DNA of 33,714 nt from a virus: positions 1 through 33,714 of the IMG/VR virus record IMGVR_UViG_3300022752_000226; one strand, given 5' to 3'. Each line of letters begins with the position of its first letter. Position 1 is the stretch's first letter. The notes under the pieces were generated by a model. That model made no database searches and was not told where the DNA came from. It saw only the letters and a program-made list of their open reading frames with translations. Positions 1 through 33,714 of this stretch are shown piece by piece. A program made the position numbers and the translations under genes.

Positions 1-876
1 ACTTCTTTTGGTTCATATGTTATAGCAGAAGGAGGTTATGGAGGATATGGAGGTTCAATACTTAGTATTTACTCAGGAAGTCAATTCAAATCAGAAGTAG
101 CTGTCCCAGGAGGAGGAAAAAACAGCATACCAAGTAGAGGACCATATTCTTTCTTTGGAATCCCAGGTGGAGGATATGCTAGTGGATTTACTTTAACAAC
201 AGGATCCGGAGCACATGCTGGGATAGCCAACAATCCTTTTGTAAGTTCACCTTATAGTTCTTTATCATCTCCTCAAACATTTCAAATATATTCTAGTGAG
301 AATGAAATAAATTTACAATACACTGGAGCTATACCTATAGCAGGAGCAGGAGGAGGGGCTGGAGGAGGAAGAAGCACTGATTTTTCAAGTTTTGGTGGAG
401 AATTTGGAATTGGTAATGGAGGATCAGGATCAGGGGTGTTTACTTTTAATGGTACTCTAACAAGTGGAAGTGCTGGAGGAAGAAGAGCATCAGCAAGTAC
501 AGATCCTGCTATTTTTAATGTATTTACAGCAAGTAATGGTTTTAATGGTAATGATAATGTTGGTAAAGATATTATCACTCAACTTATACAAAGTTTTCCT
601 TTAAAAGGATTTACTGCTTCTTATGGTTTAGGAACAGGAGGTGGAGGTGGAGGAGGTACTTATTTTTCTGGTTCTACTCATAGAACAAATAAAGTAGCAG
701 GAAATGGAGGACATGGAGGATTATACGGAGCTGGAGGTGGTGGAGGAGGAGGATGTGGTGTATTTGATAACCCTCCAAACCTTATCCCAGCTCAAGGAGC
801 CGGAGGAGGTTATCCTTGGAGTGGCACAGGAGGAAGTGGCTCCTCAGGTTTATGTATACTAGTAGAATACTTTTAA
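1..876 (+). CDS. Glycine-rich tail fibre/adhesin-like protein (5' partial)
   Basis: The frame is open from the first base of the window to a TAA at 874-876, so the start lies upstream; an internal ATG at 436 is not the true start. The visible 291 residues are dominated by runs of Gly with Gly-Gly-x-Gly-Gly patterns, separated by Ser/Thr/Asn/Phe-rich stretches, and end in a short hydrophobic tail (CILVEYF). Glycine-rich domains with this type of ending occur in receptor-binding tips and tail fibres of T4-like phages, where polyglycine strands can pack as polyglycine-II helices. The next gene is a paralogue with the same composition and a similar ending. A host-recognition role on the tail is inferred from composition and from the adjacent tail genes; no specific family could be named with certainty. 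Confidence 0.7.
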   Translation, partial: TSFGSYVIAEGGYGGYGGSILSIYSGSQFKSEVAVPGGGKNSIPSRGPYSFFGIPGGGYASGFTLTTGSGAHAGIANNPFVSSPYSSLSSPQTFQIYSSENEINLQYTGAIPIAGAGGGAGGGRSTDFSSFGGEFGIGNGGSGSGVFTFNGTLTSGSAGGRRASASTDPAIFNVFTASNGFNGNDNVGKDIITQLIQSFPLKGFTASYGLGTGGGGGGGTYFSGSTHRTNKVAGNGGHGGLYGAGGGGGGGCGVFDNPPNLIPAQGAGGGYPWSGTGGSGSSGLCILVEYF

Positions 877-884
877 TAAAAAAC

Positions 885-1961
885 ATGAAAATTTTACACA
901 ACATATCCTTAATAAAAACTTCATCTGCTGAACCATTAGCATCACAATCTGGAGTAATTTACTCTAGTGGAAGTTCCGTGTACTTAACAGATAAAAGTGG
1001 AGCAGTATTTGATTTAGCAGCTAATAAAGGTTCTATGGTAATAACGGAATATGTTACTCCTGGGATTTATACTTGGAATAAAAACCCTAGTATTAATTTT
1101 GATATTAAATACTTACAAGTAGTTTGTGTAGGAGCAGGAGCAGGTGGTGGAGGAGGACAATCCGGTGCCACTAATAGTTCTAGAAGTGGAGGTGGAGGTG
1201 GTGGTGGAGGATCTATTGCTACTGCTTGGTTTGAATCTTCTTCTTTAACTACTAGTTCTTATACTATTCAAGTTGGTACTGGAGGAAATGGAGGTGCAGG
1301 AGGAGGAAGTGGAGGTGCAGATGGAAATACAGGTAATGATGGAAATGATAGTTTTTTTAGATCTGGTTCTTCTACAATTTTAGTTCAAGGAAAAGGAGGA
1401 AAAAATGGTAGTACTTATAGTGTTGGTGGTGATTTTTCACCAGCATTCACTCCTAATTTGTTTTATCAATTAGTAGGATCAAAAGGAGGAAATGCCAGTA
1501 CTTCTCCTAATTTTAATAATACTCCTTTATATTCATTTAATAGTAGTATAGGAACAGGAGGAGGAGGTGGAGGAGGAGGAATTAATACTTCTAATACTGC
1601 TCAAGCTGGAGCAACAGGCTCTGCTGTTTTTAAAAATGGACAATTGATTTTTACAGGTTCAGCAGGAACAGCAAATGGAGGAAGTAACATAAACGGACAA
1701 AATGGTGTAAACAATTTTATAAATGGATTAGTTTTAGCTGGTTTTTCTAGTAGTCTATACTCTTCTTCTTACGGTGTAGGAACACCGGGCCATGGAGGAG
1801 GAGCAAGTAGTCTTAATACTATCAATGGCGGAAATGGAGGATCAGGAAGTATTGGATGTGGTGGTGGAGGTGGTGGAGCAGGAACATCAGGAGGAGCAGC
1901 AAGCGCAGGAAACGGTGGAAAAGGTGGTGATGGGTATGTTCTTTTAATAGCCTATTACTAA
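885..1961 (+). CDS. Glycine-rich tail fibre/adhesin-like protein, paralogue of the preceding gene
   Basis: I chose the ATG at 885 (358 aa) because it lies 8 nt after the preceding stop and is preceded by A-rich sequence. An in-frame ATG at 816 would overlap the upstream gene by 61 nt and add an implausible basic peptide. The N-terminal ~45 residues (SLIKTSSAEPLASQSG, then GSSVYLTDKSGAVFDLA) look like the short beta segments that start many phage fibre proteins. Around residues 60-70 a GIYTW segment opens the glycine-rich domain, which then has many runs of 4-8 Gly, and the protein ends GGDGYVLLIAYY. Together with its neighbour it forms a tandem pair of probable receptor-binding proteins. Function is inferred; glycine richness alone does not identify a receptor. 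Confidence 0.72.
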   Translation: MKILHNISLIKTSSAEPLASQSGVIYSSGSSVYLTDKSGAVFDLAANKGSMVITEYVTPGIYTWNKNPSINFDIKYLQVVCVGAGAGGGGGQSGATNSSRSGGGGGGGGSIATAWFESSSLTTSSYTIQVGTGGNGGAGGGSGGADGNTGNDGNDSFFRSGSSTILVQGKGGKNGSTYSVGGDFSPAFTPNLFYQLVGSKGGNASTSPNFNNTPLYSFNSSIGTGGGGGGGGINTSNTAQAGATGSAVFKNGQLIFTGSAGTANGGSNINGQNGVNNFINGLVLAGFSSSLYSSSYGVGTPGHGGGASSLNTINGGNGGSGSIGCGGGGGGAGTSGGAASAGNGGKGGDGYVLLIAYY

Positions 1962-1973
1962 TAAAAATTTATA

Positions 1974-1982
1974 TATTTATAA
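1974..1982 (+). promoter_or_regulatory. Probable late promoter motif (TATTTATAA)
   Basis: TATTTATAA followed by A-rich sequence, 20 nt before the ATG of the small coiled-coil gene. It is one of about ten copies in the window, mostly before virion genes. Confidence 0.55.
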
Positions 1983-1993
1983 CAAAATAAATT

Positions 1994-2242
1994 ATGACAA
2001 CAAAAGTTTTAACCCAAGAAGAAATTACACAACTAAAAAAAGTTCAACAAGACAGAGCCAACCTAATTGAAAAATTTGGTGTATTAGAAATTCATAGACA
2101 AGAACTAAAACTCCAAGAACAACAATTATCTTCCAGTTATCAACAATTAAAACAACACGAAGAACAATTAGGAAAACAACTCCAAAACAAATATGGAGAC
2201 GGAACTATAGATTTAGAAAAGGGAGAATTCATAAGTAGTTGA
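1994..2242 (+). CDS. Small coiled-coil protein of unknown function
   Basis: An 82-residue, Gln/Glu/Lys/Leu-rich protein. Residues ~7-68 have heptad-like spacing of Leu/Ile/Val with almost no Gly or Pro (for example LQEQQLSSSYQQLKQHEEQL), predicting one long amphipathic coiled coil; the last ~14 residues are acidic and probably flexible. It lies between the fibre genes and the tail sheath gene and has its own late-promoter-like motif, so it is probably made late and acts in virion assembly, for example as a scaffold or chaperone. That is inference from position; I recognise no named family. Confidence 0.7.
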   Translation: MTTKVLTQEEITQLKKVQQDRANLIEKFGVLEIHRQELKLQEQQLSSSYQQLKQHEEQLGKQLQNKYGDGTIDLEKGEFISS

Positions 2243-2260
2243 TTTGTACATTCTCCAAGA

Positions 2261-2269
2261 TATTTATAA
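2261..2269 (+). promoter_or_regulatory. Probable late promoter motif (TATTTATAATAAAA)
   Basis: A near-consensus copy of the recurrent motif, 33 nt before the tail sheath ATG in a 51-nt intergenic gap. Confidence 0.6.
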
Positions 2270-2293
2270 TAAAAATAAAAACACTTTAACAAA

Positions 2294-4378
2294 ATGGCAG
2301 AAACATTAATTTCACCCGGTGTATTAGCAAGAGAAAATGATACATCCTTTATTTCACAACAGCCCGTAGTAGTAGGAGCAGCAATTATAGGCCCAACAGT
2401 AAAAGGCCCTATTGAATTGCCTACTGTTGTTACTTCCTATAGTGAATTTGTAAATACCTTTGGAGACGTTTTAACAAGTGGTAGTGATACTTATTCATAT
2501 TTTACCTCTATTGCTGCTTATAATTACTTTAGTAATGATGGAAACACATTATTAGTATCTAGAGTAGTAAGTGGATCCTATTCTCCTGCTACAAGTTCAA
2601 ATATTTTAAATAATGTACCTTCTACAGCAGGTGCTTTTGCAACTGCTTCAGGTAATTTAAGTGGAATAGCAAGTTGGATTGATACTGAGTTTAGATTTAC
2701 GGACAATAGTTCTAATATTTATCGATTCTTACCAACCGCTTCTGGTAATTACCAAGATGATGCAGATGGTAAATTATATTTCTTTGCTAGTGCAAGTACT
2801 GCAGCTACTAGTACTACTAACTTAGCAGCTAAAATTACTTCTGTAACAAGTTTAGGAATTACTTCAAACTCAAGTACTACTACAATATCATTTACTGGTT
2901 CAGTTTCTAGCTCAGCTTATAATGGATACGAATTTGAAGCAGGAAATGGAACTAATTTTATTAATTATGGAACTTTAGGTGGTGGTGTAAATGGTGATGG
3001 AAGTGTAGCTTTTGTTTTAGAAACAATTTCTGAAGGTGTTATTATGAACAGTTCAAGTTCCCTTGATGCACAAGGTGCTTTAGCAAATGGTTCAAAAGAC
3101 AACGTTCGTTGGCAAATTGTTAACGCTAACACATCTTCAGGTACATTCAATTTATTGATTAGACAAGGAAATGATAATACTAATAGTCCTATTATTTTAG
3201 AACAATGGACCAATTTATCATTAGACCCTAAAGCATCTAACTTTATTTCTAATGTAATTGGTGATTACGTTTACAGTTACAACCCAGCAAATAATCAAAT
3301 TGAAGTAACAGGTAACTATCCTAATGCTTCAAAATATGTTAGAGTAAAACAAGTAAATTACTTAACACCAGACTATTTTGATAATGTTGGAATAGCTAAG
3401 CCTCAATATACTGCTTCTATTCCTGTAAATGCTAATGGTTCATTTACTGGTGCTACAGGTGATGTAAAAGGAGGAGCTAATTTTTATGATACTATAGATA
3501 ATAATAATACTCAAGGATTAGTAGCAGCTAATTATGATAACATGATTGATCTTCTTTCTAATAAAGATGATTATCAATTTAATGCTCTGTATACTCCTGG
3601 ATTGATTAAAAATTTTGGTACCCACGCTTCTAAAATAAACAACATTATTACTAATACTCAAGACAGAGGAGACAACATTTACGTAGTTGACTTAGTAGAC
3701 TATGGTAGTTCAGTTACTACAGTTACTGGTCAAGCAGCAAGCATTGATTCTTCATATACTGCTACTTACTGGCCTTGGTGCCAAATCCTAGACCCAGGTA
3801 CTGGTAAAAGAGTATGGGTTCCTGCCTCAGCAATGATTGCTGGTGTATATGCATATAATGACAGAGTATCTGAGCCATGGTTTGCACCTGCAGGTATAAA
3901 CAGAGGTGGATTAGGAAGAGTAATTAGAGTAGAACAAAAATTACCACAAGCATCACGTGATACTTTATACCAAGGAAAAGTAAACCCAATTGCTACATTC
4001 CCAGGTACTGGAGTAGTAGTGTATGGTCAGAAAACATTACAAACTAGAGCATCTGCTTTGGATCGTGTAAATGTTAGAAGATTGTTAATTGCACTTAAGT
4101 CTTATATTTCTCAAGTAGCAAATACATTAGTATTTGAACAAAATACAATTGCTACAAGAAACCAATTCTTAAGCCAAGTTAATCCATACCTTGAATCAGT
4201 ACAACAAAGACAAGGTTTGTATGCATTTAAAGTTGTAATGGATGATACTAACAACACTCCAGACGTGATTGACAGAAACCAATTAGTAGGTGCAATTTAT
4301 TTACAACCAACTAAAACAGCTGAATTTATTTACTTGGATTTCAATGTTACACCAACTGGAGCTACTTTCCCAGTATAA
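2294..4378 (+). CDS. Tail sheath protein (T4 gp18-like)
   Basis: A 694-residue contractile sheath subunit that polymerises around the tail tube and shortens on infection. The N-terminus (LISPGVLARENDTSF, then VVVGAAIIGPTVKGP) matches the conserved opening of phage sheath proteins, where the mature subunit begins with a beta strand exchanged between neighbours. The centre (about residues 110-370) is Ser/Thr/Asn-rich and variable, as expected for protruding domains. The conserved C-terminal third includes PWFAPAGINRGG near residue 527, an RRLLIALKSYI helix, and a final segment with VDRNQ-like and TAEFIYLDF motifs that forms the inner sheath wall. The length is close to T4 gp18 (659 aa). The tail tube gene follows directly, the standard sheath-tube order. 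Confidence 0.95.
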   Translation: MAETLISPGVLARENDTSFISQQPVVVGAAIIGPTVKGPIELPTVVTSYSEFVNTFGDVLTSGSDTYSYFTSIAAYNYFSNDGNTLLVSRVVSGSYSPATSSNILNNVPSTAGAFATASGNLSGIASWIDTEFRFTDNSSNIYRFLPTASGNYQDDADGKLYFFASASTAATSTTNLAAKITSVTSLGITSNSSTTTISFTGSVSSSAYNGYEFEAGNGTNFINYGTLGGGVNGDGSVAFVLETISEGVIMNSSSSLDAQGALANGSKDNVRWQIVNANTSSGTFNLLIRQGNDNTNSPIILEQWTNLSLDPKASNFISNVIGDYVYSYNPANNQIEVTGNYPNASKYVRVKQVNYLTPDYFDNVGIAKPQYTASIPVNANGSFTGATGDVKGGANFYDTIDNNNTQGLVAANYDNMIDLLSNKDDYQFNALYTPGLIKNFGTHASKINNIITNTQDRGDNIYVVDLVDYGSSVTTVTGQAASIDSSYTATYWPWCQILDPGTGKRVWVPASAMIAGVYAYNDRVSEPWFAPAGINRGGLGRVIRVEQKLPQASRDTLYQGKVNPIATFPGTGVVVYGQKTLQTRASALDRVNVRRLLIALKSYISQVANTLVFEQNTIATRNQFLSQVNPYLESVQQRQGLYAFKVVMDDTNNTPDVIDRNQLVGAIYLQPTKTAEFIYLDFNVTPTGATFPV

Positions 4379-4394
4379 AAATTTAATAAACAGA

Positions 4395-4403
4395 TATTTA
4401 TAA
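4395..4403 (+). promoter_or_regulatory. Probable late promoter motif (TATTTATAA)
   Basis: TATTTATAATTAAATAAAAC, 28 nt before the tail tube ATG; the same motif as before the sheath gene, giving the tube its own late transcript. Confidence 0.58.
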
Positions 4404-4422
4404 TTAAATAAAACATAATACA

Positions 4423-4911
4423 ATGGCAGTACTAGACGCAAACGAAATATTTTTTACAGCATTTGAACCCAAACAGGCTAATAGGTTTATCCTTTATATG
4501 GATGGTGTTCCAAGTTATTTAATAAAAGGAGTAAATGCTGTAACCGTATCACAAGGAGAAGTAACCTTAAACCACATTAACGTTTATCGTAAAGTAAAAG
4601 GTAAAACTACTTGGGGTAACATTCAGATGACACTATTTGATCCTATCACACCTTCAGGTGCTCAAGCAGTAATGGAATGGGTTCGTTTGCATCACGAATC
4701 TGTAACAGGTAGAGATGGCTACTCAGACTTTTATAAAAAAGACTTAGTAATTGACATTTTAGGACCTGTAGGAGACATTGTTAGTGAATGGATTCTTAAA
4801 GGCGCATTTATAACAGAAGCTAATTTTGGTGATTATGCTTGGGATACTGAAAACCAAGCCGTTAACATTACAATGACTGTAGCTGTAGATTACTGCGTAC
4901 TCAATTTTTGA
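4423..4911 (+). CDS. Tail tube protein (T4 gp19-like)
   Basis: A 162-residue protein that stacks as hexameric rings to form the inner tail tube through which DNA passes. The size equals T4 gp19 (163 aa). Family hallmarks are the N-terminal segment with FEPKQANRFILYMDG, the GEVTLNHINVYRKVKGK strand pair, the TPSGAQAVMEWVRLHHES helix and a C-terminal MTVAVDYCVLNF strand. Its position directly after the sheath gene supports the call. A strong hairpin terminator begins 33 nt downstream, so the late sheath and tube transcripts probably end there. Confidence 0.95.
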   Translation: MAVLDANEIFFTAFEPKQANRFILYMDGVPSYLIKGVNAVTVSQGEVTLNHINVYRKVKGKTTWGNIQMTLFDPITPSGAQAVMEWVRLHHESVTGRDGYSDFYKKDLVIDILGPVGDIVSEWILKGAFITEANFGDYAWDTENQAVNITMTVAVDYCVLNF

Positions 4912-4943
4912 AAATATAGTAGTCCAAATATACATCTTAAAAG

Positions 4944-4980
4944 AATGCTCGATATTTATTATCGAGCATTTTTATTTTTA
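4944..4980 (+). terminator. Rho-independent terminator after the tail tube gene
   Basis: A perfect 11-bp stem (AATGCTCGATA at 4944-4954 with TATCGAGCATT at 4960-4970), a 5-nt loop TTTAT, then a T-rich tail TTTATTTTTA. It ends the sheath/tube transcripts and separates them from the homing endonuclease gene, whose ATG follows at 4982. Confidence 0.9.
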
Positions 4981-4981
4981 T

Positions 4982-5737
4982 ATGAAAAACAGTGAAAAAT
5001 TAATACAAGAAAAATACAATGGAATTCACCCAACATGCAAATGTGGGTGTAATGAAAAAACAGTTTATGATCCTAGTCGGAGAGATTTCCCTGAATATAA
5101 AAGAGGACATCAAACTCGAGTAATTAAGGATTATTTTGGCGACCCTAAAAATCCAAAACGAGTTGAAAAAATTATATCAACCCGCAAACAAAAGTTTACT
5201 TCTGGGGAGTATGATCATATTAAAAAACAAGTATCTAAACCTAGATCTGAAGAAATTAAAAATAAAATTTCAAAATCAGGTAAAGGTGTATCTAGACCTA
5301 AAAAAGAAGGATTTGGGGTTGGTAGAAAACATTCGAATATAACTAAAGAAAAGATGAGTGATTCTGCTGTACAAAGAATAATAAAGACAGATCAAAACCA
5401 TACATCTAAATTAGAAAAAACTTTTTCTAATATTTTAGAATTATTAGATATAGAATATAAACAATTTTTTTATGCTAAAGATATTAAAGCATTTTACGAT
5501 TTCTACATTCCAAAACATAATATTATTATTGAAGTAGATGGTGATTTTTGGCATTGTAACCCTAACTCTAAACATTCTGTTCCAAAATATAAAACACAAC
5601 AACAAAATTTAATTAAAGATTCTATTAAAACACAATGGGCTGTAGATAAGGGATATAAATTATTCAGATTTTGGGAAGACGATATAAATAACAATATCCA
5701 ATACATAAAACAAATACTATTAGAAAATTGTAAATAA
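4982..5737 (+). CDS. Free-standing homing endonuclease, Vsr-like (EDxHD) with NUMOD3-like repeats
   Basis: A 251-residue site-specific DNA endonuclease of the selfish type that spreads by cutting alleles lacking it. A Cys cluster (C19, C21, C23) near the N-terminus may bind zinc. Two NUMOD3-like DNA-binding repeats follow (about residues 86-103, KPRSEEIKNKISKSGKG, and 113-130, GRKHSNITKEKMSD). The C-terminal ~110 residues form a Vsr-type nuclease: E145 in SKLEKTF, D173 in FYDFYIP, the core IIIEVDGDFWH (E184, D186, D188, H191) and the closing FRFWEDDI segment. These match the EDxHD homing-endonuclease group described for I-Bth0305I. The gene sits immediately behind the tail tube terminator with only 1 nt to the next ORF and no late-promoter motif, consistent with a late-arriving insertion. 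Confidence 0.88.
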   Translation: MKNSEKLIQEKYNGIHPTCKCGCNEKTVYDPSRRDFPEYKRGHQTRVIKDYFGDPKNPKRVEKIISTRKQKFTSGEYDHIKKQVSKPRSEEIKNKISKSGKGVSRPKKEGFGVGRKHSNITKEKMSDSAVQRIIKTDQNHTSKLEKTFSNILELLDIEYKQFFYAKDIKAFYDFYIPKHNIIIEVDGDFWHCNPNSKHSVPKYKTQQQNLIKDSIKTQWAVDKGYKLFRFWEDDINNNIQYIKQILLENCK

Positions 5738-5738
5738 T

Positions 5739-6410
5739 ATGAATAATAAAGAATTAATTAAAAAGTTATATGAGGAATATAAAAAAGAATATTTAAACGA
5801 AATATACGATATTCCTTTAGAATATAAAAAAGAATCACCCACTAAATATCTTGTATATAAAGATAATAAAGAAATAGCATATTTTTTATTTACTTTTAAA
5901 TACGATATAAATAATTCTCCTGTTGATTATAAACGTTATAAATTAGATAGATATTGGAGTGTGGATTGGTATTGGAGTCAAGGTATATCTAAAGAAGAAA
6001 AAAACGCTAAAAATTTTATTAGAGTAACATCTACTGCTTTTAAAATAGTAGATGATTTTATAAGAAACCATAATTACCCATCTCTACTAGGATTTGGAGG
6101 ACTAACAGAACAACATGAAAATATATATTCTGATGAAAAATTTGTTGATAGATGGAACATTTTATTAGGAGAAAGATACTATATAAAATGGGATATAGAA
6201 AATGATAAAATGTGGATAATAAATAAGAATTTTTATAAGACAGATGAAGCAAAAATATATGATGCTTCTCGTGCTTTTGAAAAGTCCTTATCTGAAATAT
6301 ATAGGCAGCAAAAATTTCCAACTAAACGTGACACTAAAGGTATATCTCGTCATAATCTTATAAAAGAACAAATTAGAAGAATTATATTAAAACAAATATA
6401 TTTAAAATAA
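5739..6410 (+). CDS. Protein of unknown function downstream of the homing endonuclease
   Basis: A 223-residue protein rich in Lys, Tyr, Asn and Ile. It starts 2 nt after the endonuclease stop and has its own terminator, so the two genes look like one transcription unit inserted between tail genes. The N-terminal ~60 residues are a charged helix and strands. The middle has a Trp/Tyr-rich stretch (RYWSVDWYWSQGIS, near residues 71-84). Residues ~90-150 contain a helix followed by LLGFGG and a DRWNILLGERYYIKW segment, faintly like acetyltransferase-fold proteins. The C-terminus ends in a basic amphipathic helix (LIKEQIRRIILKQI). I recognise no family. It could be a passenger of the homing element or a resident gene displaced by it. 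Confidence 0.7.
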   Translation: MNNKELIKKLYEEYKKEYLNEIYDIPLEYKKESPTKYLVYKDNKEIAYFLFTFKYDINNSPVDYKRYKLDRYWSVDWYWSQGISKEEKNAKNFIRVTSTAFKIVDDFIRNHNYPSLLGFGGLTEQHENIYSDEKFVDRWNILLGERYYIKWDIENDKMWIINKNFYKTDEAKIYDASRAFEKSLSEIYRQQKFPTKRDTKGISRHNLIKEQIRRIILKQIYLK

Positions 6411-6442
6411 CCCGCAAAAAAATTGCGGGTTTCTTTTTTTTC
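6410..6442 (+). terminator. Rho-independent terminator
   Basis: An 8-bp GC-rich stem (ACCCGCAA at 6410-6417 with TTGCGGGT at 6423-6430) around an A5 loop, followed by TTCTTTTTTTTC. It overlaps the stop codon of the preceding gene and lies just ahead of the next late promoter motif. Confidence 0.9.
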
Positions 6443-6446
6443 TTTA

Positions 6447-6455
6447 TATTTATAA
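6447..6455 (+). promoter_or_regulatory. Probable late promoter motif (TATTTATAATAAAAC)
   Basis: A consensus copy placed between the terminator at 6410-6442 and the ATG at 6468 (21 nt), which makes a promoter role here especially plausible. Confidence 0.65.
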
Positions 6456-6467
6456 TAAAACATAATT

Positions 6468-8444
6468 ATGGGTTTATTAGAACGTTTTTTAAACAATGGT
6501 TCATCTTTAGACATTGAAACCCCATCAGTTGGAGGAGGACCAATTAATGATCCTGCTTCTGGGTTTGTTCAAACATATTTGCCTAATAATACTTATGAAA
6601 GCACCACAGTAGGACAACCTGATAATGGTAGTGAATTATCAACTACCCTAAACCAAACAGCATTAGACACTAGTGATCCTAATTATGTTGGTCCTACACT
6701 TCCTCCTAACATCAACACTCAATACCCAGACCAGGCACATGGAGAATTTGGAGGAGCGCCTTCTCAATTTACTCAACAGTGGAACGCAACAAATACTTAC
6801 TTAAGTTATATTAGTAGTATTGTTGATTCTGCTAATGACATTCAAGTTCAAACATTAACACAAACTAACCTAGATACAGATACTGAGGGTACTTCTAACA
6901 TACCTAGTCCTTTAGGGTATCAAACTTCATATCCTGAACAAACACATGGAGAATTTGGAGGAGCGCCTTCTCAATTTGATCAAAATTGGAGTGTAAATAA
7001 TCAATATATTAGTAATTATAATCCTAATGCTCAAGTTCAAACATTAACACAAACTAACCTAGATACAGATGCTCAAGGTAATTCCAATGTGCCTAATCCG
7101 TTAAACATTAATACTCCTATAACTCCTACAATACCTTCACTTAATGTTAATATGGGTGAATTTGGAGGGGCACCTTCTCAATTTGTTCAAACATATAGTC
7201 CTAGTAATACTTATTTAAACAATTTACCTTCTGTATCTCCTCAAGAAAATACCTTAGCCCAAACTGGATTAGATAATACTGATCCTACAGCCGAACCTAC
7301 AACATTAATAAACACTCCTACTATACCGGATACTATAACATCTTATCCCCCATTAGCAAGTGGAGAATTTGAAAATGGATCTGAAGGATTTACACAACCT
7401 TGGAACCCAAATAACACATATTTAGACAATCTTAATCCTAACACCCAAGTCAATACTTTAACCCAAACAAATTTAGATACAGATGGTCAAGGTACTTCTA
7501 ACGTCCCTAATCCTTTAGCCCCAGGAGTTATACCTGATTTAACTCCAAATCATGAATTACCTAATGGAGTATATATGGGTGAATTTGGAGGAGCGCCTTC
7601 TCAATTTGATCAAAATTGGAGTGTAAATAATCAATATATTAGTAATTATAATCCTAACATTCAAATTGATACTTTGACCCAAACCGCATTAGACAATACT
7701 GAACTTCAACAAGTAAATACTAATATTAATCCGTTAGACATTGATACTCCTATAACCCCTCAAATTATGTCACCCAATATTAACATGGGTGAATTTGCAA
7801 ATGGGCCTTCTCAATTTGCTCAAACATATGGTCCTGATAATTTGTATTTAGAAACTATTAATAATATTAGTATTCCTGAAAATAATACTCAAGTTCAAAC
7901 ATTAACCCAAACCAATTTAGATACAGATGCTCAAGGTAATTCCAATATTCCTAATCCGTTAGACATTAACATCCCAACAACACCTGCGCATCCTTTGTCT
8001 AAAGGAGTGTTTATGGGAGAATATTATAGTAGTAATCCTTCCCAATTTACTCAAAATTGGAGTGTTAATAACATGTATTTAGACAATGTAGATTATGGAG
8101 GCCGTAATCCTCAAATCCAGTCTTTAAAAGACACAGGATTAGATGTAGAAAATGAAAGAGCTCAAACTACAGCTGAAAACTTTGCTCCAGTAATTCCAGA
8201 TAATACTCCTTATCCATTAGAAGCAACTGGTAGAAATGGGTATTTTAAACAAGAATGGACACCTAAAAATGGATACTGGAGGTACTATTTGGGTAACAGA
8301 CAAAAATTTAATACAGGTCCAATAGGTGTTAGTTCAGCATATTCATATGAAACAAACCCAAAACTTCGAGGTAATTTTGCTTTTGGTTCTAACGCTGCTA
8401 ATTTTATAAAAGATGCAGTATCTTCAGTAAAAAACATATTTTGA
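6468..8444 (+). CDS. Large tandem-repeat protein, probable virion component
   Basis: A 658-residue protein made of about eight degenerate ~65-90-residue units. A typical unit runs GEFGGAPSQFxQxW, xxNxYLxN, then QVxTLTQTNLDTDxQG, SNxPNPL and a Pro/Thr-rich linker. Units begin near residues 92, 161, 230, 299, 369, 441 and 511, a divergent unit (GEYYSSNPSQF) starts near 587, and a partial one opens the protein. There is no membrane segment or Cys pair. The N-terminal peptide MGLLERFLNNGS is shared with the 91-aa protein at 12011 (MGLLDKLLNGGS), which resembles a single unit. The C-terminal ~60 residues form a separate Tyr/Asn/Phe-rich domain. The late-promoter motif and tail-gene neighbours suggest a structural or decoration protein; the actual function is unknown. 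Confidence 0.78.
   Translation: MGLLERFLNNGSSLDIETPSVGGGPINDPASGFVQTYLPNNTYESTTVGQPDNGSELSTTLNQTALDTSDPNYVGPTLPPNINTQYPDQAHGEFGGAPSQFTQQWNATNTYLSYISSIVDSANDIQVQTLTQTNLDTDTEGTSNIPSPLGYQTSYPEQTHGEFGGAPSQFDQNWSVNNQYISNYNPNAQVQTLTQTNLDTDAQGNSNVPNPLNINTPITPTIPSLNVNMGEFGGAPSQFVQTYSPSNTYLNNLPSVSPQENTLAQTGLDNTDPTAEPTTLINTPTIPDTITSYPPLASGEFENGSEGFTQPWNPNNTYLDNLNPNTQVNTLTQTNLDTDGQGTSNVPNPLAPGVIPDLTPNHELPNGVYMGEFGGAPSQFDQNWSVNNQYISNYNPNIQIDTLTQTALDNTELQQVNTNINPLDIDTPITPQIMSPNINMGEFANGPSQFAQTYGPDNLYLETINNISIPENNTQVQTLTQTNLDTDAQGNSNIPNPLDINIPTTPAHPLSKGVFMGEYYSSNPSQFTQNWSVNNMYLDNVDYGGRNPQIQSLKDTGLDVENERAQTTAENFAPVIPDNTPYPLEATGRNGYFKQEWTPKNGYWRYYLGNRQKFNTGPIGVSSAYSYETNPKLRGNFAFGSNAANFIKDAVSSVKNIF
6951..7027 (+). 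repeat. 77-bp perfect direct repeat, copy 1
   Basis: Identical base for base to 7581-7657, encoding EFGGAPSQF through NYNPN. It lies within the tandem-repeat gene, 630 bp from its partner. Identity at silent positions points to recent duplication or gene conversion rather than constrained protein sequence. Confidence 0.92.
7581..7657 (+). repeat. 77-bp perfect direct repeat, copy 2
   Basis: Partner of 6951-7027. Recombination between the two would delete exactly 630 bp (210 codons) and keep the reading frame. Confidence 0.92.
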
Positions 8445-8446
8445 TA

Positions 8447-8455
8447 TATTTATAA
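8447..8455 (+). promoter_or_regulatory. Probable late promoter motif (TATTTATAATAAAAC)
   Basis: A consensus copy 32 nt before the ATG of the gp26-like gene, in a 34-nt intergenic gap. Confidence 0.6.
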
Positions 8456-8478
8456 TAAAACGTTATAACAAATAATTT

Positions 8479-9207
8479 ATGAATAATTTAAACACCCCAA
8501 CAGAAGTTATTGAATTACCCTCAAAAGGTTTAGTCTACCCAGAAACAAATCCACTTTCAAGCGGAAAAGTTGAAATGAAATACATGACCGCAAAAGAAGA
8601 AGACATTCTAACAAACCAAAATTACATTAGTAAAGGTGTAGTTTTAGATGAATTAATCAAGTCACTTATTGTTTCTGATGTAAAGTATGAAGATTTAATT
8701 ATAGGCGATAAAAACGCTTTATTAGTAGCAGCTCGTATTTTAGGATATGGTAAAGACTATACTTTTACTTATGATAATGAAGAACAAACAGTTGATTTGT
8801 CTAAAATTGATAACAAACCACTAAATGAATCTTTATTTGTTAAAGGACAAAATGAATTTTCATTTACACTTCCTTCAACTGGTACTAACATAACTTTTAA
8901 GTTATTAACAGGTCATGATGAGAAAAAAATAAACGCTGAATTAGAAGGTTTAAAAAAGATAAACAAATTCAATTCCCCAGAAATGTCAACCAGGTTAAAA
9001 TACATAATAACTTCAGTTGAAGGTAATAGGGATTCAAAAGACATTCGTCAATTTGTTGATAATCAATTATTGGCTCGCGACTCTAGAGCGTTAAGAGAGT
9101 ACATAAAGGAGGTGCAGCCAGACGTTGATCTGACCTTTTTTCCCGATGGAAACGACACAAAAGTTGACATTCCCGTTGGACTTAAGTTTTTTTGGCCTGA
9201 CATCTGA
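8479..9207 (+). CDS. Baseplate hub assembly protein (T4 gp26-like)
   Basis: A 242-residue protein resembling the T4 gp26 baseplate family. Signatures are the opening IELPSKGLVYPETNPL, the segment MKYMTAKEEDILTNQNYI, a following helix with LDELIKSLIV, GDKNALLVAARILGYGKDY at about residues 76-94, and the closing FFWPD. In T4, gp26 acts during baseplate hub formation. Here the gene lies directly before the tape measure, where tail assembly chaperones are usually found. Its last 62 nt overlap another ORF read in the +1 (equivalently -2) frame, with runs of T in the overlap, so part of its translation may continue as a longer fusion (see findings). The FFWPD ending fits a normal terminus for the short form. 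Confidence 0.85.
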   Translation: MNNLNTPTEVIELPSKGLVYPETNPLSSGKVEMKYMTAKEEDILTNQNYISKGVVLDELIKSLIVSDVKYEDLIIGDKNALLVAARILGYGKDYTFTYDNEEQTVDLSKIDNKPLNESLFVKGQNEFSFTLPSTGTNITFKLLTGHDEKKINAELEGLKKINKFNSPEMSTRLKYIITSVEGNRDSKDIRQFVDNQLLARDSRALREYIKEVQPDVDLTFFPDGNDTKVDIPVGLKFFWPDI

Positions 9208-9475
9208 AGTAGCACCTCAGGTTAGAATTAATTTATTTACTCAAATTCATGAAATAGTTTTTCATGGTCAAGGTGGCTATGATTGGGAAACAGTCTATAA
9301 CATGCCTATTTGGCTTCGTAAGTTTACTTTTAATAAAATGAAAGAACATTACGATAAACAAAATTCTCAACAAAACGAAGACTTAGCTACTCAATCTCAA
9401 AAGATTAAGGAAGGTAAAATTCAAATTCCTGATTATTTTAAGGGTAAATCTGGTAAAAAGATACCTAAATACTAA
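9146..9475 (+). CDS. Small tail assembly protein overlapping the gp26-like gene; possible frameshift product
   Basis: An open frame from the stop at 9131-9133 to 9475; the only early ATG is 9146 (109 aa), with no obvious ribosome binding site. The sequence LTSEVAPQVRINLFTQI, then FHGQGGYDWETVYNMP and IWLRKFTF, resembles short proteins found between gp26-like and tape-measure genes in other T4-related phages. The C-terminal ~40 residues are basic and polar. Position (between chaperone-like gene and tape measure) and overlap with an out-of-frame partner recall the gpG/gpGT tail-chaperone arrangement of other phages, where the second frame is read only by ribosomal frameshifting. Independent initiation at 9146 is the alternative, so the start is uncertain. 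Confidence 0.68.
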   Translation: METTQKLTFPLDLSFFGLTSEVAPQVRINLFTQIHEIVFHGQGGYDWETVYNMPIWLRKFTFNKMKEHYDKQNSQQNEDLATQSQKIKEGKIQIPDYFKGKSGKKIPKY

Positions 9476-9491
9476 AAATCACAGTATTTAA

Positions 9492-9500
9492 TATTTATAG
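9492..9500 (+). promoter_or_regulatory. Probable late promoter motif (TATTTATAG)
   Basis: A one-mismatch copy 22 nt before the tape-measure ATG. Confidence 0.45.
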
Positions 9501-9513
9501 CATATAAAATATT

Positions 9514-11973
9514 ATGGCACAAAATTTATCACCAGCTGAATTACAAGAATTAATTAAATTATTCAAAATATTAGATGGTTTATCAGATTCTGCTGCTCAA
9601 CATGCTGCAACTCAAGCCCAAAATATAGGTAATGCTACTAATGAATTAGATCGTTTACGTAAAGCATATAAGGATTTTACAGGAGATATCTCAAATGCTT
9701 TAAAAACATTTAAAGAATTAGTTTCTCAAATTAGTAAACAAAAAACCGGTATTGAAGAATCTAAAAAAGCATATAAAGGTTTATCTTCTATAGCTGAAAA
9801 AATTCAATACCATCAAATGGGTATATCTACTCTATCTTCTAAAGAAATAAAAAATCTTCAAGAAAAAGCTAAACAAGAAAAACAAAGATTAGAAACAGCC
9901 CAATACTTATTAGATTCAGATAAAGCTAAAATTGAATCTGATAAACGACAATTAATTGCTGCTATACAACAAAGAGCTCAACAAGGTTTATTAAGTAATG
10001 ATTTAAGAAAACAATTAGCTGAAAAAAACTTAAAGCTTCAAGAAATTAATAAGACATATCAAGAAAATAAAGACCTTCTTAATGATACTAACAATTCTTT
10101 AACTCAAACCGTTGAAACCTTAGAGACAGAATATAAAGCTGCTAAAAAAATTGAAAAGTCTATGGGCCTTACTGGGGCACTAATGAAAGGAATAAGTAAA
10201 ATTCCTATATTAGGAGACATGCCTGGAATGGCTAGCATAGCTGGAGAAGTTGAAGAGGAGATGAAAAAAATTGAAAGAGAAGAAGGAAGAATAGTTGGTA
10301 GAACAGAAGCTATGGGTATGGCTTTTAAAAAAGTAGGAGGTGTTATAAAAGATAATTTAACAGATCCTTTATTTTTAATTGGATTATTAGTTAAAGGTTT
10401 TAAAGCGTTTTTAGACATAGGATTTGCTGCTTCTAAACAAACTACAGAAATGGGTAAATCTATGGCTATATCTTCAAAAGAAGCTGGTTTTATAAGAGAA
10501 AGATTTAGAGACATACAAAACTCAAGTGACAATATTTTAGTAACAACCGTTAATTTAGCAGAAGCCCAAGGTCAATTAGCTAATGCTTTTGGGGCTACTA
10601 GAGGTTTTACAGATGCTCAATTGCAAGACCAAATAAAATTAACAAAAGCAATGGGCCTTACAGAAGAAACAGCAGCAGGAATACAACAATTAGCAATGGC
10701 TAATGGTAAATCTGCAGATGACGTTGTTGCTTCAACAATAAAACAAACTGCTGCTTTAGCCAAACAAAAAGGAATACAATTAGACAACAGAAAAGTATTA
10801 GCTGAAGTAGCAAAAGTTTCAGGCCAATTAAGATTACAATACCAAAATAATCCAGAACTAATAGCTAAAGCAGTTGTTCAAACTCAAAAATTAGGTATTA
10901 ATTTAGAACAAGCCAAAAACATGGCTGAAAAATTGTTAGACTTTGAACAATCTATTAGTAGTGAATTAGAAGCAGAATTATTAACAGGTAAAGATCTTAA
11001 TCTTGAAGAAGCAAGACTACTAGCATTTCAAGGCAAATCAGCTGAAGCTGCAGCTTTAATGTTAAAACAAATGGGAGGTTCAGCCGAATTTGCTAAAATG
11101 AATGTTTTTCAACAACAATCTATAGCTCAGGCTTTAGGCATGAATGCTGATGAATTAGCAAATTCTTTAGTTGCTCAAGAAAATTTAAATAGATTAGGAG
11201 GTGAAACTAAAAAACAAATTGAAGAACAATTAAAATTAGCAAAAGCAAATGGAGAAACAGATAAGATTCGTATGTTAGAAAACTCTCTTGGGAACGAAAA
11301 AGAAGCTAAAGCTGCTTTAGAAAAACTAGATGCTCAAACTCAATTTAATGCTGCTATTGATAAATTAAAAAGCATGTTGACTTCTATTGTAGAAGGACCT
11401 GCTTTAAAATTTGTTGAAATGTTAGCAAATACAATTTCAAATGGAGAGGCTTTAAAATCTATTTTTACACAAATTGGTATTATAATAAGTACTATAAGTT
11501 TAACTAAATTAATCACAGGTTTAATAACAGCAGCAGTATCAGCTGGTTCACTATCTATTGCATCTGCCACTTTTGCATCTGCTCTCACATTAGGTATAGG
11601 AGCAGCAGTTATTATAGGTTCTATAGCAGCTATTAGTAGTGCTATGAGTAATGCTCAAAAAGATGCTGAAAATAGAGCTAAACAACTAAAACCAGCAAAA
11701 GCAGCACGAGGAGGAACAGTAGTAGGTAAAGGAAGTGTAATGGTAGGAGAAGAAGGCCCTGAAATTTTATCCTTAAACCCAGGAGCAACTATAACTCCAT
11801 TGTCAAAAACTAACGCTGCTACAGAAGTTTATTCTACTACAAATAATTCATCCGGTATTGATTACGATAGACTTATAAACGGATTAGCAGACGCAATATC
11901 TGGAAGACCAACATATTTAGACTCACAAAAAGTAAATCAACAATCTAACTTAAGTGCAGTATCTGTTCAATAA
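9514..11973 (+). CDS. Tail tape measure protein (T4 gp29-like role)
   Basis: An 819-residue protein with the layout of tape measures. The N-terminal ~220 residues are strongly helical and charged (long coiled-coil stretches with Lys/Glu/Gln/Leu at ~75-210). A central helical, Ala/Gln-rich body follows. Hydrophobic segments lie at about residues 652-710 (ITGLITAAVSAGSLSIASAT, then LTLGIGAAVIIGSIAAISSA). The C-terminal motif VGEEGPEILSLNPGATITPL near residue 743 is frequent at the end of phage tape measures. It sets tail length during tube assembly and may help DNA cross the inner membrane through its hydrophobic part. At the usual ~1.5 angstrom per residue the length predicts a tail of very roughly 120 nm (inference). 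It lies between chaperone-like and baseplate genes, as expected. Confidence 0.88.
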   Translation: MAQNLSPAELQELIKLFKILDGLSDSAAQHAATQAQNIGNATNELDRLRKAYKDFTGDISNALKTFKELVSQISKQKTGIEESKKAYKGLSSIAEKIQYHQMGISTLSSKEIKNLQEKAKQEKQRLETAQYLLDSDKAKIESDKRQLIAAIQQRAQQGLLSNDLRKQLAEKNLKLQEINKTYQENKDLLNDTNNSLTQTVETLETEYKAAKKIEKSMGLTGALMKGISKIPILGDMPGMASIAGEVEEEMKKIEREEGRIVGRTEAMGMAFKKVGGVIKDNLTDPLFLIGLLVKGFKAFLDIGFAASKQTTEMGKSMAISSKEAGFIRERFRDIQNSSDNILVTTVNLAEAQGQLANAFGATRGFTDAQLQDQIKLTKAMGLTEETAAGIQQLAMANGKSADDVVASTIKQTAALAKQKGIQLDNRKVLAEVAKVSGQLRLQYQNNPELIAKAVVQTQKLGINLEQAKNMAEKLLDFEQSISSELEAELLTGKDLNLEEARLLAFQGKSAEAAALMLKQMGGSAEFAKMNVFQQQSIAQALGMNADELANSLVAQENLNRLGGETKKQIEEQLKLAKANGETDKIRMLENSLGNEKEAKAALEKLDAQTQFNAAIDKLKSMLTSIVEGPALKFVEMLANTISNGEALKSIFTQIGIIISTISLTKLITGLITAAVSAGSLSIASATFASALTLGIGAAVIIGSIAAISSAMSNAQKDAENRAKQLKPAKAARGGTVVGKGSVMVGEEGPEILSLNPGATITPLSKTNAATEVYSTTNNSSGIDYDRLINGLADAISGRPTYLDSQKVNQQSNLSAVSVQ

Positions 11974-11978
11974 TAGAA

Positions 11979-11987
11979 TATTTATAA
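11979..11987 (+). promoter_or_regulatory. Probable late promoter motif (TATTTATAATAAAAC)
   Basis: A consensus copy 32 nt before the ATG at 12011. Confidence 0.6.
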
Positions 11988-12010
11988 TAAAACATTAAAA
12001 CTATAAAACC

Positions 12011-12286
12011 ATGGGATTACTAGACAAATTACTAAATGGAGGATCAACTTACACTCCATACAACGGAACAACTCCTGGAATTAATCCTTTAGCAACAAAG
12101 CAATCTCAACTTCATGCTGACGGAGCAGGAGCACCTGGTTACTCTGTAAATGGAGGATTTTTTGGTAGTGTAAACAGCGCATATCAAACGTATTTAGACG
12201 GTACTAATAACATTTTACCACAACCATCACAATTAGACTTGAATGGTATTGATCCTACTCAATATATTCAAAACTTACCTGAATAA
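12011..12286 (+). CDS. Small virion-associated protein, single-unit paralogue of the tandem-repeat protein
   Basis: A 91-residue protein beginning MGLLDKLLNGGS, nearly the same N-terminus as the 658-aa repeat protein (MGLLERFLNNGS). The rest (a GxxGAPGYSVNGGF stretch, then AYQTYLDGTNNI and SQLDLNGID) echoes the order of the repeat unit (GAPSQF, NxYLDN, TxTNLDTD). It therefore looks like an unexpanded ancestor or partner. Its stop overlaps the next start (TAATG at 12284-12288), implying translational coupling with the baseplate protein. A role in tail or baseplate assembly is inferred from position only. Confidence 0.72.
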   Translation: MGLLDKLLNGGSTYTPYNGTTPGINPLATKQSQLHADGAGAPGYSVNGGFFGSVNSAYQTYLDGTNNILPQPSQLDLNGIDPTQYIQNLPE

Positions 12287-13812
12287 TGCCCTTAATTGAC
12301 CTTCAAACAAATTTAAGATCCCTTAAATATGGGATGGATAGACCTGGAGGGGCAACTAGCAAACAACCATTTATTACCACTGACATACCCGGAACCCCAG
12401 AGGGAACAGTTCCTTACAGTGCTGCTAATGATAATTCTGATTATGAAGGAAATTCTCCTGACTTTATTTTAAGGAATGGATTATTAAACGTTCAAGACTC
12501 ACTTCAAGACGTTGTTAGGGTAACTAAATGGTTTGCTACACCTAGTGGTTTGTCTTTTATTATAAAACAGAATTTATTAGAAAGGCAAAATGTGCCTATA
12601 CCTGGAGGAAGTGTTTTAAATAGACTTTATCTTCCTACATCTACAATAGCACAAGCTGGTGTTTTATCATTAGGGTACCATTTGAATAAAAAAGGATTAA
12701 ACCCATTTGTTAAAGGATATGCTATTGAAGGTGAAAGTGCTGAAGGATACTTTAACACTACATTAACTGAGGATAGAGATAATGATAGTAGTAGGCTTAC
12801 ATTGTTGTATAAAGTAAGTAATGGTGCCGCAAAGGATACTGATAAATTTAAAGCTAAACAACTCTATAATATAAATCTTACTGATGCTAACATTTTATTT
12901 ACATATGGTGGTGGCCCAAACAGCCCTATTCCAGGTTTAGGAAAAACAAATATACGATTTGCAGGTTCAGGTCGAAGAAACAGAGTTAATAACGATCGTA
13001 CTGTACCAGATGCTATATTATTAACAACTGATCAGATACCTCAAGTTTATCCTGTTAAAAACTCAACAATATTATCTGCTTTAAATACTGATTATAATAA
13101 AGGAATAAACGAATTTAATAGAGAAAAAACTTATGGTACCTTAGCTACTAATTGGAGTGGATCAGGGGACCCAAATAAAGATTCTATAAATGCATTATCT
13201 ATTACTGGATCATTAATAAATGATGGTAAAACCGATTTAATTAAATTCTTTTTTGAAGTTGTTAACCCTACATCTGTTAATGACACAAGTAATGATTTTT
13301 TATTCTTCAGAGCATATGTTAATAGTATAGGTGATAATTTTAAAGCAGAGTGGACACCATACAAATATGTTGGTAGAGCAGAAAATTTTTACAAATACGG
13401 TGGATTTAATAGAGATGTTCAATTATCATTTACTATATATGCTCATACTAAACAAGAAATGATTCCTTTGTATAACAAATTAAACCGATTATTAGGAACA
13501 ACTGCTCCACGATATGGAAAAGCAGGACTTATGCTAGGAAATTTTGTTAGAATAACAATTGGTGATTACTTTAATAATATGCCTTCTATAATTAGTAGTA
13601 TAAACCTAAAACCTTCATTTGAGGCAGGATGGGAAATAAATAGGAATGATGTTGGTACCATTATAACTGATGGTGATAAAAATATTGGTATTGGTCAAAT
13701 ACCAAAACTGATAGAAGTTGATTTAGGCTTTACTCCTCTTCATAAGTTTACTCCCCAATATGGAAAAGATTTTGTTAGAACAAATAGTTTACCTCAAGAA
13801 GATCAAAACTAA
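12286..13812 (+). CDS. Putative baseplate tube-initiator protein (gp48/gp54-like)
   Basis: A 508-residue structural protein. The N-terminal ~330 residues are polar and beta-rich without a clear family. The C-terminal ~180 residues contain AEWTPYKYVGRAENFYKY, then a run of alternating hydrophobic residues (VQLSFTIYAHTKQEMIPLY, then KLNRLLGTTAPRY) and FVRITIGDYFNNMPSIISSI, a pattern I associate with the baseplate proteins that cap the hub and seed tube polymerisation in contractile tails. The order tape measure, this gene, gp53-like wedge, hub is consistent with a baseplate role. The assignment to gp48 or gp54 specifically is tentative. ATG 12286 overlaps the upstream stop by one base. Confidence 0.62.
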   Translation: MPLIDLQTNLRSLKYGMDRPGGATSKQPFITTDIPGTPEGTVPYSAANDNSDYEGNSPDFILRNGLLNVQDSLQDVVRVTKWFATPSGLSFIIKQNLLERQNVPIPGGSVLNRLYLPTSTIAQAGVLSLGYHLNKKGLNPFVKGYAIEGESAEGYFNTTLTEDRDNDSSRLTLLYKVSNGAAKDTDKFKAKQLYNINLTDANILFTYGGGPNSPIPGLGKTNIRFAGSGRRNRVNNDRTVPDAILLTTDQIPQVYPVKNSTILSALNTDYNKGINEFNREKTYGTLATNWSGSGDPNKDSINALSITGSLINDGKTDLIKFFFEVVNPTSVNDTSNDFLFFRAYVNSIGDNFKAEWTPYKYVGRAENFYKYGGFNRDVQLSFTIYAHTKQEMIPLYNKLNRLLGTTAPRYGKAGLMLGNFVRITIGDYFNNMPSIISSINLKPSFEAGWEINRNDVGTIITDGDKNIGIGQIPKLIEVDLGFTPLHKFTPQYGKDFVRTNSLPQEDQN

Positions 13813-13815
13813 TCA

Positions 13816-14115
13816 ATGAACAGATACCAATACATCCCTATCATTACCAGTTCTTTAGGAAAAAGATACTATAGGGATTCAAAATACCCTCGTATTCCGC
13901 TATCTGTCAACGATATTTATGTGGTGACAACTATTGGTGATAGGTTTGATTTATTAGCAGACCAATACTATGGTGATTCATCGTTATGGTGGATCATATC
14001 TGTTGCTAATGAAGAATTACCACAAAACTCACTATACATATCTGAAGGTACTCAACTTAGAATACCAACAGATGTGAGTAATATTATAAGAAGTTACAAT
14101 CAATTAAATTCTTAG
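13816..14115 (+). CDS. Baseplate wedge protein, gp53/LysM-like
   Basis: A 99-residue protein with the motifs of the T4 gp53 / LysM-like baseplate group: YYRDSKYPRIPLSVNDIYVV, a GDRFDLLADQYYGDSSLWW segment at about residues 41-59, ISVANEELP, and GTQLRIPTD near residues 78-86. In T4, gp53 joins neighbouring baseplate wedges around the hub; LysM-like members of other myoviruses occupy the same position. It starts 3 nt after the preceding stop and lies 2 nt before the hub gene, a typical baseplate operon arrangement. T4 gp53 itself is longer (about 196 aa), so this is a short, domain-only version. Confidence 0.83.
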   Translation: MNRYQYIPIITSSLGKRYYRDSKYPRIPLSVNDIYVVTTIGDRFDLLADQYYGDSSLWWIISVANEELPQNSLYISEGTQLRIPTDVSNIIRSYNQLNS

Positions 14116-14117
14116 TT

Positions 14118-17100
14118 ATGGCTATTTTAGGAGAATCATTTGATGGTTATGTAAATAAACAAATTAAAACACGTCAAAACCTATTAGCTTTAAATGCTAA
14201 TCACGATAATAATTTTTTAAAATACACCCATTCTCGCACTGCCTTTTTACGATTAACTTCAGGTGTAGATGTAACAGATCAAAGTGTTATTAACAATTTA
14301 GATTTAAATAATATAAGCCTTAATAGTGGTTTAGCTAGTTCTTTAGTAATTTCTAATGCTAATTTCAGTAAGGGTCTTACTCAAGGATTAGGAGGACTTA
14401 ATGCTTCTTATGGGTTTTTATCTAACACAGATTATGGTTACACCCCACCTCCAGGTATTTTGTCTGCAGACATAAGATCTTTAAATAGAGGTTCTTTACG
14501 AGAAGCAACCGTAAACTTAGTATGCCACAACTTGAATCAATTTCAAGTAATAGATACTTTGTTTTTAAAACTTAGATACTCGTTTTTATTAGAATGGGGA
14601 AATACAACATATTTTAATAATAGTGGTACTTTAGTTACTCCTGCTTCTGTTCCAAATTTATCAAAAGATTTTCTTGATTGGAAACAAGACCAATATGCTC
14701 TTTTAAATAAAATAGAACAAACACGTATAGGTTCAAGTGGTAATTATGATGCATTTTTTGGTGTTATTAAAAACTTTTCATGGGAACTTCAACCTAATGG
14801 AAGTTATAATATAACAATTGTTGGCATTTCTCAAGGAGACGTAATTGAATCCCTTAAACTAAACTCTAATGTTACCCCAGATGAAACTTCACCTGCAAAT
14901 CAACAAGATTCAAAATTTAAAACATGTACTTTAACTCGAATTTTAGGTTTAATTTATGAAAAATCTCTTAGTGAAGGTAATAATCTAGATGGTTATAGTG
15001 GTCGTCCTTTTTTTCTAGCCTCAAGTAAAATAGCTTCAGAGTTAAGTATAAAACCTAATTTTTTAAGACCAGATGATAATGATAGTGTTACAGCAGCAAA
15101 CAGTAGTTTAGCTAAAAATGAAGCACCATACATTCTTTTTTATACTATAAATCCGGATATGGGGGATAATTATATGCCTCGATATATAAAATTAGGAGCA
15201 CTTCTTCGTATTATAGAAGCTTTTTTATTAACATATGATACTACAAAATCAAATGCCCCATCATTTAGAATAAATTATTCATATAAAGACTCAGATAATA
15301 GATGCTTAACTATTCCTAACCATATAGCTATTGATCCTAGAATATGTGTTATTCCTTTAAAATTTGATGCTAAAAAAGTAGCAGCTGCGATAGGAAATAA
15401 TGACCAACTAACCAACACATTTACTGCTAATTTTATTGATGGAAAGTATAATCCTAAACTTACACCTTCAACAGATTTAATAGAATATAATGCTTTAACA
15501 GATGACGATATAACTAGCCGAAAACATGCTGTCCCTACTGCAAATACTACAGGAAACGCTTTACCAACTCCATATTACCTTACAGGAAGTGCTATTGTAT
15601 TACAACAAACTATAATAGCAAATTCAATTGATATTGTTATTGATGATCCTATAAATTTTTCAAAAGGAATAGGAGGGATAGAACAACTTTTAGATACCAA
15701 CCCTATTAAAGCATTACAAGGTGGAGCAACCCCCTCTGATACTGTTAATGGTACACCTATAAATGATGTAAATGATTCTTTTGCTAAGAAATATGATCAA
15801 ACAAATGCAAATAGTTCATTTCAAGCCGTTTTATCTGGAAGTTCTGATGATGCAATAGATCAACAAAACGGTTACAAAGGTAGTAATTCTAATGTAAACT
15901 TTAATAATTTTAATGGGAGTTATGGAACAGATTCTAATGGAAATAGATACTTTATTTTTAAAACTTTAGGTAATAACCAATATAAGATCTCAGATGGTAT
16001 AGGTGGTGAATTTGCAACCGAGGGATATAGTGTTCCTGTTATTACAACTCTTAAGCAAGTTACATCCGCAAGAGTATCTTATACAAAATCAACAACCGCT
16101 CCATTAGCTGATGCATTAGCAGCGGGTGGTGTACTTCAATACTTAGATAAAAGTTTTAATAGTGACAATAATCTTATTGGTAATACAATGCATATGTACA
16201 TCAATATAGATCATGCTGTTGATTTGTTAAACAAAAATATTGATGAGAGTGGTAACATATCTGTTTACAATTTTTTAAAAACATTAATGCAAGATGTACA
16301 AAGATCTTTAGGTAACATTAATGATTTTGAAGTAATATGCAATGATACAAATAATACTTATACTATAATTGACAACGCTTTAATACCACACATATCTAAA
16401 CCAAAACCAGATAGTATTGCTAATTTTAATATAAACACATTACAGAATAATACTGCTAATGGTGGAAGTTTCATTACTAATTTTAGTTTAAAAACAGAAT
16501 TATTTGCTAGAGTAGCAAATGCTATAGCTATAGGATCACAAGCAAATGGAACTACTCTTCAATCAAATTCTTCAACTTTTAGTTTTATAAATGAAGGAAT
16601 AAAAGATAGAGTTTTAACTACAAAACAAAATGCAAATACAAATCAAACTGATAATGATGATGTATTTGAAAAGAAATATACCAAGGCATATGCTTCCTTT
16701 TCAGATTTTGTTGCAAAATATTTAGGAATTAAATACGGAGTAAATAATGGTAGTACCCTTACCCCAGAAGATATTCAACAATATAATTCATCTTTAGTTG
16801 ATTTATTTAATTATGATTTGGGAATTTATACTAAAAAAGGTCAATTTACTGGTACAGGTTTTATTCCCCTTAATCTTCAATTAACTATGGATGGGTTGAG
16901 TGGAATAAAGATTTATCAAGTATTTACTATTAATGATACATTATTACCATCAATGTATAAAAATAAAATACAATTTATTATTAAAGGAGTAAACCATAGA
17001 ATAAGTGATAAAGGATGGGAAACTAATGTTGAAACCTTATCTATACCTAAAAAATTAACAAGTGGTAATCCTGCACCTAGTAGATTAAACATACAAACTT

Positions 17101-17537
17101 TGTCTGGAGGTGGAGGAGGAGGAGGTAACATCCTCCCTAGAGGATCAGGTCCTACACCTGAAGCTGATAGATTAAGAAAAGAACTTTCAACTTATAACTA
17201 TAAAGAAAAAGGAAATGAATTAGCAAATTATGGATATGATCTTACCTCAGAAATTGTTAATAAAGCTTTAGATTTTATAAAAGACTTAAGTGCAAAATAC
17301 CCTAGTTATAGAATCCAATTTACAGGAGGAAATGATGAATTCCACCACCTTAAAGCACCTAATAGTATACATACTAAAGGCAAAGCTTTAGATTTTGTGA
17401 TAGATTTTCCTTCTCCTACTCCTGAGGTAAGAAATAACATTTTAGCAATAGCTAGAAAATATTTTAAGGTACTGGATGAGTATGCAAATCCAAGTCCTCA
17501 AGCAACAGCCCCACACATTCATGTATATTTAAGTTAA
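14118..17537 (+). CDS. Baseplate hub protein with C-terminal M15-type zinc peptidase
   Basis: An 1139-residue protein. The long N-terminal region (~1-990) is beta-rich and carries a RDxFxxFWG-like strand set (YDAFFGVIKNFSWELQPNGS, ITIVGISQGD, ~residues 213-245) and a late segment on VNHRISDKGWETNVETLSIP, fitting a gp27-type hub. A run of seven Gly (~997-1003) acts as a linker. The last ~130 residues resemble D-Ala-D-Ala or L-Ala-D-Glu peptidases of family M15, with SIHTKGKALDF giving H1085 and D1092 as zinc ligands and PHIHVYLS giving H1133/H1135 near the end. It would cut cell-wall peptide stems at the tail tip during entry, the role played in T4 by the gp5 lysozyme. Its stop overlaps the next start by one base. 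Confidence 0.8.
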   Translation: MAILGESFDGYVNKQIKTRQNLLALNANHDNNFLKYTHSRTAFLRLTSGVDVTDQSVINNLDLNNISLNSGLASSLVISNANFSKGLTQGLGGLNASYGFLSNTDYGYTPPPGILSADIRSLNRGSLREATVNLVCHNLNQFQVIDTLFLKLRYSFLLEWGNTTYFNNSGTLVTPASVPNLSKDFLDWKQDQYALLNKIEQTRIGSSGNYDAFFGVIKNFSWELQPNGSYNITIVGISQGDVIESLKLNSNVTPDETSPANQQDSKFKTCTLTRILGLIYEKSLSEGNNLDGYSGRPFFLASSKIASELSIKPNFLRPDDNDSVTAANSSLAKNEAPYILFYTINPDMGDNYMPRYIKLGALLRIIEAFLLTYDTTKSNAPSFRINYSYKDSDNRCLTIPNHIAIDPRICVIPLKFDAKKVAAAIGNNDQLTNTFTANFIDGKYNPKLTPSTDLIEYNALTDDDITSRKHAVPTANTTGNALPTPYYLTGSAIVLQQTIIANSIDIVIDDPINFSKGIGGIEQLLDTNPIKALQGGATPSDTVNGTPINDVNDSFAKKYDQTNANSSFQAVLSGSSDDAIDQQNGYKGSNSNVNFNNFNGSYGTDSNGNRYFIFKTLGNNQYKISDGIGGEFATEGYSVPVITTLKQVTSARVSYTKSTTAPLADALAAGGVLQYLDKSFNSDNNLIGNTMHMYINIDHAVDLLNKNIDESGNISVYNFLKTLMQDVQRSLGNINDFEVICNDTNNTYTIIDNALIPHISKPKPDSIANFNINTLQNNTANGGSFITNFSLKTELFARVANAIAIGSQANGTTLQSNSSTFSFINEGIKDRVLTTKQNANTNQTDNDDVFEKKYTKAYASFSDFVAKYLGIKYGVNNGSTLTPEDIQQYNSSLVDLFNYDLGIYTKKGQFTGTGFIPLNLQLTMDGLSGIKIYQVFTINDTLLPSMYKNKIQFIIKGVNHRISDKGWETNVETLSIPKKLTSGNPAPSRLNIQTLSGGGGGGGNILPRGSGPTPEADRLRKELSTYNYKEKGNELANYGYDLTSEIVNKALDFIKDLSAKYPSYRIQFTGGNDEFHHLKAPNSIHTKGKALDFVIDFPSPTPEVRNNILAIARKYFKVLDEYANPSPQATAPHIHVYLS

Positions 17538-18067
17538 TGCCATACATTCCAAAAAATAAAATTCAAACTGGACTTTATACAAATGGGGGAGAGTATGCTT
17601 TTGCTTCTAATAATCAAAACTATTCTGGACCATATTATAAAACATACGATGGAAAATTTTATTCAGGTAATGGACCAAATGATACTACTACTAAAGAATT
17701 AATTTTAATTTCTCAAAACGATACAGGAAATCCTGATTTCCCTTCAGTTCCATATGATCCTCTTTTACCTACACCTCAAGATTATAAAAACGGATTTTTT
17801 ACTCGATACTTTAATATTAGAAGAAACCAACCATTATTTACTGAAATTAGTAAAGATACTTATGATAAGTATCAACAACGAGACTCTCAAGTGCTTTGGA
17901 AATTGTATAGAGTATTTTCTTTAAAATGGGAATTAACTGGTGACATAAACAAAGTTGCTCAAACAAATAAAAACGTAACCGAATTGGTAGAACGAAAAGA
18001 AAAAGCATTAGGGTTAGGACTATACTTAAAAGAAAATTGGATTCAATACTATAAAGAAAAAGCTTAA
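17537..18067 (+). CDS. Conserved-looking phage protein of unknown function, tail operon end
   Basis: A 176-residue protein starting at the ATG that overlaps the hub stop (TAATG). The N-terminus (MPYIPKNKIQTGLYTNGGEY, then a Tyr/Gly-rich stretch GPYYKTYDGKFYSGNGPN) resembles an opening I have seen in hypothetical proteins of marine and freshwater T4-related phages. Its middle is Pro-rich and its C-terminal ~75 residues are helical and charged (YDKYQQRDSQVLWKLYRVF, ending WIQYYKEKA). There is no signal peptide or membrane segment. Being last in the baseplate transcript, it may be a minor tail component. Directly after it a different promoter class starts the replication genes. Confidence 0.72.
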   Translation: MPYIPKNKIQTGLYTNGGEYAFASNNQNYSGPYYKTYDGKFYSGNGPNDTTTKELILISQNDTGNPDFPSVPYDPLLPTPQDYKNGFFTRYFNIRRNQPLFTEISKDTYDKYQQRDSQVLWKLYRVFSLKWELTGDINKVAQTNKNVTELVERKEKALGLGLYLKENWIQYYKEKA

Positions 18068-18097
18068 TTTGGCTCTTTAAAATTTTTTAGTATATTA
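18068..18097 (+). promoter_or_regulatory. Probable early/middle promoter (TTTGGC-N17-TATATTAG)
   Basis: TTTGGC at 18068-18073 and TATATT at 18091-18096, spacing 17 nt. TTG then 19 nt then TATATTAG fits the Bacteroidota TTTG / TAnnTTTG pattern with one mismatch. It marks the switch from late tail genes to replication genes; the ATG at 18113 is only ~10 nt past the expected transcription start. Confidence 0.62.
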
Positions 18098-18112
18098 GTA
18101 TGAATAAAGGTT

Positions 18113-19408
18113 ATGTATTACATTATAGAAAATCAATCTCAATTCGAAGAATTTGTTTTACAACAAACAGATAGATGTTTTGTTGAATTGATTTTTTGTC
18201 ATAACTTAATTCATCCCATCCTTAATAGTGTTTCTTTAGTATACATTCGACCTGAAAACAGTAAAAAAGGATACATTATACCTATTACTCACAACGAGGC
18301 ATTTTTAGTACCCTTCCAACAAGTAAAAAAATTAATATCGTCTTATAAAGAAGTGTTTGTAAGGGATAAAAAAACATGTATGTACTTTTTAAACAAAAAG
18401 AATTTACAACACGTTTATACTCCTAAAACTGAAGAATTATCATTTCCGATTTATGATTATTATCATAGACAATATCCAAACAGAAATGACATTAATACTT
18501 TTATTCCAATTGCAAAACATTATGAACGTTGTGAAGAATACTTTAATCACATCAAACATGTCTTTACAGAAGAAAAACCAATTTGGTTTGACTTTTACAA
18601 CAAAGCAATAGAATGTTTTCACACCATAGAATCTAATGGTATTCAGGTGAATACAACGCTAATAAACGATTATTTTACTCTAAACAATACCTTACATTCA
18701 ATAAAAAACAATGTAGTATACTCACAGTATAACACTGATACTACAACTAAAAGACCTTCAAACAGGTTTAATGGTATTAATTTTGCAGCGTTGCCCAAAG
18801 ATGGTTCTCGACAAGTATTTGTTTCTACAAATGGAAAATTCATAGACATTGACATTGATTCTTATCATCCAACCCTAATTGCTAAACAAATAGGATATGA
18901 TTTTGGAGACGAATCAATTCACGAACACATGGCTAAACTGTATAATACTGATTATAAAACAAGTAAAGAACTTACTTTTAAACAATTGTACGGAGGCATA
19001 TTCAAAGAGTATAAACATTTAGAATTTTTTGCTAAAACACAAACCTTAATAAACACATTGTGGGAACAGTTTAATGATAAAGGATTTATTAGTTGCCCCA
19101 TTTCTAATTACAGATTTTATAAAAACATGTTAAAAGACATGAATCCACAAAAACTGTTTAATTATTGGGTTCAAAATTTAGAAACGTCTCAAAACATTTT
19201 ATTGTTACAAGACATTTTGCCTATACTAAAAGGATATAAAAGTAAACTTGTATTATACACATATGATGCATTTTTATTTGATTTTGACAAAGACGAATCT
19301 GGTTTATTGGAAAAGATATGTGAAATATTCACATCCAATAACCTAAAATTTAAAATGAAATATGGAAAAAACTATTCTACCCTTAAACCATTCACACCAT
19401 ATGTATGA
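18113..19408 (+). CDS. Short, diverged family A DNA polymerase-like protein with vestigial exonuclease domain
   Basis: A 431-residue protein with the polymerase motifs of family A in order: TKRPSNRF (212-219, cf. TGRLSS), motif A FIDIDIDSYHPTLIA (catalytic Asp = D247 by alignment), motif B KELTFKQLYGG (K285, F289, Y293-G294, the K-x3-F-x3-YG spacing of Pol I), the NYWVQ element (N350, Q354), and motif C YTYDAFLF (D385). The N-terminal ~65 residues keep the fold outline of the Pol I 3'-5' exonuclease domain (NSVSLVYIRP, GYIIPITHNE) but lack its first Asp-x-Glu pair. It is far shorter than Pol I, and the steric-gate Glu of motif A aligns with H252. It may be the phage replicase or a specialised polymerase; neighbours gp32, UvsX, RNase H and helicase support a replication role. 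Confidence 0.75.
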   Translation: MYYIIENQSQFEEFVLQQTDRCFVELIFCHNLIHPILNSVSLVYIRPENSKKGYIIPITHNEAFLVPFQQVKKLISSYKEVFVRDKKTCMYFLNKKNLQHVYTPKTEELSFPIYDYYHRQYPNRNDINTFIPIAKHYERCEEYFNHIKHVFTEEKPIWFDFYNKAIECFHTIESNGIQVNTTLINDYFTLNNTLHSIKNNVVYSQYNTDTTTKRPSNRFNGINFAALPKDGSRQVFVSTNGKFIDIDIDSYHPTLIAKQIGYDFGDESIHEHMAKLYNTDYKTSKELTFKQLYGGIFKEYKHLEFFAKTQTLINTLWEQFNDKGFISCPISNYRFYKNMLKDMNPQKLFNYWVQNLETSQNILLLQDILPILKGYKSKLVLYTYDAFLFDFDKDESGLLEKICEIFTSNNLKFKMKYGKNYSTLKPFTPYV

Positions 19409-19841
19409 CAAACCCTGGCTGTTCACTCAGTCAGACTTAAACATTGATGACGTGAGTGGGAATAAACTATTTTGTACATTTTCAGAATTAGAGGATGTTG
19501 ACGATCTTATAGATGACATAAAAAATCAATATGAAGTATTGTATAATAAAATATTTGTTTTACAAGTTAAAAGCAGTAACGAATATGTTTGCACCTATAA
19601 CATAGACTATTCCAACTTAAACGAAATTCCAGAAAACACAATTTTAGTACACCGCAAAAAAGAGACAAACACTCTTTACACAATTAATGCTTTAAACGAA
19701 CTTATTAAAAAATTAAATGGTGGTGTAGTAGATGTGTCTTTTAGGATTAACTGGATGCATTACAGAAACTGTATTTTGTTGACTCAACACAATGAATTAA
19801 AACAATTAAACACAAAAGTGTATAAAATTGTAGAAGTATAA
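19401..19841 (+). CDS. Unknown protein overlapping the polymerase gene
   Basis: I prefer the ATG at 19401 (146 aa), which overlaps the polymerase stop by 8 nt (ATGTATGA); an in-frame ATG at 19362 would add 13 residues and a larger overlap. The protein is acidic at its N-terminus (DVSGNKLFCTFSELEDVDDL) and its C-terminal ~60 residues have a distinctive TNTLYTINALNELIKKLNGG, VSFRINWMHYRNCILLTQ, YKIVEV pattern that suggests a small alpha/beta domain. No catalytic motif is visible. Translational coupling suggests a polymerase accessory or regulatory protein; that is inference. It ends 1 nt before a late-type promoter motif. Confidence 0.7.
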   Translation: MYDKPWLFTQSDLNIDDVSGNKLFCTFSELEDVDDLIDDIKNQYEVLYNKIFVLQVKSSNEYVCTYNIDYSNLNEIPENTILVHRKKETNTLYTINALNELIKKLNGGVVDVSFRINWMHYRNCILLTQHNELKQLNTKVYKIVEV

Positions 19842-19850
19842 TATTTATAA
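19842..19850 (+). promoter_or_regulatory. Probable late promoter motif upstream of the ssDNA-binding protein gene
   Basis: TATTTATAATAG overlapping the end of the preceding gene, 128 nt before the gp32-like ATG. It is the only strong copy in the replication block and would give the gp32-like gene a late transcript with a long leader. Confidence 0.45.
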
Positions 19851-19852
19851 TA

Positions 19853-19866
19853 GACACAACGGTGTC
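19853..19866 (+). other. Small hairpin in the leader of the ssDNA-binding protein gene
   Basis: GACAC (19853-19857) and GTGTC (19862-19866) around an AACG tetraloop, just after the late-type motif. There is no T-run, so it is unlikely to be a terminator. It would sit at the 5' end of a transcript from 19842 and might stabilise or regulate it. Confidence 0.4.
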
Positions 19867-19918
19867 AATTTAGGTTAGAACAAGTTAAGGAAAACACTAC
19901 AAGAAAAAGGCAGTATAA

Positions 19919-19949
19919 TTTGGCCGTATTAAAAAAAAGTAGTATATTA
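19919..19949 (+). promoter_or_regulatory. Probable early/middle promoter (TTTGGC-N18-TATATTAA)
   Basis: TTTGGC at 19919-19924, TATATT at 19943-19948, spacing 18 nt; the same class as at 18068 and 29495. It precedes the ssDNA-binding protein ATG by ~30 nt, so the gene has two tandem promoters of different classes. Confidence 0.62.
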
Positions 19950-19977
19950 ATAATAACAATTTAAAAACCAACGTTTT

Positions 19978-20826
19978 ATGAACATTGAAGCAATTAAACA
20001 AAAACTGAATGCCCTACAATCAACGGGGCAAAAGAAAGAAAAAGTTGATTACTCCAAATACATTTGGAAACCAAAACAAGAAGGTAAATTTCAAATCCGA
20101 ATCGTTCCTTCAGCAATCAACAAAGAAAATCCATTTCAAGAAGTGTATGTACACTATGGAATTTCTAAATTCCCTATTTATGCATTAACAAATTGGAGTG
20201 AAAAAGATCCTATTGTTGAATTTGCTAAACAGCTTCGTAACACAAATGACAAAGAAAACTGGAGATTAGCAAAAAAGCTAGACCCAAAAATGAGAATTTT
20301 TGCTCCTGTAATTGTTCGTGGTGAGGAAGACAAAGGTGTACGTCTTTGGGAATTTGGTAAAGAAATTTATGTTCAACTTTTAGGTATAGCTGAAGATGAA
20401 GATTATGGAGACTTTACAGACATTAATGATGGTCGTGACTTTACAGTTGAAGCTGTAACAGGTGACATTGGTGGTCGTCAAGGCCTTAAATGTTCAATTC
20501 GTGTTAAACCAAAAACATCAGTCTTAAGCACAGACAAAAACAGCATCAAAGTGTGGTTAGAAGAACAACCTAGTATTCTTGAACTTCAAAGAAAAATGAC
20601 ATTTGAAGAAATTAAAAGTGTATTAGAAAAATTCCTAAACCCTGAAGCTGAAGAAGGTGGTGAAGACGTTGACGCTGAAGACGAAACACCAAACGATTTG
20701 CCTTGGAAAGACGATGAAGAATCACCCGCTCCAAAAGCTAAATCAAACTATGCTCTAAAAACACCAGCTGCTAAAACTTCAAAAGCAGACAAGTTTGATG
20801 CATTGTTTGAAGATGACGAAGATTAA
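19978..20826 (+). CDS. Single-stranded DNA-binding protein (T4 gp32-like)
   Basis: A 282-residue protein that coats ssDNA at forks and recombination intermediates. The N-terminus (IEAIKQKLNALQSTGQ) is the basic oligomerisation segment; KVDYSKYIWKPKQEGKFQIRI begins the OB-fold core, with aromatic and basic residues through NWRLAKKLDPKMRIFAPVIV and FGKEIYVQLLGI. Residues ~220-282 form a long acidic tail (GGEDVDAEDE, ending FEDDED), typical of ssDNA-binding proteins that recruit partners. T4 gp32 has a zinc site in its core; here only one Cys is visible (GLKCSI), so the zinc is absent, as in several distant relatives. It is followed by UvsX 19 nt downstream. Two promoter classes and a leader hairpin suggest regulated expression through infection. 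Confidence 0.92.
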   Translation: MNIEAIKQKLNALQSTGQKKEKVDYSKYIWKPKQEGKFQIRIVPSAINKENPFQEVYVHYGISKFPIYALTNWSEKDPIVEFAKQLRNTNDKENWRLAKKLDPKMRIFAPVIVRGEEDKGVRLWEFGKEIYVQLLGIAEDEDYGDFTDINDGRDFTVEAVTGDIGGRQGLKCSIRVKPKTSVLSTDKNSIKVWLEEQPSILELQRKMTFEEIKSVLEKFLNPEAEEGGEDVDAEDETPNDLPWKDDEESPAPKAKSNYALKTPAAKTSKADKFDALFEDDED

Positions 20827-20845
20827 TTTTTAACTAAAACAGATT

Positions 20846-21931
20846 ATGGCCAAGAAAAAAGAATCTTTAATGACAGCAGTCTCTGAAGAAATTAAAGCAA
20901 GTTTCGACCTTGATAAATTTAAAGAGAAAAAACTACTTAACAGTACAGTTAAGTTCAAAGAACAAAGATGGATCCCCTTCTCAGAAGCATTACAAGATTC
21001 AACTTCACTTCCAGGCGCAGCCATAGGCCATATTAATCTTTTAAGAGGACACAGTAACACAGGTAAAACAACAGCTTTACTTGAGTTGGCAATTAATGCC
21101 CAGAAAATGGGCATTTTGCCTGTGTTCATTATTACAGAGATGAAATGGTCTTGGGAACATGCTAAACAAATGGGTTTCCAAGTTGAAGACGTTGTTGATA
21201 AAACAACAGGTGAAATTGTAGATTATAAAGGTTTCTTCTTATACACTGACAGAAGTACATTAGGTACTATAGAAGACGTAGCAGAATTTATAGCTGACTT
21301 GTTAGACGAACAAAAGAAAGGTAATTTACCATATGACTTGTGTTTCTTTTGGGACTCAATAGGTTCTATACCTTGTAAAATGAGTGTTGAAGCAAACAAA
21401 AACAACCCAATGTGGAATGCAGGAGCAATGTCCCAGCAATTTGGAAATTTTGTTAATCAACGTTTTCCATTATCACGCAAAGAAAGTTCACCATACACCA
21501 ATTCTATGGTAGCAATTAATAAAATTTGGATTGCACCTGCTGAAAACATATTTTCACAACCCAAAATGAAAATGAAAAATGGTGAGACAATGTTTTTAGA
21601 TGCATCTATTGTTCTTACATTTGGTAACATTACCAATAGTGGAACAAGTAAATTAAAAGCAACTAAGGATGGTAAAGAAGTAGAATTTGCGGTTCGTACT
21701 AAAGTGGCAGTAGACAAAAACCACGTTACAGGTTTACAAACCAAAAGTACAGTTGTAGCAACAGTTCATGGTTTCATCAGTGACGATACTAAAGGAGTAA
21801 CTGAGTATAAAAAACAACATGCTCACGAATGGATACACATTTTAGGAAGCCTTGACGGTATTGGTCTTACTGAAGACAAATCAGAATGGGAAGAAAGCAA
21901 AGAAAACATTACCTTAATAGACGAAGAATAA
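20846..21931 (+). CDS. uvsX: Recombinase UvsX/RecA-like
   Basis: A 361-residue strand-exchange ATPase that pairs homologous DNA for recombination-dependent replication. The Walker A motif is GHSNTGKT at residues 68-75, preceded by the strand HINLLR. The Walker B-like segment LCFFWDSIGSIPCK lies around residues 166-179. A conserved MSQQFGNFVNQRFPLSRKE region and the AINKIWIAP stretch correspond to the L1/L2 area of UvsX proteins. The length is near T4 UvsX (391 aa). Position between the gp32-like and exonuclease genes matches a recombination-replication operon. Only 1 nt separates its stop from the next start. Confidence 0.93.
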   Translation: MAKKKESLMTAVSEEIKASFDLDKFKEKKLLNSTVKFKEQRWIPFSEALQDSTSLPGAAIGHINLLRGHSNTGKTTALLELAINAQKMGILPVFIITEMKWSWEHAKQMGFQVEDVVDKTTGEIVDYKGFFLYTDRSTLGTIEDVAEFIADLLDEQKKGNLPYDLCFFWDSIGSIPCKMSVEANKNNPMWNAGAMSQQFGNFVNQRFPLSRKESSPYTNSMVAINKIWIAPAENIFSQPKMKMKNGETMFLDASIVLTFGNITNSGTSKLKATKDGKEVEFAVRTKVAVDKNHVTGLQTKSTVVATVHGFISDDTKGVTEYKKQHAHEWIHILGSLDGIGLTEDKSEWEESKENITLIDEE

Positions 21932-21932
21932 C

Positions 21933-22976
21933 ATGGACAAAAAAGAACTGTTTAACCTATTAAACAGTATTGAACCAGGCAATGAACCTAAAAAAGCAAC
22001 ATTTAATAAACATGATAGAGTTCTTATCATTGATGGTTTAAATTTGTTTTTAAGAAACTTTGCTGTTATAAACCATGTTAACAAAGATGGAGTACACGTT
22101 GGTGGTTTAGGAGGATTCTTACGTTCGTTAAGTTTTCTTATAAACCACAACACTCCAACTTCTGTGTACATTGTATTTGATGGAGTTGGTTCTACTATAA
22201 ACAGGAAGAACCTTCTCCCCGAATACAAATCTGGTCGTAATCTTTCTAGGGTTAATCGAAGTACTACGTTTGATAATTTAGAAGAAGAAAATGAATCTAA
22301 AATTAATCAAATTTCAAGACTAATACATTATTTAAGGTGTTTACCCATTAAACTTATTGTACTCGATAAAGTTGAGGCAGACGACATTATAGCTTATTTA
22401 TCCCACTATTTAACCACTAATCACAACAGTAAATGCACTATAGTGTCTGCGGATAAGGACTTTTTACAACTAGTAAATGATAATATTACTGTTTACAGTC
22501 CTATGATTAAAGAACACTTTACTCCAAAATTAATAAAAGAAAAATTTGGCCTTCCTGCTAAAAATTTTATATTGTATAAGACACTTATGGGAGACAATTC
22601 AGATAAAGTACCAGGATTAAAAGGTTTAGGCCCTAAAAAGCTATTTAAATTTTTCCCTGAATTGCAAAACAATGAAATGTCATTAGAGGATTTGTATAAC
22701 ATTTGTGAGACTAAGTATAAAGAAAACATAATATACTCTAGACTAATATATGATTATGAAACGTTACAAAAACATTATAAATTAATGGATTTGAGTAACC
22801 CATTAGTAGACGAAAGTGAGAAAAAAATTATAGAAGAATCAACATCTGTTTCACCAAACAAATTAAAAACCTCAGAATTTTTAAAAATGTATAATGAAGA
22901 CGGATTAGGACACACTATAAAAAATATAGAATTTTGGATTAGAGACACATTTACAACATTAAGTAGTTTTAAATAA
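21933..22976 (+). CDS. 5'-3' exonuclease / flap endonuclease (T4 RNase H-like)
   Basis: A 347-residue metal-dependent nuclease of the FEN family that removes RNA primers from lagging-strand fragments. Visible acidic metal ligands: D34 in LIIDGLN, D83 in VYIVFDG, E148/D150/D151 in VEADDIIAYL, D174/D176 in IVSADKDFLQL, and D221/D224 in MGDNSDKVPG. The GLKGLGPKKL helix-turn-helix (H2TH) after residue 228 binds DNA. An arch segment (NRKNLLPEYKSGRN, ~90-103) carries the basic residues seen in T4 RNase H (305 aa). It is encoded between UvsX and the replicative helicase, in the same transcript. Confidence 0.92.
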   Translation: MDKKELFNLLNSIEPGNEPKKATFNKHDRVLIIDGLNLFLRNFAVINHVNKDGVHVGGLGGFLRSLSFLINHNTPTSVYIVFDGVGSTINRKNLLPEYKSGRNLSRVNRSTTFDNLEEENESKINQISRLIHYLRCLPIKLIVLDKVEADDIIAYLSHYLTTNHNSKCTIVSADKDFLQLVNDNITVYSPMIKEHFTPKLIKEKFGLPAKNFILYKTLMGDNSDKVPGLKGLGPKKLFKFFPELQNNEMSLEDLYNICETKYKENIIYSRLIYDYETLQKHYKLMDLSNPLVDESEKKIIEESTSVSPNKLKTSEFLKMYNEDGLGHTIKNIEFWIRDTFTTLSSFK

Positions 22977-22987
22977 ATAAAAGGTAT

Positions 22988-24355
22988 ATGGCAGCATTAA
23001 GTACCCTGTCCCAATATGGAACACACTTCCAGATTAAAGTATTGTCTTCTTTATTAACACATAAAGAATTTTTAACTAACATACACGACATATTAAGTGA
23101 AGAATACTTCGACAACAGTGCACATCGCTGGATTATTAAAGAAATTCTTAACTATTATGACAAGTACCACACTTGTCCTAGCATGGAAGTGTTAAAAGTA
23201 GAAGTTAAAAAACTAGAAAACGAAGTATTACAAATTTCAGTTAAAGAACAACTTAAAGAAGCATATAAAGCATCAGACGATGATTTAGCATATGTAGAAG
23301 AAGAATTCTCTAATTTTTGTAAAAACCAACAGCTTAAAAAAGCATTACTCACATCTGTAGACTTGTTAAAAGCAGGTGACTATGATTCGATTAGAGGATT
23401 AGTTGACAATGCTTTAAAAGCAGGCGGTGATAAAAACATAGGTTTAGAATACGATAAAGACATTGAAACCCGATACAGAGAAGAACATAGAATTACTATA
23501 CCTACACCTTGGGCATTGTTTAACAACATAATGCAAGGTGGTTTAGGAAATGGAGACTTTGGACTAATATTTGGTAATCCAGGTGGTGGTAAATCATGGA
23601 CATTAATTGCTTTAGGAGGCACAGCGGTTCAGATGGGTTTTAATGTTATTCATTATACTCTTGAATTAGGAGAAGATTATGTTGGTAGACGATATGATGC
23701 TTTTTTTACTGGTGTACCTGTAAATGAAATTATGAAATTCAAACCTAGAGTAGAAGACACTATTACTCAATTGTCAGGTAAATTAGTTGTTAAAGAATAC
23801 TCACCTGGTAAAGCATCTATTTCAACACTAGAAGCACACGTTCAAAAATGTATAGATCAAGGCTTTAAACCAGATTTGATCATTATTGACTACGTAGATC
23901 TTCTTCGTTCTAAAAAAACAAATCGTGAAAGGAAAGACGAAATAGATGATATTTATGTAAGCACAAAAGGATTGGCTCGTGAATTAAAAATTCCAATTTG
24001 GAGTGTTTCACAGGTTAATCGTGCTGGAGCAAAAGATGACATAATTGAGGGTGACAAAGCCGCAGGTAGCTATGACAAAATCATGATTACAGATGTGGCT
24101 ATTTCTCTCTCACGTAAAAAAGAAGATAAAGTGAAAGGAACAGGACGTTTTCATATAATGAAAAATAGATACGGCATAGATGGTTTAACATTTGGAGCCA
24201 AAATTGACACATCTACAGGTCATATGGAAATTTTTGACAATTATGATGACGATCCAGACCAATATACTCCTTCAAAACCAGTCAATAGTTTTAGTGATGT
24301 TACCTCTTTAGACAGAGATCTTCTTCAACAAAAGTTTTTTGAATTAAACAAATAA
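22988..24355 (+). CDS. Replicative DNA helicase, DnaB-type (T4 gp41-like)
   Basis: A 455-residue hexameric 5'-3' helicase that unwinds the fork. The N-terminal ~150 residues are an all-helical domain (FQIKVLSSLLTHKEFLTNIH) that in this family contacts primase. The RecA-like core has Walker A GNPGGGKS at 196-203, preceded by LGNGDFGLIFG; Walker B PDLIIIDYVDLLRS near residues 297-310; and a SVSQVNRAGAKD segment with the conserved Gln (H3-like) around 340. The length matches T4 gp41 (475 aa). No primase gene (gp61-like) was seen in this window. Confidence 0.93.
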   Translation: MAALSTLSQYGTHFQIKVLSSLLTHKEFLTNIHDILSEEYFDNSAHRWIIKEILNYYDKYHTCPSMEVLKVEVKKLENEVLQISVKEQLKEAYKASDDDLAYVEEEFSNFCKNQQLKKALLTSVDLLKAGDYDSIRGLVDNALKAGGDKNIGLEYDKDIETRYREEHRITIPTPWALFNNIMQGGLGNGDFGLIFGNPGGGKSWTLIALGGTAVQMGFNVIHYTLELGEDYVGRRYDAFFTGVPVNEIMKFKPRVEDTITQLSGKLVVKEYSPGKASISTLEAHVQKCIDQGFKPDLIIIDYVDLLRSKKTNRERKDEIDDIYVSTKGLARELKIPIWSVSQVNRAGAKDDIIEGDKAAGSYDKIMITDVAISLSRKKEDKVKGTGRFHIMKNRYGIDGLTFGAKIDTSTGHMEIFDNYDDDPDQYTPSKPVNSFSDVTSLDRDLLQQKFFELNK

Positions 24356-24358
24356 TTT

Positions 24359-24907
24359 ATGAGAGCGTTAAATGTAATAGCTTTAGAAATATATCAACAA
24401 CTAAATATTAAGTACTCTAATTTAACAGAGCGTAGAGAAGCTACTAAACAATACATTTTAAATGAAATTACTCAATGGGAAATAAAAACCTTAGAACAAG
24501 AAAATAACTATTTTTTTAAACCTAAAGAATTTATAGGAGATAAAAATAGTCCACCATTTGAGGTTAGATTATTAAAAAGTAAAGCAGTAGAAGGATACCA
24601 TGAATTGAAATTTGGAAATCTTAACGCTGAAACAGATGAAGAAAAATTTAAATGGGATGACAAAGATCCTTATAAATTACAAAAGGCTTTATTTTTACGA
24701 AATGTATTAGATAAAAAAATTAAATCTTTATTTGAAACCGGAGAAATTAAAGGTATTATGTTTCAACCATATAATGGAGACGGGTTAGCAGATGATAGGT
24801 ATAGTTATTTTTATAACATGTATTCTAAATTAGGAAAAGATAAATATGATTTAGATAAAGGTGAATTTGAAGCAGAAGGTACATATTTTATAACCCCGAA
24901 AATTTAA
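24359..24907 (+). CDS. Unknown protein between helicase and ribonucleotide reductase genes
   Basis: A 182-residue acidic/basic mixed protein, starting 3 nt after the helicase stop and ending 8 nt before nrdB. The N-terminal ~50 residues are helical (TERREATKQYILNEITQWEI). The C-terminal part has LRNVLDKKIKSLFETGEI, then KGIMFQPYNGDGLADDR and YSYFYNMYSKLGKD, a pattern loosely like the final strands and helix of acetyltransferase-fold proteins, but no acetyl-CoA loop can be pointed to. I recognise no family. Operon position suggests a replication or nucleotide-related accessory. Confidence 0.7.
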   Translation: MRALNVIALEIYQQLNIKYSNLTERREATKQYILNEITQWEIKTLEQENNYFFKPKEFIGDKNSPPFEVRLLKSKAVEGYHELKFGNLNAETDEEKFKWDDKDPYKLQKALFLRNVLDKKIKSLFETGEIKGIMFQPYNGDGLADDRYSYFYNMYSKLGKDKYDLDKGEFEAEGTYFITPKI

Positions 24908-24915
24908 AAAATAAC

Positions 24916-25866
24916 ATGATTACTGACATAAGGAATTACTACAAACCATTCGAATACCAAACTGCATTTGATTTCTATAAAGACCAACATAGAGCACATT
25001 GGTTAGCAGATGAAGTTCCACTCGCATCAGATTTGAACGATTGGAAATTAAAATTAACAGAACCCGAAAAGAATTTAATTGGTAACATTTTAAAATCATT
25101 TGCACAAACAGAAGTCCATGTTAACGATTATTGGTCAACAAAAGTATCAATTTGGTTTCCGAAACCCGAAATCCAAGCTATGGCTCGTGTATTTGCTGAT
25201 TTTGAAAGCATCCACGCTGAGGCTTATGCTCGATTAAATGAAGAATTAGGCTTAGACAATTTTAAAGCATTTTTAGAAGATGAAACATCTAAAGCTAAAA
25301 TTGAACGCTTGATTGAAACACCAGGTGAAACAATAGAAGATAAAGCAGTATCATTAGCCATATTCTCAGCATTTACTGAAGGTGTAAATTTATTTTCTTC
25401 ATTTGCTGTATTAATGAGTTTCCAACTAAGAAACTTAATGAAAGGTACTGGTCAAGTAGTAGAGTGGAGTGTTAGAGATGAATCATTACATTCAAAAGCA
25501 GGTTGCTGGTTATTCAGAACATTACTTGAAGAACAACCAGAACTAAACACTGACGAATTAAGAGAAAAAATAATTGAAGCATGCCATTTATCAGTACAAT
25601 TAGAATTTGATTTTATTGATAAAGCATTTGAAATGGGAAGCATTGATGGTTTAAATAAAGAACAACTTAAAAACTTTATTAAAGCCCGTGCCAATGAAAA
25701 AATGATTGAATTAGGTTATAAAGCAATTTATAATGACATTGATCCTAACCTATTAAAACAAATTGAATGGTTTGGACATTTAACATCAGGTAAAACACAA
25801 CAGGATTTCTTTGCTGGAAGAGTGACTGCGTATGCTAAGTCTACAGCAGATTGGGATGATTTATAA
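24916..25866 (+). CDS. nrdB: Ribonucleotide reductase small subunit (class I, NrdB)
   Basis: A 316-residue ferritin-like radical protein that generates the tyrosyl radical for dNTP synthesis. Metal ligands visible: D39 in PLASDLNDW, E97 and H100 in FESIH, a later Glu in FSAFTEGVNLF, and the Glu and His of DESLHSKAG near residues 195-200. The radical Tyr aligns with Y104, four residues after H100, as in E. coli R2 (H118/Y122). The C-terminus (ADWDDL) keeps the acidic-aromatic tail that docks on NrdA. The length is typical for compact phage/bacterial R2. NrdA follows 9 nt downstream. Confidence 0.95.
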   Translation: MITDIRNYYKPFEYQTAFDFYKDQHRAHWLADEVPLASDLNDWKLKLTEPEKNLIGNILKSFAQTEVHVNDYWSTKVSIWFPKPEIQAMARVFADFESIHAEAYARLNEELGLDNFKAFLEDETSKAKIERLIETPGETIEDKAVSLAIFSAFTEGVNLFSSFAVLMSFQLRNLMKGTGQVVEWSVRDESLHSKAGCWLFRTLLEEQPELNTDELREKIIEACHLSVQLEFDFIDKAFEMGSIDGLNKEQLKNFIKARANEKMIELGYKAIYNDIDPNLLKQIEWFGHLTSGKTQQDFFAGRVTAYAKSTADWDDL

Positions 25867-25875
25867 TATTAAAAA

Positions 25876-27600
25876 ATGAGTATACAAGTGGATTCAACAA
25901 ATTGGATTAAGGGTAAAAATTACCCGACATGGATGGACGAAATTGCAATTAGTATGATTTCAAAAGGTTATTTACTACCTGATGAAGACGTATTTGATGC
26001 TTATAAAAGAGTAAGTAAAGCAGCTGCTCGTCGTTTACGCCGTAAAGATTTACAACCATTCTTTTATGAAGCAATGGTTAAAAATTGGTTATGCTTAGCA
26101 TCACCCGTACTATCAAACATGGGTACTGAACGTGGAATGCCAATTTCATGTTTTGGTATTGATGTAGGCGACAGTATTGAAGGCATTGCTGATGCTAATT
26201 CAGAACTAATGAGACTATCATCTCAAGGTGGAGGTGTTGGTATTGGTGTGTCTCGTATTAGGGGACGTGGTAAAGCAATTAAAGACAATGGAGTATCAGA
26301 AGGTGTTGTTCCATGGTGTAAAATTTATGACTCTACAATCTTAGCTACTAATCAAGGTAGTGTTCGCAGAGGAGCAGCATCTGTTAACCTAAACATTAAC
26401 CACCCAGACATTGAAGAGTTTTTACAAATTCGTAGACCAAAAGGTGATGTTAACAGACAATGTTTAAATCTTCATCAATGTGTAGTTGTTGATGATGAGT
26501 TTATGAATAAACTTGAAAATAAAGATCCTAAATCATTAAAGATTTGGGGTGAAATTCTTAAAACACGTCTTGAAACAGGTGAACCTTATATTATGTTTGA
26601 GGATAATATTAACAATGCTAATCCTGAAGCGTATAAGAAGAACAATTTAAAAGTATCAATGACTAACATTTGTACTGAGATTGCCCTCTATACAGATGAA
26701 TTACATTCATTTATTTGTTGTTTATCATCACTTAATTTAGCTCGTTGGGAAGAATGGAATGAGTATAAGTTTGAAAATGGAATGACATTACCTGAATTAG
26801 CTTGTTGGTTTTTAGAAGGTGTACTTCAAGAATTTATTGATAGAGCTAAAAATATCAAATTCATGGAAAACACAGTTCGCTCAGCTACTAAAGGTAGAGC
26901 AATTGGAGTTGGTGTTTTAGGTTGGCATACTTTCTTACAACAAAAAGGATTACCATTTGTAGGTATTCAAGCAAATTCTTATACAAGAATAATGTTTGAA
27001 TTTATTGAAAGAGAAGTATTAAAAGCATCTCGTGCCCAAGCAGAACTTTATGGTGAACCAGAATGGTGTAAAGGTACAGGTTTAAGACATACTCACCATT
27101 TAGCACCCGCACCTACAGTATCAAACGCCCATATTTCAGGAGGTGTATCACCTTCAATTGAACCCATTCCCGCTAACGTTTATAATTTAAAAACAGCTAA
27201 AGGTGTATTCATTAAACGTAATAAAATTCTAGAAGAATTACTTACTAAAAAAGGATATAACATTGATAGTGTTTGGGATCAGATTCTAAAAGATCAAGGT
27301 TCAGTTCTAGGATTACCTGATTACATTTTAACTGATGAAGAAAAAGAAGTATTCTTAACATTTAAAGAAATTAATCAGTTAGAAATTGTTAAACAAAATG
27401 GTATTAGACAACAATATGTTGATCAAGCAATTTCATTGAATTTAACATTTGATCCAAATGACACACCTAAATGGATTAGTCAAGTACATAAAGAAGCTTG
27501 GAAACAAGGAGTTAAAACATTGTATTATTTACGCACTGAAAGTGTTTTAAGAGGAGACAATTTACAACGTTTATCAGATTGTGTGAGTTGTGAGGGTTAA
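25876..27600 (+). CDS. nrdA: Ribonucleotide reductase large subunit (class I, NrdA), compact
   Basis: A 574-residue catalytic subunit that reduces ribonucleoside diphosphates. Active-site residues visible: redox Cys C92 (PISCFGI) and its partner at C281 or C282 (FICCLSSLN), the N264-I-C266-T-E268 triad that holds the thiyl radical, the radical-relay pair Y550-Y551 (TLYYLRT), and the C-terminal swinging CxxC (C569, C572; DCVSCEG). It lacks the ~100-residue N-terminal ATP cone, so the usual dATP off-switch is probably absent; this explains part of the shortness relative to E. coli or T4 NrdA (about 750 aa). A thioredoxin encoded at 32569 could re-reduce the C-terminal cysteines. Confidence 0.95.
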   Translation: MSIQVDSTNWIKGKNYPTWMDEIAISMISKGYLLPDEDVFDAYKRVSKAAARRLRRKDLQPFFYEAMVKNWLCLASPVLSNMGTERGMPISCFGIDVGDSIEGIADANSELMRLSSQGGGVGIGVSRIRGRGKAIKDNGVSEGVVPWCKIYDSTILATNQGSVRRGAASVNLNINHPDIEEFLQIRRPKGDVNRQCLNLHQCVVVDDEFMNKLENKDPKSLKIWGEILKTRLETGEPYIMFEDNINNANPEAYKKNNLKVSMTNICTEIALYTDELHSFICCLSSLNLARWEEWNEYKFENGMTLPELACWFLEGVLQEFIDRAKNIKFMENTVRSATKGRAIGVGVLGWHTFLQQKGLPFVGIQANSYTRIMFEFIEREVLKASRAQAELYGEPEWCKGTGLRHTHHLAPAPTVSNAHISGGVSPSIEPIPANVYNLKTAKGVFIKRNKILEELLTKKGYNIDSVWDQILKDQGSVLGLPDYILTDEEKEVFLTFKEINQLEIVKQNGIRQQYVDQAISLNLTFDPNDTPKWISQVHKEAWKQGVKTLYYLRTESVLRGDNLQRLSDCVSCEG

Positions 27601-27603
27601 AAA

Positions 27604-27612
27604 TATTTATTA
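27604..27612 (+). promoter_or_regulatory. Possible late promoter motif (TATTTATTA)
   Basis: A one-mismatch copy just after the nrdA stop, 18 nt before the ATG at 27622. Confidence 0.4.
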
Positions 27613-27621
27613 CAAAACAGC

Positions 27622-28509
27622 ATGAAGAGATCTCAATTAAAACAAATCATTAAAGAAGAAATACAAAACGTATTAAATGAACGACAAGTGTTTTATTCTG
27701 ATGATTCTAAAATAGACCCAAGATTTATTAAGCAAACTACATATGGAGAACCTACTGGAAATATTTTATTCAAAATAAACACCATCCCTTCAGAATTAAC
27801 TCCAACCCAAAATCAACAAATCCAAAAAGAAATTTTTATAAAACATTTTGGAAAAATGGATCCTATGTATTCTAAATTGTTTTTTACTAATAAAGACAAA
27901 TGGTCGTCTACTTTTCCTTCATCTAAAAATTATAATTTTAAATATTTAATTAATTTCAATAAAGATGGAAGTATAACTATTGGAGAATTAAAATCAACTC
28001 CAATTAATCAACCTCAATCTAATAACCCGGATACAGTTGTTTTACCTTTTAACATATATTATGTTCAAAGTGATAGTCAATTAAGAAATATAGGGTTAGA
28101 TGAAGGTGTAAAAACCGAACCTGAATTGATGTGGGTATTGTGGAATGAATATCAAAATATGCAGGGTTTTGAAAGAACAACCAAAAGTGGAGGAGATAAA
28201 TACACTAATAAAATGCAAGATATAGGTGTTAATATGGACTTTGATGCAGATGCAGATAAAATGTTTTATGGGGAAACAATGCGTAATATATTAAATAATG
28301 TAGAAGTATATGTTTCTGAAGGATCAATGGGTAAAAAAGAAAGTGAAGATAAAGACCCATACACTAATTTTATTTATGGAATATATTATGGTGAAGAAGG
28401 AGAAGATTTTAAATACTCAAAACAAGAAGCAGACAAATATCAGTACATGTTAACTGATGATGATAGTTTTAAAGACTTTGTAGAAACAATAAAGACTGCT
28501 TTATTATAA
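27622..28509 (+). CDS. Unknown protein with N-terminal KRSQLKQIIKEEI motif
   Basis: A 295-residue protein. It opens with an amphipathic helix (MKRSQLKQIIKEEIQNVLNE) of a type I recognise at the start of many otherwise unrelated proteins in T4-related environmental phages, possibly a shared targeting or packaging tag. The remainder is mixed alpha/beta and acidic towards the end; a segment at ~160-215 (EPELMWVLWNEYQNMQGFER, then NMDFDADADKMFYGE) has no known motif. There is no signal peptide or membrane helix. A possible late-promoter motif lies upstream, which would fit a virion or internal protein. Function unknown. Confidence 0.7.
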   Translation: MKRSQLKQIIKEEIQNVLNERQVFYSDDSKIDPRFIKQTTYGEPTGNILFKINTIPSELTPTQNQQIQKEIFIKHFGKMDPMYSKLFFTNKDKWSSTFPSSKNYNFKYLINFNKDGSITIGELKSTPINQPQSNNPDTVVLPFNIYYVQSDSQLRNIGLDEGVKTEPELMWVLWNEYQNMQGFERTTKSGGDKYTNKMQDIGVNMDFDADADKMFYGETMRNILNNVEVYVSEGSMGKKESEDKDPYTNFIYGIYYGEEGEDFKYSKQEADKYQYMLTDDDSFKDFVETIKTALL

Positions 28510-28511
28510 TA

Positions 28512-29492
28512 ATGAAACAAAAAGTATTCCCATTCTTAATAGCATTGTCAGCACTAGCCGTTAGCGGTAGTGCTGCTTTCTATTCTATAACAGGTTTATC
28601 TAAATTATTTGCTGGGGCAAGTACCGAAGTGATTATTATGGCTTCTAGTTTAGAAGCAGCCAAATTAGTAATGGCTTCTTTGCTCTACCAATATTGGGAT
28701 AAATTAAACAAATTATTAAGAACATATTTAACAATTGCTTTAATAATACTAATAGGTATTACTTCTGCTGGTATTTATGGATTCTTAAGCGGAGCATACC
28801 AAGACACTGCCAACAAAGCATCAGTTGTAGATAAAGAAACCCAAGTGTATAAAGTTAAAAAGGAACGTTTTGAACAAACCAAAGCTGACTATACAACTGA
28901 AAAACAAAGATTAGACAACGATATTAGTCAATTACGAAATGCTTTAGCAACAGGTAGTACTACTCAATCTGTAGACCAAAAAACAGGCCAATTAGTTACT
29001 AAAGCAAACAATGCTAATAGAAAAACATTTGAAGCACAACTAAACAGTGCTTTACAAAACAAAGAAACAATTGATACTAAAATTGTAGCGGCAAATGACA
29101 GTATAACTGCTTTAGACATGAAAATACTAGAAATTGAATCTAAAGCTGAATTAGCCGGAGAATTGGGACCACTCAAATACTTAAGTAAACTTACAGGTAA
29201 ACCTATGGACCAAATTATAAACTGGTTTTTACTTGTAATCATATTTGTATTTGATCCTTTAGCTATTAGTTTAGTAATAGCAGCAAATTTTGCTTTTAAC
29301 AGACTAAAACCAACACCTAAAGACGAACCAGTTAAAGACGAACCAGTTAAAGAATATCAAATTTACCAACAACCGGAACCTGAACCGCAACCCGTCCCTC
29401 AGGAACCATACGTGTTTCCTTCCGCCCCGTTGATTCAAAAAATTCAACAGGAAAAAAAAGATGATGACGATACTATAATAAAGTATACTTAA
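28512..29492 (+). CDS. Membrane protein with periplasmic/cytoplasmic coiled coil
   Basis: A 326-residue protein with four hydrophobic segments at about residues 5-26, 38-61, 71-94 and 236-263. Between the third and fourth lies a ~140-residue loop with two coiled-coil stretches (~108-146 and ~172-213). The tail (265-326) is Pro/Glu-rich and ends with an acidic-basic patch (EKKDDDDTIIKYT). The motif EAAKLVMASLLYQYWDKL and the GIYGFLSGAYQDTA after TM3 recall a membrane-protein family common in aquatic T4-like phages. An even number of membrane helices puts both termini on the same side. It might act in superinfection exclusion or membrane attachment of replication; this is inference only. Confidence 0.75.
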   Translation: MKQKVFPFLIALSALAVSGSAAFYSITGLSKLFAGASTEVIIMASSLEAAKLVMASLLYQYWDKLNKLLRTYLTIALIILIGITSAGIYGFLSGAYQDTANKASVVDKETQVYKVKKERFEQTKADYTTEKQRLDNDISQLRNALATGSTTQSVDQKTGQLVTKANNANRKTFEAQLNSALQNKETIDTKIVAANDSITALDMKILEIESKAELAGELGPLKYLSKLTGKPMDQIINWFLLVIIFVFDPLAISLVIAANFAFNRLKPTPKDEPVKDEPVKEYQIYQQPEPEPQPVPQEPYVFPSAPLIQKIQQEKKDDDDTIIKYT

Positions 29493-29494
29493 AA

Positions 29495-29525
29495 CTTGGC
29501 TTTATAAAATTTTGTTATTATATTT
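29495..29525 (+). promoter_or_regulatory. Probable early/middle promoter (TTGGC-N18-TATATTTAG), near-leaderless
   Basis: CTTGGC ending at 29500 and TATATT at 29519-29524, spacing 18 nt; the same class as at 18068 and 19919. The next ATG (29531) lies only 6 nt after the -7/-10 element, so the transcript would start at or almost at the start codon. Confidence 0.62.
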
Positions 29526-29530
29526 AGAGT

Positions 29531-29827
29531 ATGAAAGTAGGCTCATTTGTACAATGTATCAATGATGTGTTCAACCCAGAACAATTAGACAAAATTCCGA
29601 ATCGCCCTATACTAAACGAGTATTATACTATTAGGGAAATTATAGAATTTAATCCAAACCATATAGGTATAATTTTAGAAGAAATACACAACTCTAAAAT
29701 ACCTAGCAAAAGATTTGGAACTATTGAACCTAGTTTCAATATTGAACGCTTTAGAGAAATAGAAGACATGCCCGACATACAAGCATTGTTAGACGAAATA
29801 TTTACAGAAGAATTAATAGAAACATAA
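29531..29827 (+). CDS. Small protein of unknown function (possible SH3-like fold)
   Basis: A 98-residue acidic protein with an all-beta-looking first half: GSFVQCINDVFNP, then PILNEYYTIREII and HIGIILEEIHN, ending with EPSFNIERFREIEDMPD. Short proteins with this GxxVxCI...YTIREI...GILLEEI...RFREI order are common in T4-related phage genomes and look like small SH3-type barrels; this is recalled, not searched. It is the first gene of the transcript from the promoter at 29495, and its stop overlaps the next start by one base. Function unknown. Confidence 0.75.
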   Translation: MKVGSFVQCINDVFNPEQLDKIPNRPILNEYYTIREIIEFNPNHIGIILEEIHNSKIPSKRFGTIEPSFNIERFREIEDMPDIQALLDEIFTEELIET

Positions 29828-30345
29828 TGGTTACAGTTGAACAAGTTTTAAAAGAAGTAAATCCAGTTTTTGGTATTAAAGCACCACCAAAACCTAAACC
29901 ACTCAAGTTTAACATATTTTATTATCACAGACGTTATCCTACTCATAAATTTTTACCATCCAATTCAAGCATATGGGATAAATGTAAAAACGGTGATTTT
30001 GAATACTCACCTTATGCTCAATACATAAATTATGAGTATTATTGGATGGCTGAAGAAATTACCGCTGTTCGCAACAGCAACAGCAACGATGATGTGAAGG
30101 AAGAAAAAGAACGAGACATAAGATTAAACTACAACAAACGTATCAAAAACCTTAGACAAGACTTTGAACGAGACGAATTTGAACGTATCAAAAACCTTAA
30201 AAACAGTCTCCGTTCAATATTTGGTGGTACAATGGAAGAAGTAAACAATTTTATAGACAATTTTGCTTGTGGTACAACAGATGAAGTGATTCGAAGTTAC
30301 AGGGCTATACGAGCTAAATCACCAGAAAATAATCTTCCTTATTAA
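29827..30345 (+). CDS. Unknown protein, charged helical C-terminal half
   Basis: A 172-residue protein whose ATG overlaps the previous stop (TAATG). The N-terminal half has a Pro-rich stretch (FGIKAPPKPKPLKFNIFYYH) followed by aromatic residues; the second half is a long charged helix (KEEKERDIRLNYNKRIKNLR, ~94-125) ending in a small helical bundle (TMEEVNNFIDNFACGTTDEV). It may be a nucleic-acid or protein-binding accessory, but nothing specific is visible. Being co-transcribed from a promoter of the early/middle class, it is probably made before virion assembly. Confidence 0.68.
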   Translation: MVTVEQVLKEVNPVFGIKAPPKPKPLKFNIFYYHRRYPTHKFLPSNSSIWDKCKNGDFEYSPYAQYINYEYYWMAEEITAVRNSNSNDDVKEEKERDIRLNYNKRIKNLRQDFERDEFERIKNLKNSLRSIFGGTMEEVNNFIDNFACGTTDEVIRSYRAIRAKSPENNLPY

Positions 30346-30371
30346 AAGGCATTTGTCTTATTAAAGTTTTA

Positions 30372-30380
30372 TATTTATAT
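30372..30380 (+). promoter_or_regulatory. Possible late promoter motif (TATTTATAT)
   Basis: A one-mismatch copy of the recurrent motif, 19 nt before the DpdA-like gene, in a 45-nt gap. Confidence 0.42.
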
Positions 30381-30390
30381 TTAACACGTT

Positions 30391-31176
30391 ATGAAAGTAT
30401 CCCACGAAGTTCCCTTATGTGCTTTAGAATGGTCAAAAGATTTTAATGACTATGATTATTGTTTGCCCCACTTATTAGACAAATACCCTCAATACGAGAA
30501 GTATTTTAGATGGGCTAAAGAAAACAATCGATACATTATAATGGATAATTCACTACATGAATTAGGTCATGCTTATGATACTGATCGTTTAATGTACTGG
30601 ATAAATGAATTACAACCAAACGAATTTATTGTCCCTGATGTGTGGGAAGACATGGAAGCATCAATCAAAAATGCAGCTAAATGGGCTAACACTACACTCC
30701 CACATAATGTTCTTAAAGTAGCTGTAGTACAAGCCAAAGATATAGTAGAAGCACATATATGTTATTTTAAGTATAAATCATTAAGGTACAACAAAATAGC
30801 ATTCTCATATGGTGCTTCTTATTATAAACAACTATTCCCTCACCCATCTCCAGACATTGCTACAGCAATGGGACGAGTATATGTTGTAAGTAAATTATAT
30901 AAAGAAGGTGTTATTAAAGAAACTGATAACATTCATTTATTAGGATGTGCTGTTCCACAAGAATTTATGTATTATAAAGACATGCCTTTTGTTACAACAA
31001 TTGATACATCAAATCCTATAATGGCCGCTATTGAAAACATAAGATATAATGAGTGGGGTTTAGATAAAAAACCTAAAACCAAAATTGACGAAGTGATGGA
31101 AGCCGATTTAGAAAAACCACAATTAGCAAAAATAATTTTTAATACTAAACAATTTAGAATAATAAATGGAATATAA
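30391..31176 (+). CDS. Putative 7-deazaguanine DNA transglycosylase (small TGT/DpdA-like TIM barrel)
   Basis: A 261-residue protein whose motif order follows the tRNA-guanine transglycosylase superfamily. YIIMDNSLHELG (D52) sits where TGT has its MDSGGF Asp; EFIVPDVWED (D83) matches the PDV-type substrate strand; KIAFSYGASYY follows; HLLGCAVPQEF (182-192) corresponds to HLLGxGxP; and FVTTIDTSNPIMAAI (D205) aligns with the FDSVxPTRxAR segment holding the nucleophilic Asp. No tRNA-recognition PUA domain or Cys-rich zinc site is present, so tRNA is unlikely as substrate. Phage DpdA enzymes swap guanine in DNA for preQ0 or derivatives. QueC, QueD and QueE encoded within the next 3 kb would supply preQ0. 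The function is inferred from motifs plus neighbours; an unrelated TIM-barrel enzyme remains possible. Confidence 0.6.
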   Translation: MKVSHEVPLCALEWSKDFNDYDYCLPHLLDKYPQYEKYFRWAKENNRYIIMDNSLHELGHAYDTDRLMYWINELQPNEFIVPDVWEDMEASIKNAAKWANTTLPHNVLKVAVVQAKDIVEAHICYFKYKSLRYNKIAFSYGASYYKQLFPHPSPDIATAMGRVYVVSKLYKEGVIKETDNIHLLGCAVPQEFMYYKDMPFVTTIDTSNPIMAAIENIRYNEWGLDKKPKTKIDEVMEADLEKPQLAKIIFNTKQFRIINGI

Positions 31177-31381
31177 ATCACTTTATGATTACTTGGGCAG
31201 AGCTGCAGGTAGTCAACTAGGAAAACAAGTAGCTGAGGCTGCTGTTCGAGATAGAATAAAAATTCAAACTCGACAAGTATCTAATCCAAAATACCAAGGA
31301 GAAATAATGCTATACCCTTCAGATTGGCTTACAAAATACTTTAATCCAAATAAATCATCAAAAGACAATTTACCATTTTAA
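31166..31381 (+). CDS. Small conserved-looking protein between dpdA-like and queC genes
   Basis: A 71-residue basic protein whose start overlaps the upstream gene by 11 nt, implying coupled translation. Sequence features: LYDYLGRAAGSQLGKQVAEA (an Ala/Gly-rich helix), then RQVSNPKYQGEIMLYP and SDWLTKYF. I recall similar short proteins with a YLGxxAGxxLGKQV...SNxKYxGxVxLYP pattern in many T4-related phages, always of unknown function. No enzyme motif. Its place between the transglycosylase-like gene and queC may be incidental. Confidence 0.75.
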   Translation: MEYKSLYDYLGRAAGSQLGKQVAEAAVRDRIKIQTRQVSNPKYQGEIMLYPSDWLTKYFNPNKSSKDNLPF

Positions 31382-31391
31382 AAATAAAATT

Positions 31392-32279
31392 ATGAACAAA
31401 AAACAAGCAGTGCTTAGTCTATCTGGTGGAATGGATTCAAGTACATTATTATTACATTTATTAGCTAACGGGTATGAGGTTTGTGCCCTTTCTTTTGATT
31501 ATGGACAAAAACATAATGTTGAATTAGAATGTGCTAAAGATTTAGTTAAATACATTAACACCTATCCACTCCGTTTATTTCCTCATGATCGAGCACCTGG
31601 TGGATTTGAAGAAATTTATCCATTAGTAAAACACCAAGTAATTAAACTTGACGGATTATCACAATTACTCAATTCAGCATTGGTGCAAGGTGGAAAAGAA
31701 GTACCTGAAGGACACTATGCTGAAGAAAATATGAAAGCAACAGTAGTACCTAATCGTAATAAGATTTTTAGTTCAATTATTCAAGCAGTTGCATTATCAG
31801 TTGCTGAACAAAAGAACACAGAATGTGCCATTGCAATGGGAATACATGCTGGTGATTTTAGCGTTTACCCAGATTGTAGACAAGAGTTTAGAGACATTGA
31901 TTTTGAAGCGTTTAAAGCAGGTAACTGGGGTGCTGAAAAAGTATACTATTACACACCGTATATCCAAGTTATGAAAGGAGATATTTTAAAAGATGGATTA
32001 ACATGTTGTAATACATTAGGTTTAGATTTTGATGAAGTGTATAAGCGTACTAACACCTCATACAAACCAATTTATTGGACTTGGCAAGATGTAAACGATG
32101 AATTTAGAAGCAAATGGTATTCAGATTACAAGTCAGCATCATCTGTAGAACGTATTGAAGCATTTATGAAACTAGGAAAACAAGATCCAGTTGAGTATGC
32201 AGATGAAGAAGGCCCTACAACTTGGAAAGTAGTAACAAATCATGTACAACAAATATTAAAAAATCATGCCAACATCTAA
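31392..32279 (+). CDS. queC: 7-cyano-7-deazaguanine (preQ0) synthase QueC, zinc-site variant
   Basis: A 295-residue PP-loop ATPase that converts 7-carboxy-7-deazaguanine plus ammonia to preQ0. The ATP-binding loop is intact (LSLSGGMDSSTLL, residues 8-20), followed by SFDYGQKHNVELECA, VPNRNKIF (119-126) and the family motif GDFSVYPDCRQEF (154-166). The C-terminal region aligns with the QueC zinc site (SCY ... CGxCxSCxxRxxAF) but reads TSY ... DYKSASSVERIEAF: the four Cys become S223, D245, S248 and S251 while the flanking R254, A257-F258 and DPVEY are kept. At ~295 aa it is longer than bacterial QueC (~220-230) because of an insertion around residues 60-115. Its last 14 nt overlap the next gene. 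Confidence 0.9.
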   Translation: MNKKQAVLSLSGGMDSSTLLLHLLANGYEVCALSFDYGQKHNVELECAKDLVKYINTYPLRLFPHDRAPGGFEEIYPLVKHQVIKLDGLSQLLNSALVQGGKEVPEGHYAEENMKATVVPNRNKIFSSIIQAVALSVAEQKNTECAIAMGIHAGDFSVYPDCRQEFRDIDFEAFKAGNWGAEKVYYYTPYIQVMKGDILKDGLTCCNTLGLDFDEVYKRTNTSYKPIYWTWQDVNDEFRSKWYSDYKSASSVERIEAFMKLGKQDPVEYADEEGPTTWKVVTNHVQQILKNHANI

Positions 32280-32454
32280 AAAACGAGGTGGAAAAAAAGC
32301 TCACAACAAACGAATTAAAAAACGTAATACTAATCTTAAAAACATGGAACGTGCATACGAGAAAGTATTTACTAAAGTCTTAGAAAAACAATTAGAAAAC
32401 ATAAACTTAGAAGAAAATGGAACATCCAGATCCGAAGAAACACCTTCAGCTTAG
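32266..32454 (+). CDS. Small basic protein of unknown function
   Basis: A 62-residue protein that begins 14 nt inside the end of queC. The first 25 residues are extremely basic (SKKRGGKKAHNKRIKKR), the rest helical (NLKNMERAYEKVFTKVLEK) with an acidic end, so it may bind nucleic acid. Overlap on both sides (the next small ORF starts at 32417) and a codon usage like the neighbours support that it is real. No family recognised. Confidence 0.62.
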   Translation: MPTSKKRGGKKAHNKRIKKRNTNLKNMERAYEKVFTKVLEKQLENINLEENGTSRSEETPSA

Positions 32455-32572
32455 TCTTTTAAAATCTGCTTTTAGAATGGTAGGTTATTTATTTTTATTA
32501 TCAAACCCATTATTTGCAGTATTATTACTGATTATTAGTGAGGTTTTTGGAATATGGGAGGAAAAAGTATGA
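32417..32572 (+). CDS. Small single-pass membrane protein (51 aa)
   Basis: A short ORF from ATG 32417 to the TGA at 32570-32572. It starts MEHPDPKKHLQLSLLKSAFR, continues with a hydrophobic segment (YLFLLSNPLFAVLLLIISEV, ~23-42) and ends FGIWEEKV. The stop overlaps the thioredoxin start (ATGA), and the 5' end overlaps the preceding small basic ORF by 38 nt, so it fills an otherwise empty 100-nt gap. I recall tiny proteins with this LLKSxxR - membrane helix - EExx layout in other T4-related phages. It probably inserts in the host inner membrane; function unknown. Confidence 0.68.
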   Translation: MEHPDPKKHLQLSLLKSAFRMVGYLFLLSNPLFAVLLLIISEVFGIWEEKV

Positions 32573-32823
32573 GCAAACAATTATACTACTACAGTGCACC
32601 TTGGTGCAACCCATGTGAAACATTAGGACCAATCATGGATCAAGTTAATAAACAGATTCCTGTTCGTAAAATTAACATTGACTATGCTGATCCTGCTGTA
32701 TTAACAGAAGCGCAAGTAAGAAACATTCCTACTGTAGTTCTCGTGGAGAATAATAAGGAAGTTCGTAGATTTACAGGTATAAAAACTTTTAATCAAATTA
32801 TAGACTGGTTGAATTATGGCTGA
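32569..32823 (+). CDS. Thioredoxin/glutaredoxin-like protein
   Basis: I chose the ATG at 32569 (84 aa), which overlaps the upstream stop as ATGA; an in-frame ATG at 32554 would add MGGKS and overlap the membrane ORF further. The thioredoxin fold shows in LYYYSAPWCNPCETLGPIMD (active site CNPC at ~15-18, in place of the usual CGPC), a NIDYADP strand, the cis-Pro loop RNIPTVVLV and a final helix IIDWLNYG. It is compact (normal thioredoxin is ~105 aa). It is the likely electron donor for the phage NrdA, whose C-terminal CxxC needs reduction. Its end overlaps the next gene by 8 nt. Confidence 0.88.
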   Translation: MSKQLYYYSAPWCNPCETLGPIMDQVNKQIPVRKINIDYADPAVLTEAQVRNIPTVVLVENNKEVRRFTGIKTFNQIIDWLNYG

Positions 32824-33076
32824 ATTTAGTAAACAATGGGCTGAAAAAAATGATCCCGAAATGCCCTGGGATTTTGACATTTTAGAAATTGCAGATACTC
32901 TTGAACCTAATTATTATTCTTCGTACATTTGTGAAGGTTATGGTTTTATTGCCATAGCTAAAGACGGAAATGGAGACATTATGTTAGGAATACCTACAGG
33001 TACATCTAATTTTAATGAAGACGGAACATATGTTGATGAAGTAAATTGGAAATCTTTTGACGAAGTAATAATATGA
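32816..33076 (+). CDS. Small acidic protein of unknown function
   Basis: An 86-residue acidic protein overlapping the thioredoxin gene by 8 nt and queD by 4 nt (ATGA). Sequence features: MPWDFDILEIADTLEPNYY, SYICEGYGFIAIAKDGNG and a Ser/Asn/Glu-rich end. The WDFDI...LEPxYY...ICEGxGF order seems conserved among T4-related phages from memory. No active-site motif. It is translated within the thioredoxin-queD operon. Confidence 0.7.
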   Translation: MAEFSKQWAEKNDPEMPWDFDILEIADTLEPNYYSSYICEGYGFIAIAKDGNGDIMLGIPTGTSNFNEDGTYVDEVNWKSFDEVII

Positions 33077-33534
33077 GTTTTAAATCAACAAAATTATTTG
33101 ACGGATACTCAACTTGTTTTCGTCAATGGAAAGCAGACGATACGCATTGTAAATTTTTACATGGCTACGCTATTTCATTTAGAGTATGGTTTGAAGGTGA
33201 ATTAGACGAACGTAATTGGGTTTGGGACTTTGGAGGCATGAAACGTGCTAAAACCCAAATTAATCATATGTCACCAAAAGATTTTTTTACTTGGTTACTT
33301 GACCATACTACAATTATAGCGCAAGATGATCCACATTTAGAAACTTTTAGACAACTGAATAAAGATGGTATTATACAATTAAGAGTACTACCAGCAACTG
33401 GTTGTGAACAATTTGCAAAGTATTTATACAATACTATTAATACTTTCTTAGTAGAAGAAACAAATGGTCGAGTTAAAGTATCAAAATTAGAAGTTTATGA
33501 AAACGAACGAAACAGTGCCAGTTACGGAGAGTAA
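33073..33534 (+). CDS. queD: 6-carboxytetrahydropterin synthase QueD-like (PTPS family), variant metal site
   Basis: A 153-residue member of the PTPS/QueD family; QueD turns dihydroneopterin triphosphate into 6-carboxytetrahydropterin, the first dedicated step to preQ0. Family features: C26 (catalytic-Cys position) followed by FLHGY (H30), a VWDFGGMK strand (51-57), LLDHTTII (76-82) and a late VLPATGCEQFAKYLY helix with E112. The usual zinc triad is H in the N-terminal FxAAH plus H-x-H of LHGHxY; here the first is replaced by a STCFRQW segment and the last by Tyr (LHGY). Phage and bacterial relatives with CFRQW...HCxFLHGY exist from memory, so this is a recognised subtype rather than decay. 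It ends 57 nt before the queE start. Confidence 0.87.
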   Translation: MSFKSTKLFDGYSTCFRQWKADDTHCKFLHGYAISFRVWFEGELDERNWVWDFGGMKRAKTQINHMSPKDFFTWLLDHTTIIAQDDPHLETFRQLNKDGIIQLRVLPATGCEQFAKYLYNTINTFLVEETNGRVKVSKLEVYENERNSASYGE

Positions 33535-33576
33535 TTACTGGACTTCAACTCCAACATATAACATAAATTACATTTA

Positions 33577-33586
33577 CATTTATATA
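33577..33586 (+). promoter_or_regulatory. Weak late-type promoter motif before queE
   Basis: CATTTATATAAAAT, two mismatches to the recurrent TATTTATAAT motif, 15 nt before the queE ATG in a 57-nt gap. Confidence 0.3.
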
Positions 33587-33591
33587 AAATT

Positions 33592-33714
33592 ATGTCAAAA
33601 ATAGACCCAAACAAATTATTAATCAGTAGTGATTTTTATAGCGTACAAGGGGAAGGTTTTTCTACAGGTGTACCTTCATATTTTGTTCGTTTAGGAAACT
33701 GTAATTTAACTTGT
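33592..33714 (+). CDS. queE: 7-carboxy-7-deazaguanine synthase QueE (3' partial)
   Basis: The first 41 residues of a radical SAM enzyme, cut by the window end. QueE rearranges 6-carboxytetrahydropterin to 7-carboxy-7-deazaguanine using SAM and a 4Fe-4S cluster. The family N-terminus is clear: [19 protein letters not shown] followed by [10 protein letters not shown], i.e. the SxQGEG and FVRLxxCNLxC signatures; the first two cluster cysteines (residues 37 and 41) are present and the third would lie just beyond the window. With QueD upstream and QueC 1.3 kb before, all three enzymes from pterin to preQ0 are encoded together. Confidence 0.93.

Follow-up and report, generated by a model that had tools for sequence, protein, structure and literature searches.

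Bacteriophage T4 copies its DNA with gp43, a family B replicase, and with gp32, UvsX, a 5′ nuclease, and gp41 as functional partners. Family A enzymes are also found in phages. The polymerase of Thermus phage Tt72 has 703 aa, a full thumb, strong proofreading, and Glu at its steric gate (PMC9324360), and the proposed TV-Pols are stand-alone minimal superfamily A polymerases of 400 to 600 aa, found in phages and mobile elements, with a two-helix thumb, an RxxxK motif, and D5-like helicases or recombinases, never nucleases, as partners (PMC2579912). Among the known systems closest to the locus described here is gp001 of Flavobacterium phage vB_FspM_immuto (Immutovirus), which is labelled 'DNA polymerase family A'. 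The label is silent on the loss of the thumb, the dead exonuclease, and the status of the protein as a second polymerase, the full-length enzyme of that phage being gp199 (777 aa). We analyzed its orthologue (38.6% identical across 97% of its length), here called sPolA for short family A DNA polymerase, in a 33.7-kb fragment of a phage genome; this whole stretch is referred to as the window.

The sPolA gene occupies positions 18113 to 19408 (+ strand, as for its parts and the genes of its block below) and has an ATG start that agrees with the start in its relatives. Its product of 431 aa is 46% of the length of Escherichia coli Pol I (928 aa) and 71% of Klenow (605 aa), compared with 777 aa for the full-length PolA of immuto. 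Because searches with the single sequence gave no match in Pfam, and none by sequence in the PDB, family profiles were used. Twelve of 48 sPolA relatives match PF00476 (DNA_pol_A; best 7.7e-11), and the family profile aligns with Klenow at E = 8e-8 (hhalign). The AF2 model of sPolA (pLDDT 92.1, pTM 0.90) has Pol I-family enzymes as its best 50 Foldseek matches in the PDB, with E values down to 9e-16 and with apicoplast Pol, theta, nu, Klenow, and Bst among them; query TM scores are about 0.65 to 0.7, with full-length targets mostly at 0.6 to 0.76 and several short targets at 0.42 to 0.47. An initial annotation had proposed a family A polymerase of about half the usual length, with structure prediction against Klenow as a check; both the assignment and the check hold up, and the motif residue numbers that it gave are exact. 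By motif, profile, and predicted fold, sPolA is a genuine, divergent, and minimal family A polymerase that is without the thumb feature.

Conservation was counted in an alignment of 158 sPolA homologues, and residues were paired with Klenow using hhalign (D247 with D705, H252 with E710, K285 with K758, F289 with F762, Y293 with Y766, Q354 with Q849, D385 with D882, and A386 with E883). D247, H252, K285, F289, G294, Y351, Q354, E357, Y382, Y384, and D385 are invariant in all 158, and R214 is kept in 157, so the motifs are not chance. R214 (18752 to 18754), equivalent to R668 of Pol I, lies within T-x-R-P-S-N (T212 to N217). Motif A extends from D247 to the steric-gate residue H252 (18851 to 18868), and motif B, the O-helix, is K285-x3-F289-x3-Y293-G294 (18965 to 18994), in which G294 corresponds to G767 and Y293 is kept in 157 homologues. 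Motif 6 is N350-x3-Q354 (19160 to 19174), with N350 (Pol I N845) kept in 154, and motif C is Y384-D385-A386 (19262 to 19270), with Y384 at the position of H881. The third residue of motif C is Ser in 104 homologues and Ala in 54, giving Y-D-Ser or Y-D-Ala, and the Arg position of RxxxK is Tyr281 in sPolA, with Tyr in 141 of 158 and Arg in three. Motifs A and B are 38 residues apart in most members, as against 53 in Pol I. With E. coli Pol I and Klenow, sPolA thus has in common the palm and fingers motifs, the fold, both catalytic Asp residues, and the equivalents of K758, F762, Y766, and Q849. It differs in having His for Glu710, Tyr and Ala/Ser for His881 and Glu883, and Tyr for Arg754, in lacking the thumb coiled coil and the exonuclease Asp-x-Glu, and in that its phages have the 5′ nuclease on a gene of its own.

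Two of these substitutions had been singled out as oddities, namely His in place of the ribonucleotide-excluding Glu and YDA in place of HDE. Across the alignment, His at the steric gate is a fixed trait of the sPolA family (158/158). Glu710 keeps ribonucleotides out sterically (PMC9324360), and the bulky His could still exclude rNTPs. YDA is indeed present, but it is not alarming: the Tt72 enzyme, which like sPolA follows the motif C Asp with a residue that is not acidic, naturally has Ser at the Glu883 equivalent and retains 76% activity when this is changed to Ala (PMC9324360). Ala at its Glu710 equivalent retains 35% activity, and both catalytic Asp residues are essential, with 4% activity remaining when either is changed (PMC9324360). 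H252 and A386 are therefore no argument against sPolA activity, and the conservation of the residues for metal-dependent transfer suggests that sPolA is an active polymerase.

A further property of sPolA, absent from the initial annotation, is that its thumb is largely missing. From G176, the conserved Gly in the IExxG helix, to the conserved R214, the thumb stretch spans 38 residues (18638 to 18754), whereas the equivalent stretch of E. coli Pol I (G544 to R668) spans 124. It is 32 to 38 residues long in 77 of 78 relatives and 20 in the remaining one, and the AF2 model has no long helices across residues 188 to 204. On these lengths, most of the thumb, about 86 residues, is lost family-wide. 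The N-terminal domain (about residues 1 to 155; 18113 to 18577) appears to be pseudo-exonuclease-like by its Foldseek comparison and by the order of strands and helices in the AF2 model; this assignment rests on predicted structure, since exonuclease homology is undetectable by sequence profiles. When positions 25 and 27 are matched by eye to D355 and E357, position 25 is Glu in 82 homologues and Asp in five, and position 27 is Ile or Val in 138 of 158, from which we infer that sPolA has no proofreading Asp-x-Glu; the vestigial exonuclease domain that had been suggested is consistent with both the model and these counts. The domain also diverges faster than the rest of the protein, with 27.7% identity to immuto versus 44.9% for the polymerase part. 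A precedent for working without a thumb is provided by Pol X of African swine fever virus (ASFV), a viral repair polymerase that fills gaps without one (PMC5330486), although it belongs to family X, is unrelated to sPolA, and serves as an analogy in this respect only.

The gene order u176 - sPolA - u147 - SSB (gp32 type) - UvsX - FEN - gp41 is present in nearly every locus with enough DNA in two divergent locus sets. In the window, sPolA is followed by u147 (19401 to 19841), a conserved 146-aa orphan whose co-occurrence with sPolA makes it a candidate partner. It follows sPolA in 80 of 83 loci with room in the second set and in nearly all of the first, and it is 50 to 87% identical to its relatives; it has no Pfam match and only weak PHROG matches of unknown function, and its AF2 model (pLDDT 84) has no confident fold match. 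Further downstream are a gp32-type single-strand DNA-binding protein (SSB; 19978 to 20826; PF08804, E = 1e-10; phrog_1192, E = 6e-14), a UvsX-like recombinase (20846 to 21931; phrog_97, E = 1.6e-15), a Pol I-type 5′-3′ exonuclease/flap nuclease (FEN; 21933 to 22976; PF02739, E = 3.8e-33; phrog_107, E = 1.4e-39), and a gp41/DnaB-type replicative helicase (22988 to 24355; phrog_19, E = 1.6e-80; PF03796), the same kind of functional partners as in T4. Because FEN belongs to the family of the Pol I N-terminal nuclease (PF02739), bacterial Pol I has its two catalytic parts represented here by separate proteins of one block. We note that loci of the divergent clade often have one or two extra uncharacterized genes between sPolA and u147, which encode up to 615 aa and are in some cases very acidic or repeat-rich (L148, 9377 to 11717; L191, 9021 to 11342; L008, 13010 to 14412). 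A promoter-like block (TTTGGC...TAGTATATTA; 18068 to 18098, + strand) lies upstream of sPolA, and a similar block at 19919 to 19949 lies upstream of the SSB gene; the pattern built from the two has no match in shuffles, and the two may resemble Bacteroidetes -33/-7 elements.

Homologues of sPolA are present in one isolate group, represented by immuto, in Microcystis phage Mel-JY01, where the label is 'hypothetical protein', and in a 484-kb uncultured phage. Two IMG/VR scans of 600 stretches each returned at least 577 and at least 590 confirmed sPolA relatives, in sets that may overlap. Nine contigs in a genome collection match sPolA, all of them metagenome-assembled or uncultured, with five binned with Flavobacteriales, Flavobacteriaceae, or Winogradskyella; those with flanking sequence bear the phage block, and a cellular origin was rejected. 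The host of the phage is probably a member of the Flavobacteriia. Neither sPolA nor u147 has a match in T4, S-PM2, RM378, or Microcystis phage LMM01, the last being a TV-Pol carrier. RM378 is the cultured reference of the Far-T4 group, which is defined by a tree of the capsid protein Gp23 and whose clade 1 carries queuosine genes (PMC4360716). A link to RM378 was rejected on the lack of any match to sPolA or u147. By its gene content (QueC, QueD, gp32, UvsX, and gp41) the phage resembles the Far-T4 group, itself defined by the capsid tree; the Gp23 gene is not seen in the window. A literature search, mostly outside subscription journals, found no paper on the sPolA family or on a second or thumbless PolA in such phages; the family is common and conserved and seems not to have been studied.

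Immuto shares with the window not only the gene block but also Que genes and, perhaps, a DpdA gene. In the window, QueC is at 31392 to 32279 and QueD at 33073 to 33534, and the 3′ end is the start of a QueE-like frame; the protein at 30391 to 31176 may correspond to immuto gp206 (labelled DpdA, a DNA guanine transglycosylase), a likeness judged by eye, its PHROG match being of unknown function. Together, these genes likely constitute a 7-deazaguanine DNA modification pathway. Between them and the ribonucleotide reductase gene is a 326-aa protein (28512 to 29492, + strand) with several hydrophobic stretches, a long coiled region, and no Pfam match. A free-standing endonuclease-like open reading frame (4982 to 5737, + strand; NUMOD3, DUF559/Vsr-like) directly after the presumed tail tube gene is probably a homing endonuclease.

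No other polymerase was found within the window, but as this is a 33.7-kb fragment, its own replicase lies out of view and the evidence comes from relatives. Every one of the 21 related records that reach 70 kb has a separate full-length polymerase, of family B in 17 and of family A (777 to 796 aa) in four; family B, which had been expected of T4-type phages, is the usual type of replicase in these relatives. Besides sPolA, immuto has its 777-aa family A polymerase; a family B polymerase accompanies sPolA in Mel-JY01, in the 484-kb phage, and in G001 (98.8 kb), the nearest contig. In a further 18 contigs longer than 50 kb, family B was found nine times and full-length family A (frames of 781 to 796 aa) four times, never together, and in the divergent clade ten of 11 contigs have family B and none has full-length family A. 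A 163-kb contig with an sPolA of 77 to 78% identity carries a family B polymerase of 863 aa, and one with an sPolA of 85% identity over 72 residues carries a split family B polymerase. Mapped on the sPolA tree, the replicase type switches three times or more. Since it does so while sPolA stays, sPolA is the constant part and the replicase the exchangeable part, and the presence of a separate replicase in 21 of 21 records, together with these switches, argues that whatever sPolA does is separate from the work of the replicase. It seems that sPolA is carried beside a normal full-length replicase in hundreds of aquatic T4-like phages. Some family B genes in relatives appear split or interrupted, with frames of 584 and 302 aa in G001 (L018, L019; 75255 to 77814) and in-frame stops in G012 (L107) and G016 (L108), perhaps through introns, inteins, or homing genes. 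A search of the relatives for a T4-type sliding clamp (PF02916) gave none above the cut-off, with the T4 positive control found, although divergent clamps could escape it.

We propose that sPolA is a second, accessory family A polymerase for distributive gap filling, Okazaki maturation, and/or recombination-linked synthesis, and put the probability of this reading at roughly 55%. sPolA would be the polymerase half of Pol I, parted from its 5′ nuclease half (FEN), and would make short, distributive, non-proofreading stretches of DNA, filling gaps after the neighboring 5′ nuclease takes off RNA primers or flaps, and/or lengthening 3′ ends that UvsX has paired in recombination intermediates. Given the full-length replicase in these phages, sPolA probably serves gap filling or repair as a dedicated enzyme and is not the main copier. 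With no thumb to grip the duplex, it probably needs help staying on DNA, and may be held there by the gapped substrate or by partner proteins, for which SSB and the neighboring u147 are candidates. The invariant catalytic residues, the predicted family A fold, the separate replicase, the kept gene order, the Pol I-type FEN, and the family-wide thumb loss speak for this reading, as do the Tt72 mutants and, as a precedent, ASFV Pol X. What counts against it is that most members have Tyr281 in place of Pol I R754, the residue that touches the incoming triphosphate. Moreover, T4 manages Okazaki maturation with its replicase, and a second polymerase is thus dispensable in principle. The gene neighborhood alone fits gap filling, D-loop extension, and lesion bypass alike.

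Lesion bypass is the main rival to gap filling or recombination-linked synthesis, and is possible although doubtful. Here, the reduced thumb, absent proofreading, and altered steric gate would let the enzyme copy damaged templates, as might arise in sunlit surface waters. In favor are the reduced thumb and the lack of functional exonuclease residues, the recombination and repair genes around it, and the presence of theta and nu, which are bypass enzymes of family A, among its best Foldseek matches. However, sPolA has no insertion loops of the theta/nu kind, its fingers are shorter and not enlarged, and it is kept as a core gene family-wide in a context without a specific pointer to damage tolerance. 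We regard as unlikely a separate class of two-part polymerase in which a thumbless core with an obligatory His has its thumb supplied in trans by u147, a little in the way that thioredoxin completes T7 polymerase, and which would be devoted to lengthening 3′ ends paired by UvsX while replication is left to a family A or B enzyme that can be exchanged.

It is improbable that sPolA is a pseudo-polymerase, a noncatalytic scaffold that binds primer-template or proteins of replication. The loss of the thumb, the exonuclease, and the R754 equivalent would fit, as would the neutral third residue of motif C, but a scaffold would need none of D247 and D385 (158/158), K285, F289, or Q354. As for a relic or pseudogene, the invariant catalytic residues rule it out; the initial annotation had envisaged a non-replicative relic should a family B polymerase turn up elsewhere and polymerase activity be lacking, and although such a polymerase is found in relatives, these residues are intact in all 158 homologues.

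We give little credence to a primase-polymerase of the kind proposed for TV-Pols, which would start chains for the adjacent gp41 helicase with a His gate that admits ribonucleotides. sPolA is, like them, a stand-alone minimal superfamily A enzyme in a phage; it shares a block with a replicative helicase, and Glu at its ribonucleotide gate is replaced. Nonetheless, a primer-making role, which the initial annotation had also raised, is unlikely to be needed, as immuto and seven of 15 related records tested, eight in all and including most of the largest (carriers include G002, G005, G026, G027, Mel-JY01, and the 484-kb phage), have a separate gene for a DnaG-type primase, and the bulky His may keep rNTPs out. 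Nor does sPolA belong to the TV-Pols as they were described: it has neither their thumb coiled coil of two helices nor RxxxK, and in place of a D5-like helicase or a resolvase/integrase without a nuclease it adjoins UvsX, FEN, and DnaB-type gp41, whereas TV-Pols are never linked to a nuclease gene (PMC2579912). That sPolA is the main replicase, with an exonuclease from elsewhere, is scarcely credible even though it heads the replication block and is the one polymerase found in the window, since a family B polymerase is present in its closest relatives (full-length, with 863 aa, in the 163-kb contig, and split in another) and a separate replicase in each of the 21 long related records, which also disposes of the earlier suggestion of a minimal replicase.

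If sPolA is an accessory polymerase as proposed, a common group of aquatic T4-like phages may carry two DNA polymerases as a rule, an exchangeable replicase and a constant, stripped-down relative of Pol I that is tied to recombination and flap-nuclease genes. An active sPolA would represent a family A polymerase that is thumbless by nature. Its small size and the availability of a cultured phage, immuto, would then make it possible to test directly how little the family A fold requires and whether T4-like replication needs a second polymerase.
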